This document shows, in pieces, positions 1 through 64,000 of a stretch of 64,000 nucleotides of DNA; the stretch's first letter is position 1; each line of letters begins with the position of its first letter. The notes beneath the pieces were generated by a model. It had not been told where the DNA came from and did no database searches. It saw only the letters and a program-made list of their open reading frames with translations. A program made the translations under genes and the position numbers. The stretch is from Arthrobacter woluwensis (GTDB taxonomy: Bacteria; Actinomycetota; Actinomycetes; Actinomycetales; Micrococcaceae), in the NCBI RefSeq assembly GCF_030816155.1, contig NZ_JAUSXR010000001.1, positions 1,612,001 through 1,676,000 of the forward strand. Direction: 5' to 3'.

Positions 1-859
1 GCGCCACGGTGCCGAGTTCCTTGAGGATGATCTCCGGATTGTCCGGATCGAACTCGACGCCCGTCAGCTCGGTCACGCCGTCCAGGAACTGCCGGGTGGT
101 GGGCGTGAGCTCGATGGGCCACTCGTGCTGGCCGATGCGCGCGACGGCGGCCGCGAGCCGCGTCACGGCGTTGTCCGTGTTGATCTGCGAGCCGTGGCCC
201 GCACGGCCGTGTGCCACCAGGCGGAGCCAGGACAGACCCTTTTCCGCCGTCTGCAGCAGGTAGGCGCGCTTGCCGCCGATCGTGGACGAGAAGCCGCCGA
301 CCTCGGAGATGGCCTCGGTGGCGCCGTCGAACAGTTCGGGACGCTTGTCCACCGCATAGCGGGCGCCGTAGTCCCCGCCGGCCTCCTCATCGGCGAAGAA
401 CGCGAAGACGAGGTCCCGTTTCGGCTTGATCCCCCGTCGCGCGAAGTCACGGAGGGTCGCGAGGATCATGGCGTCCATGTCCTTCATGTCCACGGCGCCG
501 CGGCCCCAGATCATGCCGTCCTTGACTTCGGCGGCGAAGGGATCGACGCTCCACTGTTCACGCAGCGCCGGCACGACGTCGAGGTGTCCATGCACCACCA
601 GCGCACTCGCGCTGGGGTCCTGGCCCTCCATACGGGTCACGACGCTGGCGCGGCCGGGCGCGGACTCGAAGATCTCCGGCTCCAGGCCCACCTCGGCCAT
701 GAGCCCGGCCACGTACTCGGCGGCCTTCCGCTCCCCGGGACCCTGGTTGTCACCGAAGTTGGTGGTGTCGAAGCGGATGAGTTCGCGGCAGATGTCCACC
801 ACTTCCGCTTCGGCCGGAGATGTCCCCTGGGAGGGGGTGACGGATTCCTGAGTGCTCAT
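1..859 (-). CDS. M20 family metallopeptidase (dipeptidase/deacylase), 3' end outside window
   Basis: This is a zinc-dependent M20 peptidase that would hydrolyse a dipeptide or N-acyl amino acid in the cytoplasm. Reading from the ATG at 859, 286 codons are open to the window edge with no stop. The metal-site motifs are in order: HGHLDVVP (residues 90-97), GRGAVDMKD (119-127) and DEEAGG (157-162), followed by the dimerisation-domain stretch with GRAGHGS. The family is usually about 430 residues, so roughly a third is missing beyond position 1. There is no signal peptide. The exact substrate cannot be told from sequence; succinyl-diaminopimelate desuccinylase-like names in this family are often only loose matches. 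Confidence 0.9.
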   Translation of the reverse strand, partial: MSTQESVTPSQGTSPAEAEVVDICRELIRFDTTNFGDNQGPGERKAAEYVAGLMAEVGLEPEIFESAPGRASVVTRMEGQDPSASALVVHGHLDVVPALREQWSVDPFAAEVKDGMIWGRGAVDMKDMDAMILATLRDFARRGIKPKRDLVFAFFADEEAGGDYGARYAVDKRPELFDGATEAISEVGGFSSTIGGKRAYLLQTAEKGLSWLRLVAHGRAGHGSQINTDNAVTRLAAAVARIGQHEWPIELTPTTRQFLDGVTELTGVEFDPDNPEIILKELGTVA

Positions 860-978
860 CGTTTCGCCTTTCCGCGCCGCTGCCGAACTGATCACTCCTC
901 AGCCTAGTGGGGACGCTCACGCGCGGGGCGTTCTCCCGTTCATGCCCCGAAACCTTGCGAAGCCCCAGCTCAGCCAGG

Positions 979-1009
979 ATTTCGCGTTTCCGCGAAATGC
1001 GTGTAGAGT
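979..1009 (+). promoter_or_regulatory. Probable tRNA-Leu promoter with overlapping inverted repeat
   Basis: A perfect 8-bp inverted repeat (ATTTCGCG, TTTC loop, CGCGAAAT) lies at 979-998. A TAGAGT -10 hexamer follows at 1004-1009, and a TTTCGC -35-like hexamer sits inside the left arm, 18 nt upstream of it. This is about 65 nt ahead of tRNA-Leu. The same TAGAGT -10 precedes the other tRNA units of the window. The repeat could be an operator or a chance feature. Confidence 0.4.
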
Positions 1010-1073
1010 ATTTCTCGTTGCCCCGGCGGCCTGAACAGCGGAAACGCAGTCCAGACAGCCGGATCACCCAGAT

Positions 1074-1157
1074 GCGCGGGTGGCGGAATGGCAGACGCGC
1101 TAGCTTGAGGTGCTAGTGCCCGAATAGGGCGTGGGGGTTCAAGTCCCCCTCCGCGCA
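1074..1157 (+). tRNA. tRNA-Leu(GAG)
   Basis: This 84-nt class II tRNA has a seven-pair acceptor stem (GCGCGGG with TCCGCGC, one G-T pair) and discriminator A. The anticodon stem-loop is CTAGC-TTGAGGT-GCTAG, giving anticodon GAG for CUC codons. A long variable arm and a GGGGG/CCCCC T-stem with loop TTCAAGT follow. CCA is not encoded. Confidence 0.96.
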
Positions 1158-1163
1158 CAGAGC

Positions 1164-1194
1164 GAAGGCTCCCGGTCTCAGACCGGGGGCCTTC
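1164..1194 (+). terminator. Terminator of tRNA-Leu(GAG)
   Basis: A 15-bp hairpin (GAAGGCTCCCGGTCT with its complement, one G-T wobble, very tight loop) begins seven bases after the tRNA and is followed by a short T-containing run. Confidence 0.7.
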
Positions 1195-1229
1195 CGTGTT
1201 TTCCGGGTGTCCACTGCCAGAATGACCTC

Positions 1230-1730
1230 ATGACGCCACGGCTCTTCGACCTCCGGTCCACCTGGCATCTGCCCGCCCCGGTCGACCAGGTGTGGGACGT
1301 ACTCACCGCACTGGACCTCCACCCGGGCGAACCGGTGTGGTGGCCAGGGTGCACCGTGGCCGCCCCTCTCACCGTCACGCCGCCCTCCGGAGGCTCGGAC
1401 GAACAGACGCTGACCGATGTCACCGCTCACCTGCGCTTCCGGACGGCGCTCGGCTACTCACTCACGGTGAGCATCCGTCCCACCGTCGCCATCCCACCGC
1501 GGAAGCTCGAGTTCGAAGCGCTGGGCGACCTCGAGGGGGAAGGCTCCATCACCCTCACCCCGGACAGCCCGGGAGGCATGACCAGGATGGACATCCGCTG
1601 GACGGTGCGTCCCACGGTGCGGTGGATGAATTTCCTCGTGCCCGTGGCCTCTCCCGTCTTCGTGGCCGCGCACACGCACACCATGAGGAAGGGCGAGCGG
1701 GGGCTGGCCGCAGTTCTCGCCACAGGCTGA
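1230..1730 (+). CDS. SRPBCC family protein (polyketide cyclase/START-like)
   Basis: This 166-residue protein looks like a SRPBCC-fold ligand-binding protein. Its N-terminus has the pattern 'FDLRSTWHLPAPVDQVWDVL', as in polyketide-cyclase and START-like proteins that enclose hydrophobic ligands. The C-terminal helix carries 'AAHTHTMRKGERGLAAVL'. There is no signal peptide or membrane segment. The open frame extends upstream through the tRNA, so I take the ATG at 1230. A CAGAAT hexamer ends 6 nt before this ATG and there is no Shine-Dalgarno, which suggests a leaderless mRNA. It converges on the hydrolase gene that ends 13 nt downstream. Function is unknown. Confidence 0.75.
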   Translation: MTPRLFDLRSTWHLPAPVDQVWDVLTALDLHPGEPVWWPGCTVAAPLTVTPPSGGSDEQTLTDVTAHLRFRTALGYSLTVSIRPTVAIPPRKLEFEALGDLEGEGSITLTPDSPGGMTRMDIRWTVRPTVRWMNFLVPVASPVFVAAHTHTMRKGERGLAAVLATG

Positions 1731-1743
1731 AGGGGAGGGCCCG

Positions 1744-3540
1744 TCACCCTCTCGCCGCCAGCCCGCCGATGCCGGTCCTCAGGAACGCGAAGGGATACAG
1801 CAGCACCGGCACCACCAGGAGGACGTCTTCGCCCGAGAGGTCACCCCCGAGCAGGAGCCACGGGAGGACGAAGGTGATCACCAGGGCACAGGCGAGATAG
1901 AGCCACAGCTGCCACCACGGGTTCGGGGGCAGCCTCTTGTCCGGATCACTCGAACGGGTCCTCGACTTCTTACGGCGGCGTTCGAGCAGTCCGTGGAGCC
2001 CGTTCCAGACCATGCCGTTCAGCACCCAGATCTGCAGCGCCGTGAGGACGAGCGCGGAGACTCCGAGAAGCCACCCATCCGATGGATCCGTCCAGCGGTA
2101 GGGGTTCCCTGTGCACAGCCAGGAGAGCCAGGACCCCGGATCCACGCCGCAGCGGGCCGCCCCGTGCACCACGTTCAGAGAGGCCAGCCAGGTCATCACC
2201 TCGGGCGCGGTGAGCACGGCGGCCACCAGGGCCGCCAGCCGGGTCACGCCGAGAGACTTGACCATCACGCGGTGCGGGCGGAGACGGGTGTCACCCGGCA
2301 CGCCCGTGAAGAGCAGCGGCTCCTGCTCCCCCGCCGTCGTCGGCCGCGCGGGTTCGCGACGCGGGGTGGCGAGGATGAGCCTGGCCAGGGGGTCGATCAC
2401 CTCGATCCGGTTCCGGGAGTAGACCACGTGGTCGTACACGAGGGCCGAGCGGTTGTAGACCGGGTGCTCCTCCGGGCCGGGGCCACCGGCGCCCGGCCCG
2501 TGACGGTCGAAGATCTTGCGGAAGATGGCGGCACGACCGTCCACGGCACGGGAGATGGGACCGGCCGGGACGAAATCGAGTTTGCCCCACACATTGATCC
2601 ACCGAGGGCGGTCCGGAACGTCGAGCCAGTCCTGGACCGGATCACTCCCGTCGGTGCCGCCCCACTCCGCATATCCGAGAAGGTCGATCCCGCTGCCGAC
2701 GCTCACGAAGTTGGTGGCGCGCACGGGATCCTCAGTCCGCTGGAACAGCACCTGCCCCACGATCGCGGCGCCCTGGCTGTGCGCCACCACCGTGACGGGC
2801 ACCCCGGCGTCGCCGTCCCAGCGCGCGAGCGTCTCCCGGATCCGCTGGCGCATGGCGGCAGCCTGCATCTGCTTGCGTTTCCAGACCTGAGGGTCGCCGA
2901 GGAAGTCCGCGAACAGTGCGAGAAGCCGGCTGACGAACTGACCGAGGGCCGGGATCTTCGCCAGGACCATGAGGACGAGGCCCAGCGCGAGAATCCCGAG
3001 GATCAAGGCCGCTCCGAGCACCGCCACCACACTGATGAAGGGGATCAGGAGCGTCCAGTTGAGCAGGCGGGCCGGCAGGATGCGTTCGTGCGACGCCGGA
3101 CGGAAGGTCCACCACAGCAGTCGCAGGCACCGGGTGAACACCGTCCAGGCCTGACTCACGGCCCACCAGAAGGTGGCGCCGACGGTCGCCGGTTCGAAGT
3201 CCTTCGCCCAGGAGGCCTCGGTCATCAACACGTCGAGGTACACGGGACCGCCCGACGGCGAGCATCCGGTGAGCACCTTCACCCGGGCCTGCGGGGCGTC
3301 GCCCACGGCCGTCGCCCCGGTGATGATCAGCGGTGGGTGGTTTCCGGCGTCGTCGCACTCGAGGGCCTCATCATGGAGGCTGAGCATGAGCGGCTGCGCC
3401 CACTCCTGGAGTGTCCCGCCCTTGAGGGCTCGTCCCATGCCGTGGACGAACAGCACCACGTGATCCGGCGCGCCTTCTTCAGGCGTCTCACCGGCCTGAC
3501 GCCCGGTTGGGATGCAGCGGCCCTTCCGACGACTCCACAT
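1744..3540 (-). CDS. Membrane-associated alpha/beta-hydrolase-like protein
   Basis: This 598-residue protein appears to be a serine hydrolase joined to membrane segments. Near the N-terminus 'VVLFVHGMGR' (from about residue 28) is a typical oxyanion-loop motif. 'VVAHSQGAAI' (around residue 250) is a lipase-type nucleophile elbow with the serine in G/H-S-Q-G context. Between them are one or two strongly hydrophobic helices (about residues 165-200), and the C-terminal third has three or four more (MTWLASL, LGVSALVLTALQIWVL, LACALVITFVLPWLLL). It could act on lipids at the membrane, but no substrate is evident. It is transcribed divergently from helR. No close family name is recognised. Confidence 0.75.
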   Translation of the reverse strand: MWSRRKGRCIPTGRQAGETPEEGAPDHVVLFVHGMGRALKGGTLQEWAQPLMLSLHDEALECDDAGNHPPLIITGATAVGDAPQARVKVLTGCSPSGGPVYLDVLMTEASWAKDFEPATVGATFWWAVSQAWTVFTRCLRLLWWTFRPASHERILPARLLNWTLLIPFISVVAVLGAALILGILALGLVLMVLAKIPALGQFVSRLLALFADFLGDPQVWKRKQMQAAAMRQRIRETLARWDGDAGVPVTVVAHSQGAAIVGQVLFQRTEDPVRATNFVSVGSGIDLLGYAEWGGTDGSDPVQDWLDVPDRPRWINVWGKLDFVPAGPISRAVDGRAAIFRKIFDRHGPGAGGPGPEEHPVYNRSALVYDHVVYSRNRIEVIDPLARLILATPRREPARPTTAGEQEPLLFTGVPGDTRLRPHRVMVKSLGVTRLAALVAAVLTAPEVMTWLASLNVVHGAARCGVDPGSWLSWLCTGNPYRWTDPSDGWLLGVSALVLTALQIWVLNGMVWNGLHGLLERRRKKSRTRSSDPDKRLPPNPWWQLWLYLACALVITFVLPWLLLGGDLSGEDVLLVVPVLLYPFAFLRTGIGGLAARG

Positions 3541-3736
3541 GTCTCATCTTCCGTCCGCTCGGCGGAGAAGGAAAGGGTGGTGACAACGTACGGAGGCAAC
3601 CGGAACGCAAAGCGGGAAGAAGGAACAGAACACCTCTCCTCACTTTCAATCTATAGCGCACCGGGGGGCTTGCGGCAAGGCCCCCCGGATGCTGCACAGT
3701 AAGGGGTCCACCGACACGATCCGAGGAGAAGCCATC
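3541..3736. other. Divergent intergenic region between hydrolase and helR
   Basis: This is a promoter-bearing spacer of 196 nt. It contains an AT-richer stretch around 3640-3656 and then the rifamycin-associated element. The helR Shine-Dalgarno AGGAG lies at 3724-3728. No small open reading frame of interest is visible. Confidence 0.6.
3665..3683 (+). promoter_or_regulatory. Rifamycin-associated element (RAE) upstream of helR
   Basis: The 19-mer GGGGCTTGCGGCAAGGCCC is what I remember as the rifamycin-associated element found before rph, helR and other rifamycin-resistance genes in actinobacteria. It sits inside a longer near-palindrome (3661-3688, CCGGGGGG arms) and ends 53 nt before the helR GTG start. 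Knowledge of the motif comes from the published RAE work; its activity here is inferred. Confidence 0.85.
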
Positions 3737-5921
3737 GTGGCCGCCACCACCCCGTCCAGCGTCTTCCAGCTCCCCGAACGCCTCGCCGCCAAGGCCGACC
3801 CCGCCCTGATCGCGGACGATGAACGGCACTTCGCCGCCATCGCCGACAACCTCGAACGGACCCGCTCCGACCTCGCAGAGCGGCTGGACGCCGCACGCCG
3901 GGCCCCCGGCCGGTCAGGTCAGCAGGCCGTGGACCGCGACGCCGAGATCCGGCGCCTCACCGGTCGGCTGCGCGCGCTGGAGAGATACGGGCTCGACCTC
4001 TGCCTGGGGCGATTCGTCCCCGCCGACGGCTCGGCGCCGGTCTACATCGGACGACTGGGCCTGACGGATGCCGACGGCGAGCGCCTCCTGGTCGACTGGC
4101 GCGCACCCGCGGCCGAGCCGTTCTCCGGCGCGACTCACGCGCACCCACAGGGGGTGGCGAGCCGGCGTCGGTACCGCTGGAGCGGCGGGCACGTCGTCGA
4201 CTACTGGGACGAGGCCTTCTCCCCCGACGGAGTGGGGGGTGCGGCGTCGCTCGGCGATCTGTCCGCCTTCATCGCGAGCCTGGGCCACAGCCGCACTCCG
4301 CGCATGCGGGATGTCCTGGGCACCATCCAGGCCGACCAGGACGAGATCATCCGTGCGTCGTCGCGGGGCGCTCTCGTGGTGGACGGCGGCCCGGGCACCG
4401 GGAAGACGGTCGTGGCCCTGCACCGAGCGGCGTATCTCCTGTACGCGGATCCGCGGCTGAGCCGCGGCCGGGGCGGCGTGCTGCTGGTAGGCCCGCATCG
4501 GCACTACCTGTCGTATGTGGCGGATGTGCTTCCCGGCCTGGGGGAAGAGGGCGTGCAGGCCTGCACCATCCGCGATCTGGTGCCGGAAGGCACGACGGCC
4601 CGCGCCGAGCGCGATCCGGCGGTGGCCCGGCTCAAGTCCTCCGCGGAGATGGTGCGTGCCATCGAGAAGGCGGTCCGGTTCTACGAGGAGCCGCCCACGG
4701 AAGCCCTGCTCGTGGAGACCCCGTACCAGGACGTGCGGGTGAGTCCCGACGCTTGGGCCGAGGCCTTCGCCGCCCCGGCGCCCGGGACGCCCCACAACGA
4801 GGCGCGTGCGGAGGTCTGGGACGAACTGCTTGACCTTCTGGTGGCCGCGGCCGACGACGGCGATGTCACCGACGGCGCTCTTCGCTCGGCACTGGCCCGG
4901 AACGCGGAGCTCGCGGCCGTGTTCAACCGTGCCTGGCCCTTGCTGGAGCACACCGTGGTGGTGGGTGATCTGTGGCGGGTGCCGGCCTTCCTGTCCCTCT
5001 GCGCGCCGTGGCTCACCCCTGAGGAGGTCCGTCTGCTGCAGCGGGAGGAGCCCCAGGCCTGGACTCTGGAGGACCTGCCCCTCCTGGACGCGGCCCGGCT
5101 GCGGCTCGGCGACCCCGAGGAGGCCCGGCGTGTTCGCCGCCGGTATGCGGAGCAGGCCTCGGAGCGCGATGTGATGAACCGTGTGGTGGAGGATCTGATC
5201 GCCGCGGACGACTCGGAGATGCTCGTGATGTCGATGCTGAAGGGCGATGACCTTCAGGAGAGCCTGGGCGATGAAGGACTCGTGGCCGCGCCGTCCCCCG
5301 ATCTGCTCGCCGGCCCGTTCGGGCATGTGATCGTGGATGAGGCCCAGGAACTCAATGACGCCGAGTGGCAGATGCTCCTGGCGCGGTGTCCGTCCGGGAG
5401 TCTGACGATCGTTGGCGACCGCGCTCAGGCGCGGCAGGGTTTCCCGGAAAGCTGGATCGAACGCCTCGAGCGGGTCGGCGTCCCCGGGGGCCCGCGTGAG
5501 CGCACTCAGCATCAATTACCGCACTCCCGAGGAAGTCATGGCCGAGGCCGCGCCCGCGATCCGTTCCGCGCTGCCTGACGCGAACGTCCCGACGTCGGTC
5601 CGGAGCAGCGGGATTCCGGTCCGGCGCGGCGCGGTCGCTGAACTCGACATGGTGCTCAGCACCTGGCTGGCGGAGAACACCGAGGGCATCGCCTGTGTGG
5701 TCCGTGCCGTCCCGAGCGAAGGGGCCGAGCGCCGGCGGGCGGATGATCTGGCGGATGATCCCCGGGTGACGTTCCTGACGGCGGAAGAGGCCAAGGGCCT
5801 CGAGTTCGACCTGGTGGTGCTCGTGGACCCGGCGGGTTTCGGTGCCGGCATCGAGGGCGCGGTGGACCGGTACGTGGCCATGACCCGGGCGACCCGGGAG
5901 CTGGTGATCCTCGAGACCTGA
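3737..5921 (+). pseudogene. helR: HelR, RNA polymerase recycling/rifamycin-resistance helicase, frameshifted
   Basis: HelR is a HelD/UvrD-like superfamily 1 ATPase that binds RNA polymerase and displaces rifamycins. The Walker A motif GGPGTGKT is near residue 215, the Walker B/DExx box VIVDEAQE near residue 533, and a C-terminal 'YVAMTRATRELVIL' motif closes the protein. The GTG at 3737 has AGGAG 8 nt upstream; the open frame begins at 3689 but that extension lacks a ribosome site. The frame breaks at the C4G5 run (5482-5490): dropping one G gives VGVPGARVSALSINYR and joins the two frames into about 727 residues. As written, the protein ends at 5578 with an unrelated tail and loses its C-terminal helicase domain. 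Sequencing error or a true mutation are both possible. Confidence 0.88.
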
Positions 5922-6011
5922 GGCAGCCGTGAGCGCGTTCCGCCACTCCCCAGCCGGCCGCTGACAGTTCTTTCCGGAATCCCACTATTCAGTCTTGCTA
6001 AGTACCGGTAG

Positions 6012-6047
6012 TCAGTGTTACTTTCTAGTGGTACCAAGTATTACTGA
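6012..6047. promoter_or_regulatory. Putative PadR operator
   Basis: An imperfect inverted repeat (TCAGTGTTACTT at 6012-6023 and AAGTATTACTGA at 6036-6047, 10 of 12 positions complementary) lies just upstream of the padR-like gene, in an unusually AT-rich patch. An AAAGGAGG ribosome site follows at 6054-6061. PadR regulators usually repress their own operon from such sites, so autoregulation is inferred. Confidence 0.45.
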
Positions 6048-6066
6048 GTAGTGAAAGGAGGAACCG

Positions 6067-6405
6067 ATGGGCAAGCAGATGACCGAGATGCTCAAAGGCA
6101 CCTTGGAGGGCATCGTCCTCGCCCTCCTGGCCGAGCAGCCGGCCTACGGATATGAGATCACCGCACGCCTGCGGGACCGGGGCTTCGCCGACATCGCGGA
6201 GGGCACCATCTACGCCCTCCTGGTGCGGCTCGAGCAGAAGAAGCTCGTGGACGTCCAGAAGGTGCCGAGCGAGAAGGGACCGCCGCGCAAGGTGTTCACC
6301 CTCAACGCGCAGGGAGCCCAGGAGCTCGACGAGTTCTGGAACACCTGGACCTTCCTCGCACAGCACATCGAACAGCTGAACAAGACCGGAAACAAGGAGA
6401 ACTGA
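6067..6405 (+). CDS. PadR family transcriptional regulator
   Basis: This 112-residue protein is a PadR-type winged-helix repressor. 'GTLEGIVLALLAEQPAYGYEI' forms helix 1 and the start of the recognition region, and 'IAEGTIYALLVRLEQKKLV' carries the conserved G-T-I/L-Y-x-L-L-x-R-L motif. The C-terminal helix 'ELDEFWNTWTFLAQHIEQL' would mediate dimerisation. The ATG at 6067 has a strong AAAGGAGG site. It is the first gene of a four-gene operon (spacing 2 nt to the next gene). PadR proteins of this type often sense drugs and repress a linked ABC exporter. Confidence 0.93.
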   Translation: MGKQMTEMLKGTLEGIVLALLAEQPAYGYEITARLRDRGFADIAEGTIYALLVRLEQKKLVDVQKVPSEKGPPRKVFTLNAQGAQELDEFWNTWTFLAQHIEQLNKTGNKEN

Positions 6406-6407
6406 TC

Positions 6408-6779
6408 ATGGCCGCGAAGTGGATCGAAGCGCTCACCGGATCGCTCGAACAGAAGAAGCAGTACCGCCAGGCGAAGGCCCGGCTCGACGCCCTCCCCTCG
6501 CCGTACCGGGAGGTGGCCAACGCCCAGCACCGGTACTCCATGTACTACGGCGGGATCACCGACGGCGACACCCTCGTCCAGATGTTCCTGGACCTGGCCG
6601 ACCTTTGGGAGCGTGCGGCGCTGGACGGCACCCCCATCAGCGCCATCGTCGGCGAGGACCCTGTGGAATTCGCCGAGAACTACGCCCAGTCCTACGGCGG
6701 CGCCCAGTGGATCGACAAGGAGCGGGCCCGTCTCATCAAGGCCGTCGACGACGCGAAGACGCAGGAGGACAGGCCATGA
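6408..6779 (+). CDS. DUF1048 domain-containing protein
   Basis: This 123-residue soluble helical protein matches the DUF1048 family. The motif 'YREVANAQHRYSMYYGGITDGDTLVQMFLDLADLWERAA' in the middle and 'WIDKERARLIKAV' at the end are characteristic. DUF1048 genes are commonly found between a PadR regulator and an ABC exporter, as here. The stop overlaps the next start as ATGA. Its molecular role is not known; a partner of PadR or of the exporter is a guess. Confidence 0.85.
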   Translation: MAAKWIEALTGSLEQKKQYRQAKARLDALPSPYREVANAQHRYSMYYGGITDGDTLVQMFLDLADLWERAALDGTPISAIVGEDPVEFAENYAQSYGGAQWIDKERARLIKAVDDAKTQEDRP

Positions 6780-7552
6780 GCTCGCCGGCCATCTCGGTCC
6801 GTGGCATCGAGAAATCGTACAAGGACCTCCCGGTCCTCCGCGGTGTCAACTTCGACGTGGAGCCGGGCGGGATCTTCGCCCTCCTCGGCTCGAACGGCGC
6901 CGGGAAGACCACCATGGTGCGGATCCTCTCAACCCTCCTCCAGGCCGACGCCGGCACCGCCACGGTGCTGGGCCACGACGTCGCGCGTGAAGGCCTGAGC
7001 GTCCGCGAGGTCATCAGCCTCACCGGACAGTTCGCGGCCGTGGACGAGATCCTCACCGGCCGGGAGAACCTGGTGCTCGTCGCGAAACTCCGCCACGTCC
7101 CCGATCCCGGCGGCGTCGCCGACGAACTCCTGGCGGCCTTCCGTCTCACGGAGGCCGGTGGCCGGAAGGCCGGCAGCTATTCCGGAGGCATGCGGCGCCG
7201 TCTCGACATCGCGATGAGCCTGGTGGGGCATCCCGAGGTGATCTATCTGGACGAGCCGACCACGGGGCTCGACCCCGAAGCCCGCCTCGAAGTCTGGGAG
7301 GTCGTCAAGGGTCTCGCCGCCGGCGGCACCACGGTCCTGCTGACCACGCAGTACCTCGACGAGGCGGAGCACCTGGCCGACCGCATCGCCATTCTGCACG
7401 AAGGCCGGATCATCGCCAACGGCACCCTGGCGGAGCTCAAACAGCTCCTTCCGGCCGCCACGGTGGAGTACGTCGAGAAGCAGCCGACGCTCGAGGAGAT
7501 CTTCCTCCAGCTCATCGGTCCACGTCAGACCCAGAAGGAGGACGCGTCATGA
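6776..7552 (+). CDS. ABC transporter ATP-binding protein (DrrA-like)
   Basis: This 258-residue nucleotide-binding subunit powers the exporter with the next gene. Walker A is GSNGAGKTT, the signature is YSGGMRRRLDIAMSL, Walker B is VIYLDEPTTGLDP, and a switch region with LLTTQYLDEAEHLADRIAIL follows. The C-terminal segment 'QPTLEEIFLQLIG' is the one seen in DrrA-like drug and lipid exporters. I use the ATG at 6776, because the open frame extends upstream only as a shadow of DUF1048. It overlaps both neighbours by 4 nt (ATGA), implying coupled translation. The substrate is unknown. Confidence 0.94.
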   Translation: MSSPAISVRGIEKSYKDLPVLRGVNFDVEPGGIFALLGSNGAGKTTMVRILSTLLQADAGTATVLGHDVAREGLSVREVISLTGQFAAVDEILTGRENLVLVAKLRHVPDPGGVADELLAAFRLTEAGGRKAGSYSGGMRRRLDIAMSLVGHPEVIYLDEPTTGLDPEARLEVWEVVKGLAAGGTTVLLTTQYLDEAEHLADRIAILHEGRIIANGTLAELKQLLPAATVEYVEKQPTLEEIFLQLIGPRQTQKEDAS

Positions 7553-8316
7553 GCACCCATGCGCTCGCGGACACCGCGACACTCACCGGCCGCTCCCTGC
7601 GGCACATCTTCCGCAGCGCGGACACCATCATCACCACGGCGGTCACCCCGATCGCCCTGATGCTGCTCTTCGTCTATGTCTTCGGAGGAGCACTCCGGCA
7701 GAGCACCGGGACCGAGAACTACGTCAACTACCTGCTGCCGGGCATCCTGCTCATCGCCATCGCCTCCGGCATCGCGTACACGGCGTTCCGGCTGTTCACC
7801 GATCTGCAGAGCGGGATCTTCGAACGGTTCCACTCCATGCCGATCGCCCGGTCCAGCGTGCTCTGGGCTCACGTGCTGACCTCGATGGTGGCCAACGGCA
7901 TCACGCTGGTGATCATCTTCGGCGTCGGATTCCTCATGGGCTTCCGCACCGGGGCGAGCGTGCTCGCCTGGCTCGGCGTCATCGGAATCCTGCTCCTCTT
8001 CACCCTGGCCCTCACGTGGCTCGCCATCATCGCGGGCCTGAGTGCCAAGACCACCGACGGCGCGAGCGCCTTCTCCTACCCGCTCATCTTCCTGCCGTTC
8101 ATCAGCTCGGCCTTCGTGCCGACGGCCACCATGCCCGGTCCGGTGCGGTGGTTCGCCGAAAACCAGCCGGTGACCTCGATCGTGAACACGATCCAGGCAC
8201 TGTTCGCCGGGCAGCCGGTGGGGAGCGACATCTGGGTCGCGCTGGCCTGGTGCGTCGGAATCCTCGTGGTCGCCTACGTGCTGGCGACCGCCGCTTACCG
8301 GAAGAAGATCAGTTGA
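7549..8316 (+). CDS. ABC-2 type transporter permease (DrrB-like)
   Basis: This 255-residue integral membrane protein has about six membrane segments, for example VTPIALMLLFVYVFG, LLPGILLIAIASGIAY, GITLVIIFGVGFLMG, WLGVIGILLLFTLALTWLAII and ALAWCVGILVVAYVLATAAY. The DrrB-type loop 'RLFTDLQSGIFERFHSMPIAR' and the 'FLPFISSAFVPTATMP' motif are present. It pairs with the ATPase before it to make an exporter for drugs or lipids. A hairpin terminator follows the gene. Confidence 0.93.
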   Translation: MSTHALADTATLTGRSLRHIFRSADTIITTAVTPIALMLLFVYVFGGALRQSTGTENYVNYLLPGILLIAIASGIAYTAFRLFTDLQSGIFERFHSMPIARSSVLWAHVLTSMVANGITLVIIFGVGFLMGFRTGASVLAWLGVIGILLLFTLALTWLAIIAGLSAKTTDGASAFSYPLIFLPFISSAFVPTATMPGPVRWFAENQPVTSIVNTIQALFAGQPVGSDIWVALAWCVGILVVAYVLATAAYRKKIS

Positions 8317-8334
8317 GCACAGCGAGCGAAACGG

Positions 8335-8370
8335 AACGCTCCGCCCGGGTTCTTGCCCGGACGGGGCGTT
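8335..8370. terminator. Bidirectional terminator between ABC operon and idi
   Basis: A hairpin with 15-nt arms (8335-8349 and 8356-8370; one wobble and one mismatch) and a six-base loop sits between two convergent transcription units. There is no long T-run, as is usual for GC-rich actinobacteria. Confidence 0.6.
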
Positions 8371-8397
8371 TCGCCGCGCTCGCGGGCGGTCCGGCGG

Positions 8398-8955
8398 CTA
8401 CTGGTCGTGCGAGGTCACCCAGAGCTCACGGCCCAGCGCCGCGTGCTGGAGCACGAGCCAGGGACTGAAAACGAAGGGCGTCGCGGTGATCGCCTGGTCC
8501 ACGCGGTCAGGAGACGCCCAGGCCCACGAATCGACCTCCTCTGGAGACGGTTCCGGGTCACGGTCGATCCTGGCGACGAACACCGGACAGATCTCGTGCT
8601 CCACCACGCCGCTGGAGTCCACGGCCCGGTACCGGAAATCGGGCAGCACGCTGCGCACCTCGGTGATCTCCAGCCCGAGTTCCTCCCGCGCGCGACGCCG
8701 GACGGCCTCCTCCAGCGGCTCCCCCGGCGCCGGATGGCCACAGAAGGAATTGGTCCAGACTCCCGGCCATGCCGCCTTGGAGAGGCTCCGCCTCGTCAGC
8801 AGCACCCTCCCCTGCCCGTCCACGAGGTGACAGGAGAAGGCGAGGTGGAGCGGCGTCGTCGTGGTGTGCACGGTTGCCCGGGGCGCCGTGCCGAGCGGTT
8901 CGCCCTGCTCGGAGACCAGTTGGACGAGTGAGGTGTCATGTGCTGGAGCGCTCAT
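8398..8955 (-). CDS. idi: Isopentenyl-diphosphate delta-isomerase, type I
   Basis: Idi interconverts isopentenyl and dimethylallyl diphosphate and so primes carotenoid and quinone synthesis. The 185-residue protein has the type I (Nudix-fold) motifs: 'TTTPLHLAFSCHLVD', the catalytic cysteine in 'TNSFCGHPAPGE', 'RRRAREELGLEI' (Nudix-box glutamates) and 'VVEHEICPVF'. The open frame extends to 9282, but the ATG at 8955 gives the normal family length and overlaps the stop of the upstream small gene (ATGA). Its position beside the crt operon fits a supply role. Confidence 0.95.
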   Translation of the reverse strand: MSAPAHDTSLVQLVSEQGEPLGTAPRATVHTTTTPLHLAFSCHLVDGQGRVLLTRRSLSKAAWPGVWTNSFCGHPAPGEPLEEAVRRRAREELGLEITEVRSVLPDFRYRAVDSSGVVEHEICPVFVARIDRDPEPSPEEVDSWAWASPDRVDQAITATPFVFSPWLVLQHAALGRELWVTSHDQ

Positions 8956-9284
8956 GGGTGCCTTTCCGTGGGGACATGGAGGGACCGGTTCAGGCGCTCG
9001 CCGAGGCCGCGGAGCACGCTCCGCCGGAACGGCAGGAGCCTGGCCCAGTGGAACCGCGCCGACCGGTCGTGATGCGGCAGGAAGATCACTCGCTGCCGGC
9101 AGACACACTCGCTCCCCAAGTCGGCCAAGGAGAGCTCCAACCAGAGACGTCCCTGGCGCAGGCGCCCGGCGCGCAACAGGACCGACCGGCCCGGCTCCAC
9201 GGACTCGATGCACCAATAACCCCTGTGCCGGCCCGTCGGAACGGAAAGACCGGACGAGCCGTACGCATTGATCACGCGCCACAC
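8952..9284 (-). CDS. DUF2867-like small protein, possibly truncated
   Basis: This 110-residue reading frame resembles the DUF2867 or SRPBCC-like module often fused to short-chain-dehydrogenase-type proteins beside tspO. The matching part is 'YWCIESVEPGRSVLLRAGRLRQGRLWLELSL...RVIFLPHH' and 'ARLLPFRRSVLRGLGERL'. The start drawn here is a GTG at 9284 with no ribosome site. An in-frame ATG lies at 9332, shortly after the tspO stop, but an in-frame TAG at 9309-9311 separates them (codon 8). A nonsense change or an eroded gene is therefore possible. It ends overlapping the idi start. Confidence 0.5.
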   Translation of the reverse strand: MWRVINAYGSSGLSVPTGRHRGYWCIESVEPGRSVLLRAGRLRQGRLWLELSLADLGSECVCRQRVIFLPHHDRSARFHWARLLPFRRSVLRGLGERLNRSLHVPTERHP

Positions 9285-9336
9285 GTCCTGCGCGCTGGAC
9301 GAGCAGCGCTATTCCCTGGTCTCGGTCAGCATCGGA

Positions 9337-10126
9337 TCAGGCCCTGCCCGTCCGGCGCCGGATCAGGAACAGCGCCGCTCCCAGCACCAAGGCGACGGCG
9401 GCGAGCAGCGCCACGAGCGCGACGTCGCCGGAGTATCGGGGACCCTGCCAGCGCGCGACGGCGATCCAGGCGACTCCCCAGACCATGGACACCAGCGGAG
9501 TCCAGGCCCCGCGGCGCGCGAGGGCCAAACCGATCGCCACGACGACGGCGAGCACCGCCACCGACGTGAACACCTCCGGCCAGACGACGCCGGCCCACGC
9601 GAGCACCGCCGCCACATTCGCCACGGTGGCGACGCAGATCCAGCCGAGGTAGAGGCCGAAGACCGCCACGCTCAGCACCCACTCCACGCCGGCCCGGGGC
9701 GTGACGCCCTCGGTCAGCATGAGAATCCGGCACAGGACCGCGAGCAGCAGGGCCATGACCACCAGGGTGGCCGGGAGACTGCCGAGCTGGGCGGCCCAGA
9801 GCCACGCGGCATTGAGCAGCATCGACGCGGCGGCCCACGGCCTGAGCCGCTGCTGCAGGGCGTCCCTCCGGGCCCGGCGCCCGAGCTGCCATACCGCATA
9901 GGCCAGGAGCCCCAGGTAGATCACACTCCAGATGCCGAAGGCGGCGTTGGCCGGCGCCAGTGGAGTGGCGGTGCTGGAGAGATACCCCTCCCGCCGCGGA
10001 GGCGACCGGAGTCAGACCGAACGCCCCGGACCCTCCGGCCGCCAGGACCAGCGCCAGAAGAGCGGCTGCGAGCGTCGCCACGGCTGGGACGAGGTGCGAC
10101 TTCGGAGACTGCAGTGCCATCGACAT
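9337..10126 (-). pseudogene. tspO: TspO/MBR family protein, frameshifted
   Basis: TspO-type proteins are five-helix membrane proteins that bind porphyrins and related tetrapyrroles. The N-terminal part from ATG 10126 (AGGAGG site 5 nt upstream) reads 'MSMALQSPKSHLVPAVATL' plus the first helix. The rest (VIYLGLLAYAVWQLGRRAR, LNAAWLWAAQLG, VSMVWGVAWIAVARWQG) lies in another frame. Removing one C from the CCCC run at 9985-9988 (G-run on the coding strand) rejoins them as 'AAGGYLSSTATPLAPANAAF', giving about 262 residues. It is divergent from crtE, a linkage fitting a link between tetrapyrrole or light sensing and pigments. Confidence 0.82.
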
Positions 10127-10169
10127 GGTGTCCTCCTCTGGACAATCGAGCGTTCCTCGACAACCATAT

Positions 10170-10192
10170 TTGTAGATAGTCGAGATATACAA
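10170..10192. promoter_or_regulatory. Palindrome in the tspO-crtE divergent promoter region
   Basis: TTGTA (10170-10174) and TACAA (10188-10192) are the outer arms of an imperfect 23-bp palindrome in the 121-nt gap between the divergent tspO and crtE genes. On the minus strand TTGTAT and TATGGT could be -35 and -10 for tspO. C50 carotenoid clusters in relatives are controlled by a MarR-type repressor; a dimer site of this size would suit one, but no such regulator is encoded next to it here. AGCTAG is also repeated directly at 10195 and 10211. Confidence 0.4.
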
Positions 10193-10247
10193 CAAGCTAG
10201 ATGTTCTAAGAGCTAGGCAGTCACGCCGGCCGAGTCAAGGAGTGGAC

Positions 10248-11381
10248 ATGAGCAGTGCGACCCAGACGGCGTGGACGGCGCCGGATCTTCACCTCCCCGA
10301 GACCCGCACCACCCGACAGCAGCCCGCGGCGGCGCCTGCCGCACCCGCCGTCGCCGAGTGGCCTCGCACGTCCCGCCTGGTGGACGAGCAGATCGTGGAC
10401 ATCATCACCTCGGCGATCGACGCCACCAACTCCGTGCAGGCGCGCGGTCTCTGGCGCCATCTCGCGGACTCCTTCGAAGGCGGCAAACGGCTGCGGCCTC
10501 AACTCGTCTGGACGAGTTATGCCGCGTTCGGCGGCACGGATGCCCTGCGGTGCTCGGCTCTCGGCGCGGCCTTCGAACTGCTGCACGCGGCGCTCGTGAT
10601 CCATGACGACGTGATCGATCAGGACCTCACCCGGAGGGGACGCACTAACATCGCCGGGATCTACGGCCGAGGCGCCCTCGAGCGCGGGATGACGGAGGAG
10701 GAGGCTCGCCACGTGGGCCGCTCGGTCGCCATCGTGGCCGGGGACATGCTCCTGGCCGCCGCCTTCCGCGCCGTGCGCGAACTGGACTGCCCCGAACCCG
10801 CCCGTCAGGCGATCGCCGACCTCATGGACCGCGCCGTCGCGGACGCCGCGAGCGGAGAGCTCGAGGACATCCTGATCGCCCAGGACGCGTCCATCTCGCT
10901 GGGGGATGTGCTGGAGATGGAACGTCAGAAGACGGCCGTGTACTCCTTCGCGGCGCCCCTGGCAGCCGGAGCCCTGCTGGCCGGTGCGCCGGCCGCGTCG
11001 GCCGCGGCCCTCGAATTGCTGGGCGAGAAGGTCGGCATCGCCTACCAGGTCATCGATGACGTCCTCGGCACCTTCGGCGATCCCGGACAGACCGGCAAGT
11101 CGGTCACCTCCGATCTGCGCGGCGGCAAGATGACGGCCCTCACGGCGCTCGGCAAGCGGAACCCGCAGGTCTCCTCCCGCCTGCACGCGGTGACGGACAC
11201 CGACGACGTCGAGGCACTGAAAGCGGCGCTTCACCGTGCGGGCGCGGACGACTCGGCCCTCGCACTGGCCCATGAACTCGTCAGCGAAGCGCTCCAGGAC
11301 GCCGCGGACGCCGGACTGCCGGCACCCCTGCGGACCGACCTGACCCGCATCTGCAACCACGTCCTGCACCGGGAGAACTGA
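10248..11381 (+). CDS. crtE: Geranylgeranyl diphosphate synthase
   Basis: This 377-residue polyprenyl synthase makes C20 GGPP from IPP and allylic diphosphates. The first Asp-rich motif 'IHDDVIDQD' is near residue 119 and the second 'YQVIDDVLGTFGD' near residue 268; 'GGKRLRPQLVW' lies between. The ATG at 10248 follows AAGGAG by 5 nt; an upstream in-frame GTG (10242) overlaps that site and is unlikely. An N-terminal extension of about 40 Ala/Pro-rich residues is typical of actinobacterial CrtE. It is the first gene of the carotenoid operon and its stop overlaps crtB. Confidence 0.95.
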   Translation: MSSATQTAWTAPDLHLPETRTTRQQPAAAPAAPAVAEWPRTSRLVDEQIVDIITSAIDATNSVQARGLWRHLADSFEGGKRLRPQLVWTSYAAFGGTDALRCSALGAAFELLHAALVIHDDVIDQDLTRRGRTNIAGIYGRGALERGMTEEEARHVGRSVAIVAGDMLLAAAFRAVRELDCPEPARQAIADLMDRAVADAASGELEDILIAQDASISLGDVLEMERQKTAVYSFAAPLAAGALLAGAPAASAAALELLGEKVGIAYQVIDDVLGTFGDPGQTGKSVTSDLRGGKMTALTALGKRNPQVSSRLHAVTDTDDVEALKAALHRAGADDSALALAHELVSEALQDAADAGLPAPLRTDLTRICNHVLHREN

Positions 11382-12334
11382 TGTCCCTTTCCGTGAAGGC
11401 GCGCACCGGCACGAGACCGGGCCGCCATCAACCCGACCCCCTGCAACGCTATTCGCTGGCCGCGAGCGCCGGATCGGTGGTCATCATCCGGCGGTATTCG
11501 ACGTCGTTCTCTCTGGCGTGCCGCCTGCTCCCCCGGCCGGTCCGGCAGGACATCGCCAACGTGTACGCGCTCGTCCGCCTGGCCGATGAGGTGGTGGATG
11601 GCGCGGCAGCTCACGCAGGCTTCACGGCCGAGGAGGTGCTCGCCTGCCTCGACGGCCTGGAACGGGAGACACTGCTCGCCCTGGACTGTGGGTACAGCGC
11701 CAATCCCGTCGTGCATGCCTTCGCGGGAACCGCCCGCAGGACGGGCATCGACCCGTCCCTGGTGACACCGTTCTTCGCCTCCATGCGGCGGGACTGCGTC
11801 GCGGCCCCGCACACGGCGGAATCGGTGGAGACGTACATCTACGGGTCCGCCGAAGTGGTCGGGCTGATGTGTCTGAGGGTGTTCCTCAGCGCGGAAGATG
11901 CGCACGCCTCCACTGCCGGAGAGCGGTGGGAGGAACTGGCCGAACCGGCACGGCGCCTGGGCGCGGCGTTCCAGAAGGTCAACTTTCTGCGGGACCTCTA
12001 CGAGGACACCGAAGAGCTCGGCCGGGGGTACTTCCCCGGTGTCGCGGCCGGAGCTTTCAACGAGGAGCAGAAGCGGGCGCTGGTCGACGGCGTCCGGGCT
12101 GATCTGCAGGCCGCGCTTCCGGGCGTGCGGCGGCTGCCGGCGTCGTGCCGTAAAGCCGTGGAGCTCGCCTATGCGCTGTTCTCGGCGCTCACCGACAGGC
12201 TCGCGGCAACCCCTGCGGAGGTGGTGGCCCACGAACGGGTCCGGGTTCCCGGCCGCGAGAAGGCCTGCCTCGCCGGCGCGGTGCTGCTCGGGCTTGGCCC
12301 GGCCCGCGGCGCGGGACGGGAGGTTGCCGTATGA
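11381..12334 (+). CDS. crtB: Phytoene synthase
   Basis: CrtB condenses two GGPP molecules head-to-head into phytoene. The 317-residue protein has the squalene/phytoene synthase signatures: 'YSTSFSLACRLLP', the first Asp motif 'LVRLADEVVD', 'YIYGSAEVVGLMCLRVF' and the second motif 'FQKVNFLRDLYEDTEELGRGYFP' (shown here in pieces of the domain order). Its ATG lies in TGATG overlapping the crtE stop, and its own stop overlaps crtI. Confidence 0.95.
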   Translation: MSLSVKARTGTRPGRHQPDPLQRYSLAASAGSVVIIRRYSTSFSLACRLLPRPVRQDIANVYALVRLADEVVDGAAAHAGFTAEEVLACLDGLERETLLALDCGYSANPVVHAFAGTARRTGIDPSLVTPFFASMRRDCVAAPHTAESVETYIYGSAEVVGLMCLRVFLSAEDAHASTAGERWEELAEPARRLGAAFQKVNFLRDLYEDTEELGRGYFPGVAAGAFNEEQKRALVDGVRADLQAALPGVRRLPASCRKAVELAYALFSALTDRLAATPAEVVAHERVRVPGREKACLAGAVLLGLGPARGAGREVAV

Positions 12335-13962
12335 GCGCGCGGACCCAGGACCGCTTGCGGATCGCGGTGATCGGCGCGGGCGCTTCAGGACTGGCGACGG
12401 CGGGGCTGCTCGCGCGCGACGGTCATGAGGTCACCGTGTTCGACCAGCGGGAGGAAGTCGGCGGCCGGGCGGGGCGCTGGGAGAAGGACGGGTTCCGGTT
12501 CGACACCGGCCCGTCCTGGTACCTCATGCCCGAGGTCATCGACCATTGGTTCCGGCTCATGGGGACGTCCGCGGAGGCGGAGCTCACGCTCACCCGCCTG
12601 GACCCGGGATACCGGACGTTCTTCGAAGGAGCGGCGAGCTCACAGGACGTACCCGTCGGTTCGCGCCGGGCGGCTGCGCTGTTCGACGAGCTCGATCCCG
12701 GCAGTGGAGCGAACCTCACCGGATACCTCCGTGAGGCCAGGGACATGTACGACACGGCAGTGCGGCACTTCCTCTACGACGACTTCTCCTCGGCCCGGTT
12801 CCTGACCCACCCGGAGATCATCCGCCGTGTCCCCCGGCTCCTGGCCGCACTCGGCCAGACGCTCGCGGGAGTGACCGGCCGACGCTTCCGGGACCACCGG
12901 CAGCAGCAGATCCTCGGCTATCCCGCCGTGTTCCTGGGGACCACGCCCTACAAGGCCCCGGCCCTGTATCAGCTCATGAGCCACCTCGACCTTGAACAAG
13001 GCGTCCTCTATCCGCAGGGCGGCTTCGCGGCGTTCATCGACGCGATGGCCCGTCTGACGGTCGCGGCGGGCGCCGGCATCGTCACCTCGGCACGGGTGAC
13101 GCGGATCCTCACGTCCCTCGGCGTCGGCGGCGCCGCCGTCGCGGGCATCGAATGGACGGACGACGCCGGCACCTCGCATCGTCACGCCGCGGATCTGGTG
13201 GTGGGCGCGGCGGATCTGCACCATCTGGAGAACGCCCTCCTGCCCGAGGAACTCCGCACCCACCCGGAAAAGACCTGGCGTCGGCGCGACCCGGGACCGG
13301 GGGCGTTCCTGGCCTGCCTCGGCGTCCGCGGCCGACTGCCGGAGCTGAGTCACCACAATCTGTTCTTCAGCCGTGACTGGCGCACCGACTTCGACTGGAT
13401 CAGCGACGCCGGCGCACCGCACGAGATCCCCGATCCCGCCGCGCTGCCGAAAACCACCTCGATCTACGTCAGCAAGACGAGCGCGAGCGACCCGGGCGTC
13501 GCCCCGGTGGGCGACGAGAGCCTCTTCATCCTCGTCCCGTCCCCCGCCCGCCCCGAGTGGGGTCGCGGCGGAGTCGACGGCAACGGCTCCGCGATGGTCG
13601 AAGCGGCCGTGGACCACACCGTCGATCAGATCGCCGCCTGGGCCGGCATCCCGGACCTCGCCTCACGGATCGTGGTGCGGAAGACCCTGGGCCCGGCCGA
13701 CTTCGCAGCGGACTTCAACGCCTGGCGCGGCGGCGCCCTGGGGCTCGCCCACACCCTGCGGCAGAGCGCCTTCTTCCGGCCTGGCAATGTGAGCCGTAAG
13801 GTTCAGGGGCTGCACTACGCCGGGGCCTCCGTCCGGCCCGGAATCGGCCTGCCGATGTGCCTGATCAGCGCGGAACTCGTGCTCAAGCGAGTACGTGGAG
13901 AGCGGCGTCCGGGACCCGCCGAGCCGGCGCCGGCGCGGACCATTCCCCTGGAGGCCTCGTGA
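12331..13962 (+). CDS. crtI: Phytoene desaturase (lycopene-forming)
   Basis: CrtI is an FAD enzyme that desaturates phytoene to lycopene. The 543-residue protein begins with the Rossmann motif 'VIGAGASGLATAGLL' and 'EVGGRAGRW' (residues about 11-48), then 'FRFDTGPSWYLMPEV'. The C-terminal FAD-binding signature is 'LHYAGASVRPGIGLPMCLISAELV'. The start is an ATGA overlap with crtB. The gene is intact and of normal family length. Confidence 0.95.
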   Translation: MSARTQDRLRIAVIGAGASGLATAGLLARDGHEVTVFDQREEVGGRAGRWEKDGFRFDTGPSWYLMPEVIDHWFRLMGTSAEAELTLTRLDPGYRTFFEGAASSQDVPVGSRRAAALFDELDPGSGANLTGYLREARDMYDTAVRHFLYDDFSSARFLTHPEIIRRVPRLLAALGQTLAGVTGRRFRDHRQQQILGYPAVFLGTTPYKAPALYQLMSHLDLEQGVLYPQGGFAAFIDAMARLTVAAGAGIVTSARVTRILTSLGVGGAAVAGIEWTDDAGTSHRHAADLVVGAADLHHLENALLPEELRTHPEKTWRRRDPGPGAFLACLGVRGRLPELSHHNLFFSRDWRTDFDWISDAGAPHEIPDPAALPKTTSIYVSKTSASDPGVAPVGDESLFILVPSPARPEWGRGGVDGNGSAMVEAAVDHTVDQIAAWAGIPDLASRIVVRKTLGPADFAADFNAWRGGALGLAHTLRQSAFFRPGNVSRKVQGLHYAGASVRPGIGLPMCLISAELVLKRVRGERRPGPAEPAPARTIPLEAS

Positions 13963-14297
13963 GTTATCTGATCGCCTTGCTCGTGAGCGCCGCGGGAATG
14001 GCGGTGCTCGATCGGCGCTGGCGTCTGGTGCTGTGGCGCGCGACGCGGTCGGCCGCGCTGGTCGTGCTGCTCGGCACCGTGTTCTTCCTGGTGTGGGATC
14101 TGGTCGCGATCGGGCTGGGCATCTTCCGGCATGGCGACTCGGCGCACATGACCGGAGTGCTCCTGGCCCCGGAGCTTCCCCTGGAGGAGCCGGTGTTCCT
14201 GGCATTCCTGTGCTACACGGCGCTCGTGCTGTTCGCGGGGGCCGAACGGATCCTCGAATGGGTTCAGGAGCGACGCCGGAAGCGGGTGAGCTCATGA
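13959..14297 (+). CDS. crtYe: C50 carotenoid epsilon-cyclase subunit (lycopene cyclase domain)
   Basis: This 112-residue membrane protein is one half of a heterodimeric cyclase that closes epsilon rings on flavuxanthin-type C50 carotenoids. It has three hydrophobic helices and the lycopene-cyclase-domain motif 'FLVWDLVAIGLGIFRHG' with 'LPLEEPVFLAFLCYTALVL'. The GTG at 13959 overlaps the crtI stop (GTGA) and starts 'SYLIALLVSAAGMAVLDRRW'. The stop overlaps the next start (ATGA). Its position before crtYf and crtEb supports the assignment. Confidence 0.9.
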   Translation: MSYLIALLVSAAGMAVLDRRWRLVLWRATRSAALVVLLGTVFFLVWDLVAIGLGIFRHGDSAHMTGVLLAPELPLEEPVFLAFLCYTALVLFAGAERILEWVQERRRKRVSS

Positions 14298-14645
14298 GTT
14301 ACCTTGCGCTGGACGCCGTCTTCCTCGTCGTCTGCTGCGCCGTGACCGCGGTAGTGGCGAGGGCCGCGCGCCGACGCGACGGACGGTGGGCGGGTGCCCG
14401 GGTGAGCTGGCCCGCGGTGCTGCTGGCCGGCGTCGTGCTCCTGGCACTCACGGCGGTGTTCGACAACGTGATGATCGCCGTCGGGCGTGTTCTCCTACGA
14501 TCCGACAAGCCTCAGCGGCGCACACCTCGGCAACGTGCCCGTGGAGGACTTCGCCTACCCGGTGGCGGCGGCCCTGATGCTCCCCGCGCTCTGGGTGCTC
14601 CTCCGCGGACGCGAAAAGCGGGGTGGCCATGACGCTGACCGCTGA
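14294..14645 (+). pseudogene. crtYf: C50 carotenoid epsilon-cyclase subunit, frameshifted
   Basis: This is the partner cyclase subunit. From ATG 14294 the frame reads normally through 'LLALTAVFDNVMIAVG' (the conserved D-N-x-x-I-A-V-G motif) and then breaks at the GGG run 14483-14485. Dropping one G restores 'VGVFSYDPTSLSGAHLGNVP', then 'VEDFAYPVAAALMLPALWVLL', giving 116 residues and a stop at 14643-14645. That repaired stop overlaps the crtEb start by 17 nt, as expected of a tight operon. As written, the frame instead runs to 14632 with a non-homologous tail. Confidence 0.85.
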
Positions 14646-15534
14646 TCTGCTGCGCAAGGTCTTCGTGGCGTCCCGCCCCATCTCCTGGCCTAACACCGCC
14701 TTCCCCTTCGCCGCCGCGTACTTCCTGACCGCCGGAGTAGTCGACTGGAAGCTCGTGGTCGGCACGCTGTTCTTCCTGGTCCCCTACAACGCGGCGATGT
14801 ACGGCACCAACGACGTGTTCGACTACGAATCCGACCTCCGCAACCCCCGCAAGGGAGGTGTCGAGGGCGCGGTGCTGGACCCGTCGCTGCACCGAACCGT
14901 GCTGTACCTGGTGTGGGGTTCGTGCGTGCCGTTCGTCATCGCCGTGGTGCTCGGCGGCGGGCCGTGGAGCTGGCTCGTGCTCGCCGTCTCGCTGTTCGCC
15001 GTCGCCGCGTACAGCGTCGCGGGGCTGCGGTTCAAAGAGAAGCCGATCCTGGACTCCATCACCTCCAGCACGCACTTCGTCTCCCCCGCGCTGTACGGTC
15101 TGGTCCTCGCCGGGTGGGCTCCGGGCGGTTCGGCGGTCGTGAAGGCCGACGACGCCGCGGTCGGCCTGAGCGTGCTCTGCGCCTTCTTCCTCTGGGGCAT
15201 GGCGAGCCACGCCTTCGGGGCGATCCAGGACATCCTCCCGGACCGCGAAGCCGACATCGACTCGATCGGCACGCTGCTCGGGAGCCGCGTGACCCTCGCG
15301 TTCGTGGTGGTCTGCTATGCCGCCGCGGGCGTGGTCCTCCTGGTGAGCGGAGGACCGGCCCGCTGGACCGGTCTTCTCGCGATCCCCTACCTCCTCAATG
15401 TCGCCCCGTATCTCGGGGTGCGAGATGAGACGTCGGAACGGACCAGGCCCGGCTGGCGGCGATTCCTCTGGCTCAACTACCTGACCGGCTTCGCGGTCAC
15501 CCTGACCATGATCGGGCTCAGCCTGGGGATCTGA
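14629..15534 (+). CDS. crtEb: Lycopene elongase (UbiA-family prenyltransferase)
   Basis: CrtEb adds C5 prenyl units to both ends of lycopene, leading to flavuxanthin in the C50 pathway. The roughly 300-residue protein has the UbiA fold with many membrane helices, the first Asp motif 'GTNDVFDYESD' and the second 'DILPDREADIDSIGT'. I take the ATG at 14629; an in-frame GTG at 14623 is an alternative. It is the last gene of the operon and is followed by a perfect hairpin. With CrtYe/Yf it predicts a decaprenoxanthin-like pigment. Confidence 0.92.
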   Translation: MTLTADLLRKVFVASRPISWPNTAFPFAAAYFLTAGVVDWKLVVGTLFFLVPYNAAMYGTNDVFDYESDLRNPRKGGVEGAVLDPSLHRTVLYLVWGSCVPFVIAVVLGGGPWSWLVLAVSLFAVAAYSVAGLRFKEKPILDSITSSTHFVSPALYGLVLAGWAPGGSAVVKADDAAVGLSVLCAFFLWGMASHAFGAIQDILPDREADIDSIGTLLGSRVTLAFVVVCYAAAGVVLLVSGGPARWTGLLAIPYLLNVAPYLGVRDETSERTRPGWRRFLWLNYLTGFAVTLTMIGLSLGI

Positions 15535-15542
15535 ACGTGACA

Positions 15543-15582
15543 GCGGTCCGTCCCGGAAGCTTCCTGAACCGGGACGGACCGC
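15543..15582. terminator. Bidirectional terminator between crt operon and lipase
   Basis: A perfect 14-bp stem (15543-15556 with 15569-15582) and a 12-nt loop lie between the convergent crtEb and lipase genes. Confidence 0.85.
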
Positions 15583-15591
15583 TCTGGACGG

Positions 15592-16836
15592 TCAGAGCGT
15601 CCAGCAGTTGTTGGTCGCGGGAAGGCCCCGGAACCGCGCTTCGAAGAACGCCAGCGTCGCCGCGAAGTGCGGCGCCGCTCCGCCGACGTGGGTCGGCACC
15701 GGAGTGGGCACGAAGTTCACGGTCGTCCCAGCCGTGCACCAGCGCTGGGCCAGCCCCTTGCCGACACGGTACGGAATCACATCATCGGCGACGGAATGCG
15801 TGATCAGCACGGGAGCCCCCGGACGCGAGCGTCCGATGAGCTGATCCGCCAGCATCGTCGAGATCGGCGCCTGCTGTGCGAGCTGCGTGAACGACTGCCC
15901 CGAGGAGGACAGATTCGACATCTTCACGTAGCTGTTCTGCGGCAGGTTCCAGACGCAGTGGTTGGAGACCTCCACGGCCTTGGCCTGCCCGGCAGCGTTG
16001 AGGAACGACGCCGGGTCGACACCGTAGGAACTGACCAGCCCGTCGAGCGCGAAGAGCATGAACTCGGCGTACAGACCGCCGTCCAGCGACGTTCCGACCG
16101 CGGTGAGGTCCGCGGGGACGGCCCCGGCGGAGACTCCCTTGATCTGGAGCTCCGGCGCATAGCTCGGTGCGAGCTCGGCCGCGGCTGCCGCCGCCCCGCC
16201 GCCTTGTGAATACCCGTCGATGCCGATCGGTGACTGCGGGCTCAGCCCGGTCCCGGGAAGGGCGATGGCTGCCCGGGCCATGTCCAGCACAGCGCGGCCT
16301 TGGGAGGCGCGGTCCATGTAGGTGTGAATGCCTGCCGTGCCCAGACCTTCGTAGTCGGTGATCGCGACGGCGTAGCCCCGGCTCAGCAACGTCCCGACGA
16401 ACACCTCTTCGTACTCCGCGGCGAAGGCCAGCAGACGGGAGGGCGCACACTGGTCAGCGAGGCCTTGCGTGCCGACGGCGAACGAGATCAGCGGTCGCTT
16501 TCCGGGGCCGGACCACGCGGTCTTGGGGGTGATCACCGTGCCGGTGACGCCGACCGGGGTGCCTGTCCGGTTCGTCGTCTTGTACATGATGCGCTGGGAC
16601 GTGATGAGCGTGCCGCGCAAGTTGAGAGGATCCAGATGGAAGGGCGCCGGTTCGGCCTTGATGACTGCGCCGTTCTGAGCCGGGAGCTGTGCTGGCGCCT
16701 GATAGAACGCCGGCCGGGTCGCGTCACCCGGATCGGTGAGAGGTGCCGCCTGGGCCGGGGCCCCGGGCAGCAAAGAGAGGACAGTGAGCAGTGATACCGA
16801 GGCCGCAGTGGCGACGCGGCGGGTCAACGATGTCAT
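15592..16836 (-). CDS. Secreted lipase (LIP-type alpha/beta-hydrolase)
   Basis: This 414-residue enzyme looks like a secretory triacylglycerol lipase. A Sec signal peptide covers about residues 1-31 (hydrophobic core VSLLTVLSLLPG, cleavage near AQA-A). The nucleophile elbow is 'GIDGYSQGGG' with Ser210; 'SVADDVIPY' near residue 350 would hold the aspartate and 'PVPTHVGGAAPHF' near 385 the histidine. Cysteines at 130, near 293, near 368 and close to the C-terminus could form disulfides. Upstream is a TACT-N4-AGTA element nearly matching the one before fadA, suggesting shared fatty-acid control. Confidence 0.9.
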   Translation of the reverse strand: MTSLTRRVATAASVSLLTVLSLLPGAPAQAAPLTDPGDATRPAFYQAPAQLPAQNGAVIKAEPAPFHLDPLNLRGTLITSQRIMYKTTNRTGTPVGVTGTVITPKTAWSGPGKRPLISFAVGTQGLADQCAPSRLLAFAAEYEEVFVGTLLSRGYAVAITDYEGLGTAGIHTYMDRASQGRAVLDMARAAIALPGTGLSPQSPIGIDGYSQGGGAAAAAAELAPSYAPELQIKGVSAGAVPADLTAVGTSLDGGLYAEFMLFALDGLVSSYGVDPASFLNAAGQAKAVEVSNHCVWNLPQNSYVKMSNLSSSGQSFTQLAQQAPISTMLADQLIGRSRPGAPVLITHSVADDVIPYRVGKGLAQRWCTAGTTVNFVPTPVPTHVGGAAPHFAATLAFFEARFRGLPATNNCWTL

Positions 16837-16921
16837 GGTGGCCTTTCGGGACGTCTTTGTTCCGTGAATGTCGGGCCCACGAAGCCGTGAACCCGGGGTA
16901 AGGCGCGGTGATAGCTTGAAA

Positions 16922-16937
16922 CCTACTTGCCAGTAAC
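16922..16937. promoter_or_regulatory. TACT-N4-AGTA operator-like element upstream of lipase
   Basis: On the minus strand this reads GTTACTGGCAAGTAGG. Its first 14 positions match 12 of 14 with GTTACTGACGAGTA upstream of fadA (60548-60561). It lies about 90 nt before the lipase start. A direct repeat of ACTTGCC (16925 and 16937) overlaps it. A TetR-family fatty-acid regulator is a plausible binder, but this is inferred. Confidence 0.5.
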
Positions 16938-16943
16938 TTGCCG

Positions 16944-16979
16944 GTCAAGAGTGAGACTGAAATTTCACTTGCTCTTGAC
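16944..16979. repeat. Inverted repeat upstream of lipase
   Basis: GTCAAGAG (16944-16951) pairs with CTCTTGAC (16972-16979), and TGA/TCA pairs inside. The 36-nt element has a 20-nt centre. It is too symmetrical to ignore and lacks a T-run, so an operator is more likely than a terminator. Confidence 0.5.
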
Positions 16980-17289
16980 GGCCGCGTTGAGCCGCCGCGC
17001 TCGGGACTGTCGGGCAGTGCTCGACGGCGCGGCAGGTCGTGGAGGCCGTCCGGTTTCACGGTCACCGTTCTGGCACCGAGACCTGGCTTCCCACTGGAGC
17101 ATGCGCTTCCGTTTCGCCCGCCCGAGTTCAAACAAAATGTGGATTAACCCTTTCGGCGAGCGCCTCGCCCGGATAGTCTGGTCGCGTCGTCAACGGCGGT
17201 TCGACCGCCTATGACCAGCCCAAACAGCGCTGCTCGTTGTGACGCCTATTCGACTGCGATCAGTCGCAGCATGACATCCAGGGGGAAGA

Positions 17290-18015
17290 ATGCTCAAGAA
17301 GAAATCTCTCGCGGCCATTGCGGTCTCCATAGGACTGCTGGCGCTCGGACCGATCTCCTCGGCTCACGCCGGGACCACGCCGGACGCCGACAAGTACGAG
17401 GGAACGACCCTGTGCGGCGCCTACCAGAATGGCGGTTCAGGCTATGGCTACAACATGGAGAAGAACATCCCGATCTCGAGTGCCGGGTGGAGCCGCCTTC
17501 TCCAGAATGACCCGTACGGCTTGAAGGTCGCAGACAATGTCTGGGCCAGGACGAAGGCCCAGCTCGGGACGGTTTTTCCCCTGCACAACTACACCCACGT
17601 CACGTACCAGACCGTGACGAACACCAATGGGACGACGTATCAGCTGCGCGTGAACAACAACCTCAACAAGGCCATGAACAATCTGACGTGCGGATCGACC
17701 TTCCACCTCGGTTCGCCCAAGTCGATGATGTCCGATCCCGTGGCCTTGCATTCGGATGCGCCCGCACCAGGACATTTCAAAGTCATCCAGGTTCGCACGA
17801 ACGGCGTCTCCTTCATCGGCACCGATGGAGTCATGAAGGGCGCCGTGATGAACTTCCGCATCCGTTCCGGCGCTTCCCGGACGTTCCTCAACGTGCACGC
17901 CACCGGTCCGGCGCTCAACTGGGCTTCCGTCGAGAACTGGATGCGCCAGTTCATGGAGAGCCAGGCAGACGCGACCTGGGCCGACTTCGCCACCCGGATC
18001 GGCAAGGTCCAGTAG
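17290..18015 (+). CDS. Secreted protein of unknown function
   Basis: I do not recognise this 241-residue protein. It has a clear Sec signal peptide (KKK start, hydrophobic core AIAVSIGLLALGPI, cleavage near AHA-G, residue 27). The mature part is rich in Asn, Gly and Thr and has two cysteines ('TTLCGAYQ' and 'NLTCGSTF') that could form one disulfide. The C-terminus has an amphipathic stretch 'WASVENWMRQFMESQADATWADF'. It has no lipobox or anchor, so it is probably released. Base composition appears lower in GC than the neighbours. It is followed 85 nt later by another small secreted protein in the same direction. Confidence 0.8.
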   Translation: MLKKKSLAAIAVSIGLLALGPISSAHAGTTPDADKYEGTTLCGAYQNGGSGYGYNMEKNIPISSAGWSRLLQNDPYGLKVADNVWARTKAQLGTVFPLHNYTHVTYQTVTNTNGTTYQLRVNNNLNKAMNNLTCGSTFHLGSPKSMMSDPVALHSDAPAPGHFKVIQVRTNGVSFIGTDGVMKGAVMNFRIRSGASRTFLNVHATGPALNWASVENWMRQFMESQADATWADFATRIGKVQ

Positions 18016-18100
18016 ACCGGACCGCCCTCACGCTGCTCGGCGCCACCCGCACAACCTTCTCATCATTCGCACAACCCTCACCGATCAAGGAGATTCCCTG

Positions 18101-18526
18101 ATGAAAGCCCTTTGGAAGAAGTCGGCCGCAGCGATCATGCTGGGCGCAGCGCTCTCAGCCGCCGCGGCGGCCGCACCTGCTCAGGCGGCGGTCCCCAAGC
18201 TCTCCAGCACCATCAAGCTGTGCTCCTCGTTCCCCCACAATGGCTATGGCGGAGCAGTCTCCTACAGCGATCGCGCGTCGAAGTGCGCGCAGGTCTACAC
18301 CGACACCACCCTGAACGTCAGGACGGGCCCGGGCAGCGGATACTCCTATGCCGGCTACACCCTGCGCGCAGGTCAGGTCTACGAGTTCGATTGCTGGACC
18401 TACGGGGAATCCGTCGACGGTGACAACATCTGGCTGAAGGTCTACACGGCCGGAGGCTCCCGTTGGGTGACCGATCGCTACGTTTACACCGGCCCGAACG
18501 TCACCTCGATCATCGGGCGGTGCTGA
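18101..18526 (+). CDS. Secreted SH3b-domain protein
   Basis: This 141-residue protein has a signal peptide (KALWKKS, core AIMLGAALSAAAAA, cleavage near AQA-A, about residue 29). The mature part is mainly a bacterial SH3 domain: 'TLNVRTGPGSGYSYAGYTLRAG' is the classic N-V-R-x-G-P-x-x-x-Y motif, and 'IWLKVYTAGGSRWVTDRYVY' closes the fold. Four cysteines (CSSF, KCAQ, FDCW and the C-terminal C) suggest two disulfides. SH3b domains often bind peptidoglycan. There is no catalytic domain, so it could be a wall-binding or inhibitor-like protein. GGAGA at about 18089 serves as ribosome site. Confidence 0.85.
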   Translation: MKALWKKSAAAIMLGAALSAAAAAAPAQAAVPKLSSTIKLCSSFPHNGYGGAVSYSDRASKCAQVYTDTTLNVRTGPGSGYSYAGYTLRAGQVYEFDCWTYGESVDGDNIWLKVYTAGGSRWVTDRYVYTGPNVTSIIGRC

Positions 18527-18610
18527 CCCCGGGTGGCTGTCGCCGGACGCCGACGCCGACCCCTGAGGCTTGCGCTGCCGCGGCCTCGCGTGGGTGAGCG
18601 CCCGGTGAAC

Positions 18611-18646
18611 GGAAAGGGCCCCGTCCAGCTGGACGGGGCCCTTTCC
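18611..18646. terminator. Terminator after secreted SH3b gene
   Basis: A perfectly self-complementary 36-nt sequence (GGAAAGGGCCCCGTCC and its complement around an AGCT centre) lies 85 nt after the SH3b stop and before the convergent tRNA-Leu. Confidence 0.85.
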
Positions 18647-18705
18647 ATGTCGTCGACGCCGTCGGCTCGTGGAGATCTTCCACGACTGCCGAGTCGGTCT
18701 GTCGG

Positions 18706-18787
18706 TGCCCGAGGTGGGACTCGAACCCACACACCTTTCGATACCGCATTTTGAGTGCGGCGCGTCTGCCAATTCCGCCACTCGGGC
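18706..18787 (-). tRNA. tRNA-Leu(CAA)
   Basis: An 82-nt class II tRNA on the minus strand. The acceptor GCCCGAG pairs with CTCGGGC, and the discriminator is A. The anticodon stem-loop CCGCA-CTCAAAA-TGCGG gives anticodon CAA for UUG. The T-arm carries GGTTCGAGTCC. CCA is not encoded. Confidence 0.96.
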
Positions 18788-18835
18788 AGGCACCGAAGCG
18801 GTCCGCGACATCACGCGGGCCGCATACGCGTGATA

Positions 18836-18866
18836 ACTCTACATGGCGATAGGCTAAGAGCGTCAA
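18836..18866 (-). promoter_or_regulatory. Probable promoter of tRNA-Leu(CAA)
   Basis: Minus-strand TTGACG (18861-18866) and TAGAGT (18836-18841) are separated by 19 nt, and the -10 lies about 48 nt before the tRNA. TAGAGT is shared with the other tRNA promoters in the window. Confidence 0.5.
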
Positions 18867-18943
18867 ATTGCCCATCAGGGCCACTGGCAACGGCGCCATA
18901 GACCTGACACGTTGTCCCCGTTCCCCTCGTTAAAGGAGACCCT

Positions 18944-19558
18944 GTGAGCGAATCCCCTGCCCAGGACACCACTGAAATCACCAACGGCCCGGCCAAGCGC
19001 ATCGTGGTCGCCGAGGATGAGACCCTCATCCGCCTCGACATCATCGAGATCCTCCGCGGTGAAGGCTACGACGTCGTCGCCGAAGCCGACAACGGCCAGC
19101 GCGCCGTCGAGCTCGCCGAAGAACACAAGCCGGATCTGGTGATCATGGACGTCAAGATGCCCGTCATGGACGGCATCAGCGCCGCCGAGCAGATCGCGAA
19201 AGCCCGGATCGCCCCCGTCGTGCTCCTGACCGCTTTCAGCCAGAAGGAACTCGTCGAGCGCGCCCGCGAGGCCGGCGCCATGGCCTACGTGGTCAAGCCG
19301 TTCACCCCGGCGGACCTGATCCCGGCCATCGAGATCGCGCTGTCCCGCCACGAGGAGATCAAGGCCCTCGAGAAGGAGGTGGTGGACCTCAAGGAGCAGT
19401 TCGCCACCCGCAAGCTCGTGGAGCGCGCCAAGAGCCTTCTCACCACCAAGATGGGCCTCTCCGAGCCCGAGGCCTTCCGCTGGATCCAGAAGACCTCCAT
19501 GGACCGTCGCCTCAGCATGCGCGAGGTCGCGGAGACCATCATCAACCAGGTGAACTGA
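18944..19558 (+). CDS. pdtaR: ANTAR-domain response regulator (PdtaR-like)
   Basis: This 204-residue regulator has an N-terminal receiver domain (acidic 'AEDE' near residue 24, phospho-acceptor Asp69 in 'LVIMDVKMPVMDG', lysine in 'YVVKPF'). The C-terminal ANTAR RNA-binding domain covers about residues 135-200, with 'RKLVERAKSLLTTKMGLSEPEAFRWIQ' and 'MDRRLSMREVAETI' split by the typical spacing. Such proteins antiterminate by binding paired RNA hairpins. The GTG start at 18944 has AAAGGAG 5 nt upstream. The partner histidine kinase is not in the window. Confidence 0.93.
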   Translation: MSESPAQDTTEITNGPAKRIVVAEDETLIRLDIIEILRGEGYDVVAEADNGQRAVELAEEHKPDLVIMDVKMPVMDGISAAEQIAKARIAPVVLLTAFSQKELVERAREAGAMAYVVKPFTPADLIPAIEIALSRHEEIKALEKEVVDLKEQFATRKLVERAKSLLTTKMGLSEPEAFRWIQKTSMDRRLSMREVAETIINQVN

Positions 19559-19578
19559 GCTCCCCCTCAGCCAGCCAG

Positions 19579-19621
19579 CGACGACGGCGGCGCACCCACT
19601 CCGGGTGCGCCGCCGTCGTCG
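19579..19621 (+). terminator. Terminator of pdtaR
   Basis: A perfect 19-bp stem (19579-19597 with 19603-19621) with a five-base loop, followed by TTT, begins 20 nt after the pdtaR stop. Confidence 0.88.
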
Positions 19622-19651
19622 TTTCCGCAGGAGAGCCCCGGCCGGGAACGC

Positions 19652-19685
19652 CCGAGGGGGCGGCCCTTCCGGACCGCCCCCTCGG
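19652..19685 (-). terminator. Terminator of pyk
   Basis: A 12-bp stem (CCGAGGGGGCGG with CCGCCCCCTCGG) and ten-base loop lie 16 nt beyond the end of pyk, back-to-back with the pdtaR terminator. Confidence 0.75.
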
Positions 19686-19701
19686 GGAACGCAGCGAGAC
19701 G

Positions 19702-21195
19702 CTACTTCTTTTTCTTCTTCTTGGCGGGCCAGGGGCCGATGGGCTCCCGACGCTCCTCCTGGCCGGCACGGCCGGTGTCTGCCAGGTCGCCCACCTTGTG
19801 GACCTTGATGGAGTTGGTGGTGCCGGCCTGTCCGGGAGGCGAACCGGCGGCGATGACCACGAGGTCGTCCTCCTGGACCAGCTCCAGATCCGCCAGGAAG
19901 GTGTCGACCTGGGCGGTCATGGCGTCGGTGTGGTTCACCATGGGGACCTGGATCGGCTGGATGCCCCAGGTCAGGGCCAGGAAGTTGCGGACCTGGTCCA
20001 CCGGGGTGAACGCGAAGATCGGCTTCTTCGGACGCAGGCGGGACAGGCGGCGGGCCGAGTCACCGGACTGCGTGAAGGTGCAGATGTACTTGGCGTCGAG
20101 CTGGTCGGCGATCTCCACGGCGGCCAGGGTGATGGCGCCGCCACGGGTCTTCGGCTTGGAGCCGAGGGCCGGAACGAGGTCCAGAGCCTTCTCCTCCGTG
20201 TACTCGATGATGCGGGCCATGGTCTTGACCGTCTCGATCGCGTACTTGCCCACGCTGGTCTCACCGGAGAGCATGACCGCGTCGGCGCCATCCAGCACGG
20301 CGTTGGCGCAGTCGGAGGCCTCGGCACGGGTGGGGCGGGGGTTCTCGATCATGGATTCGAGCACCTGGGTGGCGACGATGACCGGCTTGGCCCAGCGACG
20401 GGCTTCGGCGATGGCCTTCTTCTGGACGACCGGCACTTCTTCGAGGGGCAGCTCGACTCCGAGGTCGCCACGGGCGACCATGATGGCGTCGAACGCGTCG
20501 ACGATGTCATGCAGCTGATCGACGGCCTGCGGCTTCTCGATCTTGGCGATGACCGGGATCTTCCGGCCTTCCTCGTCCATGATCTCGTGGACACGGGTGA
20601 TGTCCGTGGCATCGCGCACGAAGGACAGTGCGATCATGTCGACGCCGCGCTGCAGCGCCCAGCGGAGATCGGTCTCGTCCTTCTCGCTCAGGGCGGGGAC
20701 GTTGACGGCGACGCCGGGCAGGTTGATGCCCTTGTTGTTGGACACGTAGCCCGGCACGGTGACCTCGGCGACGACCTTGACCTCGTCGACGCTCACGGCG
20801 CGCAGAGCGACCTTGCCGTCGTCGATCAGGAGGGTGTCACCGGGACGGACGTCCTCGGTGAGGCTCTTGAGCGTGGTGGAGCAGATCTCCTTGGTGCCCG
20901 GCACGTTTTCCGTGGTGATGGTGAACTGGTCCCCCACCTCCAGGAAGTGCTTCTCATCGTTGACGAACTTGCCCAGACGGATCTTGGGCCCCTGAAGGTC
21001 GGCCATGATGCCCACGGCCACACCGAGCATCGACGAAGCCTTGCGGATGTTCTCGTAGTTCACATCGTGCATGGAGTGATCGCCGTGGCTCATGTTCAGG
21101 CGGGCCACGTTCATGCCCGCCTGGATGACCTCGAGGGCCTTCTCATAGGTGCCCAGGGCGGGGCCGAAAGTGGCCACAATCTTTGCGCGTCTCAT
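19702..21195 (-). CDS. pyk: Pyruvate kinase
   Basis: Pyruvate kinase makes pyruvate and ATP from phosphoenolpyruvate and ADP. The 497-residue protein starts 'MRRAKIVATFGPALGTYE' and has 'ARLNMSHGDH', 'GPKIRLG', the active-site signature 'IPVIAKIEKPQAV' and 'MVARGDLGVELP', then 'MLSGETSVGKYA'. The ATG at 21195 has no Shine-Dalgarno; TAGGTT lies 6 nt upstream, suggesting a leaderless mRNA. An odd feature is the C-terminus, which ends in six lysines (PAKKKKKK) beyond the normal domain end. Confidence 0.96.
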   Translation of the reverse strand: MRRAKIVATFGPALGTYEKALEVIQAGMNVARLNMSHGDHSMHDVNYENIRKASSMLGVAVGIMADLQGPKIRLGKFVNDEKHFLEVGDQFTITTENVPGTKEICSTTLKSLTEDVRPGDTLLIDDGKVALRAVSVDEVKVVAEVTVPGYVSNNKGINLPGVAVNVPALSEKDETDLRWALQRGVDMIALSFVRDATDITRVHEIMDEEGRKIPVIAKIEKPQAVDQLHDIVDAFDAIMVARGDLGVELPLEEVPVVQKKAIAEARRWAKPVIVATQVLESMIENPRPTRAEASDCANAVLDGADAVMLSGETSVGKYAIETVKTMARIIEYTEEKALDLVPALGSKPKTRGGAITLAAVEIADQLDAKYICTFTQSGDSARRLSRLRPKKPIFAFTPVDQVRNFLALTWGIQPIQVPMVNHTDAMTAQVDTFLADLELVQEDDLVVIAAGSPPGQAGTTNSIKVHKVGDLADTGRAGQEERREPIGPWPAKKKKKK

Positions 21196-21266
21196 ATACC
21201 TAACCTAGTTCATTGCTTTTTACGGAAGGTTGACTTCTGTTGAAAATCTCGTGCAGGCCTTTGGGC

Positions 21267-22724
21267 CTAGAGCAGCGAGATGGCTCGATCGGTGGGCGCC
21301 ACGGGAGCCGGGAGGATGGTGCTCCCGGTCAGGAACCGGTCCACCGAGGCCGCGCACGCACGGCCCTCGGCGATCGCCCACACGATCAGTGACTGGCCAC
21401 GGCCTGCGTCGCCGGCAACGAAGACGCCTTCCGTGCTGGTCATGTACTCGGCGTCGCGGCTGACGTTGCCGCGGCCGTCGAACTCCGCCTTGATCTGCTC
21501 GGTGATCCCGGCCGGCTCCGCGCCGGTGAATCCGAGAGCGAGGAAGACCAGGTCGGCCGGGATGATCCGCTCGGTGCCGGCTTTCGGGAGGCGCTTGCCG
21601 TCCACGAACTCGGTCTCCGCGACCTTGATGCCGGTGAGCTGACCGTTCTCCCCCACGAATTCGACGGTGGACGCGAGGTAGGTGCGCTCACCGCCCTCCT
21701 CATGGGCACTGGCCACTTCGAAAAGCGTCGGGAACAGCGGCCACGGCTGGTGAGCGGGGCGCTCGGCCGGAGGCTGCTTGCCGATCGCGAGCGTCGTCAC
21801 GGACGCCGCCTGCTGGCGGTGCGCGGTGCCGATGCAGTCGGCGCCGGTGTCACCGCCGCCGAGGATGACCACGTGCTTGCCGCGGGCGTCGATGTGGTTC
21901 TCCGGATCCTCCCCCGCGACCACGCGGTTGGACGGCACCAGGTAGTCCATGGCGTAGTGCACGCCGGACAGCTCACGGCCGGGGATCGGGAGATCACGGG
22001 GCACGGTGGCGCCGGTGGTGACCACGACGGCGTCGTAACGCCGGCGCAGCTGCTCCCACGTGACGTCGACGCCCACGTTGACGCCCGGACGGAAGCGGGT
22101 GCCCTCGGCCTTCATCTGCTCCAGACGGCGGTCCAGGTGGTCCTTCTCCATCTTGAAGTCCGGGATGCCGTACCGCAGCAGGCCACCGATCTTGTCGTCC
22201 CGCTCGTAGACGGCCACGGTGTGGCCGACACGGGTGAGCTGCTGCGCCACGGCGAGGCCGGCCGGGCCGGAACCGACCACGGCCACCGTCTTGCCCGTCA
22301 GACGGGTGGGCGGCAAAGGAGTGACCCAGCCTTCCTCGAAGGCCTGGTCGATGATCGAGACCTCGACCTGCTTGATGGTCACGGCGGGCTGGTTGATGCC
22401 CAGCACGCAGGACGACTCGCAGGGCGCCGGGCACAGCCGACCGGTGAACTCCGGGAAGTTGTTGGTGGCGTGCAGGCGTTCGATGGCCTCCTGGCCACGG
22501 TCACGCCACACGAGGTCGTTCCATTCAGGAATGAGGTTGCCCAGAGGACAGCCCTGGTGACAGAACGGCACACCGCAGTCCATGCACCGGCCGGCCTGGC
22601 TCTTCAGGACGCCCTTCTCCTGCGCCTCGTACACTTCCTTCCAGTCCATGATGCGGACCGGAACGGGGCGGCGAGGCTGGGTCTCGCGTTCGCGGACCTT
22701 CAAAAAGCCACGGGGATCAGCCAC
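21267..22724 (-). CDS. gltD: Glutamate synthase small subunit
   Basis: GltD passes electrons from NADPH through FAD and 4Fe-4S clusters to GltB. The 485-residue protein has the N-terminal cluster cysteines in '[18 protein letters not shown]' and '[14 protein letters not shown]', FAD motif '[17 protein letters not shown]' and NADPH motif '[17 protein letters not shown]', and ends with '[19 protein letters not shown]'. The start overlaps the end of gltB by 8 nt, so the two are cotranscribed. Length is normal. Confidence 0.96.
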
Positions 22725-25700
22725 CGGTTACCTCCAAAATACGGGACCAGACCTCTTCGCCATCCGGGTCGAGACCCTCTTCGAGGGCGTCCAGTCGAGT
22801 CTGCAGTACGGCCGCGTAGTCGCGGGGCAGGACCTTGGTCACCCGTGCGGCCGTGTCGTCAAAGTTCTCCAGCAGGCGTGCGGCCAGCTGGGATCCGGTC
22901 TCCTCCGCGTGACGCTTGAGCAGGCCGTGCACGATGTCACGGTCCTCGGCGTCCAGCTCCAGGAGCTTGAGCTCGCCGTTCTCCAGCGCATCCTTGTTGA
23001 CCTTCTCCGGGCGCAGGTCCAGCACGTAGGCCGTGCCGCCGGACATGCCGGCGCCGAAGTTGCGGCCGGTGCGTCCCAGGATCAGCGTCTGACCGCCGGT
23101 CATGTACTCGCAGCCGTGGTCGCCGATCCCCTCGACCACCGCGGTGGCGCCGGAGTTGCGCACCAGGAAGCGTTCGCCGACCTGACCGCGCAGGTAGATC
23201 TCGCCGCTCGTGGCGCCGTAGCCGATCACGTTGCCCGCGATCACGTTCCGCTCCGCCGGGAAAACGTTCTGGCGGTCCGGTCGGACGATGATGCGGCCAC
23301 CGGACAAGCCCTTGCCGACGTAGTCGTTCGAGTCGCCGTCGAGCCGGAGCGTGATGCCGGCCGGCAGGAAGGCGCCGAGCGACTGACCGGCCGTGCCCGT
23401 CAGGGTGATGTCGATCGTGTCCGGGGCGAGAGTGTCCACCCCGAACGTCTTGGTGACCACGTGACCCAGCATCGTGCCCACCGAACGGTCCGTGTTGACC
23501 ACGCCGAGCGTGATCTTGACGGGCTCGCGGCGTTCCAGGGCGTCCGCCGAGAGACGGATGAGCTGCTGGTCGAAATGCTGGTCCAGCTCGTGGTTCTGCC
23601 CGGTGGTGTTGCGCAGCGGGGCGTCCTCGTCGAAGTCCAGCCCGTTCAGGATCGGATCCAGATCCAGTCCGGAGGCCTTCCAGTGGGTGATGGCCGCTTC
23701 CTTGTCCAGGTACTCGGAGTGCCCGATCGCCTCATCGAGGGTCCGGAAACCGAGCTCGGCGAGGATCTCACGCACCTCCTCCGCCAGGAACTCGAAGAAG
23801 TTCACCACGAACTCCGGCTTGCCCGTGAAGCGGGACCGCAGCTCGGGGTTCTGGGTCGCGACGCCCACCGGGCAGGTGTCGAGGTGGCAGACGCGCATCA
23901 TGATGCAGCCGGACACCACGAGCGGCGCCGTGGCGAAGCCGTATTCCTCGGCGCCCAGGAGCGCCGCGATGACCACGTCACGCCCGGTCTTGAGCTGGCC
24001 GTCCACCTGGACGACCACGCGCTCCCGGAGGTTGTTCAGCATGAGGGTCTGCTGGGTCTCGGCCAGGCCGAGCTCCCACGGCACACCCGCGTGCTTGAGC
24101 GAGTTGAGCGGCGAGGCGCCGGTGCCGCCGTCGTGTCCGGAGACCAGCACGACGTCGGCCTTCGCCTTGGTCACGCCGGACGCCACGGTGCCGATGCCGA
24201 CCTCGGAGACCAGCTTCACGTGGACGCGGGCGGACGGGTTCGACCGCTTGGCGTCGTAGATCAGCTGAGCGAGGTCCTCGATCGAGTAGATGTCGTGGTG
24301 CGGCGGCGGCGAGATGAGCCCGACGCCGGGCGTCGAGTGCCGCGTGCGCGCCACCCAGGGGTACACCTTCTGGGCCATGAGCTGTCCGCCCTCGCCCGGC
24401 TTGGCGCCCTGGGCCATCTTGATCTGGATGTCGTCGGCGTTGCTCAGGTACAGGCTCGTGACGCCGAAACGACCGGACGCGATCTGCTTGATCGCGGAGC
24501 GGCGCTCCGGATCCAGCAGACGGTCCACGTCCTCGCCGCCCTCACCCGTGTTGGACTTGGCGCCCAGACGGTTCATGGCGATGGCGAGCGTCTCGTGCGC
24601 CTCCTTGGAGATCGAGCCGTAGCTCATGGCGCCCGTGGAGAAGCGCTTGACGATCGAGGAGACGGACTCGACCTCCTCTAGGGGCACCGACGGGCGCAGG
24701 CCCTCCTTGAACTTCAGGAGGCCGCGGAGCGTCATGAGCTTGCCCGACTGATCGTCGATGCCGCGCGTGTACTCCTTGAAGATGTCGTAGCGGCGCTCAC
24801 GTGTGGAGTGCTGCAGGCGGAACACCGTCTCCGGGTTGAACAGGTGCGGCTCGCCGTCACGGCGCCACTGGTACTCGCCGCCGCCGTTGAGCGGGCTGTG
24901 CGGAAGCTCGATGCCCTCTTCCGGGTACGCGAACCGATGGCGCGTGAGCACCTCCTGCGCGATCACGTCTAGGCCCACACCACCCAGCTGCGAGTGGGTG
25001 CCGGAGAAGAACTCATCGACCAGGTCCTGAGAGAGACCCAGCGCCTCGAAGGTCTGCGCGCCGCAGTACGACGCCACGGTGGAGATGCCCATCTTGGACA
25101 TGATCTTCAGGACGCCCTTGCCGAGGCCCTTGATCAGGTTGTAGACGCCGGTCTCCGGGGTGACACCGCGCAGTTCACCGGTGCGGATGAGCTCTTCGAC
25201 GCTCTCCATGGCGAGGTACGGGTTGACCGCGGAGGCGCCGTAACCGATCAGCACGGCCACATGGTGGACCTCACGGACGTCGCCGGCCTCGACCAGCAGG
25301 GCCGTCTTGGTGCGGTTCGCGCTGCGCAGCAGGTGGTGGTGCACGGCGGACAGCAGCAGGAGCGACGGGATCGGCGCCCACTGGGCGTTCGAGTCACGGT
25401 CCGAGAGCACGACGTACTGGACGCCACGGTTGATCGCGCTGGAGATCTGCTCGCAGATCTCCTTGATGCGCGTGCGGAGAGCCTGCTCGCCGCCCTCGGG
25501 GCGGTACAGGCCGCGGACCTTGATGGCCACGCGGTCGCCGTCGGCGTTCTCCATGTTCGCGATCTTCGAGAGCTGATCGTTGTTGATCACGGGGTACGGC
25601 AGGGCGATCTGCGGCTGGCGGATCAGCCCCGTGTCCAGCATGTTGCCATTGGGCCCGACGGCGCAGCGCATGGAGGTCACGAGCTCTTCGCGGATGGCAT

Positions 25701-27333
25701 CCAGCGGAGGGTTGGTCACCTGGGCGAACGACTGCACGAAGTAGTCGAACAGGACGCGGGGACGCTCGGAGAGCACGGCCACCGGGGTGTCCGAACCCAT
25801 CGCGCCCAGGGGCTCGGCGCCCGTGCGGGCCATGGGCCCGAGGAGGATCTTCAGTTCCTCCGTGGTGTAGCCGAAGGTCCGCTGGCGGATGTTGACCGAG
25901 GCAGGGGTGTGGACCACGTGCTCGCGCTCGGGGAGGTCGTCCAGCTTGACGAGGTTCTGCTCCACCCATTCGGCCCACGGGTTCGAGGCGGCGATCTCCG
26001 CCTTGACCTCCTCGTCCGCGATGATGCGGCCTTCCCCGGTGTCGACCAGGAACATCTTGCCCGGCGAGACGCGGCCCTTCTTGACCACCTTCGACGGCTC
26101 GATGTCCAGGACACCCACCTCGGAGGCGAAGACGATCATGCCGTCCTCGGTGATCCAGTACCGGCCGGGACGCAGGCCGTTGCGGTCCAGCGTCGCGCCG
26201 ACGAGGTTGCCGTCGGTGAAGGACACCGCGGCAGGGCCGTCCCACGGCTCCATGAGCATGGAGTGGTACTCGTAGAAAGCACGGCGGGCCGGGTCCATGG
26301 CGGTGTGGTTCTCCCACGCCTCCGGGATCATCATCATGATCGCGTGGCTGATGGGGCGGCCGGACAGCCAGAGGAGTTCGGCGACCTCATCGAAGGACGC
26401 GGAGTCGGAGGCACCCGGGGTGCAGATCGGGTAGAGATCCTCCGGGGAGTTCCCGAGCAGCGGGCTGGCGAGCTGCGACTGGCGGGCACGCATCCAGTTC
26501 CGGTTGCCCTTCACGGTGTTGATCTCACCGTTATGGGCGATCGTCCGGAACGGCTGTGCGAGCGGCCAGGACGGGAAGGTGTTGGTCGAGAAGCGCGAGT
26601 GTACGATCGCGAGCTTGCTCTTGAACCGGGTGTCCGAGAGGTCCGGGTAGAACGGTTCGAGCTGGGCCGTGGTGAGCATGCCCTTGTAGACGATCGTGCG
26701 GCTCGAGAGCGACGGGAAGTAGACACCGAAGCGGTTCTGAGCGCGCTTGCGGATCCGCCAGACCCGGCGGTCCAGCTCGTCCCGGCTCAGCTCAGCGCCG
26801 TCGGGCGCCGCGAAGAAGGGCTGCGCGAAGAACGGCATGCAGGCGCGGGCCATGGATCCGACCAGCTCGGCGCGGATGGGGACCTCGCGCCAGCCGATGA
26901 CCGACAGGCCTTCTTCACCGGCCAGGCCCTCGATGCCCTGACGGGCGGCGTCGGCCTCGCCGGGGACAGCGGGAAGGAAAGCGGTGCCGACGGCGTACTG
27001 TCCCTGGGCGGGCAGCTCGAAGTCGAGGACCGCGCGGAAGAACTCGTCCGGGATCTGCGTCAGCAGGCCGGCGCCGTCGCCGGTTCCCTCGTCGGCGCCG
27101 ACGGCGCCTCGGTGTTCCAGGCTGCGCAGTGCATGGAGGGCATTGGCGACGATGTCGTAGCCAGGCTCACCCCGCAGGGTGGCGATGATGGCGAGGCCAC
27201 AGGCGTCCTTCTCCTCCTCGGGGCGGTAAAGCCCCGAGGCGGCAGGCTGAGCCGCGAACCGCACGAAAGGGTTCTCCGGCTGCCCGGGGGCTGCCGGATC
27301 CACTTCGGGTGCGTGGTGCCGCGTATGAGTCAT
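22717..27333 (-). CDS. gltB: Glutamate synthase large subunit
   Basis: GltB makes glutamate from glutamine and 2-oxoglutarate. The 1538-residue protein has a class II amidotransferase domain whose nucleophile is Cys45 ([11 protein letters not shown]) after a 44-residue propeptide. A central FMN domain follows with '[18 protein letters not shown]' and '[11 protein letters not shown]', then the 3Fe-4S cysteines in '[15 protein letters not shown]'. The C-terminal beta-helix domain has 'GLSGGRIIV' and '[11 protein letters not shown]' repeats. It is of full family length with no frame problems. Confidence 0.97.
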
Positions 27334-27535
27334 GACGGAGCGTCCTTCCTCCTGGTCGAGCTGGTGGAGGGGACAACATTGGCCCCAGTCGTTCGCGCGT
27401 CATTGTGACGAGCGCAACAAGGCGATTGATACTAGCGATTGTAGGTCACCAGCGGTCACCGAACGAATGGTTACACCCCTCGGAGGGGTGGCATCAGGCC
27501 GCCCCCGTCGTGACGGGGCGGGGCCGTGGCTGGAT
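27334..27535. other. gltB leader and lgt terminator region
   Basis: A minus-strand hairpin CACCCCT-CCG-AGGGGTG (27474-27490) and a second GC hairpin around 27500-27530 would end the trp-lgt transcript. A TACAAT -10 on the minus strand (27438-27443) may start gltB. This separates the glt genes from the upstream operon. Confidence 0.5.
27474..27490 (-). terminator. Hairpin between lgt and gltB
   Basis: A perfect 7-bp stem with a three-base loop lies 46 nt past the lgt stop. The stem is short, so the neighbouring GC-rich hairpin at 27500-27530 may contribute. Confidence 0.5.
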
Positions 27536-28645
27536 TCAGTTCCGGGATTCCTGGTCGGTGGACGAGGAGGAGGCTTCCGGGCCCGCGGACTGGGGGGTGG
27601 CGTCCGCTTCGGGCTGGGCTGCTGCAGGGTCATCATCGGTTGCAGCATCGCTCGGTGTTGCAGCGACACTACCACGAGGACCACCATCTGAGACGGAACC
27701 TTCCGCATCCTGGATGGTAACTTCCGGTTCGTGACTACCGGCCGGCGCTTCGGGCTCCGGTTCGCGACCCTTCAGGTACGGTGTGTCGCCCCGCTTCGAG
27801 CGTCCGAAACCGGCGATCACGAAGTACAGCAGGGCCGCGATGAGCACGAAGATGCTCGTCCAGACGTTGAGGCGGGTGGTGACGCCGAAGAGGGTGATGT
27901 GCTCGGCGTCGTCGATCCGGAGCAGTTCGATCCAGACGCGGCCCAGGCAGTAGTACGCGGCGTACAGGGCGAAGAGGCGGGCACGGCGGAAGTGGAACCG
28001 GCGGTCCAGCAGCAGCAGGATGACGACGCCGATCAGGTTCCAGAGGCTCTCGTAGAGGAACGTCGGGTGGAACAGGGTGCCCGGGGCCGCGTCGGCGGGG
28101 AAGTTCGGGTTCTGCGGGTCGATCTGCAGGCCCCACGGCAGGTCCGTGGGCGCGCCGAAGAGCTCCTGGTTGAACCAGTTGCCCCAACGGCCGATCGCCT
28201 GAGCGAGGAGCAGGCCGGGCGCCGCCGCGTCCATGAACGCGCTGAGCTTCACCCCGGACCGGCGGCAGCCGATCCACGCGCCGACCGCGCCCAGGACCAC
28301 CGCGCCCCAGATGCCCAGGCCACCACGCCAGATCTGCGGGATCAGGCTGAGGTCACCCGTGCCGTCGAAGTTCGGGCCGAAGTACTGCGCCGGCGAGGAG
28401 ACCACATGATAGAGGCGACCGCCGATGATGCCGAACGGGATCGCCCAGATGGCGATGTCCCACAGGCTGCCCTCCGGCGTGCCACGGCGCTTCCAGCGGA
28501 CCGCAGTGAGCCAGAGGCCCACCACGATGCCGAGCAGGATGCACAGGGCGTACGCCCTGATGCTGAACGGTCCCAGCTCGAACCCCGACCAGCTGGGGCT
28601 GGGGATGCTGGCAGTGAGCTGGGTCGCCATCAGGGCGGTCTGCAT
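27536..28645 (-). CDS. lgt: Prolipoprotein diacylglyceryl transferase
   Basis: Lgt transfers diacylglycerol from phosphatidylglycerol to the lipobox cysteine of prelipoproteins. The 369-residue protein has seven membrane helices. Its signature is 'AQAIGRWGNWFNQELFG', and 'GIIGGRLYHV' and 'FLYESLWNLIG' are other conserved pieces. The last 90 residues or so are a hydrophilic Pro/Glu/Ser-rich tail, common in actinobacterial Lgt and of unknown role. An internal ATG at 28627 is an alternative start. It follows trpA by 9 nt. Confidence 0.94.
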   Translation of the reverse strand: MQTALMATQLTASIPSPSWSGFELGPFSIRAYALCILLGIVVGLWLTAVRWKRRGTPEGSLWDIAIWAIPFGIIGGRLYHVVSSPAQYFGPNFDGTGDLSLIPQIWRGGLGIWGAVVLGAVGAWIGCRRSGVKLSAFMDAAAPGLLLAQAIGRWGNWFNQELFGAPTDLPWGLQIDPQNPNFPADAAPGTLFHPTFLYESLWNLIGVVILLLLDRRFHFRRARLFALYAAYYCLGRVWIELLRIDDAEHITLFGVTTRLNVWTSIFVLIAALLYFVIAGFGRSKRGDTPYLKGREPEPEAPAGSHEPEVTIQDAEGSVSDGGPRGSVAATPSDAATDDDPAAAQPEADATPQSAGPEASSSSTDQESRN

Positions 28646-28654
28646 ACCGGGTTC

Positions 28655-29449
28655 CTATCCGGCCGGGGTGAATCCGGCGCTGAGTTCCTGAGTGAGCTGC
28701 GCGACGGCGGGGACGCCGCCGTCGCGGAGGGCCGAGACCAGGGCGGAGCCCACGATCACGCCATCGGCGTAAGAGGCGATCTCCCGGACGTGCTCGGCCC
28801 GGGACACGCCCAGCCCGACGCACACGCGTTCCGCGCCGGCGGCGTGGGTGGCCGCCACGAGGCTCTCGGCGAGGTTGCTCACCGCGCCGCGGGCGCCGGT
28901 GACGCCCATGACCGAGACGGCGTACACGAAGCCGCGGCTGGCCTGGACCGTCATGCTGAGGCGCTCCGGCGTGGAGGACGGCGCCACCAGGAAGATGCGG
29001 TCCAGCGAGTACTTGTCCGACGCGGCGACCCACTCGGCCGCCTCATCGGGGATGAGGTCCGGCGTGACCAGGCCTGCTCCCCCGGCTTCCGCCAGCCGCC
29101 GCGCGAATTCGTCGACGCCCAGCCGCATGACCGGGTTCCAGTAGGTCATGACCACGACGGCGGCGTCGCTCGCCTCCGTGATGCCCTTGACGACATCGAA
29201 GACGCTCGCCACGTGGAAGCCGTTCGCGAGGGCCTCGGTGGTCGCGGCCTGGATGACCGGGCCGTCCATGACGGGGTCCGAGTACGGGATGCCGATCTCG
29301 ATGATGTCCGCGCCGTTCTCCGCCAGCGCGATGCCGGCGTCGATGCTCGTCTGGACATCCGGGTATCCGGCGGGCAGGTAGCCGATCAGGGCGGAACGCC
29401 CCTCGGCCTTCGCCTTGTCGATGGCGGCCGCGGCCTTGGAGTGGATCAT
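28655..29449 (-). CDS. trpA: Tryptophan synthase alpha subunit
   Basis: TrpA cleaves indole-3-glycerol phosphate to indole and glyceraldehyde 3-phosphate. The 264-residue TIM barrel has the catalytic glutamate in '[16 protein letters not shown]', which also holds the aspartate, and the phosphate-binding end 'GVIVGSALV'. The start overlaps the trpB stop (ATGA). Confidence 0.96.
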
Positions 29450-30855
29450 GCCGGGGACTCCTCACCCGTGGTGCTGTGACGTGTGGAAAGCGTGGTGCCG
29501 CGGACGTTGCCGTCCTCGTCGAGCATGTCGAACCACTCGGCGGCGGTCTGGACGTCCTTGTCACCGCGGCCCGACAGGTTGACGACGATGATGACCTCGC
29601 TGGGGTCCTCCTTGCCCTCGGTCAGCCGCTGGCCGACCTTGATGGCGCCGGCGAGGGCGTGGGATGACTCGATGGCGGGGATGATGCCCTCGGTCTGCGA
29701 CAGCACCTTGAAGGCGTCCATCGCTTCGGTGTCCGTGATCGGCTCGTACGTCACGCGGCCGATGTCGTGCAGATAGGAGTGCTCCGGCCCGACGCCCGGG
29801 TAGTCCAGGCCCGCGGAGATGGAGTGGGACTCGACCGTCTGGCCGTCCTCGTCCTGCATCAGGTAGGAGCGCGCGCCGTGCAGCACGCCGGGGCGGCCCA
29901 GCGTGATGGTCGCCGCGTGCCGGCCGGTCTCCACGCCGTCGCCGCCGGCCTCGAAGCCGTAGATGGCGACCTCGGGGTCGTCGAGGAAGCCGTGGAAGAT
30001 GCCGATCGCGTTCGAGCCGCCGCCGATGCAGGCGCAGACCGCGTCCGGAAGACGGCCCGTCTGGGTCAGGATCTGCTCGCGGGCCTCGTCGCCGATGACC
30101 TCGTGGAAGAAGCGGACCATGGCCGGGAACGGGTGGGCTCCGGCCGCGGTGCCGAGGAGGTAGTGGGTGTTGTCCACATTGGTCACCCAGTCGCGGAGCG
30201 CCTCGTTGATGGCGTCCTTCAGCGTCTGGGAGCCGTTCGTGACGGGGATGACCGTGGCGCCCAGCAGCTGCATGCGGGCCACGTTGAGGGCCTGACGGCG
30301 GCAGTCCTCGGCACCCATGTAGACGACGCACTCCAGACCCATGAGGGCGGCGGCCGTGGCCGAGGCGACGCCGTGCTGACCCGCGCCGGTCTCGGCGATC
30401 ACACGGGTCTTACCCATGCGCTTGGCGAGCAGGGCCTGACCCAGCACGTTGTTGATCTTGTGCGAACCGGTGTGGTTGAGGTCTTCGCGCTTGAGGAAGA
30501 CGCGGGCGCCACCGGCGTGCTCGGAGAAGCGCTTGGCCTCGGTGAGCAGGCTCGGGCGGCCCGAGTAGTTCTTGTTCAGCTCGGAGATCTCCGCGAGGAA
30601 ATCGGGATCCAGCCGGGCCTTGTTGAAGGTGTCCTCCAGCTCATCCAGAGCGGCGATGAGGGATTCGGGCATCCAGCGGCCGCCGTACTCACCGAAGTAG
30701 GGACCTTCGGCGTGACGCAAGGGGCCGTGGTCCGTGGCGCTGCCGCCCTCGGCCTGCTCCGCCAGCCGTCCCGCCAGGAATGCCTCAGCGGGGTCCCCGA
30801 AGGCCTGCTCTTCAGCCGCGCCCTGCCCGGGGTTCTGCGATGCGTTCTCCGCCAT
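29446..30855 (-). CDS. trpB: Tryptophan synthase beta subunit
   Basis: TrpB joins indole and serine with pyridoxal phosphate. The PLP lysine is in '[19 protein letters not shown]' and the phosphate-binding 'GGGSNAIG' is present; the '[10 protein letters not shown]' loop and 'HALAGAIKV' are typical. The ATG at 30855 has GAGGA 11 nt upstream; a GTG at 30864 is an in-frame alternative but too near that site. The N-terminus carries about 40 extra residues. A 68-77 nt gap separates it from trpC. Confidence 0.95.
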
Positions 30856-30932
30856 CGCGCTCACCGTCCTCTGTGTTTCGGTTCGGACCGGCGACGCCGC
30901 AGGGGCATCGCCGGGCGTGTTCGTAGAGCTGT

Positions 30933-31745
30933 TCAGCCGCGCCGGGCCGGCATGGCACGGGTGCCTGCCTCCCGGAAGTCCTGGAGCAGCCGGCGCGGGT
31001 CATCGGTGGTGACGAGCGCCTCGCCCACCAGGAGCGCCTGCGCGCCCTGGGACGCATAGTGCACGGCATCCTCGACTCCGCGGACCCCGGACTCCGCCAC
31101 GGCGATCGCTCCGGCCGGAATGGCCGAGGCGAGGCCGCCGAAGACGCCGCGGTCGACGTCGAGGGTCTTCAGATTGCGGACGTTGACGCCGATGATGCGA
31201 GCTTCCACGGCCGCAGCACGCTCGATCTCCTCGAGCGTGTGGGTCTCCAGCAGCACATTCATGCCCAGTTCGTGGGCGAGGTCGCTGAAGTCCTTGAGCT
31301 GAGCGTCATCGAGAGCGGCGGCGATCAGCAGGATGAGGTCGGCGCCGTGGGCACGGGCCTCCCAGATCTGGTACTCGTCCACCGTGAAGTCCTTGCGGAG
31401 CAGTGGCACGTCCACCCGGGCGCGCACCGCGTCAAGATCGGCGAGGCTGCCGTTGAAGCGGCGCTGCTCGGTCAGTACCGAGATGACGGATGCTCCCCCG
31501 GAGACGTACTGCTCCGCGAGTGCCGCAGGATCGACGATCCCGGCCAGCTCGCCCTTGGAGGGGCTGCGGCGCTTGATCTCCGCGATGACCTTCAGCCCGG
31601 CGTCGGGCTGGCCTCCGCCGAGCGCGGCCCAGGCGTCCCGCGCGGGGGCCGCGGCGCGCGCGGCGTCCTCGATCGCAGCCTGCGACTGCCGGCGGGCCTC
31701 AAGGTCTTCGCGGACCCCCGCGATGATGTCGTCGAGGACAGTCAC
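30933..31745 (-). CDS. trpC: Indole-3-glycerol phosphate synthase
   Basis: TrpC closes the indole ring from CdRP. The 270-residue TIM barrel has '[15 protein letters not shown]', '[20 protein letters not shown]', '[15 protein letters not shown]' and 'VAESGVRG'. The GTG start at 31745 lies 3 nt after the repaired stop of the DUF6704 gene and has no ribosome site of its own, so translation is probably coupled. Confidence 0.95.
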
Positions 31746-31748
31746 AGA

Positions 31749-32010
31749 TCAGTGGCTGTTCTTGAGCTTGCTGCCGCCGACGCCGTAACCGGCCTTGCGC
31801 ATGGCGAAACCGGCCAGGAGGCCGATCACCATGACGCCGATGCCGCCCCAGAAGACCGGCGCGCTGGCCAGGACGAAGGCGATGGACGAAACCAGGGCGC
31901 CCACCAGCATGATGGCCACGCAGGTCCAGGCAGCCGGGCTGTTGCCGTGTCCGATCTCGTCCGCGTGGGACTCGGTGGACTGGCTGGCCGGAAACAGTGG
32001 CTTTGCTCAT
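31749..32010 (-). pseudogene. DUF6704 small membrane protein, frameshifted
   Basis: This small protein of two membrane helices is a regular neighbour of trpC in Arthrobacter-like genomes. From ATG 32010 (GAGGAG 7 nt upstream) it reads MSKATVS and then leaves frame at CCGGCC (31986-31991). Removing one base gives 'ASQSTESHADEIGHGNSPAA', helices 'CVAIMLVGALVSSIAFVLA' and 'GGIGVMVIGLLAGFAM', then a basic tail ending SKLKNSH (86 residues). The repaired stop at 31749-31751 lies 3 nt before trpC. Its function is unknown. Confidence 0.8.
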
Positions 32011-32105
32011 GGTGATACTCCTCAGGAATGAAACTAACTACATTCTGCCATTGATTGTGCAGGTCCAGGCGCAGCGGAGCCGCCGTGCCCACCTGCCGGA
32101 CAGGC

Positions 32106-32738
32106 CTAGCTGGGGTCGTGCCCCTTGCTGAGCTGATCCCAGCTGTCGATCGCGTCCAGAGGCTCGTCGTCGGCGGCCTCCTCGGCTGCGGTGGAGGGGC
32201 CCGCGGAGCCCTTCGCGGCCGCGCGGGACCGGCCCGCGGCGCCGTCGTATTTCGAGCTCCCCGCCCAATGGCGCGAGGCGAGAATCAGCCACACCGCGCA
32301 CAGGATGAGCAGCGCGCCGCAGATCACCGCGACCAGGGGGAAGGACGTCAGGCTGACGTCCGCCGGTCCGTTCGCGACGCCGGTCTGGCGGCTGATCTCG
32401 CCCTGTGCCGCGGCACGGGGGTCGTTCAGCACGGTCAGGCCGGCCGAGACGATCCCGATCCCGGACAGGGCGATCGCCACCGCGACCACCCATCGGGCGA
32501 TGCGGCCCGCGATGCTGCTGGCGATGGCGCCGGCGACCGCCACCACCGCGAGGGCCGTGACCGCCGTCGCGGCCTTGCTGCCGGCGACGTGGAGATCCGG
32601 CATCCTGACACCGCTCTGCGCCAGGACGACGTTCACCCAGCTCTGAGTCGTGGTGCCGAAGACGGCGACGGCGCACAGCACCGTCACCAGCACGACGGTG
32701 CCCTTACGTGACCAGCGGGGAGCTGCGGGGCGGCTCAT
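32106..32738 (-). CDS. Trp biosynthesis-associated membrane protein
   Basis: This 210-residue protein matches the Trp_oprn_chp family (TIGR02234) found within actinobacterial trp operons. It has four membrane helices (VVLVTVLCAVAVFG, AVTALAVVAVAGAIA, WVVAVAIALSGIGIVSAG, FPLVAVICGALLILCAVWLIL) and a conserved 'TQSWV' after the first helix. The C-terminal 45 residues are polar. The ATG at 32738 overlaps the trpE stop. Role unknown; a transport or assembly role in tryptophan synthesis has been suggested only by context. Confidence 0.9.
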   Translation of the reverse strand: MSRPAAPRWSRKGTVVLVTVLCAVAVFGTTTQSWVNVVLAQSGVRMPDLHVAGSKAATAVTALAVVAVAGAIASSIAGRIARWVVAVAIALSGIGIVSAGLTVLNDPRAAAQGEISRQTGVANGPADVSLTSFPLVAVICGALLILCAVWLILASRHWAGSSKYDGAAGRSRAAAKGSAGPSTAAEEAADDEPLDAIDSWDQLSKGHDPS

Positions 32739-34315
32739 CACTGACCTTCCGTGAGCGACGCCGCGAGGCCGGGCTCCGCGTCCCGCAGGGCGGAGGCGAG
32801 GTGCGCGGCACGCAGCGGCGCGGCGGCCTTGTTCACGGTCTCCAGCGCTTCGTCCGGCTTGTGGGAATCGGCGACGATGCCGCCGCCGGCCTGAACGTAC
32901 GCCTTGCCGTCCAGCAGGAGGGCCGTGCGGATGGCGATGGCCATGTCCATGTCTCCGGCGAAGTCGAGATATCCGACCACTCCCCCGTAGACGCTGCGCC
33001 GGTGCGGCTCCAGTTCGTCCAGGAGACTCAGCGCCCGCGGCTTCGGGGCGCCGGAGAGCGTGCCGGCCGGGAAGGTGGAGGCGAGCACGTCGTAGGCCGT
33101 GGAGCCCGGGGCGAGCTGCCCCACCACGGTGGAGACCAGGTGCATGATGTGGCTGAAACGCTCCACCTCCATGAACTGCGTGACATCCACGGTGCCCGCG
33201 GTGCAGACCCGAGAGAGGTCGTTGCGGGACAGGTCCACGAGCATGAGGTGCTCGGCACGTTCCTTCGTGTCCGCGAGGAGCTCCTCGGCCAGCGCGACGT
33301 CGGCGTCATGGGTCTTGCCGCGCGGACGGGATCCGGCGATCGGGTGCGTGATCACCTCGCGGTCCGTGACCGTCACGAGCGCTTCGGGGCTGGAGCCGAC
33401 GATCGCGTACTCACGGCCCTGAGGATCCTCGAAGTTGCAGAGGTACATGTACGGGCTGGGGTTGCTGTTGCGCAGCATCCGGTAGACGTCCAGCGCACTC
33501 GACGCGCAGTCGAGCTCGAAGCGCCGGGAGATGACCACCTGGAAGACCTCGCCGTCGCGGATGGCCTCCTTGCCGCGGTCGATGGCTTCGAGATACTGCG
33601 CTTCGGGCCAGCGGTGCTGCACGGATTCCTGGTAGTCGCGGCTGGGAGCCAGGGCGGCGATGGCCGGTGCGGCCGGACGCTGCAGGCGCTCCAGCATGGC
33701 GTCGAGGCGCATGACCGCGTCCTGATAGGCCTCGTCCACCCGTTCCGGACTGTCGTCCATGTTGATGGCGTTCGCCACGAGCAGCACCGAACCGTCCACG
33801 TTGTCGTGGACCGCGATGTCGCTCACCAGGTTGAGGGCCAGTTCCGGCAGGTTCAAGTCGTCCTGCGGCGGGTGCACCAGGCGTTCCCAGTGGCGGACGG
33901 TCTCCCAGCCGACGAAGCCGACGAGGCCCGACGTCAGCGGCGGCAGATCCGCGTGGCGCTCGGTGCGCAGCGCTTCGAGGGTGAGGCGGAGGGCCTCGGC
34001 CGGGTTCCCCGAGGTGGGCACGCCCTGGGGAGGCTCTCCCTGCCAGAAGGCCTCGCCGTCGCGCGTCGTCAGCGTGGCCCGGCTGTGCGCGCCGATGAAC
34101 GAGTAGCGGCTCCAGGACCCGCCGACCGCGGCGGATTCGAAGAGGAACGTGCCCGGCTTCGCGGCGCCGTCAGCGTCGAGGGCGAGCTTGCGGTACAGGC
34201 TGATCGGCGTCTCCGCGTCGGCCAGGACCTTCAGCGTCACCGAGATCACCCGGTGCTCGCGCGCCAGGGTCCGGAACTCATTCAGGCTGGGGTTCAGGGC
34301 GGTGGTCTCCAGCAC
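32738..34315 (-). CDS. trpE: Anthranilate synthase component I
   Basis: TrpE makes anthranilate from chorismate, with ammonia from TrpG, which is not in this window. The 525-residue protein has the N-terminal feedback site 'ISLYRKL...GTFLFES' and the catalytic core 'FQVVISRRFE', 'GSRPRGKTHD' and 'FPAGTLSGAPKPRAL'. The open frame reaches 34513, but the GTG at 34315 gives '[14 protein letters not shown]', overlaps the hisI stop (TAGTG) and fits family length. Confidence 0.95.
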   Translation of the reverse strand: MLETTALNPSLNEFRTLAREHRVISVTLKVLADAETPISLYRKLALDADGAAKPGTFLFESAAVGGSWSRYSFIGAHSRATLTTRDGEAFWQGEPPQGVPTSGNPAEALRLTLEALRTERHADLPPLTSGLVGFVGWETVRHWERLVHPPQDDLNLPELALNLVSDIAVHDNVDGSVLLVANAINMDDSPERVDEAYQDAVMRLDAMLERLQRPAAPAIAALAPSRDYQESVQHRWPEAQYLEAIDRGKEAIRDGEVFQVVISRRFELDCASSALDVYRMLRNSNPSPYMYLCNFEDPQGREYAIVGSSPEALVTVTDREVITHPIAGSRPRGKTHDADVALAEELLADTKERAEHLMLVDLSRNDLSRVCTAGTVDVTQFMEVERFSHIMHLVSTVVGQLAPGSTAYDVLASTFPAGTLSGAPKPRALSLLDELEPHRRSVYGGVVGYLDFAGDMDMAIAIRTALLLDGKAYVQAGGGIVADSHKPDEALETVNKAAAPLRAAHLASALRDAEPGLAASLTEGQ

Positions 34316-34785
34316 TAGCGTGCACCTTCCGTCGTCGCGGCGTCTGCGGCCGGGTCCTCTGTCGGCTGTTCGTCCTCCCGGGACCCGACGACGGCGGGCA
34401 GCTCCCGGCCGTCGAAGCAGGTCCGCGTTCCCGTGTGGCAGGCGGCGCCCACCTGGTCGACGCGCACCAGCAGGGCGTCGCCGTCGCAGTCGAGGGCGAC
34501 GGACTTGACCCACTGCACATGGCCCGAGGTGTCCCCCTTGCGCCAGTACTCCTGCCGCGAGCGGGACCAGAAGGTGACCCGTCCCGTGGTGAGCGTGCGG
34601 CGGAGCGCTTCGTCGTCCATCCAGCCGAGCATGAGGACTTCTCCACTGTCATGCTGCTGGATGATGACCGCCACCAGGCCGTGGTCGTCGCGCTTGAGGC
34701 GCGACACCACGTCAGGGCCGAGCCCGGTGGTCGGCTCAGAGGCTGCGGAAGCGCCGGGAAGAGGGGGAATGGGCTGTTCAGACAT
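34315..34785 (-). CDS. hisI: Phosphoribosyl-AMP cyclohydrolase
   Basis: HisI opens the purine ring in histidine synthesis. The 156-residue protein has '[18 protein letters not shown]', '[17 protein letters not shown]' and the zinc/magnesium residues in '[11 protein letters not shown]' with '[10 protein letters not shown]'. Start: ATG 34785; TAGACT lies 8 nt upstream (34794-34799) with no Shine-Dalgarno, so the mRNA may be leaderless and this may be the promoter of the whole hisI-trp operon. About 20 extra residues follow the domain. Confidence 0.94.
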
Positions 34786-34937
34786 CGCGATCCAGTCTAG
34801 TACGGCAAGCCGTGCCGCCACGCCTCCGCCTGCCTCGGTGACGTCGCCCGCCACCTGCTTTCCGACGGCGCGCAACGCCGCGTCTCGCAGTGCGTCATGC
34901 ACCGCCGGGAGCCCGCTCTCGTGTTACGTTCACAGTG

Positions 34938-35579
34938 ATGCGTTTTGTGGCCCCCTCCCGAGAATTCCTGGCCGAGACTTTGCTCGCGGCCGGTCCCGAC
35001 GCGCCCACCCTCTGTGAGGGGTGGAAGACGCGGCACCTGCTGGCGCACCTGCACCTCCGGGAGACCAGCCCCCGGCTCGCCCTGGGCCTCGCGGTCAAGG
35101 CCCTGGCGCCCGCCTCGGACCAGGCGATCGAGGAGCTCGCGTCCACCCTGGATGATGGCGCGTACGTCAAGCTCGTGGAGCAGTTCCGCGCCGGACCGTC
35201 CCGTTTCTCGCCGTGGGGCATTCCCGCGTTCGCCGAGCTGGCCAATCTCGCGGAGTTCTTCGTGCACGCCGAGGACGTCCGCCGTGCCGGGGACCGCTGG
35301 GCGCCCCGGGCCCTCGATGACGCCTACGCCGAGGCACTCTGGGCGGATCTGGTGAAGCGCGCCGCCCTCCTGTACCGCGGCGTCGATCTGGGCATCGTGC
35401 TCGTGCGCCCTAACGGGCCACGGCACGTCGCCCGCCGCGCTCCGGACTCGGTCGCCATCCTGGGCGATCCGGCCGAGCTGATGATGCACGCCTACGGCCG
35501 CGCCTCGCATGCGTTGGTGTCCTTCGAAGGCCAGCCCGACGCCGTCGCCCTGCTGCGGTCGGCGACGCTCGGAGCCTGA
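34938..35579 (+). CDS. TIGR03085 family metal-binding protein
   Basis: This 213-residue protein belongs to the TIGR03085 group within the DinB/maleylpyruvate-isomerase N-terminal superfamily. 'CEGWKTRHLLAHLHLRE' carries the first histidines and 'ANLAEFFVHAEDVRRAG' the later one of a probable three-histidine metal site. The end 'GDPAELMMHAYGR' is also typical. TACGTT lies 7 nt before the ATG at 34938 and there is no ribosome site. Mycothiol-dependent chemistry is often suggested for this superfamily; function here is unproven. Confidence 0.88.
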   Translation: MRFVAPSREFLAETLLAAGPDAPTLCEGWKTRHLLAHLHLRETSPRLALGLAVKALAPASDQAIEELASTLDDGAYVKLVEQFRAGPSRFSPWGIPAFAELANLAEFFVHAEDVRRAGDRWAPRALDDAYAEALWADLVKRAALLYRGVDLGIVLVRPNGPRHVARRAPDSVAILGDPAELMMHAYGRASHALVSFEGQPDAVALLRSATLGA

Positions 35580-35634
35580 GACCAGCCCAGTCTGAGGCGA
35601 GCCCGCTCGACACTCTTGAGCTGATACAACTCAT

Positions 35635-35682
35635 GGAACCGAGGAGGGACCCTGCCAGACGGCAGGGTCCCTCCTCGGTTCC
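35635..35682. terminator. Bidirectional terminator between TIGR03085 gene and hisF
   Basis: A perfect 22-bp stem (35635-35656 with 35661-35682) with an AGAC loop lies between convergent genes. Confidence 0.9.
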
Positions 35683-35704
35683 AGCGGGTGCTTCGGCGCT
35701 GAGG

Positions 35705-36484
35705 TCAGCGGACCTCGTACCCGGCGTCGCGGATGGCGGTCTTGACCTGGGCGATCATGTCGTCCGGGCCGAAGTGGAACATCGACGCGGCGAGGACGGC
35801 GTCCGCGCCGGCTTCGATCGCGGGCGGGAAGTGCTCCGGAATCCCGGCGCCGCCCGAGGCGATGAGCGGGATGTTCACCGCGGCCCGCACGGCACGGATC
35901 ATCTCGAGATCGAAGCCGTCCTTGGTGCCGTCGGCGTCGATGGAGTTCAGCAGGATCTCCCCCACACCCCGGTCGGCGGCTTCCCGCGCCCAGGCGATCG
36001 CGTCGATCCCGGTCCCCTGGCGTCCGCCGTGGGTGGTCACTTCGAAGCCCGAGGGCGTCGTGCTGTCCGCGCCCTCCGGGACGCGGCGCGCGTCCACCGA
36101 GAGCACCAGGACCTGAGAGCCGAAGTGCCGGGTGATCTCATCGATCACGTCGGGACGCGCGACGGCGGCCGTGTTGATGGACGCCTTGTCCGCGCCGTAG
36201 CGCAGCAGCTTGTCCACCTCGGCCACGCCGCGCACGCCGCCGCCGACCGTGAGGGGGATGAAGATCTCCTCGGCGGTGCGGCGGACGACGTCGAACGTGG
36301 TCTCGCGGTTGCCGGAGCTCGCGGTGACGTCCAGGAACGTCAGCTCGTCCGCGCCGGCGCGGTCGTAACGGTGAGCCAGCTCGACCGGGTCTCCGGCGTC
36401 GCGAAGGCCCTTGAAGTTGACTCCCTTGACCACGCGGCCGGCGTCGACGTCAAGGCAGGGGATCACGCGGATGGCGACGGCCAT
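35705..36484 (-). CDS. hisF: Imidazole glycerol phosphate synthase subunit HisF
   Basis: HisF cyclises PRFAR with ammonia from HisH to give imidazole glycerol phosphate and AICAR. The 259-residue TIM barrel has the catalytic aspartates in '[19 protein letters not shown]' and 'VLSVDARRV', and '[10 protein letters not shown]' and 'LIASGGAG' phosphate motifs. The ATG at 36484 has AGGAGG just upstream. HisH is not nearby. Confidence 0.96.
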
Positions 36485-36512
36485 GGTTCCTCCTGGGTTC
36501 TCGTCCGGTGGC

Positions 36513-37355
36513 TCAGATGCGGCAGGCGTGGATGCTGCTCACCAGGATGGCGCGGGCGCCGAGATCGTAGAGCTCATCCATGACCTGATTGGTGGACTTC
36601 TTGAGCACCATCGAGCGCACGGCCACCCAGTCGGAGTCGCGCAGCGGGGACACCGTGGGAGATTCCAGGCCCGGCGTCAGGGCCGCGGCCTCCTCCACCA
36701 GGTCCTTGCGGATGTCATAGTCCACCAGCACGTACTGACGCGCCACGAGCACGCCCTGCAGGCGGCGGATCAGCACCTCGGCGGCGGGGTTGTTCTCCCC
36801 CGGCCGGCCGATCAGCACGGCCTGGGACTTCAGGATCGGCTCGCCGAAGATCTCCATGCCGGCGGCCTTCAGCGTGTTGCCGGTCTCGACGACATCGGCG
36901 ATCGCATCGGCGACGCCGAGGCGCACCGAGGACTCGACCGCGCCGTCGAGGCGGACCACCTTGGCGTCGATGCCGAGGTTCGCGAGGTAATCGCGGAGGA
37001 GGCCGTCATAGCTGGTGGCCAGGCGCTTGCCGGCCAGCTGCTCGACACTCTGGAAGTCGCCGACGGGTCCGGCGAACCGGAAGGTCGAGGCGGCGAAACC
37101 GAGTTCGAGCATCTCGACCGCGTCCACCTGGGCGTCCAGGAGGAGGTCGCGGCCCGTGATGCCGACGTCGAGAGTGCCTTGCCCCACGTACACCGCGATG
37201 TCACGGGGACGGAGGAAGAAGAACTCCACATCATTGTCGGGATCCACCATGACGAGTTCACGGTTGTCCCGGCGCTGGCGGTAGCCGGCTTCGGCCAGCA
37301 TCGCCGCGGCGGCTTCGGAAAGGGAACCTTTATTGGGAACTGCTACGCGCAACAT
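36513..37355 (-). CDS. hisG: ATP phosphoribosyltransferase (long form)
   Basis: HisG starts histidine synthesis by joining PRPP and ATP. The 280-residue long form has the catalytic part '[16 protein letters not shown]', '[12 protein letters not shown]' and '[23 protein letters not shown]' (PRPP loop region), plus the C-terminal regulatory HisG_C domain (about residues 205-280), which usually binds histidine. No HisZ is needed for this form. Confidence 0.95.
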
Positions 37356-37492
37356 ATGTCTTCAAGCATCTTTCGTGTCCGGGCCCTCGGCCCGCAGTGG
37401 TCTGTGAACTGGAGAGACGTGAGCCGTCCCGTCCCGCGGGAAGGCAGGGCCGGGAACGACGCCAGCCGCCGGGCGCTTGCCGCGCCGAGCGG
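37356..37492. other. hisE-hisG spacer
   Basis: This 137-nt gap contains GC-rich partial inverted repeats around 37430-37460 but no clear terminator, and no gene. hisE and hisG are probably one unit. Confidence 0.35.
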
Positions 37493-37756
37493 CTAGAGAT
37501 GCTTGTAGACGTCTTCGAGGGTCAGGCCTTTGGCAAGCATCAGGACCTGAAGGTGGTACAGGAGCTGGGAGATCTCCTCCGCAGCCGCCTCATCGGATTC
37601 GTATTCCGCCGCCATCCAGACTTCGGCGGCCTCTTCCACAACCTTCTTGCCGATCCCGTGCACGCCCGAATCCAGTTCAGCGACGGTACGCGAACCTTCG
37701 GGCCGGGTGTCGGCTTTTTCGCTCAATTCAGCGAAGAGCGCCTCGAAATTCTTCAC
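37493..37756 (-). CDS. hisE: Phosphoribosyl-ATP diphosphatase
   Basis: HisE removes pyrophosphate from phosphoribosyl-ATP, the second step of histidine synthesis. The 87-residue all-helical protein has the MazG-like metal motif '[18 protein letters not shown]' and '[14 protein letters not shown]'. It is a free-standing HisE, separate from HisI in this genome. The start is a GTG at 37756. Confidence 0.95.
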
Positions 37757-37780
37757 GTGTCATACCCTACTGTGAACCGG

Positions 37781-37807
37781 GCCCCCGGCCCGAAACGGGC
37801 CGGGGGC
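37781..37807 (-). terminator. Terminator of the rib operon
   Basis: A perfect 12-bp GC stem (37781-37792 with 37796-37807) with an AAA loop lies 45 nt after the ribH stop and ahead of hisE. Confidence 0.8.
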
Positions 37808-37851
37808 GTTACAAAGCCGCCAGGGGTGATGTTCCCCACCCCGCCGACGGT

Positions 37852-38343
37852 TCAGTCCTGCTGGGCGAGGGTCGACCGCAGCGTCAGCGCGGTGGCCACG
37901 GCGGCTTCGAGCGCCTCACGGCCTTTGTCCTCGGAAGACCCCGGCAGGCCCGCCCGGTCCAGCGCCTGCTGCTCGTTGTCGCAGGTGAGGACGCCGAAAC
38001 CGACCGGCACTCCGGTGTTCACCGACACCTGGGTGAGGCCGAGCGTCGCGGACTGGCACACGTAATCGAAATGCGGGGTGCCGCCACGGATCACGACGCC
38101 GAGCGCGACGAGGGCGTCGTAGTGCGGGGCCAGACGCGCCGCGGCGACACTGAGTTCGAAGGTGCCGGGGACGGTGACCACCGTGACGTCGGTGAGTCCG
38201 GCGTCGGCGGCCGCCGCCTGTGCGCCGGCCAGCAGACCGTCCATCACCTCCCGGTGCCAGCTCGCGGCGATGACGGCCACGCGCAGCGGCTGCTGCTCCG
38301 CGCCGGCGTCGAGGGTGATGGTGGGTGCTCCGTGGCCGCTCAT
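37852..38343 (-). CDS. ribH: 6,7-dimethyl-8-ribityllumazine synthase
   Basis: RibH condenses the pyrimidine and butanone phosphate into lumazine, the precursor of riboflavin. The 163-residue protein has '[17 protein letters not shown]', '[15 protein letters not shown]', '[17 protein letters not shown]' and '[18 protein letters not shown]'. The ATG at 38343 gives normal length. It is the last gene of the riboswitch-controlled operon. Confidence 0.95.
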
Positions 38344-38377
38344 GCGGTGCTCGCTTTCTGTTCGGGCTGGGTGGTCA

Positions 38378-39034
38378 TCAGGAGTTCGCTCCGGGGATCT
38401 CCACGTCCGGGACCTCCAGCGTGAGCCGGTGATCCATCCGGTCCTTCTTGGTCCGGAGGTACCGGAGGTTCTCCTCACGGCTCGGGACCTCGGTGGGGAC
38501 CATCTCCACCACCCGGACACCGGCGGCAGCGAGACGCTGTTCCTTGTCCGGATTGTTGCTGAGCAGACGGATCTCCGTCAGCCCCATCTCCGCCAGGATC
38601 TGAGCCGCCGCCTTGTAGCAGCGGGCGTCCACGGGCAGACCGAGCTGCTCGTTGGCCTCCACCGTGTCGAAGCCGGCCTCCTGCAGGGCGTAGGCCTTGA
38701 TCTTGTTGGCCAGCCCGATGCCGCGGCCTTCCTGCCCGCGCAGGTAGAGCAGCGTGCCGCCCTGTTCGCGGATGAGGTTGAGCGCCAGCGCGAGCTGTTC
38801 GCCGCAATCGCAGCGGTACGAGCCGAAGACGTCGCCCGTGAGGCATTCGGAGTGCAGCCGCACGAGGGGCGCCTGACCATCGCTGGGCGGATTGGGCGAG
38901 CTGACGGCCAGATGTTCCACACCGGTTGCCTCATCGGTCCAGGCCTGGGCCACGAACTCCCCGAAGGCCGTCGGCAGTTTCACGATGGGCCCCGAGCTGA
39001 CGGGGTGCTTCCCACTGTGCTGTTCCGGACTCAT
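38378..39034 (-). CDS. ribA: GTP cyclohydrolase II
   Basis: RibA opens GTP to the first pyrimidine of riboflavin synthesis. The 218-residue protein has the zinc cysteines in '[18 protein letters not shown]', '[12 protein letters not shown]' and 'RLLSNNP'. It is a separate gene with AGGAGG 6 nt before ATG 39034, 34 nt after ribB, whereas many actinobacteria fuse these two as RibBA. The split is clean, so it does not look like a frameshift. Confidence 0.94.
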
Positions 39035-39068
39035 AGTTCCTCCTCTAGATCCACCATGCTGCGCTCTG

Positions 39069-39725
39069 TCATCCTGCCTGTCCTGCCTGCTCGCCTCCGG
39101 TCCGGAGGTACGCCGCAAGATCGGCGATGGACACCAGAGGACACCCGTGAGTGGCTGCGAAGTCACGCAGCGCATCCAGGCGCATCATCTCGCCGTCGTC
39201 GTGGACGATTTCGGCGATGACCCCGGCCTCCTGGACTCCGGCCAGGCGGCAGAGGTCCACGGCCGCCTCGGTGTGTCCAGGGCGTTCGAGCACTCCACCC
39301 TTAACGGCGCGCAGCGGGAAAATATGCCCGGGACGGGTGAGTTCCTCCGGCCGGGTCTGCGCGCTGGCCAGGAGATTCACCGTCAGCGACCGGTCCGTCG
39401 CCGAGATGCCGGTGCTCACGCCGACCGCCGCGTCGCAGCTGACGGTGTACGCGGTGCCCTTGGCATCCTGGTTGACCTCGACCATGGGCGGCAGCTCGAG
39501 ACGATCCGCCTGCTCCCCCGTCAGCGGCACGCAGATGACGCCCGAGCTGTGCCGGATGGTCCAGCCCATGAGCTGCGGCGTCGAGTGCTCGGCCGCGAAG
39601 ATGATGTCGCCTTCGTTCTCGCGGTCCTCGTCATCCACGACGACGACGGCGCGCCCAGCGGCGATGGCGGCGACCGCGTCCTCGATGGGGTCCAGGCCGT
39701 GCGGACCGCTGGGCTGCGCGCTCAC
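39069..39725 (-). CDS. ribB: 3,4-dihydroxy-2-butanone-4-phosphate synthase
   Basis: RibB makes the four-carbon unit from ribulose 5-phosphate. The 218-residue protein has '[20 protein letters not shown]' (metal-binding acidic loop), '[18 protein letters not shown]', '[10 protein letters not shown]' and '[16 protein letters not shown]'. The GTG at 39725 overlaps the ribE stop (GTGA). Confidence 0.94.
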
Positions 39726-40342
39726 CGGCGCTCTCCGTCCAGGAAGGAGAGCAGACGCTCGGCGTACTTCGCGAGCACGTCGACCTCCAGGTTGACGCCC
39801 TCCCCCGGCTTCTTGTCGCCCAGCCCGGTCTCCGCGAGGGTGATCGGGATCAGCCCCACTTCGAACCACTGCTCCGGCTCGGCGGCGGGACTGACGGCGG
39901 TGACGGTGAGGGACACACCATCGATCGCGATGGAGCCCTTCTCGGCCACGTAACGGGCCAGCGGTGTCGGGATGCTGAACCGCAGCCGGTCCCAATTGCC
40001 CTGGTTCTCGCGTTCCAGCAGAGCGCCCACGCCGTCGACGTGGCCCTGCACGACGTGGCCGTCCAGGCGTCCGCCGGCGGGAACACAGCGTTCGAGATTG
40101 ACCTGGTCCCCCGGCTCCAGCGAGCCGATCGTGGTCCGGACGAGGGTCTCGCCCATGACGTCGACGTCGATGCGGCCGCCCTCACGGGACGTGGCGGTCA
40201 GGCACACGCCGTTGACCGCGATGGAGCCGCCCAGGCCGAGGTCCTCGGCCAGGGTGGGGACGTCGAGGGTCAGGACGGCGCTGCCGTCCTGCTGCTGGAA
40301 CGCGGCGACGGTGCCGCGTTCGGCGATGATTCCGGTGAACAT
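39722..40342 (-). CDS. ribE: Riboflavin synthase, alpha chain
   Basis: RibE dismutates two lumazines into riboflavin. The 206-residue protein has two lumazine-binding repeats beginning '[14 protein letters not shown]' and '[12 protein letters not shown]', with '[10 protein letters not shown]' and '[10 protein letters not shown]' as the matching repeat motifs. It follows ribD by 9 nt. Confidence 0.95.
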
Positions 40343-40351
40343 GACTATTCC

Positions 40352-41437
40352 TTAATACTGCGGCGTGGCCGGCTGAAGATGAAGGCGGAGATCGCGGCCC
40401 AGGTGCCGCACGGAGCCGCCGTCCGAGTGATCCCAGTCCCAGGACTGGGCTTCGGCGAGGGTGTGGATGCCCAGCCCGGCCACGGAGTTCTTCCCGGAGC
40501 CGAGGAGGGTGGGGGCCTGGTAGACCACGAGTTCGTCGACCAGGCCGGCGCTGAGGAAGGCCCCGATGATCCGGCTGCCGCCCTCGACCATGACGTGGCG
40601 GACTCCCCGGTCGAAGAGCTCCGTGAGGGCCTCGGCCGGTTCCCGCGTGGCGAGATGGATGGCGCGGCCGTCATCGCCGAGGATCGCGGCGCCCTCCGGG
40701 ATCGGGCGCAGTCCCATCACGGCGCGGAGCGGCTGACGCTCCGCGAGCTCACCATCAGGGGTGCGCGCGGTGAGCCGAGGATCGTCGATGTCCACGGTCC
40801 CGGTTCCGACGAGGATCGCATCGATCCGCTGCCGGATCGCGTGGTTGTCCCGCAGCGACTCCGGGCCGGAGATCCACTGGCTGGTCCCGTCCTCCGCCGC
40901 GATGCGCGCGTCCAGGGTCTGGGCGATGTGCAGGGTCACGAACGGCCGGCGACCGTCGACGACGGCGAGCCAGCGCGCGTTCAGCGCCCGGGCCCGCTCG
41001 GCCTCCAGCCCGCTCTCCACCTGTATTCCCGCGGCGCGCAGTGTCGCCGCGCCTCCTGCGGCGGGATCGTGGGGATCGTCGATCGCGTAGATGACCCGGG
41101 CCAGGCCCGCCGCGATGATCGCCTGGGCACAGGGACCCGTGCGGCCCTGGTGGTTGCAGGGCTCCAGGGTCACGAGGATGGTCCCGCCCGTGACGTCGAT
41201 GCCGTGCTCACGGGCCGTGGCCAGCGCGTCCGCCTCGGCATGTGCCGTGCCGGCCCCTCGGTGGTGCCCGACGCTGAGGACCCTGCCCTCGGGGTCGAGG
41301 ATCACGGCCCCCACGAGCGGGTTCGCTCCCCGGGGCCCGCCGAGCGCGGCGTCCAGGGCCTGGTTCATCGCGGAACGTTCGATCTCCGTGAAGGAGGCGC
41401 CGCTCTGGTGCTGCCCGCCCACGTCATGCCCGCCCAC
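40352..41437 (-). CDS. ribD: Bifunctional pyrimidine deaminase/reductase
   Basis: RibD deaminates and reduces the pyrimidine intermediates. The N-terminal deaminase has zinc motifs 'GTAHAEADAL' and 'LEPCNHQGRTGPC'; the C-terminal reductase has 'VTLHIAQTLDARIA' and 'HVMVEGGSRIIGAFL'. The GTG at 41437 lies directly after the repaired pnuX stop (TGAGTG). Confidence 0.94.
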   Translation of the reverse strand: MGGHDVGGQHQSGASFTEIERSAMNQALDAALGGPRGANPLVGAVILDPEGRVLSVGHHRGAGTAHAEADALATAREHGIDVTGGTILVTLEPCNHQGRTGPCAQAIIAAGLARVIYAIDDPHDPAAGGAATLRAAGIQVESGLEAERARALNARWLAVVDGRRPFVTLHIAQTLDARIAAEDGTSQWISGPESLRDNHAIRQRIDAILVGTGTVDIDDPRLTARTPDGELAERQPLRAVMGLRPIPEGAAILGDDGRAIHLATREPAEALTELFDRGVRHVMVEGGSRIIGAFLSAGLVDELVVYQAPTLLGSGKNSVAGLGIHTLAEAQSWDWDHSDGGSVRHLGRDLRLHLQPATPQY

Positions 41438-42149
41438 TCAGCGCACCTCCGCCGTGACGGGGGCGCCGTCGTCGTGGGTGTATCCCGCGAGGCGCCTGCG
41501 CCTCGCGCTTCTGGGCGCGCATCCAGACGAAGAAGCCGACCAGCGTGAAGACGCCGTAGAAGAGATACATGAAACCGCTGGCGTAGTACCCGGCGCTGAA
41601 CAGCAGCGGCACGCCGACGATGTCCACGGCCACCCAGATGAGCCAGAACTCGGTCCAGCCCTTGGCCATGCCGAAGGTGGCCAGGAGCGAACCGACGAAG
41701 GTCCAGGCGTCCGCCCAGACCGGAGGATAGGAGCCGAGAAGTGAGAAGAGCGGGGTCAGAAGCCCCGTGCCGAGCAGGAGCGCCGCGATGAGGGCCACGC
41801 GGGCCCGTCCGCCGGCCCAGCGGGGCACGAGGGCCACGCCGTGGCTGTCGGCGTCGCGCTTGCCCTGGCGCCAGCGGATCCAGCCGAAGACGGCCACCGC
41901 GATGAACATGATCTGACGGCCCGCCTGGCCCCACAGTGTGGCGGGGGCGGCGGCGCCGAAGACATTGCCCAGGAAGACCGTGAGCAGGAGCAGATTGCCC
42001 ACGATGCCCACGGGCCACGCCCAGACGCGGCGGCGCATGCCACCGAGGGCACTCGCCAGACCGAAAACATTACCGAGAACTTCACGTAGCAGAAGCGCCG
42101 TCCCACCGACTGGGATCTGCGCTTCGAAGAGCCACCGCAAGAGGTCCAT
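41438..42149 (-). pseudogene. pnuX: PnuC-family riboflavin transporter (PnuX/RibM), C-terminal frameshift
   Basis: This membrane protein has seven or so helices and the PnuC fold ('VWAWPVGIVGNLLLLTVFLG', 'WTEFWLIWVAVDIVGVPLLF'). Behind an FMN riboswitch and before ribD it is most likely a riboflavin importer, not a nicotinamide riboside one. As written the frame runs to 41424 with an arginine-rich tail. Removing one base of the CCC at 41484-41486 gives the tail 'PRGYTHDDGAPVTAEVR' and a stop at 41438-41440 that abuts ribD. The break affects only the last 20 residues or so, so the transporter core is intact either way. Confidence 0.82.
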
Positions 42150-42469
42150 GTCTCACCCTTTCCAGAGAACCGCGGCGGCTCCGGGGGCGACAACAAGGAC
42201 GCACGGGACAGACCCGTGGCTTGTGTTCGTGCTTCTCCCATCCAGACTTTAACTGTCGGTGCCGGAATTTCACCGGCTCAACCGGCAGACCGATGAAGGT
42301 CTGGCGGGTCGCGGACTATAACCGCCGGTTCGGACTTTCACCGACCCCGGAGCACGATTGATCAAATTGTGTCTGTTCCCCTCACCGTGAGGTGCTGGGA
42401 GCAGGATTACATAGTGTCATAAGTCCGGAGGCCGCCGGTTCATTCCCGACGGCCACCGGAAACATTTCG
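42150..42469. other. rib operon leader and rpe upstream gap
   Basis: This 320-nt gap is mostly the FMN riboswitch (42229-42357) plus its expression platform (42150-42228). From 42358 to 42469 there may be the rib promoter; the stretch around 42358-42420 is AT-richer. Confidence 0.6.
42229..42357 (-). promoter_or_regulatory. FMN riboswitch (RFN element)
   Basis: The minus strand shows the conserved RFN segments in order: 'GGGGTCGGTGAAAGTCCGAAC', then 'ACCGGCGGTTATAGTCCGCGA', the variable hairpin, 'CCGGTTGAGCCGGTGAAATT', 'CCGGCACCGACAGTTAAAGT' and the closing 'CTGGATGGGAGAAG'. It precedes pnuX-ribDEBAH by about 80 nt. FMN binding would shut off riboflavin uptake and synthesis. (Segments quoted are at most 21 nt; see positions for the whole.). 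Confidence 0.95.
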
Positions 42470-43144
42470 TCAGGAACGCGCGCCGGCCCAGACACTCTCC
42501 GCGACGTTGCGCAGCCGCGTGATGGCCCGTTCCGGATCCTCCGCCCCGTAGACCGAGCTGCCCGCCACGAAGACGTTTGCCCCGGCCTCGGCGGCCCGCA
42601 CGATCGTCTCCTCGGTGACGCCGCCATCGACCTGCAGCTGCACGGCCGCGCCGCTGCCGTCGATCGCTGCACGGGCGCGGCGGATCTTGGGCAGCGTGAC
42701 GTCCAGGAAGCTCTGACCGCCGAAGCCCGGCTCCACGGTCATGACCAGGATCATGTCGAATTCGTGGAGGAGGTCCAGGTAGGGCTCCACCGGGGTGGCC
42801 GGGCGGAGTGCCAGGCCGGCCTTGGCGCCACGGGCCCGCAGCTCACGGGCCAGTTTGATGGGAGCGGTCGCCGCCTCGGCGTGGAACGTGACGGAGGCCA
42901 GGCCCGCGTCCGCGAACCCGGGAGCCCAGCGGTCCGGGTCCTCGATCATGAGGTGGGCGTCCAGCGGGATGGGGCTCACCGCCTGGATCCGGGAAGCCAC
43001 GGGCAGGCCCAGGGTCAGATTCGGCACGAAGTGGTTGTCCATGACGTCCACGTGGACGGCGTCGGCTGCGGCGATCCTGTCCAGCTCCGCCTGAAGATTG
43101 ACGAAGTCGGCGGACAGGATGCTCGGATTGATGCAACAGCGCAT
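42470..43144 (-). CDS. rpe: Ribulose-phosphate 3-epimerase
   Basis: Rpe interconverts ribulose and xylulose 5-phosphate. The 224-residue TIM barrel has '[13 protein letters not shown]', '[16 protein letters not shown]', '[10 protein letters not shown]', '[10 protein letters not shown]' and '[11 protein letters not shown]'. The ATG at 43144 gives family length. It follows rsmB by 28 nt. Confidence 0.95.
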
Positions 43145-43172
43145 GCGTTCTCCTTCGGAGGGGCTGGACCGC

Positions 43173-44765
43173 TCAGGCCTGGGCCGCTGCGGGGGTCTTC
43201 TTACGGAGCAGCGCCAGGAACATGGCGTCCGTCCCGTGCTGATGGGGCCAGAGCTGAACGTACCCTCCGTGGTCGGCGGACAGCGATTCCCCCCGCGCCA
43301 CGCCATCGATCACGGGGCCCGCGTCGAGGAGTTCCAGATCGTCGCGGCGCTTGAGGACGTCGTCCACCACCATGCGGGTCTCCGCGAGGTGCGGGGAACA
43401 CGTCACATACGCGATGACGCCGCCCGGCCGGGTGGCCTGGATCGCGGAGTCCAGCAACTGACGCTGCAGGGGGCCGAGCTCGGTCAGGTCCTGGGGCGTA
43501 CGCCGCCAGCGGGACTCCGGCCGACGGCGCAGAGCACCGAGGCCGGTGCACGGAACGTCGACGAGGACACGGTCGAACTGCTCCGGGAGCTTCTCCCCCA
43601 CGTCACGGCCGTCTCCGGTGCGGACCTCCCAGCGTTCCTCCGGGACCGGCTGAAGGGCGCGCCGGACGAGCTCGGCCCGGTGCTGCTGAGACTCGTTGGC
43701 CAGCAGCGACGCGTCCGCGTCGATCGCCAGGGCGGCGAGCAGGGCGGCCTTGCCACCCGGACCGGCGCACAGATCGAGCCAGCGCTCCGGGCCGCCGTCG
43801 CCGCCCACGAGGGGCGCGGCCACCAGAGCCCGCGCGACCAGCTGGGAGCCGACGTCCTGCACCCGGACGACGCCGTCCCGCACCGCCGGGATACGGCCCA
43901 GATCGCCGCCTGCCGACAGCCAGGACCCCTCCAGGAGCGGGCCGGGTTCGGCGCCGCTGTCGTCTAGGTCGTGTGCGGACGCCAGCGACGGCAGAGCCAC
44001 GAGGTTCACCACGGGGGCCTCGTTGTCGGCCGCGAGGAGGTCTTCGATCTCGGCCACGTCGTGGCCGTGGCCCACGAGCGCCTGGCGCAGGGCCCGCACG
44101 ATCCACGCCGGGTGGGCCTGGCGGAGGGCGAGCTGCTCGATGACATCGGGTGTCCGGGACGAGATCTCGTCCAGCCACTCCTCCAGCGTGTGGGCGCTGA
44201 CCTTGCGGAGCACCGCATTGACCAGTCCGGACGGCCCGGCGCCGATCACCGCACGCGTCAGACCGACGCTCTCATCGAGGGCCGCGTGCGCGGGGACCCG
44301 CATGCCGAGGAGCTGGTGCGCTCCGAGCCTGAGCACGTCGAGCACGGCCGGGTCCAGGTCCTTCAGAGGCCGGTCCACGGATTCGGACAGGATGGCGTCG
44401 TAGCTGCCCTGGCCCCGGAGGGTGCCGTAGGCGAGTTCCGTGGCGAACGCGGCGTCCCGGCGTTCCAGCCGGTGCTCGCGGATGAGGCCGGGCAGCACCA
44501 GGTTGGCGTAGGCGTCCGCGCCGGAGACGGCGCGGAGCACCTCGAACGCGACCAGACGGGCCGGGTCGGCGCGGCGTGAACGCTGCGAGGGCGCGGCCGA
44601 GCTGAACTGCCGGCCACCGCCGCTGTTGCCGCGATGCCGTTCGCGGCCCTGCGCGTTCCTGCGTCCGGCGTCCCGGCCACTGCCGGAGCGGCCCGAGCCG
44701 CCCGAACCTGAACCACCCGAACCCGATCCACCCCTGGACTGGGGCGTGCCCCGATGCTGGCTCAT
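43173..44765 (-). CDS. rsmB: 16S rRNA m5C967 methyltransferase (RsmB/Sun)
   Basis: RsmB methylates a 16S rRNA cytosine. The 530-residue protein starts with a 70-residue Ser/Gly/Arg-rich tail (GGSGSGG repeats), then a NusB-like RNA-binding domain, then the methyltransferase with '[14 protein letters not shown]' (SAM), '[16 protein letters not shown]' and catalytic '[12 protein letters not shown]'. The ATG at 44765 overlaps the fmt stop. The low-complexity head is common in actinobacteria. Confidence 0.93.
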
Positions 44766-45684
44766 GCGAAGGTCACTTTCTCCAGGGCGGCCAGGCCACG
44801 GGCCCAGTCGCGTGCTGACATCATGCGTTTGCCGCTGGGCTGCACCTCGAGTAGCTCCAGGCCGTGACTGCCGGTGCCGACCACCACGGACTTCCCCACG
44901 AGCCGCAGGGTGCCGGGGGCCAGATCCCGGACGTCCGGCCGGAGCGCGAGGGCCCCGATCTTGAAGCGCTGGCCGTCGAGTTCGGTCCATGCGCCAGGTT
45001 CCGGAGTGACGCCCCGGGCGCGGCGGTGCAAGGACAGCGCCGGCAGGGACCAGTCGAGACGGCCGTCCTCCAGCGTGAGTTTGGGGGCGAGCGTCGGCGT
45101 GCCCTCCTGGGGCCTCGCCTCCGCCCGGCCCGTGGCGATCGCCGACAGCGTCTGGGCGAGCAGGACCGCGCCGCTCACCGCCAGACGTTCGAGGACCACG
45201 CCGCTCGTGTCATCCGGTCGCGCCGTCTCGGTCATGGTGCCGAACACCGGACCGGTGTCCAGGCCCGCCTCCAGCTGGAAGGTCGAGGCGCCCAGGACGT
45301 CGTCGCCGTTGATGAGGGCGTGCTGAACGGGGGCCGCCCCGCGCCAGGCGGGCAGCAGGGAGAAGTGAAGGTTGATCCAGCCGTGCGCCAGGGCGTCGAG
45401 CGCGGACTGCGGCACCAGACCGCCGAAGGCCACGATCGCCCCGACCTCCGCGCCGGTCGCCACGATCTGCTCCGTCACCTCCGGGGTGGGATGCGGGAGG
45501 CCTTGATGACCTCCAGCCCGAGCTCTTCGGCGCGCTGCGCCACCGGCGACGGGGTCAGGACGCGCTTCCGGCCGAGCGGCGCATCGGGGCGGGTCAGGAC
45601 ACCCACCACCTCGAAGCCGGCCTCGAGCAGGCGGTCGAGGGACGGGACGGCCACCGCCGGTGTTCCGGCGAACAGAACCTTCAC
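44762..45684 (-). pseudogene. fmt: Methionyl-tRNA formyltransferase, frameshifted
   Basis: Fmt formylates initiator Met-tRNA. From GTG 45684 the protein reads '[20 protein letters not shown]' through '[15 protein letters not shown]' and then hits a stop. The rest resumes in another frame as '[20 protein letters not shown]' with the catalytic 'NLHFSLLPAWRGAAPVQ'. The break is at CCGGGG (45481-45486): adding one base or losing two restores about 307 residues. Because fmt is needed for normal growth, a sequencing indel is likely. The gene overlaps def (GTGA) and rsmB (ATGA). Confidence 0.88.
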
Positions 45685-46280
45685 AGCGCCTGCCCGAAAG
45701 AGCCGCGGCCGTTCGCTGCCGACGACGGCACCTTGCTGAAGGCGGAGGCCACGGAACCGGCGCGCTGATCCACCGTCGCCCGCTCGGCCGCGGAGTACTC
45801 GCCGCTCCGGAGGGCCTTCAGAGCTCGACGCCGTTCCTCGCCGGACAGCCGGTCGATGAACAGGATGCCGTCCAGGTGGTCCGTTTCGTGCTGGAAGCAC
45901 CGCGCGAGCATGCCTTCGGCCGTCAGCTCCACAGGATTGCCGTCCCGGTCGATCCCGCGGACCGTGGTCTGGCGGAACCGGCGGACCGGGGCGGAGATGC
46001 CGGGCACGGAGAGGCACCCTTCGCGTTCGTCCGGCTGATGGTCCTCGCTGTTGACGAGGACGGGATTGATGACATGGCCCTTCACACCGTCGATGTTGAA
46101 GGTGAAGATGCGCTGGCCCACGCCCACCTGGGGCGCGGCGAGGCCGGCGCCATGCACGTCCTCCATGGTCTCCAGCATGTCGTCCACCAGCTGATGGACC
46201 GCCGGTGAGATGTCGGTGACTTCCTCGGCCCGGGTCCTGAGGACCGGGTCGCCGAGAGTCCTGATGCCGAGAACGGCCAT
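45681..46280 (-). CDS. def: Peptide deformylase
   Basis: Def removes the formyl group from nascent proteins. The 199-residue protein has the three motifs '[12 protein letters not shown]', '[10 protein letters not shown]' and '[11 protein letters not shown]' with metal ligands Cys and two His. The ATG at 46280 starts '[16 protein letters not shown]'; the open frame extends further but without homology. Its C-terminus is longer than most (about 30 residues). Confidence 0.95.
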
Positions 46281-46404
46281 GGAGTGGACCTCCTGTATAA
46301 GGTGCTGACGGATCACTGCGGCGCCGTGCGCCACGCTGTCTATTCTACGGACCGGCGGTCCCCGGGCCTCCCGGCGAGGGGTCCCAGCAGCGCCCGGACT
46401 CCGT

Positions 46405-47247
46405 TCAGGCCCGCGGCGGGGCCAGAGGAAGGAGGGCGGACCGCTCCTGCAGCAGGTCCTGGTTGAGCTGCCACACCCTCTTCAAGGCACAGAACTTCCA
46501 CCAGTGATGCTTGAGGACCTCGGGGTTGGCCCGCTGCGGCCGCACCTCGGTCTCTCCGACCGCCACCGCGATGAGCAGTGGACCGGCGCCGTGTTGCCAG
46601 GCCTCCCACTCCCCGAGCTCGGGATCCACCAGGCTCTCCTCCGCCTTCATGCCGGCGACGAGCTGCATGACCACCTTGTCATCCAGCGCCTTGACCTGGC
46701 CGTCCCGGGTGGTGCCCTTGGTCTTGTAGTCGATCAGGCAGGTGCGCCCGTTGATCTCGGCCACCAGGTCGAGAGTGCCCGCGTAGCCGACCTCGTGGTT
46801 CCAGACCGTGATCTCGGGGGCGATCGGGCGCACGTCGTACGCCTTCCACCATTCATCGAAGCGGTCAGCGAACGCCTGCTCGCCGTTCTGAGCGAGAAGT
46901 TCCCGCGCGCCGTCGACGTCGTGCTCACGGTCCAGATGACGCAGCGCCACCTGCTCACAGTAGTTGTGGACGCGGTCACCGCGCTCCGCGGCGGCGTCGC
47001 GGTACAGGGCGGCCGCGTTGGCCGCGCGCTGCACCGCCTGGCGGAGCTTCGCCGGGCTGTTGAGTGCGGATTGCAGGGTGACGTCCTGCGCCAGGGCGTT
47101 CGCTCCCATGTACCCGAACCAGCCGTCCAGACCGTGGGGCTGCTGCGCGATCACCGTGGTGATCGACGGGACGACGGGTTCTTCACGCGTGCTGCGCGCA
47201 TACATACGGCCCGTATCGGTGGCCCGGGCAAGCATTGGTGCGGTCAT
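46405..47247 (-). CDS. PD-(D/E)XK nuclease-like protein
   Basis: This 280-residue conserved protein resembles the restriction-endonuclease-like fold of Cas4/RecB-type proteins. 'GYAGTLDLVAEINGRTCLIDYKTK' (from about residue 155) has the D-x(n)-D-x-K arrangement of the PD-(D/E)XK active site, and 'VHNYCEQVALRHLD' upstream could hold the preceding histidine/glutamate. There are no cysteines for an Fe-S cluster near it. Its job is unknown; it lies alone after def, with no CRISPR or helicase partner here. Confidence 0.65.
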   Translation of the reverse strand: MTAPMLARATDTGRMYARSTREEPVVPSITTVIAQQPHGLDGWFGYMGANALAQDVTLQSALNSPAKLRQAVQRAANAAALYRDAAAERGDRVHNYCEQVALRHLDREHDVDGARELLAQNGEQAFADRFDEWWKAYDVRPIAPEITVWNHEVGYAGTLDLVAEINGRTCLIDYKTKGTTRDGQVKALDDKVVMQLVAGMKAEESLVDPELGEWEAWQHGAGPLLIAVAVGETEVRPQRANPEVLKHHWWKFCALKRVWQLNQDLLQERSALLPLAPPRA

Positions 47248-47393
47248 GTCTTCACTTTCCCATAACGCGCCGACATTCCTTCAGGCAGCCCACGGTGAGC
47301 GGGGAACGAGCCCGGGGACTGCGACGGGCTGGAGGTGATGAATCCGGAGAGTGCACCATCCGGCCCGGCCGACGCCATCCTTAAAGGCCGGAC

Positions 47394-47729
47394 TTAATGC
47401 CCGGAGTCCTCGTCCTGGAGCAGCCAGACGACATCCTCATACACTGACGATGTCAATCGTGCGAGCCGTTGGTTGGCGGCGGCCGCCTCGGAGTCGGTCA
47501 GGAGCTGCCCGTTATGCTGACTGATGACCACATCGTTGAGGCTTCCCATGCCCCCGAAGGCGCTTCTCACCCCTTCCAGAGCCCGAGGGTCACCACTCTG
47601 AAGCAGGGCCAAGCAATGATCGGCCCAGGAACTCCAGCGTGAGACGCCGTACTTCTCCAGGAACCGGGCCAGGGCCGATAGCTCACGCCCGAGCCGCGCG
47701 ACATGACGGCTGCGCTGTTTACTGCTCAT
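47394..47729 (-). CDS. Hypothetical protein (possible DUF6966)
   Basis: I do not recognise this 111-residue protein with certainty. It is soluble and helical, with 'WSSWADHCLALLQSGDPRA' and 'VRSAFGGMGSLNDVVIS', which recalls the DUF6966 group. The C-terminus is acidic. The ATG at 47729 lies in a region with weak ribosome-site signals. No partner toxin is adjacent. Confidence 0.6.
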   Translation of the reverse strand: MSSKQRSRHVARLGRELSALARFLEKYGVSRWSSWADHCLALLQSGDPRALEGVRSAFGGMGSLNDVVISQHNGQLLTDSEAAAANQRLARLTSSVYEDVVWLLQDEDSGH

Positions 47730-47966
47730 GAAACCGGCACGCGGCTGCGGAGGCGCCCCGCTCCGGTCTGATGAACTGTCTCTGCGTCGCTCTCCATCTC
47801 AGTCCACTTCCGTCTACGAATGGTGCGTACAGCCTACTCGGCGAACGACAGGACAACGGCTTCGCCGCCCGGAGCGGCATCGCGTCCGCCGGAGGCAATG
47901 CCACGGAACAGCGAGGGCGGGCGCGCGGAGGAAATCCGACTTCATCGGAGTCGATGAGCGACCACG

Positions 47967-48010
47967 AAAAAGCCCCTTTTCCCGCGATATATCGCGGCAA
48001 AAGGGGCTTT
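47967..48010 (-). terminator. Terminator of tRNA-Val(CAC)
   Basis: A nested hairpin: outer AAAGCCCCTTTT with AAAAGGGGCTTT, inner CCGCGATA with TATCGCGG. It ends in a T-run on the minus strand and begins 8 nt after the tRNA. Confidence 0.9.
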
Positions 48011-48017
48011 GCAAGGG

Positions 48018-48089
48018 TGGGCGATACTGGGTTCGAACCAGTGACCTCTTCGGTGTGAACGAAGCGCGCTACCACTGCGCCAATCGCCC
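48018..48089 (-). tRNA. tRNA-Val(CAC)
   Basis: A 72-nt tRNA with acceptor GGGCGAT/ATCGCCC, discriminator A, anticodon stem-loop CTTCG-TTCACAC-CGAAG (anticodon CAC for GUG). It is on the strand opposite the tRNA cluster. Confidence 0.96.
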
Positions 48090-48111
48090 TTGCGTTCTGC
48101 AACGCTTAGAA

Positions 48112-48141
48112 ACTCTAGACCATGATCGAACGGAACGCCAA
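48112..48141 (-). promoter_or_regulatory. Probable promoter of tRNA-Val(CAC)
   Basis: Minus-strand TTGGCG (48136-48141) and TAGAGT (48112-48117) are 18 nt apart, 22 nt before the tRNA. Confidence 0.45.
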
Positions 48142-48174
48142 TCGGGCGGCGCGACGCGCGGAAGGCCGCGGGAT

Positions 48175-48204
48175 TTGAACAAACAGGCCTCCGTCCTATA
48201 GAGT
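48175..48204 (+). promoter_or_regulatory. Promoter of the Gly-Cys-Val-Gly-Val-Gly tRNA cluster
   Basis: TTGAAC (48175-48180) is followed after 16 nt by TATAGA (48197-48202), or after 18 nt by the overlapping TAGAGT (48199-48204). The first tRNA begins 58 nt downstream. Confidence 0.65.
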
Positions 48205-48261
48205 TTTTCTTCGTTGGAAAGCGGCCCTAGCCCATAGCGGGACAGGGCCGGAAAACCTTCT

Positions 48262-48334
<73 letters not shown>

Positions 48335-48368
48335 CGCAGGACACTGTCTGAAGAGAAATCTTCTGCAC

Positions 48369-48439
48369 GGTGGGTTGGCCGAGAGGCGAGGCAGCGGCCT
48401 GCAAAGCCGTATACACGGGTTCGAATCCCGTACCCACCT
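48369..48439 (+). tRNA. tRNA-Cys(GCA)
   Basis: A 71-nt tRNA with acceptor GGTGGGT/ACCCACC, discriminator T, anticodon loop CTGCAAA (GCA). It lies 34 nt after the first tRNA-Gly. Confidence 0.95.
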
Positions 48440-48476
48440 CGGTGAAAACCCTGGTTCCACTTCGGTGGAAAGCTAG

Positions 48477-48548
48477 GGGCGATTGGCGCAGCGGTAGCGC
48501 GCTTCCCTGACACGGAAGAGGTCACTGGTTCGATCCCAGTATCGCCCA
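48477..48548 (+). tRNA. tRNA-Val(GAC), copy 1
   Basis: A 72-nt tRNA with acceptor GGGCGAT/ATCGCCC, discriminator A, anticodon loop CTGACAC (GAC). Confidence 0.96.
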
Positions 48549-48568
48549 CGGACACGCAAGTGTTCCAT

Positions 48569-48641
<73 letters not shown>

Positions 48642-48677
48642 CGCAGTGTGGTCAAACAGACTGCAACCCGGCACCCC

Positions 48678-48749
48678 GGGCGATTGGCGCAGCGGTAGCG
48701 CGCTTCCCTGACACGGAAGAGGTCACTGGTTCGATCCCAGTATCGCCCA
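48678..48749 (+). tRNA. tRNA-Val(GAC), copy 2
   Basis: Sequence identical to copy 1, with anticodon GAC. It opens the second Val-Gly repeat unit. Confidence 0.96.
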
Positions 48750-48769
48750 CGGACACGCAAGTGTTCCAT

Positions 48770-48842
<73 letters not shown>

Positions 48843-48885
48843 CCACCTTCTCCCTCGGGCCCTTCACGGTCGGGATGAAGATCTG

Positions 48886-48909
48886 AAAGACCACCTTCGG
48901 GTGGTCTTT
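48886..48909 (+). terminator. Terminator of the tRNA cluster
   Basis: A perfect 10-bp stem (AAAGACCACC with GGTGGTCTTT), a TTCG loop and a following T-run. Confidence 0.93.
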
Positions 48910-48983
48910 TTCTTTTCCCCTCTTTCCACTATGCTCGTTGATCGAACGGGGCGTCTGGCCCCGCCAACGGAAAGGAGGTGCCT

Positions 48984-49181
48984 GTGTCTGTCTTTGACGA
49001 TCTGAAGGGCAAGGCCCAGGATCTGGTCCAGGGCAACGAGCAGGCCATCAAGGATGGCATCGAGAAGGTCGGCGACTTTATCGATGATAAAACCGGTGGC
49101 AAGTTCGCTGGCCAGGTGGACGCAGTCCAGGATGGCGCTTCCAACTTCGTGGAGAACCTCGAAGGTAAGGACAACGCCTAG
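48984..49181 (+). CDS. Antitoxin-like protein, MT0933/Rv0909 family
   Basis: This 65-residue helical protein reads 'MSVFDDLKGKAQDLVQGNEQ' then 'AIKDGIEKVGDFIDDKTGGKF', matching the MT0933_antitox family named from a mycobacterial toxin-antitoxin pair. The GTG at 48984 follows AAAGGAGG by 5 nt; an in-frame GTG at 48978 lies inside that site. No toxin gene is adjacent, and orphan copies of this family are common and stress-related, so a true antitoxin role is doubtful. Confidence 0.85.
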   Translation: MSVFDDLKGKAQDLVQGNEQAIKDGIEKVGDFIDDKTGGKFAGQVDAVQDGASNFVENLEGKDNA

Positions 49182-49309
49182 GCCGGAAGCCTGAGGCGCC
49201 CAAAGCATTTGTCAAGCGAGGCGCCGGTACTGCCGAGAGGCAGCACCGGCGCTTTGGCGTTTAAGTATGCCTTCCGGACGACGGCGACGGCGGGCGGCCG
49301 CGTGCGCTG

Positions 49310-50359
49310 TCAGGCCGCAGGCTCGTGCTGCTGCGCCTCGCGTGCCAGGGCCGTCAGGCGGGACACGGCACGGAAGTACTTCTTCTGGTAACCGCCGGCC
49401 ATCATCTCCGGGGTGAAGAGCTGATCGAACGACACCCCACTGGCGAGAATCGGCACATCCTTGTCGTAGAGGCGGTCGGCCAGCACCACGAAGCGCAGTG
49501 CGACGGCCTGCTCGGTCACCGGGGTGACGCCCTTCCAGACCACGGCCTCCACGCCGTCGAGCAGAGCGCGGTAGCGGCTCGGGTGCACGCCGGCCAGGTG
49601 GGAGATGAGGCTCGGGAAGTCGTCCACGGCCACCGTCTTGCCCTCGAACTCCGCCTTCATGCGGGAGTTCAGCTCATCGGCGCGGACCGGCTGAGGGGCC
49701 GCCGGCAGGCCGCGGTGGCGGAAGTCCTCGCCGTCCACACGGATCACGTCGAACTGATCGGACAGCACCTGGATCTCGCGCTGGAAGTCGACGGAGGCGA
49801 AGCGCCCCTCCCCCAGCGAGCCCGGCAGGGTGTTGGAGGTGGCCGCAAGCTTCACGCCGGCGTCGGCCAGTTCGCGCATGAGGCGCGACATCAGGACGGT
49901 GTCGCCCGGATCGTCCAGCTCGAATTCATCGATGCACACGAGTTTGTAGCTGCTCAGCGCTTCCACGGTCTTCCGGAAGGAGAGCGCGCCCACCAGATTG
50001 GTGTACTCCACGAAGGTGCCGAAGGCCTTCGGCCCGGGGACGGCGTGCCAGAGCGAGGCGAGCAGGTGGGTCTTGCCCACGCCGAATCCTCCGTCGAGGT
50101 AGATGCCCGCCCGGCCGGCGTCCTTCTTCTTGCCGAAGAACTTCCCGAACAGCCCTCCCGAGGAGGAGGTGCCCACGCCGGCCGCGAACTCCCGCAGGGC
50201 CTTCACCGCAGCGGCCTGGCTCGGATGCGCAGGATCGGGACGGTAGCTGTCGAAGGACACCTCCCCGAAACGGTAGGTGGGAGCGAACCCCGCTAGGATC
50301 TCATCGGCTGAGACGGCGGGCGTCCGGGTGGAAAGCTGTTCGATCTGCAAGGGTTCCAT
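49310..50359 (-). CDS. zapE: Cell division protein ZapE (AFG1-like ATPase)
   Basis: This 349-residue P-loop ATPase has Walker A 'GGFGVGKTHLLAS' and Walker B 'LVCIDEFELDDPGD', with the family pieces 'LMRELADAGVKLAATSNT' and 'FRHRGLPA'. In proteobacteria ZapE associates with FtsZ; in actinobacteria the role is untested. The ATG at 50359 follows GGAGGA by one base only; the TTG at 50350 would have better spacing. The open frame extends to 50446 without support. Confidence 0.9.
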   Translation of the reverse strand: MEPLQIEQLSTRTPAVSADEILAGFAPTYRFGEVSFDSYRPDPAHPSQAAAVKALREFAAGVGTSSSGGLFGKFFGKKKDAGRAGIYLDGGFGVGKTHLLASLWHAVPGPKAFGTFVEYTNLVGALSFRKTVEALSSYKLVCIDEFELDDPGDTVLMSRLMRELADAGVKLAATSNTLPGSLGEGRFASVDFQREIQVLSDQFDVIRVDGEDFRHRGLPAAPQPVRADELNSRMKAEFEGKTVAVDDFPSLISHLAGVHPSRYRALLDGVEAVVWKGVTPVTEQAVALRFVVLADRLYDKDVPILASGVSFDQLFTPEMMAGGYQKKYFRAVSRLTALAREAQQHEPAA

Positions 50360-50595
50360 TCCTCCAAGGCACGGCAGCCCGGGCGACTGAACCGCAGTGC
50401 CCAGGATACCGGGCCTAGGCCCCTCGACGGGGGCGGGCTTCCTCACACCCCGGGAATATCGACGACGGCGCAGTGTTGCCCCATGTGAACACTCACCTTC
50501 CCTGGGGAGCCGGCGTGGTTAAGGTTGACTCAACGGCACAGTCCCGTCCCCGGGGCACGAGCCGATCCTGTCCCCGAAGAAAGCCAGGCTGACCC

Positions 50596-51513
50596 ATGAG
50601 CATCGCCCCTGAAGAGAACGACAAGTTCGCCAGCTACGCACACCCGGAACGCCTGGTGTCCACGGACTGGCTCGCCGAGCAGATCGCCTCCGGCGCCGTC
50701 GCGGACGGCCGCCTCGTGGTGGTCGAGTCGGATGAGGACGTCCTGCTGTACGAGACCGGCCACATCCCCGGCGCCGTGAAGATCGACTGGCACACGGACC
50801 TCAATGACGAAGTGACCCGCGACTACGTGGACGGCGCCGCCTTCGCCGAGCTCGCCGCGTCCAAGGGCATCTCCCGCGACTCCACCGTGGTCATCTACGG
50901 CGACAAGTCGAACTGGTGGGCCGCCTACGCCCTCTGGGTCTTCACCCTGTTCGGGCACGAGGACGTCCGCCTCCTGGACGGCGGCCGCGACAAGTGGATC
51001 GCCGAGGGCCGCGAGCTCGTCACCGACGTGCCCGCCCCCGCCGCCGGCGACTACCCCGTCGTCGAGCGTGACGACCAGCCGATCCGTGCCTTCAAGGAGG
51101 ACGTGCTCGCCCACCTCGGCAAGCCCCTCATCGATGTCCGCTCCCCCGAGGAGTACAGCGGCGCCCGCACCCACATGCCGGCCTACCCGGAGGAAGGCGC
51201 GCTCCGTGGCGGCCACATCCCCACCGCTGCCTCGGTTCCGTGGGCCCGCGCGGCCGCCGAGGACGGCAGCTTCCGTTCGCGCGAAGAGCTGGACGCCATC
51301 TACGGCGGCGAAGCCGGACTCACCGCGGGTGACGAGGTCATCGCCTACTGCCGCATCGGTGAGCGGTCCAGCCACACCTGGTTCGCCCTGAAGTACCTGC
51401 TGGGCTTCGAGAACGTCCGCAACTACGACGGCTCCTGGACCGAATGGGGCAACGCCGTGCGCGTCCCGATCGTGAAGGGCTCCGAGCGCGGCGAGGTTCC
51501 GGCCGGCTTCTGA
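50596..51513 (+). CDS. sseA: Thiosulfate/3-mercaptopyruvate sulfurtransferase
   Basis: This 305-residue protein has two rhodanese domains. The catalytic loop in the second is '[14 protein letters not shown]', with CRIGERS as the active-site motif; '[12 protein letters not shown]' starts that domain. The first domain has a degenerate site. It would transfer sulfur from thiosulfate or mercaptopyruvate. The sufE-type gene follows within 25 nt, suggesting that the two work together in persulfide delivery. Confidence 0.93.
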
Positions 51514-51535
51514 GCCAGGCGTAGGATTGATGCCC

Positions 51536-52030
51536 ATGAGCAGTCAGCTTCCCCCCGCCCAGCTTCCGCCAGCACTTCCATCGGCACTGGCCGAGATCGT
51601 CGAGGAGTTCCAGGCTCTTGAGGAGCGGGACCGCCTCCAGCTGCTCCTGGATTTCTCCAGGGGCCTGCCGGAGCTTCCCGCCCGGCTGAAGGATCACCCG
51701 GAACTTCTCGAGCAGGTGGTCGAGTGCCAGTCGCCCCTCTTCCTCACCATCGAGGCGGAGGGCCGCGGGGCGGACGCCCGGATCCAGCTCTTCTTCCAGG
51801 CGCCGGCCGAGGCCCCCACCACGCGCGGTTTCGCGGGGGTGCTCCATGAAGGTCTGAACGGCCTCAGCGCGGCCGAGATCCTCGCGGTTCCGGATGACAT
51901 GCCGGATCTCCTGGGCCTGACCCGTGCGGTGTCCCCGCTCAGGATGCGCGGCATGACGGCCATGCTCGGAAGGATCAAGCGCAAGGTGACGGCTTACGTG
52001 GCCCAGTCCACCGCCGTCGCTCCGTCCTGA
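51536..52030 (+). CDS. sufE: SufE family cysteine desulfurase partner
   Basis: SufE accepts persulfide sulfur on a conserved cysteine. The 164-residue protein has 'LPARLKDHPELLEQVVECQSP' with the acceptor Cys, 'RIQLFFQAPAEAPTTRGFAG' and 'RGMTAMLGRIKRKV'. The ATG at 51536 lies 8 nt after TAGGAT (51522-51527), which could be a leaderless promoter; ATG 51530 is an alternative. Coupled with sseA rather than with a suf operon. Confidence 0.9.
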   Translation: MSSQLPPAQLPPALPSALAEIVEEFQALEERDRLQLLLDFSRGLPELPARLKDHPELLEQVVECQSPLFLTIEAEGRGADARIQLFFQAPAEAPTTRGFAGVLHEGLNGLSAAEILAVPDDMPDLLGLTRAVSPLRMRGMTAMLGRIKRKVTAYVAQSTAVAPS

Positions 52031-52036
52031 TCCGGC

Positions 52037-52525
52037 ATGGCCGGTAAGAAACACGGCACCGGGACCCCGGCCACCCTCGCTCTCGAGGCCGCCGGGGTCC
52101 CGTTTACGCTGCACGCGTACGAGCACGACCCGCGGAACACGAACTTCGGGCTGGAGGCGGCGGAGGCCCTCGGCTTCTCCCCTGCCCAGGTGTTCAAGAC
52201 CCTCATGGTGCAGCTCGCGGACGGCATGGCCGTGGCCATCGTGCCCGTGAGCGGCACCCTGGATCTCAAAGCCGCCGCCTCCGCGTTCGGCCAGAAGAAG
52301 GCGTCCATGGCCGACCCGGCCGCGGCCCAGCGCCGCACGGGCTACGTCCTGGGTGGGATCTCACCCCTGGGTCAGCGCACTCCGTCACCCACCGTCCTGG
52401 ACGATTCGGCCTTCGGCCATGACACAATCCTGGTCTCCGGCGGACGGCGGGGCCTCGACGTCGAGCTCTCGCCGGAGGACCTGACCCGCCTCACCGGGGC
52501 GGTGCGCGCCACGATCCGCGCCTGA
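52037..52525 (+). CDS. ybaK: Cys-tRNA(Pro) deacylase YbaK
   Basis: YbaK clears mischarged Cys-tRNA(Pro). The 162-residue protein has 'NFGLEAAEALGFSPAQVFKT' with the key lysine in VFKT, 'AIVPVSGTLDLKAAA' and 'GYVLGGISPLGQRTP'. It starts at an ATG 7 nt after the sufE stop. Confidence 0.93.
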   Translation: MAGKKHGTGTPATLALEAAGVPFTLHAYEHDPRNTNFGLEAAEALGFSPAQVFKTLMVQLADGMAVAIVPVSGTLDLKAAASAFGQKKASMADPAAAQRRTGYVLGGISPLGQRTPSPTVLDDSAFGHDTILVSGGRRGLDVELSPEDLTRLTGAVRATIRA

Positions 52526-52571
52526 GCGGCACGCCGGCACCTTTCCGACCCCGCACCTTCCCCACCCGGTG

Positions 52572-53843
52572 TCAGACCGCGGCGGACGGCCCCTTGCGTT
52601 CCTCCAGCTGGGCGCCGAGCCATTCCCGGACCGTGGATTCCCAGCGCTCCCGGTCGACGTTCCACTCCCGGGTGTGCCCGGCGCGCTCGAACGGCACGAA
52701 CCTCACCATCTCGGGATTCTTCGAAGCCAGTTTCCCGGACGGCCCATAGGGGACGAAGTCGTCGTCCACGCTGTGCAGGATGAGCGTGGGAGTGCGCAGC
52801 TCGATCGACCGGGTCACCCAGTCCATGGACTTCAGATCGACCGGCGCGGACAAACCCGTCAGACGACGGCCCAGCGGATGGGACAGCATGAACTGCCCGT
52901 AGCGCCCCACCTCGGCGGGGATGCGGTTGAGCCGGGCCTGGAAGGCCAGCACGTCCACCCAGTCGATCACCGGCGCATCCAGCACCAGCGCCCGGATGGC
53001 ATGCCGGTTGCGGGCCTGATCCGCGGCCTGCAGGGAGACGGCGCCTCCCATCGACCAGCCGAAGAGGACCACGTCCGTGGCCCCCTGATCCTGGGCATAG
53101 GTGATCGCGGCTTCCACCTCCCGCCACTCGGTGGAGCCCAGCCCGTACCGGCCTGCGTCGGCGGGAGGGGCTTCGCCGTCATTGCGATACGAGATGAGAA
53201 GGCTCGGCAGCCCGAGCTCCTGGACCACGGGCAGCGCACGCAGACCCTCCATCCGCGTGGCGCCACGGCCGTGCACCATGATCGCCCAGACGTTCTGCCC
53301 ACCGGGAGCGGCATGCTTACGGTGCCCGTCACCGGCGCCGTCCTCCGGCGCCGGGACCAGCCAGGCGGGGAACTCACCGATCTCGTCCCGGAGCAGGACC
53401 TCGTCGAAGTCATATCCGAGGGCGGCGGGATCCGGATAGGTCGCTCCGCCCCAGCGGCCCCAGCGCACCCGGTCCAGACTGCCGGAGTAGATCTCCTCGA
53501 TTTCGCGCTGCACCGTGCCCTCCAGGGGCGAATAGGACGTGATGCGGCCGATCCGGGCCAGGCCGGCCTCGCCGTCGAAATGGAAGCTGTAGACGCCCTC
53601 CACGGTGTTCTCCGCCGTGGCGCGGAAGATCGCCTCGGGACCATGGTCCCCCTGCACGACGGCGAGCAGTTCCTCCCCCTGGCTCTTCACCCGGTCGGGG
53701 GTGATGATGCGCCGGGCGAAGTAGGCGGCCAGGGCGGAGCTCCCAGCCCCCAGCAACGCCGTCGCCGCCAGGGCCGACGCGACCCCCAGTCCCGCGATCC
53801 TGAAGAAACCATGACCACGTCCCGTGCTGCTCTGTTCTTCCAT
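52572..53843 (-). CDS. Alpha/beta-hydrolase with N-terminal membrane anchor
   Basis: This 423-residue protein has an N-terminal hydrophobic helix (about residues 10-35, AGLGVASALAATALLGAGSSAL), then a hydrolase. 'WAIMVHGRGATRMEGL' is the oxyanion region, 'VVLFGWSMGGAVSLQ' the nucleophile elbow (GWSMGG), 'ILHSVDDDFVPYG' the acid and 'RAGHTREWN' the histidine. Start: ATG 53843 lies 7 nt after CAGAAT, so may be leaderless; ATG 53852 is the other option. The substrate is unknown; it faces outward if anchored. Confidence 0.85.
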   Translation of the reverse strand: MEEQSSTGRGHGFFRIAGLGVASALAATALLGAGSSALAAYFARRIITPDRVKSQGEELLAVVQGDHGPEAIFRATAENTVEGVYSFHFDGEAGLARIGRITSYSPLEGTVQREIEEIYSGSLDRVRWGRWGGATYPDPAALGYDFDEVLLRDEIGEFPAWLVPAPEDGAGDGHRKHAAPGGQNVWAIMVHGRGATRMEGLRALPVVQELGLPSLLISYRNDGEAPPADAGRYGLGSTEWREVEAAITYAQDQGATDVVLFGWSMGGAVSLQAADQARNRHAIRALVLDAPVIDWVDVLAFQARLNRIPAEVGRYGQFMLSHPLGRRLTGLSAPVDLKSMDWVTRSIELRTPTLILHSVDDDFVPYGPSGKLASKNPEMVRFVPFERAGHTREWNVDRERWESTVREWLGAQLEERKGPSAAV

Positions 53844-53900
53844 GACATCCATTCTGCTGGGTGTGGCCGGGAATCTCCTGTACCGGACTAGTCTTGTCAC

Positions 53901-54395
53901 ATGATTCAGCCAATCGTCATCCTGACGGAAACCACACTGGACGACTCGGACCGCACGAGCCTGGAGGAACTCCTGGACGGTGGGGAGTTCTCCGCGAAGC
54001 TCCTGGTCCAGGCCGACACGCAGCGCCACCTCCTGGTGGACTTCGTCGAGCACCTCTCCCTCCTCGAATTCGCCGAGGCCTTCCGCGAACTGGGCGCCAA
54101 GGCGCCGGATGCCGCCGACGCCCGTCTGGATGCCTCCCAGATCCTGGAGCAGTCGCTGGCCGCTCTGGACGGCCTCTTCCAGGAGATCGACGGCAGTGTC
54201 GTCGACGAAGGGTCCGCCGTCCAGGCCCTCGTGGACGCGGTCAAGGAAACCGGCGCCACCCAGGCGGTCGTGTTCACCACGCCCCACGCGGTGCTGGACA
54301 CCTTCCACGCTGACCTGGCCAGCAAGGCCCAGCACGCCCTCGGGCTGCCGGTGCTGCATCTCTACGCGGGTTCGGGATTCATCGGGGACTCCTGA
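53901..54395 (+). CDS. Conserved hypothetical protein
   Basis: I do not recognise the function of this 164-residue acidic, helical protein. It starts 'MIQPIVILTETTLDDSDRTS' and contains 'HLLVDFVEHLSLLEFAEAFRELG', 'EIDGSVVDEGSAVQALV' and 'VVFTTPHAVLDTFHADLASK'. There is no signal peptide. The ATG lies 6 nt after TAGTCT (53889-53894), suggesting a leaderless transcript. It is sometimes mislabelled as an indole-glycerol-phosphate synthase fragment, but has no such motif. msrB follows 46 nt later. Confidence 0.75.
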   Translation: MIQPIVILTETTLDDSDRTSLEELLDGGEFSAKLLVQADTQRHLLVDFVEHLSLLEFAEAFRELGAKAPDAADARLDASQILEQSLAALDGLFQEIDGSVVDEGSAVQALVDAVKETGATQAVVFTTPHAVLDTFHADLASKAQHALGLPVLHLYAGSGFIGDS

Positions 54396-54441
54396 GCGTT
54401 AACACCTGTGCCGAACAGATCATCGGAGTGAGGAGCACATC

Positions 54442-54861
54442 ATGGACCGCCCGGGAAACGGCGCAGAGGTCGTCAAGAGTGACCAGGAGTGGCGTCAGGA
54501 GCTGACGCCCGAGGAGTATCAGGTGCTCCGCCAGGCCGGCACGGAGCGCGCTTTCACCGGCGAGTACTGGGACACCAAGCAGGAGGGCGTGTACAGCTGC
54601 CGGGCCTGCGGCGCCGAGCTGTTCACCAGCTCGGAGAAGTTCGACTCCCACTGCGGGTGGCCGTCCTTCTTCGCCCCGCTCGCGGAGGGCCGGGTCCGGT
54701 ATCTCCGGGATTCGACGCTGGGCATGGAGCGCGTCGAGGTCCGCTGTGCCAGCTGCGACTCGCATCTGGGACACGTCTTCGAGGGAGAGGGGTATGACAC
54801 CCCCACCGACCAGCGGTACTGCATCAACTCGGTCTCGCTGAAGCTGCGGCCCACCGAATAG
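54442..54861 (+). CDS. msrB: Peptide-methionine (R)-S-oxide reductase
   Basis: MsrB repairs oxidised methionine. The 139-residue protein has the zinc CxxC pairs 'CRACGAELF' and 'CASCDSHLGHVF', 'HCGWPSFFAPL', and the catalytic cysteine in 'RYCINSVSLKL'. The ATG at 54442 has GAGGAG 7 nt upstream. Confidence 0.95.
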   Translation: MDRPGNGAEVVKSDQEWRQELTPEEYQVLRQAGTERAFTGEYWDTKQEGVYSCRACGAELFTSSEKFDSHCGWPSFFAPLAEGRVRYLRDSTLGMERVEVRCASCDSHLGHVFEGEGYDTPTDQRYCINSVSLKLRPTE

Positions 54862-55198
54862 CGCAGGAAACCACGGCTCACCGGCCGCCCTCTGCGCTCC
54901 GGTGAGTCCGCTGTGAGGGGCGTGAGTCCGCTACGTGAGGTAGCGGACTCACGCCCCTTTGCGCTGACTCGGCGGGGCCTGTCGAGGCGCCAGAGGAACC
55001 CGCCGGACGGAGCTTCCGCCGTCCGTGGGCCTCGAACCGCCAGAGACCCACCAAGCATAAGAACTGCTGTTGCTTGGCCAGAATTTGCATCAGCCCTGGT
55101 TGCTCACGGCTACGCTGAATCCAGATGTCACGGTGTGGCGGATCACACATGATCCCCCGCACCTTCCCCTCGGGGATCAGAGGAAAAGGAGCCTGGCC
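54862..55198. other. 337-nt intergenic region
   Basis: It contains the hairpin at 54917-54957 and GC-rich stretches to about 55020. The part from 55040 on is likely the promoter region of the DUF6421 gene. AAAAGGAG at 55184-55191 is its ribosome site. I see no gene. Confidence 0.55.
54917..54957 (+). terminator. Terminator-like hairpin after msrB
   Basis: A perfect 18-bp stem (54917-54934 with 54940-54957), loop GTGAG, then TTT. GTGAGTCCGCT occurs just upstream as a direct repeat (54902), so this may also be a member of a dispersed palindromic repeat family. Confidence 0.75.
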
Positions 55199-56569
55199 AT
55201 GACCGCCACCACCATCGAGACCACCTCCCGCGTCACTGCCGAGCACCCGGCCTGGCAGCGTCTGAAGAACGCCGTCAGCAGCGTGCAGCCGTTCCAGTCC
55301 AAGAACGGCGCCATCGAGGACGCCGAGAACCACGCCGCAGCGGCCACGGCTGTCGACACCGTCGTCGAAGCCGTCGCCGAGCTGGCCCCGCACTTCCCGC
55401 ACGACGCCGAATACCTCACCCTGCTGCAGAAGGACCTCAAGGCCTGGGCCGCCGCGGGCTTCGGCGAGCCGGACTTCCTCGACTCCCTCATGGCCTTCCA
55501 GCCGCAGGAGCACCGCATCGACGGCCTCCAGCACCTGGTGGTCTTCCCGATGTACACCCAGAACGGCAGCACCCAGCGTCTGCTCGAAGCCGTGCTGGTG
55601 GAGGTCCTGTGGCCCGAGTTCATCTCCGAGCTCGAAGCCGGCGCATACTCCAACAAGCTGTTCGTCCCGCTGAGCTTCGTCGACTTCACGGCCGGTTACG
55701 ACACCAACTCCGCCGTGCTCTTCCCCGAGTCCGTGGCCGTCCGCGAGACCCCGGCCTTCACCTGGGGCGCCATCTTCCAGGACCGTGAGGCCGCCCGCTT
55801 CCGCCGCGTGCTGAAGGCCGCAGCCGAGATCACCTCGCTGGACCTCCCCGAGGACGCCGCCGAGCTGATCGAGGACCAGCAGCTGACGCAGGAGGCCTTC
55901 ATCATGTGGGACCTCATCCACGACCGCACCCACATGCGCGGCGACCTGCCGTTCGACCCGTTCATGATCAAGCAGCGCATGCCGTTCTTCCTGTACTCCC
56001 TCGAAGAGCTCCGCTGTGACCTCACCGCCTTCCGCGAATCCGTCCTCGTGGAGAAGGACGAGAACGCGAGCCCCGAGGCCCGCAAGCACGCCAAGCTCGT
56101 GCAGTACGCGGTCATCTTCGACCGGATCTTCCGCTTCTCCATCACCGGCTCCCGCGTCCGCAACTACGACGGCCTGGGCGGACAGCTGCTCTTCGCGTGG
56201 ATGCACCAGCACCGCGTGCTGCACTGGACCGATGGCAAGATGAGCATCGAGTGGGACAACGTCGCCGACGTCGTCGTGGCCCTGGGTGAGCAGATCGAAG
56301 AGCTGTACTGGCGCTCGATCGACCGCCCGAAGGTCGCGCACTGGATCGCCGCCTACGAGATGATCTCCGCGACCGTCACGCCGCACCCGGCCTCCGTGTG
56401 GGCCAAGGGTCCGGACGCCCTGCCGCTGACCGGCACCCCGCGCGAGATCACCGACCAGGTCATGGACGACGAGTTCCCGCTCTCCATGTTCTTCGAGGCG
56501 CTCGAAAAGAAGATGCGCACCGTCATCGAGTCCACCGCGGGCATCACCGGCGCCACCGCGCTGTCCTGA
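55199..56569 (+). CDS. DUF6421 family protein
   Basis: This 456-residue soluble protein matches the DUF6421 family of actinobacteria. Conserved pieces are 'LVVFPMYTQNGSTQR', 'VDFTAGYDTNSAVLFPE', 'FTWGAIFQDREAARFRR', 'MWDLIHDRTHMRGDLPFDPF' and 'LGGQLLFAWMHQHRVL'. The H-D-R-T-H-x-R and His/Asp-rich motifs hint at a metal site, but no function is known. The ATG at 55199 has AAAAGGAG 7 nt upstream; the frame open from 55070 is not supported. It heads a cassette with an SDR and a PLP aldolase. Confidence 0.88.
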   Translation: MTATTIETTSRVTAEHPAWQRLKNAVSSVQPFQSKNGAIEDAENHAAAATAVDTVVEAVAELAPHFPHDAEYLTLLQKDLKAWAAAGFGEPDFLDSLMAFQPQEHRIDGLQHLVVFPMYTQNGSTQRLLEAVLVEVLWPEFISELEAGAYSNKLFVPLSFVDFTAGYDTNSAVLFPESVAVRETPAFTWGAIFQDREAARFRRVLKAAAEITSLDLPEDAAELIEDQQLTQEAFIMWDLIHDRTHMRGDLPFDPFMIKQRMPFFLYSLEELRCDLTAFRESVLVEKDENASPEARKHAKLVQYAVIFDRIFRFSITGSRVRNYDGLGGQLLFAWMHQHRVLHWTDGKMSIEWDNVADVVVALGEQIEELYWRSIDRPKVAHWIAAYEMISATVTPHPASVWAKGPDALPLTGTPREITDQVMDDEFPLSMFFEALEKKMRTVIESTAGITGATALS

Positions 56570-56606
56570 ACCACGGCACCCGGAACAAGAGCCTAGACTC
56601 GACATC

Positions 56607-57329
56607 ATGAACAGCCTCACCGTTGTCGTCGCCGGCGGCAGCAGCCCTTCCGGGGTTGCTGCCGCCACGGCGTTTTCCCAGGCCGGACACCGCGTCTACA
56701 CGATCGGGTCCTCCCCCGCACGCATCGAGGCGGCCGCGGCCGCCTCGACCGGCGCCTCCGGGCACCCCGTCACCCCGCTGGTCTGCGATCTCTCCGACCA
56801 CGCCGCCGTGGAGCGGCTCGCGGCCGAGATCACGGACGACGCCGGCGGAGTGGACGGCGTGCTGCATCTCGTGGGCGGCTGGCGGGGCGGGACCTCGCTA
56901 CTGGACCAGAGCGACGAGGACTGGGACTTCCTGCACCGCCAGGCGGTCCAGACCCTGCGCAACACCAGCCGCGCCTTCCTCCCGGCCCTCCTCGCCTCGC
57001 CGTCCGGGCGGTTCGTCATGGTGGGCTCCACCATCGCCGAGAACCCCACGGCCAAGGGCGCCAACTACGCGGCGGCGAAGGCCGCGGCGGAGGCCTGGAC
57101 CCTATCGGTGGCGGACGCTTTCCGCACGTCGGAGACCGGCGACGCCGCCGCCGTCGTGCTCGCGGTGAAGTCCCTCGTGGACGAAGCCCAGCGCGCCGCC
57201 CACCTCGAACGCAAGTTCCCGGGCTACACGGACGTCACCCAGCTCGCCCAGGCGGCCCTCGACCTCTTCGGCGAAGACGCGGCGGATCTCAACGGCACGC
57301 GCCGGGTCCTGCCGGCCTGGAACGCGTGA
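56607..57329 (+). CDS. SDR family oxidoreductase
   Basis: This 240-residue short-chain dehydrogenase has a slightly altered glycine motif 'VVAGGSSPSGVAAATAF' (GGxxxSG in place of the usual TGxxxGxG), 'GVLHLVGGWRGG', the catalytic serine near 'MVGSTIAEN' and the Y-x3-K pair in 'NYAAAKAAAEAW'. The ATG at 56607 lies 7 nt after TAGACT (56594-56599), a possible leaderless promoter. The next gene starts at its stop. Substrate unknown. Confidence 0.88.
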   Translation: MNSLTVVVAGGSSPSGVAAATAFSQAGHRVYTIGSSPARIEAAAAASTGASGHPVTPLVCDLSDHAAVERLAAEITDDAGGVDGVLHLVGGWRGGTSLLDQSDEDWDFLHRQAVQTLRNTSRAFLPALLASPSGRFVMVGSTIAENPTAKGANYAAAKAAAEAWTLSVADAFRTSETGDAAAVVLAVKSLVDEAQRAAHLERKFPGYTDVTQLAQAALDLFGEDAADLNGTRRVLPAWNA

Positions 57330-57382
57330 CCCGCCTCCTCTCCCATCGCCTCACGACAACAGAACAGGAAACACACGCCGCC

Positions 57383-58438
57383 ATGGCATCCGCACCCCTG
57401 CATGACGTCACCAGCCGGGGCTTCGCCTCGGACAACTACTCCGGCGTCCACCCGGAGATCCTGGAAGCCATCGCCCAGGCCAATCACGGGCACCAGATCG
57501 CCTACGGCGAGGACCAGTACACCGAACGCCTCGGAGAGGTCCTGGAGGGCCACTTCGGCACCGGGATCGAGTTCTACCCGGTCTTCAACGGCACCGGCGC
57601 CAATGTGGTGGCTCTCCAGTCGCTGCTCCCCCGCTGGGGCGCCGTGGTGTGCGCCACCACGGCCCACATCAACGTGGATGAGAACGGCGCCCCGGAGCGG
57701 ATGGGCGGCATCAAGCTGCTCTCCGTGCCCACCGACAACGGCAAGCTCACCCCCGAGCTCATCGATCTGGAAGCCTGGGGCTACGGGGACGAGCACCGCG
57801 CCCAGCCGCTCGCGGTCTCCATCACCCAGAGCACCGAACTCGGCACCGTGTACACCCCGGAGGAAGTCCGCGCGATCGCCGATCACGTGCACGCCAAGGG
57901 GATGAAGCTTCACATGGACGGCTCCCGCCTGGCCAACGCGGCCGCCACTCTCGGACTGCCGCTGCGCGCCTTCACGCGCGACGCCGGCGTCGACATCCTC
58001 TCCTTCGGCGGCACCAAGAACGGGCTGATCTTCGGTGAGATCGTCGTGGCGCTCAACCCGGAGGCCGCGCCGGGCCTGATCTACCTGCGCAAGATGAGCA
58101 TGCAGCTCGCGTCCAAGATGCGCTTCATGTCGGCGCAGTTCATCGCGCTCCTGGAGGGCGACCTCTGGCTGCGGTCGGCGAGCCACTCCAATGCCATGGC
58201 GCAGCGCCTGCGCTCGGCCGTGGAGGGCCTGCCGGGGGTGGAGATCACCCAGGACACTCAGTCCAACGGCGTCTTCGCCATCCTCCCGGAGGGCGTGGCG
58301 GACGCGGTTCGTGCGAAGTTCCGCTTCTATGACTGGGACGCCGGCCGCCGCGAGGTCCGCTGGATGTGCTCCTTCGACACCACCGAGGCCGATGTGGACG
58401 CCTTCGCCGCCGCCCTGCGCGCGGAGCTCGGCGCCTGA
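57383..58438 (+). CDS. Low-specificity L-threonine aldolase family protein
   Basis: This 351-residue PLP enzyme belongs to the beta-eliminating lyase/threonine aldolase family. It starts 'GFASDNYSGVHPEILEAI', has 'FNGTGANVVALQSLL', 'LHMDGSRLANAAATLG' and the PLP lysine in 'LSFGGTKNGLIFGE'. It would split threonine or a related beta-hydroxy amino acid to glycine and an aldehyde. I use the ATG at 57383; the open frame to 57326 (GTG overlapping the SDR stop) adds 19 residues without homology. Confidence 0.88.
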   Translation: MASAPLHDVTSRGFASDNYSGVHPEILEAIAQANHGHQIAYGEDQYTERLGEVLEGHFGTGIEFYPVFNGTGANVVALQSLLPRWGAVVCATTAHINVDENGAPERMGGIKLLSVPTDNGKLTPELIDLEAWGYGDEHRAQPLAVSITQSTELGTVYTPEEVRAIADHVHAKGMKLHMDGSRLANAAATLGLPLRAFTRDAGVDILSFGGTKNGLIFGEIVVALNPEAAPGLIYLRKMSMQLASKMRFMSAQFIALLEGDLWLRSASHSNAMAQRLRSAVEGLPGVEITQDTQSNGVFAILPEGVADAVRAKFRFYDWDAGRREVRWMCSFDTTEADVDAFAAALRAELGA

Positions 58439-58574
58439 CCGGACGCCTCTGATCCGGCCTCATCGCGCCGGATCAGGCGCCGCGGAGCCCCGGAAAGGGC
58501 CACCGAGGCGTCAAACTCGCAACGTGCGGGCGTGGCTCAGTCGAGCCGCGCCCGCACGGCAGTATTCTCGTGCC

Positions 58575-59174
58575 GTGAACGCCAATGCGCCGTTGCCCTC
58601 GGGCTTCAACAGAGCACTCTCCTCGCTGAAGGCCGCGCGGTCCCGCGCGGAACTCCGGCTCGAGGAGATCCCCGCTCCGGCACGGCTCGCGCCCTTCGCC
58701 GTGGCGCTCGGCGCGGAGATCTCCCCGTCGGCCCTCGGTCCCGGACTCGCGGATGCCGAAGGGCTCGCCGACCTGGCCACCGGCCGCTTCATCCTGCTCC
58801 ACGATCCGGCCGGATCCGAGGTCTGGGGCGGTGACTTCCGCGTGGTGACGTTCATCCGGGCGCAGATGGACGCCGAGATGGGCAACGACGAACTCCTGGG
58901 CACCGTCGCCTGGACCTGGCTCGTCGAAGCGCTGCAGAATCACGGCGCCGACTATCGGTCCGCAGGCGGCACTGCGACACGGGTGCTGTCCGATTCCTTC
59001 GGAACGCTCGCCGAGCGCGGCAGCACCATCGACATCGAACTCCGCGCCTCGTGGACGCCGGCGGACTGGCGCGTGCAGAACCACCTCGAAGCCTGGGCGG
59101 ACATGGTGTGCTCCTTCGCCGGTCTCCCCCCGCTGCCTGAAGGTGTGACAGCCCTTCCGGGGCGACGTTTTTGA
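58575..59174 (+). CDS. DUF3000 domain-containing protein
   Basis: This 199-residue actinobacterial protein has 'GAEISPS', 'FILLHDPAGSEVWGGDFRVVTFIRAQM' and 'WTWLVEALQNHGADY', as in DUF3000. It commonly precedes the rnd gene, as here. The GTG at 58575 lies 6 nt after TATTCT (58563-58568), suggesting leaderless translation. Function unknown. Confidence 0.9.
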   Translation: MNANAPLPSGFNRALSSLKAARSRAELRLEEIPAPARLAPFAVALGAEISPSALGPGLADAEGLADLATGRFILLHDPAGSEVWGGDFRVVTFIRAQMDAEMGNDELLGTVAWTWLVEALQNHGADYRSAGGTATRVLSDSFGTLAERGSTIDIELRASWTPADWRVQNHLEAWADMVCSFAGLPPLPEGVTALPGRRF

Positions 59175-59219
59175 GCCTTGGGCGGTCCCACTCCGGGGCA
59201 CCGATAAACTGAGAGCACC

Positions 59220-60518
59220 ATGACCCTGAAGCGAAACCTGACCACGGCCGGCGATCCGGCCGCTGACACAGCCTCCCATGACCTGGACGACCTCGCCCTC
59301 GAGGCGCCCGACGTCGTCGAACTGGACACCCCGCGCGAAGGCGTCCCCTTCGTCATCAGCACCGACGCCGGCCTGCAGCGCTGCGCCGACGCGCTGGCCG
59401 CCGGGACCGGCCCCGTCGCCGTCGACGCCGAACGCGCCTCCGGCTTCCGCTACGGCCAGCGCGCGTTCCTCGTGCAGATCCGCCGCGAGGGCGCGGGAAC
59501 CTGGCTCATCGACCCCGAACCGTTCGAGGACCTCGAGCCGATCCAGGCCGCGCTCCTGGGCAGCGAATGGATCCTGCATGCCTCCACCCAGGATTTGCCG
59601 TGCCTGAGCGAGCTCGGACTGTGGCCCTCGGCCCTGTTCGACACCGAGCTCGCCGCACGCCTGGCCGGGCTGCCGCGCGTCGGCCTCGCCGCCGTGATCG
59701 AGCAGCTCTTGGGCTTCCGCCTGGCGAAGGAGCATTCGGCCGCGGACTGGTCCACGCGCCCCCTGCCCGAGCCCTGGCTGAAGTACGCCGCCCTGGACGT
59801 CGAGGTGCTCATCGAGCTGCGGGAGGAACTGATCGAGCTCCTGAGCAGCCAGGGCAAACTGGAGTTCGCCCTGGAGGAGTTCCAGGCGATCCTGGACGCC
59901 GGCGTCGCGCCTCCGCGCCAGGAACCTTGGCGACGAACCTCCGGCATGCACCAGATCCGTGACCGCCGGCAGCTGGCCGCGGTGCGTCAGCTCTGGCTCG
60001 AGCGCGAGGATCTGGCGCGCAAGCGCGACGTCGCCCCGGGACGTCTCCTTCCGGATTCCGCGCTCATCGCCGCGGCCCGGGCCATGCCCACCACGGTGCC
60101 GCAGCTCATCGCCACCCGTGGCTTCGACGGCCGGGCGGCGCAGCGTGAAGCACCCCGCTGGCTCCGGGCACTGATGTCCGCCCGGGACACCGAGGACCTT
60201 CCCCCGCTGCATCTGCCGACCAACGCCCCGCCTCCCCCGCGCGCCTGGGCGGACAAGGACCCGGTCGCCGCCGCCCGACTGGCCACCGCCCGCCAAGCGC
60301 TCACGGATCTCGCTGCCGAGTGGGACATGCCCGTGGAGAACCTGCTCACGCCGGATCACCTGCGGCGGCTCATGTGGCGTCCGCCCACGGAACTGACCAC
60401 GGAGAGCGTCGACGCTGCCCTCGCGGAGCTGGGCGCACGCTCCTGGCAGCGGAAGCTCACGGTGCCCCTGCTGCTGGAGGCGCTGCTGCACCCCCAGCCG
60501 GAGTCCCCGGCCGTCTGA
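59220..60518 (+). CDS. rnd: Ribonuclease D (HRDC domain)
   Basis: This 432-residue 3'-5' exonuclease trims tRNA or other RNAs. The DEDD residues are in 'VAVDAERASGFRYGQRAFLVQI' (D, E), 'ILHASTQDLPCLSELG' (D) and 'YAALDVEVLIEL' (D with Y). An HRDC domain follows at about residues 240-320. TAAACT (59205-59210) precedes the ATG by 9 nt without a ribosome site. Confidence 0.93.
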   Translation: MTLKRNLTTAGDPAADTASHDLDDLALEAPDVVELDTPREGVPFVISTDAGLQRCADALAAGTGPVAVDAERASGFRYGQRAFLVQIRREGAGTWLIDPEPFEDLEPIQAALLGSEWILHASTQDLPCLSELGLWPSALFDTELAARLAGLPRVGLAAVIEQLLGFRLAKEHSAADWSTRPLPEPWLKYAALDVEVLIELREELIELLSSQGKLEFALEEFQAILDAGVAPPRQEPWRRTSGMHQIRDRRQLAAVRQLWLEREDLARKRDVAPGRLLPDSALIAAARAMPTTVPQLIATRGFDGRAAQREAPRWLRALMSARDTEDLPPLHLPTNAPPPPRAWADKDPVAAARLATARQALTDLAAEWDMPVENLLTPDHLRRLMWRPPTELTTESVDAALAELGARSWQRKLTVPLLLEALLHPQPESPAV

Positions 60519-60547
60519 CGGCCACCGGACACCCCTTGCCCCAACAA

Positions 60548-60563
60548 GTTACTGACGAGTAAC
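60548..60563. promoter_or_regulatory. TACT-N4-AGTA operator-like element upstream of fadA
   Basis: GTTACT (60548-60553) and AGTAAC (60558-60563) form a perfect 6-bp inverted repeat around GACG, 82 nt before the fadA start. Nearly the same sequence is upstream of the secreted lipase. It looks like a TetR-type fatty-acid regulator site. Confidence 0.6.
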
Positions 60564-60644
60564 ATGTCGTTGAACGCGTCCGGCGCCCGCCGGACACCAG
60601 CGTGTCGCCCGCTCGGCGGGCGTTGAACTCAACGAGGAGCAAGC

Positions 60645-61889
60645 GTGAGCCGCATCCGCAAAGGCCTGGCCGGCCGCGATGTCGTCTTTGTCGACGGCAT
60701 CCGCACACCGTTCGGCAAGGCAGGAGACAAGGGCATCTATGCCGAGACCCGTGCCGACGACCTGGTGGTCAAGTGCATCCGTGAACTGATGCGACGCAAC
60801 CCGGGCCTCCCGGCAGAGCGTGTGGACGAGGTGGCCATCGCCGCCACCACCCAGACCGGAGACCAAGGCCTGACCATCGGGCGCACCGCGGCACTGCTCG
60901 CGGGTCTCCCCCAGTCCGTGCCGGGCTTCGCCATCGACCGCATGTGCGCCGGCGCCCTGACCGCCGTGACCACGACCGGCTCCGGGATCGCCTCGGGCGC
61001 GTACGACGTCGTCATCGCGGGCGGCGTGGAGCACATGGGTCACCACCCGATGGGTGTCGGCGCCGATCCCAACCCCCGGTTCCTGGCCGAGCGCATCGTG
61101 GATCCCGCCGCTCTGAACATGGGCAACACCGCTGAAAACCTCCACGACCGGTTCCCGGCCATCACCAAGGAGCGCGCCGACGCCTATGCCGTCGCCTCAC
61201 AGCGGAAGGTCGCCGAAGCCTACGAAAGCGGCGACATCCAGGCCGGCCTCGTCCCCGTGGCGAGCAAGAAGGCCGGCGCCGGCTGGACCCTGAACACGGT
61301 GGACGAGCCGCCGCGGCCCGGCACCACCCTGGAAGACCTCGAGGGTCTCCGCACCCCCTTCCGCCCGCATGGCCGCGTCACCGCGGGCAACGCCGCCGGT
61401 CTGAACGACGGCGCGACGGCGGCCCTGCTCGCCGACGCGGACACCGCCGAAGAGCTGGGCCTGCCGGTCCGCATGCGCATGGTCTCGTACGCCTTCGCCG
61501 GCGTGGAGCCGAGCGTCATGGGCTACGGCCCCGTCCCGTCCACCCTCAAGGCCCTCGAGAAGGCCGGGCTGGGCATCGAGGACATCGGACTCTTCGAGAT
61601 CAACGAGGCGTTCGCGGTGCAGGTCCTGAGCTTCCTGGACTACTTCGGCATCGCCGACGACGATCCCCGCGTCAACCGCTTCGGCGGCGCGATCGCGCTG
61701 GGTCACCCCCTCGCCTCCTCCGGCGTGCGCCTGATGAACCAGCTCGCGCGCCAGTTCGAGCAGGACCCGAGCGTCCGTTACGGCATCACGACGATGTGCA
61801 TCGGCCTCGGCATGGGCGGCACGATCATCTGGGAGAACCCCCACCACCCCGACTATGGAACCGACGCACAGGCAGGAGAGGCAGCATGA
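60645..61889 (+). CDS. fadA: Acetyl-CoA C-acyltransferase (thiolase)
   Basis: FadA cleaves 3-ketoacyl-CoA in beta-oxidation. The 414-residue thiolase has the nucleophilic cysteine in 'DRMCAGALTAV', 'FEINEAFAVQVL', the histidine in 'GGAIALGHPLASSG' and the second cysteine in 'TTMCIGLGMGGT'. The GTG at 60645 has GAGGAG 8 nt upstream. The stop overlaps fadB (ATGA). Confidence 0.95.
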   Translation: MSRIRKGLAGRDVVFVDGIRTPFGKAGDKGIYAETRADDLVVKCIRELMRRNPGLPAERVDEVAIAATTQTGDQGLTIGRTAALLAGLPQSVPGFAIDRMCAGALTAVTTTGSGIASGAYDVVIAGGVEHMGHHPMGVGADPNPRFLAERIVDPAALNMGNTAENLHDRFPAITKERADAYAVASQRKVAEAYESGDIQAGLVPVASKKAGAGWTLNTVDEPPRPGTTLEDLEGLRTPFRPHGRVTAGNAAGLNDGATAALLADADTAEELGLPVRMRMVSYAFAGVEPSVMGYGPVPSTLKALEKAGLGIEDIGLFEINEAFAVQVLSFLDYFGIADDDPRVNRFGGAIALGHPLASSGVRLMNQLARQFEQDPSVRYGITTMCIGLGMGGTIIWENPHHPDYGTDAQAGEAA

Positions 61890-64000
61890 GTCTCGACGAT
61901 TTCACGGAACTCGCAGGGCTCTTCAGCACGGAGACGGTGACCCACTCGCTGGTCCAGGACGTGCCCTTGCCCGGCATCGGCACGCTGGCGCTCGTGACCC
62001 TGGACAACGGGCTCGACCACCGCAAGCCCACCACGCTCGGCCCGAACACGCTTCTCGAGCTCGGGCACACCCTCGAATCCCTCGCAGAGCGCGCCACCAA
62101 GGGTGAGATCCACGCCGTGGGCATCACCGGGAAGCCGTACTTCCTGGTGGCCGGCGCCGACCTCACGGCCGTCTCCGCCATCTCCGAGCCGGAGCACGGC
62201 CTGGCGATGGCACGGCTGGGTCACGAAGTGTATGGACTGCTGCGGAACCTGCCGGTGCCGAGCTTCGCGTTCATCAACGGCCTCGCCCTGGGCGGCGGCC
62301 TCGAGATCGCCCTCCAGTCCACCTACCGCACGGTCAGCGCCTCGGCCGGCGCTCTCGGCCTCCCGGAGGCCTTCCTGGGCCTCGTCCCGGGCTGGGGCGG
62401 CGTCTATCTCCTGCCGCGTCTGATCGGGCCGGAGAACGCCGTCAAGGTGATGATCGAGAACCCTCTGAACAACAACCGGACCCTCAGCGGCAAGCAGGCC
62501 CTGGAGCTCGGCGTCGCCGACGCCCTCTTCGACGCCGCCGACTTCCTGGAGCAGTCCCTCTCCTGGGCCGCCCAGGTGCTCAGCGGCGAGGTCGCGCCGG
62601 AGCGCACGCACGCCGTCGACGCCTCCGATCCGCAGGTGGCCGAGCGCTGGCAGGCAGCCGTCGACGCCGGACGCGCCTTCGTGAGTCGTAAGATCTCCGA
62701 CGCTGCCCCGGCCCCCGGCAAAGTCCTCGACCTGCTCGAGGCCAACCGCACCCAGACGCAGGAGGAGTCCGCCGCGGCCGAGTGCGAGGCCCTCGCCGGG
62801 CTCATGCAGACCGGCGAGTTCCGCTCCACCGTCTACGCATTCCTCGATCTGGTGCAGAAGCGCGCCAAGCGTCCCGCCGGCGCGCCGGATGCCAAGCTGG
62901 CACGCCCCGTCACCAAGGTGGGCGTGGTGGGCGCCGGCCTGATGGCGGGCCAGCTCGCCCTGCTCTTCGCCAAGCAGCTCAAGGTGCCCGTGGTCATGAC
63001 GGACATCGACCAGGAGCGCGTGGACCGCGGCGTCTCCTACATCCACGGCGAAGTCGACAAGCTGCAGGCCAAGGGCCGCATGTCCGCCGACGCCGCGAAC
63101 CGGACCAAGGGGCTCATCACGGGCGCGGTGGACAAGCAGGCGTTCGCCGACGCCGACTTCGTGATCGAAGCGGTGTTCGAGGAACTCTCGGTCAAGAAGC
63201 AGGTGTTCGCGGAAGTCGAGGCGATCGTCTCCCCCGAGTGCATCCTGGCCACCAACACCTCCAGCCTGTCCGTCACGGAGATGGCGCGCGATCTGGAACA
63301 CCCGGAGCGGCTCGTCGGCTTCCACTTCTTCAATCCGGTGGCGGTCATGCCGCTCCTGGAGATCGTGCGGGCGCCGAAGACGTCGGACGAGACCCTGGCG
63401 ACGGCGTTCCTGCTGGCCAAGAACCTGAAGAAGAGCGCCGTGCTCGTCAAGGACGCCGCCGCCTTCGTGGTGAACCGCGTCCTCCTGCGCCTCATGGGCG
63501 AAGTGACGGCGGCCTTCGACGAGGGCACCCCGGCCGACGTCGCGGACAACGCGCTGCGCCCCATGGGCCTGCCGATGACCCCGTTCACGCTGGGAGCGAT
63601 GGTCGGCCTGCCGGTGGCGCAGCACGTGCAGGAATCCCTCCACGCCGCGTTCGGCGACCGCTTCACGGTCTCGACCAACCTCCAGGCCCTCATCGACAAC
63701 GGAGTGAAGAGCCTCTGGGCCCCCACCGACGACGGCGGCCAGGAGATCCCGGAGCGCGTGCTGGCCCTGATGACGTTCGGGGACAGCCCATCGACGTCCG
63801 AAGAGGTCCTCACGCGCACCCAGGACGCCCTGGCGGAGGAGATCGGCCTCATGCTCGAGGAAGGCGTGGTGGCGGGTCCCGAGGACATCGACCTCTGCAT
63901 GATCCTCGGCGCCGGCTGGCCCATGTTCCTCGGCGGCATCACGCCGTACCTGGACCGGGTGGGCGCGTCCGAGCGGGTCAACGGCAAGCGGTTCCACGCG
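61886..64000 (+). CDS. fadB: Multifunctional enoyl-CoA hydratase/3-hydroxyacyl-CoA dehydrogenase, 3' end outside window
   Basis: FadB hydrates enoyl-CoA and oxidises the 3-hydroxyacyl product. 705 codons are open to the window edge. The N-terminal crotonase domain has 'FLVAGADLTAVSA', 'INGLALGGGLEIAL' and 'LPEAFLGLVPGWGG'. The dehydrogenase has the NAD motif 'VGVVGAGLMAGQLALLF', 'TNTSSLSVTEMA' and the signature 'GFHFFNPVAVMPLLEIV'. The final residues 'MFLGGITPYLDRVG' are close to the family's normal end, so only a few codons are missing. Confidence 0.95.
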   Translation, partial: MSLDDFTELAGLFSTETVTHSLVQDVPLPGIGTLALVTLDNGLDHRKPTTLGPNTLLELGHTLESLAERATKGEIHAVGITGKPYFLVAGADLTAVSAISEPEHGLAMARLGHEVYGLLRNLPVPSFAFINGLALGGGLEIALQSTYRTVSASAGALGLPEAFLGLVPGWGGVYLLPRLIGPENAVKVMIENPLNNNRTLSGKQALELGVADALFDAADFLEQSLSWAAQVLSGEVAPERTHAVDASDPQVAERWQAAVDAGRAFVSRKISDAAPAPGKVLDLLEANRTQTQEESAAAECEALAGLMQTGEFRSTVYAFLDLVQKRAKRPAGAPDAKLARPVTKVGVVGAGLMAGQLALLFAKQLKVPVVMTDIDQERVDRGVSYIHGEVDKLQAKGRMSADAANRTKGLITGAVDKQAFADADFVIEAVFEELSVKKQVFAEVEAIVSPECILATNTSSLSVTEMARDLEHPERLVGFHFFNPVAVMPLLEIVRAPKTSDETLATAFLLAKNLKKSAVLVKDAAAFVVNRVLLRLMGEVTAAFDEGTPADVADNALRPMGLPMTPFTLGAMVGLPVAQHVQESLHAAFGDRFTVSTNLQALIDNGVKSLWAPTDDGGQEIPERVLALMTFGDSPSTSEEVLTRTQDALAEEIGLMLEEGVVAGPEDIDLCMILGAGWPMFLGGITPYLDRVGASERVNGKRFHA

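What the first reader, a model, noticed from the sequence alone, without database searches (positions are those of the whole stretch)
3665..3683. Rifamycin-associated element in front of a helR homologue
A 19-bp motif that I recall as the actinobacterial rifamycin-associated element sits 53 nt before the helR start, inside a longer palindrome. RAE controls rifamycin-inducible resistance genes, and HelR removes rifamycins from RNA polymerase. Together they predict an inducible rifamycin-tolerance locus in an Arthrobacter-like soil organism.
Basis: partly seen in the sequence, partly recalled or inferred. Interest (0 to 1): 0.75.

Follow-up and report, generated by a model that had tools for sequence, protein, structure and literature searches.

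The report
Drug-sensing promoter switch before helR
A soil-type actinobacterium carries a rescue gene (helR) for RNA polymerase behind a known antibiotic-responsive DNA element, and comparing many relatives suggests that this element is the centre of a larger, mirror-image promoter module whose workings can now be tested.

Summary
The 19-bp RAE sequence lies at 3665-3683, 53 nt before the GTG start (3737) of a class II HelD/HelR gene, and is the only site within 2 mismatches in the 3.5-Mb genome. RAE plus helR is already published, so the locus is a new member of a known kind. In this assembly helR is split between two frames near 5484-5488. Sister species have it open, and 3 of 52 comparable genes in the window are split the same way, so an assembly indel is likely.

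What I did not find in the papers held: RAE is the centre of a rigid module of about 75 bp. In 57 relatives with flanks 50% identical or less, an A..T pair like that of a -10 sits at one fixed place on each side (51 and 50 of 57; about 1.5 expected), mirror-symmetric about the RAE. The RAE would give both a TTGC[GC]G -35, with 19-bp spacers. At the predicted antisense start a covarying inverted repeat begins. No linked regulator was seen. Whether RNA polymerase itself or an unlinked factor senses the drug is open. The window's own hairpin is poor.

The parts
3665..3683 (+). RAE, 19-bp imperfect palindrome GGGGCTTGCGGCAAGGCCC
   Evidence: same core in front of HelR-, Rox-, Rph-, Rgt- and Arr-type genes elsewhere
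3670..3675 (+). TTGCGG, proposed -35 of sense promoter P2, inside the RAE
   Evidence: 19-bp spacer to the conserved downstream hexamer; PMC10719064 section 9 says RAE overlaps the -35 region of P2 in M. smegmatis
3695..3700 (+). CACAGT, proposed -10 of P2 (consensus CASAAT)
   Evidence: A(+32) with T(+36) in 51 of 57 loci with flank identity of 50% or less, 162 of 168 at 75% or less
3706..3708 (+). predicted P2 transcription start, about 3707
   Evidence: inference: 7 nt after the -10
3673..3678 (-). TTGCCG, proposed -35 of the mirror-image antisense promoter, inside the RAE
   Evidence: inference from symmetry; 19-bp spacer to the hexamer at 3648-3653
3648..3653 (-). TAGATT, proposed antisense -10 (consensus TAnnYT); overlaps the sense reading CAATCT 3647-3652 (P1)
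   Evidence: A(-16) with T(-12) in 50 of 57 loci, A(-11) in 51 of 57
3641..3641 (-). predicted antisense start (G at -23)
   Evidence: inference; sense C at -23 in 47 of 57; start of the covarying inverted repeat in relatives
3592..3641 (-). place of the 5' hairpin/terminator-like repeat of relatives; poor in this copy
   Evidence: MFE -7.5, z +1.67; the sister species' copy (L158) folds well, z -3.42
3737..5488 (+). helR, first piece (N-terminal, ATPase part)
   Evidence: NF041254 model positions 1-573; frame leaves homology at about 5488
5484..5921 (+). helR, second piece (C-terminal helicase part) in another frame
   Evidence: NF041254 model positions 577-705

Best explanation
This is an RAE-controlled helR promoter of the kind known to be rifamycin-inducible (identity about 0.9). 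The RAE works as the shared -35 hub of two back-to-back overlapping promoters: sense P2 (TTGCGG-19-CACAGT) reading into helR, and a mirror-image antisense promoter (TTGCCG-19-TAGATT). The upstream -10 also fits a second sense start, P1. My committed mechanism (about 0.45) is a promoter-occupancy switch. In drug-free cells the upstream element, which has the better -10 (T at position 1) and usually the better -35 (TTGCC), holds RNA polymerase and, because the footprints overlap at the RAE, keeps it off the weaker P2. Rifamycin shifts occupancy to P2, HelR is made, and HelR releases drug-stalled polymerase. Shown: sequence geometry, conservation, inverted repeat in relatives. Inferred: start sites, relative strengths, direction of the switch. 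Unknown: whether polymerase itself or another factor senses the drug.
For: RAE and HelR identity. Clusters were named from one to three representatives each; the Rgt representative and two of three Rox-type ones are below the curated cut-offs. Hexamers fixed on both sides in all five classes. In 88 order-level loci that do not repeat one search's stretches (90 fetched, 2 repeats): perfect core, both hexamers 58 of 62, one 4, none 0; one mismatch, both 17 of 20, none 3; two mismatches 0 of 5; 1 without flank. All 30 family helR loci have both. A search with the flanks only, wildcards in place of RAE, found 9 sites in 8 of 396 genomes; 8 hold the exact core and 1 has one mismatch; control 0. Inverted repeat at -23: own arms pair better than swapped arms, 15.62 v 12.87 sd 0.30 (n=93) and 12.88 v 11.03 sd 0.31 (n=69), no permutation of 2000 reaching either. 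No neighbour family at a fixed place among 102 stretches of up to 8 kb. Precedent: B. subtilis dual-promoter rifampicin alarm (PMC12802891).
Against: No expression data. An A and a T four apart read as a -10 in either direction, so the antisense start is a prediction. The B. subtilis logic uses convergent promoters; here a drug-stalled polymerase at the upstream start would cover the RAE and could block P2, so how the drug favours P2 is not explained. The palindrome's outer GGG/CCC arms go beyond a -35 and look like a protein operator. A consensus scan of 3500-3800 finds no promoter and no terminator (it allows spacers of 16-18 only). The window's own antisense RNA folds worse than shuffles (z +1.67); only 28 of 93 relatives reach z below -2, and one I singled out, L162, gives only z -1.05. 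helR is split in this assembly. PMC10719064 puts the P1 start about 20 bp before the RAE, my sense reading about 5 bp.
Confidence: 0.5

Rival explanations
1. RAE is an operator for a dedicated, unlinked transcription factor (most simply a dimeric repressor covering both -35s) that responds to rifamycin or to stalled polymerase; the mirrored promoters are just its targets.
For: 19-bp palindrome with outer arms; PMC10719064 and PMC12802891 both raise an unknown factor; a site centred about 33 bp before each predicted start fits a repressor.
Against: No linked regulator family at a fixed place in 102 stretches (the 14 most widespread families viewed); one RAE in this genome; two own-family loci lost one outer arm but keep both hexamers (L180, L183). 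None of this excludes a factor.
Confidence: 0.4
2. Tandem sense promoters P1 and P2 only, as drawn for M. smegmatis, with P1 interfering with P2; the upstream element is only sense and the inverted repeat is an insulating terminator.
For: P1 and P2 are the mapped starts quoted in PMC10719064 section 9; the sense reading CARnnT is also conserved and A at -4 is common.
Against: No conserved -35 at a usual distance for P1; A(-11), T1 of the antisense -10, in 51 of 57; the repeat is as frequent with a divergent upstream gene (z<-2 in 15 of 42) as with a co-directional one (10 of 37; 3 of 14 without a near gene), though insulation would matter most for the latter; its position is fixed at -23.
Confidence: 0.25
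3. helR is a true pseudogene in this strain and the RAE is a relic.
For: Frame break; hairpin poor here but good in the sister species.
Against: 3 of 52 genes over 55 kb show the same kind of break against the sister, 0 of 48 the other way; completeness 95.4% in one contig; the two pieces keep 94% and 92% identity to the sister.
Confidence: 0.2

Closest known systems
RAE-helR of Streptomyces venezuelae and Mycobacterium abscessus (Surette 2022, Hurst-Hess 2022; cited in PMC8655204 and PMC10719064, originals not read)
   Same: 19-bp palindrome in the 5' region of a HelR-clade class II HelD
   Different: Different organism; helR split in this assembly; induction untested. The two-sided module is not mentioned in the passages I read.
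B. subtilis helD/pps dual-promoter rifampicin alarm (PMC12802891; abstract, passages and sections 48-49 read)
   Same: helD-type gene, rifampicin, an antisense promoter opposing a weaker sense promoter, no dedicated factor in its model
   Different: Convergent promoters 39 bp apart and no RAE; here back-to-back, overlapping at a palindrome
Bidirectional bacterial promoters (PMC10268837, passages read)
   Same: -7T and -11A reciprocally paired; starts 18 bp apart are predicted for the upstream element
   Different: Here conserved across genera and coupled to a second promoter through the RAE
M. smegmatis rpoBC tandem promoters (as described in PMC10719064 section 9)
   Same: Low rifampicin shifts use from one promoter to another
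   Different: No RAE or mirror symmetry mentioned there

Membership tests
RAE (rifamycin-associated element) | 19-bp palindrome of the published sequence | not testable with these tools
   The original papers tried are not held; the letters come from the finding and recall. PMC10719064 confirms a 19-bp palindrome before helR.
RAE (rifamycin-associated element) | found upstream of rifamycin-resistance genes | tested here: met
   105 of 122 sites: HelR 50, Rox 32, Rgt 10, Rph 9, Arr 4 by cluster, clusters named from representatives
RAE (rifamycin-associated element) | overlaps the -35 of a sense promoter (P2) | tested here: met
   by sequence only: TTGCGG and the conserved hexamer at 3695-3700
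RAE (rifamycin-associated element) | confers rifamycin induction | not testable with these tools
   needs expression data
HelR (class II HelD) | HelR family model above its cut-off | tested here: met
   NF041254 954.2 bits v 750; HelD_MYCSM and HelR_2 models below their cut-offs for the split pieces
HelR (class II HelD) | DWR[A/S]P motif without the extra class III residue | tested here: met
   LLVDWRAPAAEPF in the translation; motif from PMC8655204
HelR (class II HelD) | complete open reading frame | tested here: not met
   two frames in this assembly; open in sister G425
HelR (class II HelD) | PCh loop that releases rifamycin | not tested
   alignment to 6yxu_H spans the region but the loop was not examined
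B. subtilis-type convergent dual promoter | two convergent promoters | tested here: inconclusive
   inward readings keep A and T but no conserved -35 was seen for them; outward readings fit better

The most novel reading that the evidence does not exclude
RAE is not mainly an operator for a missing regulator but the shared -35 of a mirror-image divergent promoter pair that spread as one 75-bp cassette in front of at least five unrelated resistance genes; its antisense arm makes a very short RNA that folds and stops at once, and RNA polymerase itself is the rifamycin sensor.
Probability: 0.28. Interest if true: 0.82.

Novelty: new member of a known kind. Interest (0 to 1): 0.52.

Why it matters
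How RAE works is stated to be still unknown in a 2026 paper (PMC12802891). The extended module names exact places (two hexamers, predicted starts, one repeat) that tell a promoter switch from a dedicated regulator, and gives a stricter way to find true RAEs: among order-level loci, core-like sites with 2 mismatches had neither hexamer (5 of 5), perfect-core sites mostly had both (58 of 62).

Tried and rejected
RNA-hairpin reading of the RAE itself: positions 4 and 16 are Watson-Crick complementary in 25 of 93, 18.8 expected under independence; little support, although sense RNA over the window's RAE does fold there. A viral RAE (L156, the only stretch): no complete A..T pair on either side; chance. 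Core matches in a Euryarchaeota and a Nitrospirae MAG: no hexamers on either side; in Paraburkholderia and Aerophototrophica contigs one side only. MerR-type reading of the 19-bp spacer: the palindrome is centred on the -35, not in the spacer; set aside from recall of MerR sites. Linked regulator: none seen (stretches of up to 8 kb, so neighbours are only partly covered). Convergent reading: fits less well.

Rows dropped: of 122 sites, 1 ambiguous, 15 without a classified gene (8 of these have both hexamers, 2 neither, 2 one side, 3 too near a contig end) and 1 lacking 150 nt of flank; redundancy filters left 93. The sense count misses L044 because its spacer is one base longer. The sets (such as 52 and 51 of 55) took order-level loci only if they had a hexamer, and did not exclude the window or 2 repeats; one search repeats the count without these (51 and 50 of 57), and that is what I report. 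A stretch of L162 folded began 6 nt late (z 0.22); the right stretch gives z -1.05. One of the 30 family loci (L170) has its RAE 799 nt away.

Full report
Observation. The RAE string is exact at 3665-3683 on the plus strand and unique at 2 mismatches or fewer in the 3,508,095-base genome. It ends 53 nt before GTG 3737. The gene is a class II HelD of the HelR clade. A second HelD-type gene of the same genome (G000:C1:1106637, 38% identity) has no RAE within 2 mismatches, since the only such site in the genome is this one.

The gene is split. Homology runs in one frame to about 5488 and goes on in another from about 5484. The same comparison with sister genome G425 finds 3 of 52 matched genes split in the window and 0 of 48 in the reverse direction. 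Two sister species have an open helR frame (G425 95%, G406 89% identity); a third, G444, 93% complete, shows only the more distant HelD among the listed matches. I favour an assembly indel, and state no mend.

RAE in relatives. In 396 genomes of the same order, 138 have a match at 2 mismatches or fewer. In the family all 197 genomes have some HelD match; 33 matches, one per genome, reach my cut of 470 bits for the helR clade. The 30 of these given as loci all have an RAE core, 28 with 1 mismatch or fewer and 2 with 3, 29 of them 53-181 nt before the match and one at 799 nt, and all 30 have both hexamers.

The module. I aligned sites without gaps on the RAE and oriented them by the resistance gene. 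Conservation goes far beyond 19 bp. In 93 non-redundant loci: A(+32) 92, T(+36) 91, A(-16) 92, T(-12) 91, A(-11) 91. With flanks 50% identical or less and the window left out, 51 and 50 of 57 keep the two A..T pairs; no other place scanned (-110 to +99, RAE left out) exceeds 16 of 57, and 1.5 are expected. The two pairs are mirror images about the RAE centre. Outward readings give CASAAT downstream and TAnnYT upstream, each 19 bp from a TTGC[GC]G inside the RAE. The reverse test works too: flanks alone retrieve the RAE core in 9 of 9 hits, one of them with one mismatch.

The repeat. From the predicted antisense start (-23) many relatives carry an inverted repeat, for example GGCAAGGAG..CTCCTTGCC. 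Folding z is below -2 in 28 of 93, against 6 of 93 and 0 of 93 in two control stretches; 5 or more T in 8 bases in 42 of 93 against 8 of 93. Arms match their own partner better than others' partners in both sets, and in the first set the effect peaks at -23. It occurs with divergent and co-directional upstream genes alike. The window copy is poor (z +1.67), while the sister species with 95% helR identity has a perfect stem followed by TT (z -3.42).

Literature. PMC8655204 (passages), PMC10719064 (passages, section 9) and PMC12802891 (abstract, passages, sections 48-49) were read. They describe RAE before helR, P1 and P2 in M. smegmatis, loss of induction when half the RAE is deleted, and a possible unknown regulator. 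PMC10719064 puts the P1 start about 20 bp before the RAE; my sense reading puts it about 5 bp before, which I could not reconcile without the figure. Of my RAE searches only named a divergent promoter, and no paper listed there held that term together with RAE; the key originals are not held, so absence from print is not established.

Mechanism. I commit to a promoter-occupancy switch at the RAE, about 0.45, with an unlinked factor almost as likely (0.4); the rivals overlap, so the odds do not sum to one. The parts that are shown are sequence facts; starts, strengths and drug response are inferred.

Noticed in passing
window 9340-10195 and 44765-45684 (-): Two more genes split between frames compared with sister genome G425, pointing to indel errors in this assembly.
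   Followed up: partly
window 6067-8316 (+): PadR-family regulator and genes that read like an ABC transporter (by eye) directly downstream of helR; any link to rifamycin is unknown.
   Followed up: no
window 1744-3540 (-): Divergent 598-aa gene with no Pfam match and an AHSQG hydrolase-like motif (by eye); the predicted antisense start at 3641 would read towards it.
   Followed up: no
L099, L117, L147 (Chloroflexi MAGs), L112 (Xanthomonadaceae MAG), L133 (Mesorhizobium contig): RAE with Rph-, Rox- or Arr-type genes on contigs labelled as non-actinobacterial; hexamers kept except in L133. Transfer or mis-binning.
   Followed up: partly
oriented RAE loci, about +43 to +62: A recurring leader like CCGAAGCCAGAACCTGCGGAAA after the predicted P2 start in a number of loci; meaning unknown.
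   Followed up: no
G444 (same genus): A same-genus genome (93% complete) without a listed helR-clade match, only the distant HelD.
   Followed up: no
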